Assembly (NCBI GenBank): GCA_016937175.1
Contig: JAFGWL010000048.1
Location: forward strand, 1 to 5,812
Length of the DNA stretch: 5,812 bases
Source of the DNA: Candidatus Mcinerneyibacteriota bacterium
Lineage (GTDB): Bacteria; Macinerneyibacteriota; Macinerneyibacteria; Macinerneyibacteriales; DSCS01
Direction of reading: 5' to 3'
The notes beneath the pieces are model-generated. The model saw only the letters and a program-made list of their open reading frames with translations. It did no database searches and had not been told where the DNA came from. This document shows positions 1 to 5,812 of the stretch, piece by piece; within the stretch, counting starts at the first letter, position 1; every line of letters starts with the position of its first letter. A program made the position numbers and the translations under genes.

Positions 1-1061
1 CTTGTCACGACAACTCTCATCACCAGTAGAGGATCCCGGGGCTCTGTCTCCATACTCTCGAAATAGTACGTGGCATCAGGGTCGAAAGCATCATACATGA
101 CCCAGACCATCCCTGCGTTTCCCCAGGTTGTCCCGTGGCTGTTTACCACAAGAAAAGCTCCCGTGCTCCCGCCCACGGTGATCTCATCGGAATATCCCGC
201 AATGGTGAGAGCATGGTCTTCCCCTGCCGGACAATTGGTCACCACCTTCTGACCGGCATAAGGGCCGTCGGGAATAACTGAACTTGTATCCCAGGGCCAG
301 GCAGCAGCCATGGTAATAAGCCCTCCGTTCGTCCCCGTACCGCTTCCCTTGTCATAAAGCCAGGCTTTCATGGCAGCGAGATCACTGATATCAAAAGTAA
401 CAATACTGTCCTCTGTCACCCCGCACTCCAGAGCATGGAAGTATTCGGAGTAACCGCTGAGCCAGTTGGTATAGAAGGTTCCGTTGGCCCAGTCAAAATC
501 ACTTTCCCGGGCAACCCCCATGTATTGGGCGATCTGATAACCCCATTCTGGCCAAGAGCCCTGGTTGACTCCGTTATTGACAAAGTTCCATGTGAAGATA
601 TAGGATGAGATATTTTCATCGTTATCGTTATAGGGCCGGTTCAGTGTCTGGTTTCGCTCGAAGGTATAGTGATAGCCGATGGCACTCGCCTGGCCGCAGC
701 TGCCGCCCCACTGGGTAAAGACAGGCCTGAAGTAGGGAGAGGCTGTCTGCAGGACAGTCAAAGGAAGGTCTGCACGGGGACCAGCAGGTGAAAAACGAGG
801 AAGAGCACGGTAAAAAGCTTCGTCTTCCGAAGTCCTTTGGGGTAAACCGCCGGCGATCCAGGGTGTCCCCTGAGGATCAGGGTTACTGTTGAACAATCCG
901 TTCCACTGCCCCTGCTCATCGTAGATCTTCGTCCCTTTCCAGCGTCCTTGCTCATCATAAAGCGCTTCCGCCTGGCCCAGGACAACAACCGGGACCATGA
1001 TCAGGATCAACAGGACAACAATAATCCGGGCACAGCGTTCCCGACTCCAAAAACGGCCCAT
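1..1061 (-). CDS. Secreted papain-like (family C1) cysteine peptidase, C-terminus cut by window edge
   Basis: About 353 residues are visible and the frame is open to the left edge, so the C-terminus is missing. Residues 1-12 are basic, 13-28 form a hydrophobic core, and a cleavage site is plausible around G29-Q-A-E-A33, which predicts Sec export. The catalytic set of a papain fold is visible in order: Q117 (oxyanion hole) and C122 within QWGGSCGQAS, H283 in EDHALTIAGYS, and N307 in VNSHGTTWGNAG, equivalent to the NSWGxxWG motif of papains. The Cys context is unusual: Gln-to-Cys spacing is five rather than papain's six, and CGQAS replaces CWAF. Residues 35-43 and 47-55 are a short tandem duplication (YDEQGxWxG) before the catalytic domain. 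The start is the ATG at 1061, with a strong AAGGAGG five bases upstream. Likely role is extracytoplasmic protein degradation; the substrate is unknown. Family assignment is strong; physiological role is inference. Confidence 0.9.
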   Translation of the reverse strand, partial: MGRFWSRERCARIIVVLLILIMVPVVVLGQAEALYDEQGRWKGTKIYDEQGQWNGLFNSNPDPQGTPWIAGGLPQRTSEDEAFYRALPRFSPAGPRADLPLTVLQTASPYFRPVFTQWGGSCGQASAIGYHYTFERNQTLNRPYNDNDENISSYIFTWNFVNNGVNQGSWPEWGYQIAQYMGVARESDFDWANGTFYTNWLSGYSEYFHALECGVTEDSIVTFDISDLAAMKAWLYDKGSGTGTNGGLITMAAAWPWDTSSVIPDGPYAGQKVVTNCPAGEDHALTIAGYSDEITVGGSTGAFLVVNSHGTTWGNAGMVWVMYDAFDPDATYYFESMETEPRDPLLVMRVVVT

Positions 1062-1073
1062 CCTCTCCTCCTT
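1062..1073 (-). promoter_or_regulatory. Ribosome binding site of the C1 peptidase
   Basis: Read on the minus strand, AAGGAGG (1073-1067) lies five bases before the ATG at 1061. This near-perfect anti-16S match fixes the start of the peptidase. Confidence 0.85.
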
Positions 1074-1100
1074 AAAGTGATGATTAATAAATTCCCTTTT

Positions 1101-1128
1101 ATCATATCACAAGGACAAGAGAAGACAA
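1101..1128 (-). promoter_or_regulatory. Promoter of the C1 peptidase gene
   Basis: On the minus strand TTGTCT (1128-1123) is followed by a 16-base spacer and TATGAT (1106-1101). The -10 is extended by an upstream TG (TGATATGAT). Transcription would begin near 1094, giving a leader of about 30 bases before the ATG at 1061. Its presence suggests the peptidase is transcribed independently of the upstream SDR gene. Confidence 0.65.
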
Positions 1129-1136
1129 GGCAAAGA

Positions 1137-1170
1137 GGGAAAAGAGACCAGGTAAGACCCCGGCCTCTTT
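1137..1170 (-). terminator. Hairpin, probable terminator of the SDR gene
   Basis: Positions 1141-1170 form an imperfect hairpin. The outer arms AAAGAG/CTCTTT are perfect, the inner part pairs with G-U wobbles, and the loop is short. On the minus strand it is followed only by a short run (TTTTCCC), so the U-tract is modest. It lies 23 bases after the SDR stop and before the peptidase promoter, where a terminator would be expected. Confidence 0.5.
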
Positions 1171-1192
1171 GTTCAATCCTCCCACAAAAGGA

Positions 1193-1933
1193 TCATTGAG
1201 CGATCATTCCGCCGTCAGCGATAAATTCAGAGCCCGTGCAGTAGGTTGATTCGTCTGAAGCAAGATAAACACAGAGAGAGCTTATCTCTTCCGGTTCACC
1301 GAGTTTCTGGAGAGGGATCATCTTGGACATCTGTTCGATGGTCTCTTTGATCTCATCATTCATGGTCATGGGAGTCTTGATGATCCCCGGGTGGATTGAG
1401 TTCACACGGATCCCTTCTGGGCCCAGTTCGACAGCAGCTGATTTCGTCATCCCGCGGACAGCAAATTTTGAGGCATTGTAGGCCATAGTGTAGGCTTGTC
1501 CCACCATTCCTGAGATGGAGGAGATGTTGATGATGGAAGGGTTTTTCCCTTTTCTGAGTGAAGGAAGGGAGGTCCGCATCCCCAGGTAGACACCGAACTG
1601 GTTCACCTTATAGACTTTTTCAAAATCTTCCGGAGTAAGTTCATCCAGGGATTTCTGAATAACGATCCCGGCATTGTTCACCAAGACACTCAATGGCCCG
1701 AAGGCTTCTTCAGCAAGTTCAATCACTGCCCTCCACTCCTTTTCCTGAGTCACATCATGGCGGATAAAAAGTGTGTTCTTTCCCAATTCGGCAGCAAGTG
1801 CGTTCCCCTCTTCTTCCAAGATATCCGTAAAGATCACCCGGGCCCCTTCTTTGACAAAATCACGCACAATGGCAGCTCCTATTCCCCGGGCTCCTCCTGT
1901 TACAAGAGCGACTTTCCCATTCAAACGTCCCAT
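1193..1933 (-). CDS. Classical short-chain dehydrogenase/reductase (SDR), FabG / hydroxysteroid dehydrogenase-like
   Basis: A complete 246-residue cytosolic NAD(P)-dependent oxidoreductase of normal length for classical SDRs. The Rossmann glycine motif TGGARGIG is at 12-19 and D37 follows beta-2, which in this family favours NAD(H) over NADP(H). D60 lies in the DV motif and NNAG is at 86-89. The catalytic tetrad is N111, S139, Y152 and K156 (YNASK). HPG at 181-183 precedes the substrate loop, and the C-terminus reads ADGG. Overall it resembles 3-alpha/20-beta-hydroxysteroid dehydrogenase-type SDRs (for example SELGPxGIRVNSIHPGxxKTPM-like stretches), but SDR substrates cannot be read from sequence, so a secondary alcohol/ketone redox role is all I claim. 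The ATG at 1933 is chosen over an in-frame GTG at 1939, because AGGAGG occupies 1944-1939 and overlaps that GTG. A strong own promoter lies upstream and no pathway partner is adjacent. Confidence 0.95.
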   Translation of the reverse strand: MGRLNGKVALVTGGARGIGAAIVRDFVKEGARVIFTDILEEEGNALAAELGKNTLFIRHDVTQEKEWRAVIELAEEAFGPLSVLVNNAGIVIQKSLDELTPEDFEKVYKVNQFGVYLGMRTSLPSLRKGKNPSIINISSISGMVGQAYTMAYNASKFAVRGMTKSAAVELGPEGIRVNSIHPGIIKTPMTMNDEIKETIEQMSKMIPLQKLGEPEEISSLCVYLASDESTYCTGSEFIADGGMIAQ

Positions 1934-1944
1934 AATCACCTCCT
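1934..1944 (-). promoter_or_regulatory. Ribosome binding site deciding the SDR start
   Basis: AGGAGGTGA on the minus strand (1944-1936) is a long anti-16S match ending two bases before the ATG at 1933. It overlaps the alternative GTG at 1939, ruling that codon out as the main start. Confidence 0.85.
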
Positions 1945-1976
1945 GTTTTTAAAATAGCACTAACATACTTACATTT

Positions 1977-2005
1977 ATAATAACGCTTTTCTTCTCGCTT
2001 GTCAA
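1977..2005 (-). promoter_or_regulatory. Strong sigma70-type promoter of the SDR gene
   Basis: On the minus strand a perfect TTGACA (2005-2000), a 17-base spacer and TATTAT (1982-1977) are seen. Start of transcription would be near 1970, leaving a leader of about 37 bases. The sequence just downstream (1958-1975, TAAGTATGTTAG on the minus strand) resembles TetR-family operators in base content but is not a clear palindrome, so no operator is called. Confidence 0.8.
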
Positions 2006-2038
2006 GGGGCCTGAAAAGATGCGCTGATTGATATTATT

Positions 2039-2067
2039 TTGACAAACCTAAGGAGATACGTAATACT
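2039..2067 (+). promoter_or_regulatory. Promoter of the small lipoprotein gene
   Basis: A perfect TTGACA (2039-2044), 17-base spacer and AATACT (2062-2067). Transcription would start near 2074, about 25 bases before the ATG at 2099. It is divergent from the SDR promoter, the two -35 boxes being about 33 bases apart. Confidence 0.6.
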
Positions 2068-2098
2068 GAACCGGAAGACAAATTGAAAGTAGATTCAT

Positions 2099-2275
2099 AT
2101 GACCCGATCCGGCAGATGGCTTTTTCTCTTCTTCATCATCGGGATCTCCTGCTCCCTGCAGAGTCCCATGACCACAAGCGTGAAGAAAAATGACAAAGAA
2201 GCGTTCTTTGAACTGAAACAGCTGCTCACTCAGGATAGAGACTGGTTCTTTCACCGCGAGGACAAAGCGCTCTGA
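2099..2275 (+). CDS. Small putative lipoprotein of unknown function (58 aa)
   Basis: I do not recognise this protein. Residues 1-7 are basic (R3, R6), 8-16 are strongly hydrophobic, and C18 follows G-I-S, a relaxed lipobox of the kind tolerated in spirochaetes. After C18 the mature part would be only 41 residues, rich in charged and aromatic residues (FFELKQLL near 36-43, DWFFH near 48-52) and probably helical. An in-frame TAG at 2090-2092 bounds the ORF on the left. Support comes from the promoter at 2039-2067, which puts the ATG about 25 bases into the transcript, and from the export-signal layout. The ribosome site is weak (GAAAG, 2085-2089). It converges on the ankyrin lipoprotein gene, 18 bases between the stops. 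An antisense frame of similar length (2048-2254) is less likely because it has no signal, promoter or family features. Confidence 0.55.
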   Translation: MTRSGRWLFLFFIIGISCSLQSPMTTSVKKNDKEAFFELKQLLTQDRDWFFHREDKAL

Positions 2276-2287
2276 CAGAGACTCTTT
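2264..2287. terminator. Weak hairpin between two convergent genes
   Basis: AAAG-CTCT-GAC-AGAG-CTTT forms a nested inverted repeat with an internal loop. It overlaps the end of the small lipoprotein gene and lies just beyond the ankyrin gene stop. On the plus strand it is followed by CCCTTTTC. It could act weakly as a terminator in either direction; only marginal support. Confidence 0.25.
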
Positions 2288-2293
2288 CCCTTT

Positions 2294-2839
2294 TCAGGGG
2301 GACAAGGCCCCGTAAGCCTCCGTCCCCTGCAAAGCCTTGTTGTCTTTGATGTAATCCCAGGCAGTCCATCCCCGCTCGTCTTTCTTTCGCGGATCGGCAC
2401 CCTTCTCAATGAAGAGCATCACCATATCAGAATTTGTACTGTCTGATGCTGCGATCATCAACGGGGTGATCCCGAGATCAGCCCGGACACTGATCTCAGC
2501 TCCTGCGTAGATCAAAGCCAAAGCGATATTGGGATTTTCATTTTGGGATGCTGCCCAATGGAGAGGAGTCATATTGTATTTATCTCTTGCCATAAGATCT
2601 GCTCCCGCATCGATCAGGAGAGTTATCACCGCGACATCGTCTGCTTCGGCAGCTGCCCAATGAAGAACCGATGTCCCCTCTCCGTCAGTCTGGTTGACAT
2701 CTTCTCCCCCGGTCAGCGCATTTCTGATCTCTTCGATCTTTCCGTCTTTCACCAGATCGATCAATGTCCTTTTCCCGCGGCTATTTTTACAGGCCGGGAG
2801 AAGAAGGAAAACAGCAAGAATCACAACATAAAACTTCAC
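2294..2839 (-). CDS. Ankyrin-repeat lipoprotein
   Basis: A complete 181-residue protein. The signal peptide MKFYVVILAVFLLLPAC ends in a good lipobox (L14-P-A-C17), so the mature protein should be lipid-anchored at C17 outside the cytoplasm. The rest is a stack of ankyrin repeats: a divergent N-terminal one (about 25-53), three clear ones (55-87, 90-121, 123-155, with TSVLHWAA, MTPLHWAA and ITPLMIAA consensus helices and LLIDAGAD, LIYAGAE and LFIEKGAD turns) and a C-terminal cap starting RGWTAWDYI. Ankyrin stacks bind other proteins; a periplasmic partner or stress-protective role is possible but not shown. The start codon is GTG (2839-2837), preceded by GGAG with seven-base spacing; a nearby ATG is out of frame. 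It is divergent from the phosphoesterase gene and convergent with the small lipoprotein. Confidence 0.92.
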   Translation of the reverse strand: MKFYVVILAVFLLLPACKNSRGKRTLIDLVKDGKIEEIRNALTGGEDVNQTDGEGTSVLHWAAAEADDVAVITLLIDAGADLMARDKYNMTPLHWAASQNENPNIALALIYAGAEISVRADLGITPLMIAASDSTNSDMVMLFIEKGADPRKKDERGWTAWDYIKDNKALQGTEAYGALSP

Positions 2840-2891
2840 GTATCATCTCCCCTCGGTTAATCATCAGTACACATCAATCACCACTCTGACA

Positions 2892-2920
2892 ACTATAGAG
2901 GAAACTGGAGTAGATTTAAA
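2892..2920 (-). promoter_or_regulatory. Probable promoter of the ankyrin lipoprotein gene
   Basis: On the minus strand TTTAAA (2920-2915), a 17-base spacer and TATAGT (2897-2892), matching the consensus at 4/6 and 5/6. A start near 2885 would give a leader of about 45 bases before the GTG at 2839. Confidence 0.45.
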
Positions 2921-2985
2921 GCCAGAGAGGCAAATTCAACTCCACCGATGAATGTTCACTTTTTTCACCACCTCTCTTTTTTCTA

Positions 2986-2994
2986 TGGTAGAAT
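2986..2994 (+). promoter_or_regulatory. Extended -10 promoter of the metallophosphoesterase gene
   Basis: TGGTAGAAT is an extended -10 element (TG-N-TAGAAT, 5/6 in the hexamer). No good -35 lies at 17 bases; TTCACC at 2964-2969 is possible at 19. Transcription from about 3001 would exclude the upstream in-frame ATGs at 2948 and 2993, supporting the start at 3020. Confidence 0.5.
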
Positions 2995-3019
2995 GAATCA
3001 CACTTATCGGGGAGGATTC

Positions 3020-3766
3020 ATGCCTGAAACAATTGCTGTTGTTGCCGATATTCATGGAAACAGATGGGCCCTGGAAGTTGTCCTTGATGATATTCGCGAG
3101 AGAAGGATCACAACAGTCCTGAATCTCGGTGATTCCCTTTACGGCCCTCTGGATCCCATGGGGACATACTCACTGATCCGGGAGCACGGGTTCTTCAGCA
3201 TCTCGGGAAACGAAGACCGCCTTCTTGCCGAATATGGCCGTTCACGGGGAAAACACAAGACCATTGACTATGTCCTCACTCAGATCAACCCTGATGTCCT
3301 CTCATGGCTTGAGGGCCTTCCTTTTGATCATGTATCCAACAACCTGATCTACTGCTGTCACGGGACTCCTGAGCATGATACGGAATATCTCATCGAAGAT
3401 GTCCGTTCCGGGTATCCTCTTTTGAAGGACTCCGCGTCTCTCAGCAGTCATCTGAACAGTATCTTTCCTCCTGTGGTCTGTTGCGGCCACAGTCATCTTC
3501 ACCACGTGGTTCAGACAGATCAATGCCTGATCATCAATCCGGGCAGTGTGGGATGTCCCGCCTACGATGACGACATGCCTGTGTATCACCGGATGGAGAC
3601 AGGAACTCCACGCGCCTCTTATGCTGTTCTTACACTGGATCACTTCGAAGTGAAGGCTTCTCATATCTCTCTTGAATATGACGCTGAAGGAGCTGCACAA
3701 ACTGCTGAAAAAAACGGACATGACAATTGGGCGTTCTGGCTTCGCACCGGCCGGGTTTCACCATAA
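3020..3766 (+). CDS. Calcineurin-like metallophosphoesterase (YfcE/MJ0936 type)
   Basis: A complete 248-residue cytosolic metal-dependent phosphoesterase; usual size for this family is roughly 160-250. The ordered metal-binding motifs are D10-I-H12 (VADIHGN), G37-D38 (LNLGDSLYGP), G63-N64 (GNED, where many members have GNHD or GNCD), H114 (CCHGTP) and G156-H157-S-H159 (CCGHSHLHH), followed by the family's NPGSVGCP at 173-180. These are enough for a dinuclear Mn/Fe-type centre hydrolysing phosphomonoesters or diesters; the natural substrate is unknown. Start: ATG 3020, preceded by GGGGAGG with four-base spacing. Longer in-frame starts at 2948 and 2993 are rejected since both lie upstream of the likely transcript start. 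It has its own terminator (3783-3809) and appears monocistronic. Confidence 0.93.
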   Translation: MPETIAVVADIHGNRWALEVVLDDIRERRITTVLNLGDSLYGPLDPMGTYSLIREHGFFSISGNEDRLLAEYGRSRGKHKTIDYVLTQINPDVLSWLEGLPFDHVSNNLIYCCHGTPEHDTEYLIEDVRSGYPLLKDSASLSSHLNSIFPPVVCCGHSHLHHVVQTDQCLIINPGSVGCPAYDDDMPVYHRMETGTPRASYAVLTLDHFEVKASHISLEYDAEGAAQTAEKNGHDNWAFWLRTGRVSP

Positions 3767-3782
3767 CCTCTCATCTCCAGTC

Positions 3783-3809
3783 AAGGCGGTTCATGAGAAG
3801 CCGTTTTTT
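3783..3809 (+). terminator. Intrinsic terminator of the metallophosphoesterase gene
   Basis: The stem CGGTTC/GAAGCCG (six pairs with one bulged G), extended outward by A-U and G-U pairs, has an ATGA loop and is followed at once by six Ts (3804-3809). It lies 16 bases after the stop codon. Confidence 0.8.
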
Positions 3810-3851
3810 GACTTTGTAAACAATTTATCTTTAATTTTTTTAAATTTATAC

Positions 3852-3879
3852 TTGAACTCCGTTCATTTTAGGGTACAAT
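3852..3879 (+). promoter_or_regulatory. Promoter of the putative small RNA
   Basis: TTGAAC (3852-3857), a 16-base spacer and TACAAT (3874-3879), 5/6 in the -10, with AT-rich sequence upstream (3815-3850) that could act as an UP element. Transcription would start near 3886, immediately before the first hairpin of the RNA. Confidence 0.65.
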
Positions 3880-3885
3880 AAGTCC

Positions 3886-4032
3886 GTTCACTTGTCCGGA
3901 TCCGATACCGCGGCCTCCGGACAGAAGGATTTCGTTCTGCCAGTCAGGCAGAAGGAAAAAACAACCACCCCTCAGCAGAGAACTCACACTCAACCCCGTA
4001 AGGGGGGAGGAACCTCCCCCCTTATCTTTTTT
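3886..4032 (+). ncRNA. Putative structured small RNA (about 147 nt), family not recognised
   Basis: The segment lies between a promoter (3852-3879) and a strong intrinsic terminator (4000-4032) and has no credible ORF. Hairpin 1 pairs TGTCCGGA (3893-3900) perfectly with TCCGGACA (3916-3923), with a possible inner CCG/CGG pair. Hairpin 2 pairs TTCTGCC (3935-3941) perfectly with GGCAGAA (3947-3953) around a five-base loop. Positions 3954-3999 look single-stranded, first A-rich, then C-rich (CCACCCCTC and AACCCC), and the terminator hairpin ends the unit. This layout is that of a trans-acting small RNA. It could instead be a leader attenuator for the HD-GYP gene 118 bases downstream. I see no consensus of 6S, SRP, tmRNA, RNase P or the common riboswitches including GEMM. 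Existence as a transcript is inferred, not shown. Confidence 0.6.
4000..4032 (+). terminator. Strong intrinsic terminator of the small RNA
   Basis: A ten-pair perfect stem, AAGGGGGGAG (4000-4009) with CTCCCCCCTT (4014-4023), has a four-base loop and is followed by ATCTTTTTT. C-rich segments upstream (3994-3997; 3965-3971) could compete for the G-run. Confidence 0.9.
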
Positions 4033-4052
4033 CTATTAAAATTCTAAAAGTA

Positions 4053-4081
4053 TTGCTTAAGTGTTAAAATTTTGCTATTCT
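4053..4081 (+). promoter_or_regulatory. Candidate promoter of the tandem HD / HD-GYP gene
   Basis: TTGCTT (4053-4058), a 17-base spacer and TATTCT (4076-4081), a moderate match, in very AT-rich DNA just after the small RNA terminator. TTAAAATT occurs twice, at 4036-4043 and 4064-4071, flanking the -35. A start near 4088 gives a leader of about 60 bases to the ATG at 4150. Confidence 0.4.
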
Positions 4082-4149
4082 TTATTGTGAATATATTAAT
4101 GAATGGCATTCGATAAACCTTGGAGAATGGGATACAAGGGGGTTAAAGT

Positions 4150-5439
4150 ATGGGAAGAAACAGATCCGTGGGTTACAGTAATCTATTGCTTTCACTTTCA
4201 GATGCCATCGATCTGGCAAACAGTGAAATCGCAAAACATCAGCAGCGGACAGCTTATATCGCCTGGGAAACAGCCAAAGCCGCCCACCTGAACGAAGAGC
4301 TTATTAAAGACCTTTTTATTGCTGCTTTGTTCCATGATGTGGGAGCTCTTACTGTTGAAGAAAAAACCGCGCTTCAAAATTTTGAGACAGCTGACCTGGA
4401 AAAACACTGCATACGTGGAGACATCCTTTTACGGAGGATCCCCCAACATGAACGTATTGCATCTATCGTACGCTATCACCATACTGAATGGAAGAATTGG
4501 GATGAACCCATCGACAAGGATTATGTCACAGCCTCCCAGATTCTCTGTCTGGCTGACTTCCTGGAACGCCTGATTGACAGGGATGTCTATATTCTTCACC
4601 AGAGAGACGTTTTAACCCGTAAAATCAAAGAACTATCCGTGGAGCATGTCTATCCCGACATCATCGATACTTTTCTTTCCATTTCCGATAAGGAAGAGTT
4701 TTGGTTGGATCTGACTTCACCAAGACTCTATTCCATTCTCAATAAACAGGGGCCTTTGGGTAATCTCATCGTAGATTACGATGCTATTGAGATCCTTTCA
4801 AAATTCAGCCGTGATTTTATTGATTATAAATCCCCCTTTACAGCCACTCACTCATCCGGCGTTTCCGCCTGTGCTGAGATTTTATCCCGTCTTATGGGAC
4901 TTTCAGATCAGGATATCCAGGAGATGCGGATCGCCGCGAACTTTCATGACATAGGAAAAACAGCGATACCCAACAGTATCCTTGAAAAACCCGGAAAACT
5001 CACTAACAATGAACAGGCTTTGGTGGCAGGGCATGCTTACTATTCCCACTACATCATCAGCACCATCGGAGGCCTGGGACATATAGCCGAGCGGGCGGCT
5101 TTTCATCATGAAAAACTCGACGGATCAGGATATCCTTTCCACTGTTATGAGATGAATATGTCTACAGGAGCGCGGATTATGGCCGTGGCCGATATCTATA
5201 CAGCTTTGGCCGAAGACCGCCCCTACAGAGCGGGAATGCCCCGGGACAAGATGATCGGGATCATGCGCCTCATGGCAGCCTCCAACGCCATTGACAAAAA
5301 TATCGTAGGGCTTCTCGCTGACAATTTCAATGCCGTAAATGAGCATGTAAGCCAATCCCAGCTGGATGCCCGGGATTTTTATGAAAATCACTTGAAACCC
5401 TATTACGGGAACACAGCCCCTCCACCACCAAGAAACTAA
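4150..5439 (+). CDS. Tandem HD-domain protein with C-terminal HD-GYP (predicted c-di-GMP phosphodiesterase)
   Basis: A complete 429-residue soluble protein with no signal, membrane segment or receiver domain. The C-terminal half is a full HD-GYP domain: H234, H266-D267 with K270 (FHDIGK), H295, H319-H320 with E321, GYP motif KLDGSGYP (322-329), and D348 (VADIYTALAEDRPYR). HD-GYP proteins hydrolyse c-di-GMP to pGpG or GMP, and some act on cGAMP. The N-terminal half repeats the fold: H30, H62-D63, H86, H110-H111 and D136 line up with the metal ligands, but HDVGAL lacks the lysine and NWDEP replaces the GYP loop, so it may be regulatory or have another substrate. The two are joined by a linker, about 150-225, with no recognised domain. 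Start: AAGGGGG (4136-4142), seven bases before the ATG. No adjacent cyclase gene is visible; the small RNA precedes it and a repeat array follows. Confidence 0.93.
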   Translation: MGRNRSVGYSNLLLSLSDAIDLANSEIAKHQQRTAYIAWETAKAAHLNEELIKDLFIAALFHDVGALTVEEKTALQNFETADLEKHCIRGDILLRRIPQHERIASIVRYHHTEWKNWDEPIDKDYVTASQILCLADFLERLIDRDVYILHQRDVLTRKIKELSVEHVYPDIIDTFLSISDKEEFWLDLTSPRLYSILNKQGPLGNLIVDYDAIEILSKFSRDFIDYKSPFTATHSSGVSACAEILSRLMGLSDQDIQEMRIAANFHDIGKTAIPNSILEKPGKLTNNEQALVAGHAYYSHYIISTIGGLGHIAERAAFHHEKLDGSGYPFHCYEMNMSTGARIMAVADIYTALAEDRPYRAGMPRDKMIGIMRLMAASNAIDKNIVGLLADNFNAVNEHVSQSQLDARDFYENHLKPYYGNTAPPPPRN

Positions 5440-5466
5440 AACAATATACCCCTTAAAAAGAAATTT

Positions 5467-5533
5467 CTCCACGATATGTTTGAAGCTGTTTTGTTCATGT
5501 GGTGAAAGTGTTTAGTACAAACTTTTCGCGGAG
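5467..5533. repeat. Imperfect inverted repeat, array copy 0 (diverged, 67 bp)
   Basis: The ends CTCCACGA (5467-5474) and TCGCGGAG (5526-5533) are inverted copies with one mismatch. Inner arms GTTTG (5478-5482) and CAAAC (5518-5522) also pair. Size and terminal CTCC...GGAG match the two copies to its right, but the interior is largely different. It lies 28 bases after the HD-GYP stop and could help end that transcript. Confidence 0.55.
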
Positions 5534-5558
5534 GGATCTAGGGCTTAATAACGATGTG

Positions 5559-5624
5559 CTCCGCAAAAAGACTCGCTGTTAAGCTAAATTCCTGATCAGC
5601 TCATGAACTTTTCTTTTTTTGGAG
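5559..5624. repeat. 66-bp inverted-repeat element, array copy 1
   Basis: It begins CTCCGCAAAAAGACTCGCTG (5559-5578), identical over 20 bases to copy 2, and ends CTTTTTTTGGAG (5613-5624), the inverted form of its first 12 bases with two mismatches. An inner GCTG (5575-5578) / CAGC (5597-5600) pair occupies the same position as in copy 2. By eye, copies 1 and 2 align without gaps at about 50 of 66 positions. Confidence 0.8.
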
Positions 5625-5634
5625 ATTAAAAAAA

Positions 5635-5668
5635 AAGCCTTCTCCGTACTCACATACAAAGAAGGCTT
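5635..5668 (-). terminator. Intrinsic terminator for a minus-strand transcript from the right
   Basis: Read on the minus strand, AAGCCTTCTTTGTA (5668-5655) pairs over all 14 positions (two G-U) with TACGGAGAAGGCTT (5648-5635) around a six-base loop. The run continues as Ts through 5628 (nine As on the plus strand, 5628-5636). On the plus strand the two G-U pairs become C-A mismatches and no U-tract follows, so the minus direction is favoured. It implies a minus-strand transcription unit arriving from beyond 5812 or starting inside the array. Confidence 0.75.
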
Positions 5669-5687
5669 AATACTGTCTAGCGCTGGT

Positions 5688-5753
5688 CTCCGCAAAAAGA
5701 CTCGCTGAGAAGCAAGAACCTTTATCAGCCAATTTTTTTGTCTTTTTGTGGAG
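5688..5753. repeat. 66-bp inverted-repeat element, array copy 2
   Basis: Terminal arms CTCCGCAAAAAGAC (5688-5701) and GTCTTTTTGTGGAG (5740-5753) are inverted copies at 13 of 14 positions. The one exception is a G-U pair in plus-strand RNA. Inside, GCTGA (5704-5708) pairs with TCAGC (5725-5729). The result is a long hairpin with an internal loop. Same length as copy 1. Confidence 0.8.
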
Positions 5754-5800
5754 ATTTAAAAGAAAGCAACTTGATTGCTTCTCCTTATAGATCTCGGGGT
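5754..5800. other. Spacer with hairpin between repeat copies 2 and 3
   Basis: AAGCAA (5764-5769) and TTGCTT (5775-5780) form a six-pair hairpin. On the minus strand it is followed by TCTTTTAAAT, a weak terminator-like arrangement placed like the strong one in the previous spacer. The right end holds GGGGTCCCC, a perfect short palindrome running into copy 3. Confidence 0.5.
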
Positions 5801-5812
5801 CCCCGCAAAAAG
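5801..5812. repeat. Start of a further repeat copy, cut by window edge
   Basis: CCCCGCAAAAAG matches the first 12 bases of copies 1 and 2 at 11 of 12 positions, indicating that the array continues beyond the window. Copy starts are 129 and 113 bases apart. Confidence 0.6.

Follow-up and report, generated by a model that had tools for sequence, protein, structure and literature searches.

Tandem hairpins and terminators at a contig end in Candidatus Mcinerneyibacteriota: a probable rRNA operon trailer

A series of inverted repeats of nearly equal size lies at the end of an assembled contig, and the question raised by this locus is what such an array represents. The window, that is, the whole stretch of DNA analysed, is the entire contig C67 (5812 nt), and the array sits at its physical end, beyond a gene named HD-GYP in a preliminary description. 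The genome (G000) is a 1.88 Mb MAG of 71 contigs, 98.7% complete, in the order of Candidatus Mcinerneyibacterium. Two relatives were available for comparison: a sister species of the same genus (G001) and Candidatus Mcinerneyibacterium aminivorans (G002), from the same order. The sister MAG, G001 (DSCS01000056.1), is filed as "Bacillota bacterium SpSt-1200", yet is placed here in the Candidatus Mcinerneyibacterium order.

The array is probably the 3' trailer of an rRNA operon whose transcription, on the minus strand, would enter at the contig edge and proceed toward the HD-GYP gene; a second operon's trailer would lie beside aroC. It is best read as a layout already known from Escherichia coli, carried by unrelated sequences, and not as a mobile or recombination element of a new class.

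The array and its elements

The array contains three hairpin elements, here given on the minus strand and all bounded by CTCC...GGAG: E0 (5467-5533, 67 nt), E1 (5559-5624, 66 nt) and E2 (5688-5753, 66 nt). A fourth, E3, is represented by 12-15 nt of its 3' arm (5798/5801-5812, minus strand; direct repeat family D2) and is cut by the contig edge, although this arm could instead belong to the RNA gene upstream, as its 3' end. The geometry is as the preliminary description had it, including the start of a fourth element and spacers of 25, 63 and 47 nt. Copies 1 and 2 are identical over the initial 20 bases and 76% identical over an ungapped 90-nt stretch, and copy 0 retains the ends and the size and not the interior.

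The hairpins stand up to resampling. To qualify, a hairpin had to be bounded by CTCC...GGAG, span 60-72 nt and form 9 or more of its 14 outer pairs; the array held three of these, a number reached in none of 20,000 order-1 Markov resamples, 1.1% of which held at least one. On the minus strand, the fold z-scores are -4.6 for E0, -3.9 for E1 (5558-5624) and -3.4 for E2 (5687-5752). There is no ORF of at least 80 aa wholly inside the array in the ORF list of the window. A CRISPR was considered and dropped, as the spacers are unequal and the repeats diverge.

A covariance model, R1, was built from six elements: E0, E1, E2, two further ones (Ea and Eb) and one from the sister species. E0, E1 and E2 score 57.5, 74.1 and 79.2 bits against it, as members of the model by construction. 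A search with R1 found five elements at two loci in this genome and one in the sister species, and nothing convincing beyond these six in G000, G001 and G002 or in the other 287 of the 290 genomes; a match on contig C11 of the sister species (E 0.11) falls in apparent coding sequence and was rejected. All six confident elements, from two genomes, lie at most 350 nt from a contig edge, while such ends make up about 2.6% of G000. The exact 20-mer was absent from 84,980 species genomes, and a DNA search of 60 genomes gave, outside G000, nothing but short chance-level matches. Viral contigs gave four matches to a loose pattern, no more than chance expects, and none to the two-arm pattern, and phage records gave 27-nt chance matches only. 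No Rfam family, RtT included, matched at its gathering score, and the best sub-threshold match to the array was PyrR, at 29.3 bits versus a required 54.

Terminators and reading direction

A feature overlooked in the preliminary description is T2 (5628-5668, minus strand), an intrinsic terminator, called by a terminator scan, with a 15-bp hairpin leading into an uninterrupted T-run (-20.2 kcal/mol, z -6.0), which recurs in the second array of this genome, on contig C63, and has a similar counterpart in the sister species. T1 (5758-5780, minus strand) is a weak terminator-like hairpin (AAGCAATCAAGTTGCTTTCTTTT) that both arrays form when folded and that the scan did not call. The spacer between E1 and E0 (5534-5558, minus strand) holds TTATTAAGCCC, which resembles the start of a terminator; judging by these letters, the spacer is probably a terminator remnant, and it would be short because its terminator seems to have been lost.

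On the minus strand, the order is E3 - T1 - E2 - T2 - E1 - remnant - E0, with E2 between the weak T1 and the strong T2, and E1 after T2. The scan found no terminator on the plus strand of the array. Since terminators occur only on the minus strand, transcription is expected to emerge from the contig edge. The polarity is the same wherever the array is found: one strong terminator was called per array in C67, C63 and the sister species, each pointing outward from the shared side, while any further terminators are weak or cut off.

The sister-species copy, on contig C54, starts at the edge with a T-run. Next come a CTCC...GGAG hairpin of 68 nt (z -5.8), a linker with GGGGACCCCC and a 16-bp terminator. 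Each of these components reads away from the contig edge, and the element lies between the cut-off T-run and the strong terminator. The linker between E2 and T2 (5669-5687, minus strand) is conserved there: over the 3' end of E2, the linker and the start of T2, 30 of 40 nt are identical, whereas the best of 268 unrelated strands reached 23. The same C54 element is also the closest relative of E0, 25 nt of which are 92% identical to it.

Most units share a 3' motif, CTTTTTGCGGRG, that ends those of E1, E2 and Eb as well as the contig edge, with a variant in Ea and in the sister-species linker. ACCA comes after the motif in E2 and Eb and recalls a tRNA 3' end, although this is a lead only. The motif leads to a prediction, namely that the last RNA gene of the operon, beyond the contig edge, would end in the repeated motif CTTTTTGCGGRGACC.

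A second copy and the contig ends

The preliminary description had called for a genome search for the element. The first 20 bases occur on only one other contig of this genome, C63, where a second array was indeed found at the contig end, 252 nt deep, after aroC. The last 56 nt of the window (5757-5812) are identical in C67 and C63 to the same last base and constitute the entry into a shared two-copy unit. Moving outward from it in 30-nt bins, identity between the two contigs is 100, 97, 97, 97, 97, 83 and 83%, and then 53-63%. E2 differs from its C63 partner at two positions in the alignment, whereas the interiors of E1 and Ea have strongly diverged.

The nature of the shared unit was approached through the contig ends, on the logic that contigs entering one repeat from different places have a common terminal sequence. 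The terminal 500 nt at both ends of all 71 contigs were compared (142 ends; the ends of C17 and C21 read N). Only three kinds of same-orientation two-copy junctions were present: tuf, the 5' end of 16S rRNA, and the array (C63/C67). The tuf junctions, C12/C68 and C12/C13, are accounted for on both sides, tuf having been identified by reading the sequence; two tuf-like genes break the assembly too, with 87-nt shared ends at C12, C13 and C68. A 16S start is found at the ends of C9 and C49 (Rfam RF00177), and two 16S 5' ends mean two rRNA operons, which require two 3' ends at other contig ends. The best candidate for these is the array, because C63/C67 is the sole unpartnered pair and has the right polarity. 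By elimination, we infer that the shared unit is an rRNA operon, although contig ends with no shared sequence could, in principle, hold the 3' ends of the operons instead.

The sister species also has two 16S starts, with flanks resembling those in G000. In one of the two operons of G000, tRNA-Lys(UUU) and tRNA-Glu(UUC) lie just upstream of 16S (G000:C9:12457-12612; L175:157-312), and the same tRNA-Lys/tRNA-Glu/16S arrangement is seen in the sister species (G001:C2; L230:1245-1400). The window itself contains no tRNA. Genes for 5S and 23S rRNA were not found in G000, G001 or G002, and no contig in them has either gene adjoining the array; absence of 5S and 23S is common in MAGs.

Besides the missing 5S and 23S neighbors, further observations count against an operon trailer. 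At the array pair, the identical stretch is 56 nt and 2 mismatches occur within 87 nt; the other junctions are shared over 87 nt, and the array break is therefore not a plain k-mer junction. Contig C54 of the sister species has no partner contig. Finally, the HD-GYP gene is on the other side of the array in that species.

A model for the probable trailer

In E. coli, rRNA transcription is normally modified for antitermination, and strong serial terminators are found at the ends of rrn operons. By analogy, a long primary transcript would run here from the rRNA genes into the tandem units, in each of which an intrinsic terminator comes after a 66-nt hairpin. The serial terminators would stop RNA polymerase, which usually carries antitermination modifications when transcribing rRNA operons and is then difficult to halt, and the hairpins between the terminators would be transcribed through read-through. 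The hairpins would probably be processing or protection structures, or they may be released as small RNAs like RrA, RrB and RrF of E. coli; in this analysis, a role in processing or protection and one as sRNAs are equally likely, and any separate function of the hairpins is speculative.

If the same layout, with unrelated sequence, ends rRNA operons in a candidate phylum far from E. coli, tandem units of hairpin and terminator may have a tendency to evolve repeatedly in such trailers. There is also a practical lesson, in that MAG repeats cut at a contig edge can be the flanks of rRNA operons lost in binning.

E. coli offers precedents for repeats after a stable RNA gene. The RtT RNA is formed by the tandem repeats of tyrT, which follow a stable-RNA gene. 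The likeness lies in the tandem repetition; the difference is that the array has no match among the Rfam families even at E values up to 5. The tRNA-linked repeats (TLRs) offer the closer parallel: rrA, rrB and rrF are flanked by the two terminators of rrnA, rrnB and rrnD, and the last 18-19 bp of a TLR repeat the 3' end of the RNA gene that precedes it (PMC8144298). Like the TLRs, the present elements are short structured repeats that alternate with terminators, with one or several per locus, nearly identical across more than one operon, and here they would follow a stable-RNA operon. The array has a repeated 3' motif, with CTTTTTGCGGRG closing most units. Unlike the TLRs, its sequence is unrelated (no Rfam match), its units are up to 129 nt long, its terminators have 15-bp hairpins, and it belongs to a different phylum. 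The E. coli rrnB terminators are another likeness, T1 stopping 87% and T2 100% of transcription (as cited in PMC8144298), since serial terminators stand there at the end of an rRNA operon, as they probably do here. In contrast to rrnB T1/T2, the array interleaves and multiplies 66-nt hairpins that are not terminators.

Possible roles of the hairpins

Could the hairpins be regulatory sRNAs, expressed in proportion to rRNA synthesis as RrB is? This would refine, and is compatible with, the trailer, and in its favor are a position between terminators and a conserved structure, as have been described for RrA/B/F (PMC8144298); no Rfam family covers the hairpins. RrA/B/F bind Hfq and CsrA in vitro with modest phenotypes only, and E. 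coli was reported as the first prokaryote with sRNAs inside rRNA transcripts (PMC8144298). On the other hand, the interiors have little in common, those of E1 and Ea included, and the terminal GGA is in a paired arm, not in a loop. The greater conservation of the arms favors a structural role over a base-pairing one. An sRNA function is a tentative possibility. It is similarly doubtful, though conceivable, that the hairpins are a genus-restricted family of RNAs linked to rRNA operons, with an origin separate from that of the enterobacterial RrA/B/F, which would be produced when polymerase reads through the tandem rrn terminators and would couple regulation or processing to growth rate in a candidate phylum.

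The variation among the elements bears on whether they act as RNA at all. The preliminary description had asked whether the arms vary in a compensatory way, and the covariance model gives a partial answer: in 3 of 15 stem pairs (7-62, 13-56 and 14-55), both sides change, across two species, with pairing kept, but six sequences limit what this can say. Only 1 of 500 shuffles reached the covariation score, but as many two-sided pairs were seen in 225 of the 500. An alternative alignment with E0 and the sister-species element reversed scores higher over the arms, though not consistently over the interiors, and these two may therefore be inverted relative to the others. Of the three identities that the preliminary description had proposed, "tandem structured RNA" remains the best fit, and is partly supported, by these two-sided changes and by the alternation with minus-strand terminators.

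It is unlikely, but worth weighing, that the palindromes act instead as DNA, as sites for a dimeric protein (e.g., a replication-fork barrier or a nucleoid protein) beside the rRNA operons. The two-sided changes and retained symmetry would fit this, too. The fifth stem pair is never Watson-Crick in any of the six elements (G.T, A.C or A.A), while its neighbors are mostly paired, as if the half-sites differed by rule. Furthermore, E0 and the sister-species element carry the G-first arm on the transcribed strand, and E1, E2 and Eb carry it on the opposite one, such that the wobble pairs favor no single RNA strand. However, the arm letters are AAAAGTTTG in E0 and the sister species versus AAAAAGAC in the others, where a protein site would tend to keep them, and the elements alternate with terminators of a single polarity.

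Mobile and recombination elements

It is improbable, too, that a mobile or duplicated unit present in two copies (an IS, a transposon, a prophage or a gene duplication) ends here with subterminal repeats. An element with multiple binding sites would likewise show two copies, contigs broken at one common base and inverted motifs in series. Yet the identity between the copies decays gradually, as in gene-converted operons, where a transposed copy would end abruptly. The array also lacks a sizeable ORF, no transposase was recognized by inspection among the ORFs of C67 and C63, and a related element and linker have been retained in the sister species. Serial outward terminators are unexpected at IS ends, and a mobile unit would leave the two 16S starts without partner contig ends.

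The "recombination site array" of the preliminary description is not supported, and an integron attC array or other set of recombination sites has next to no chance of being correct: the tandem imperfect palindromes of around 66 nt are attC-like, but, of the paired core sites required in the test (RYYYAAC and GTTRRRY), only a 7-nt core match in E1 was found, at the same site on either strand, with the pair in no element, while the 25-63 nt spacers carry no genes or cassettes and inspection of the ORFs in the window and in C63 revealed no integrase. A "palindromic intergenic element family" in the REP or MITE sense is not borne out either, as the model matches only the two G000 arrays and one sister-species element. 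REP, BIME and MITE families, with many scattered copies, were rejected on the same distribution (five elements at two loci in G000, one in G001, none in G002 and the 287 other genomes).

Neighboring genes

The HD-GYP gene (4150-5439, plus strand) is an ORF convergent with the array. The preliminary description had placed the array downstream of this gene, which is right as a position, but the association does not hold, the gene being a mere neighbor and not part of the array, the other copy of which is beside aroC. HD-GYP orthologues are present in G001 and G002, with a tandem pair in G001. In all three Mcinerneyibacteriota genomes, HD-GYP genes lie about 0.4, 0.3 and 1.0 kb from a contig edge (window:4150-5439; L067:3442-6150; L068:1041-2279), and the gene may therefore be a conserved neighbor of a repeat, presumably an rRNA operon.

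Two other ORFs of the window, both on the minus strand, were identified by reading: one for an ankyrin-repeat-like lipoprotein (2294-2839) and one for a secreted protein resembling a C1-family peptidase (3-1061).
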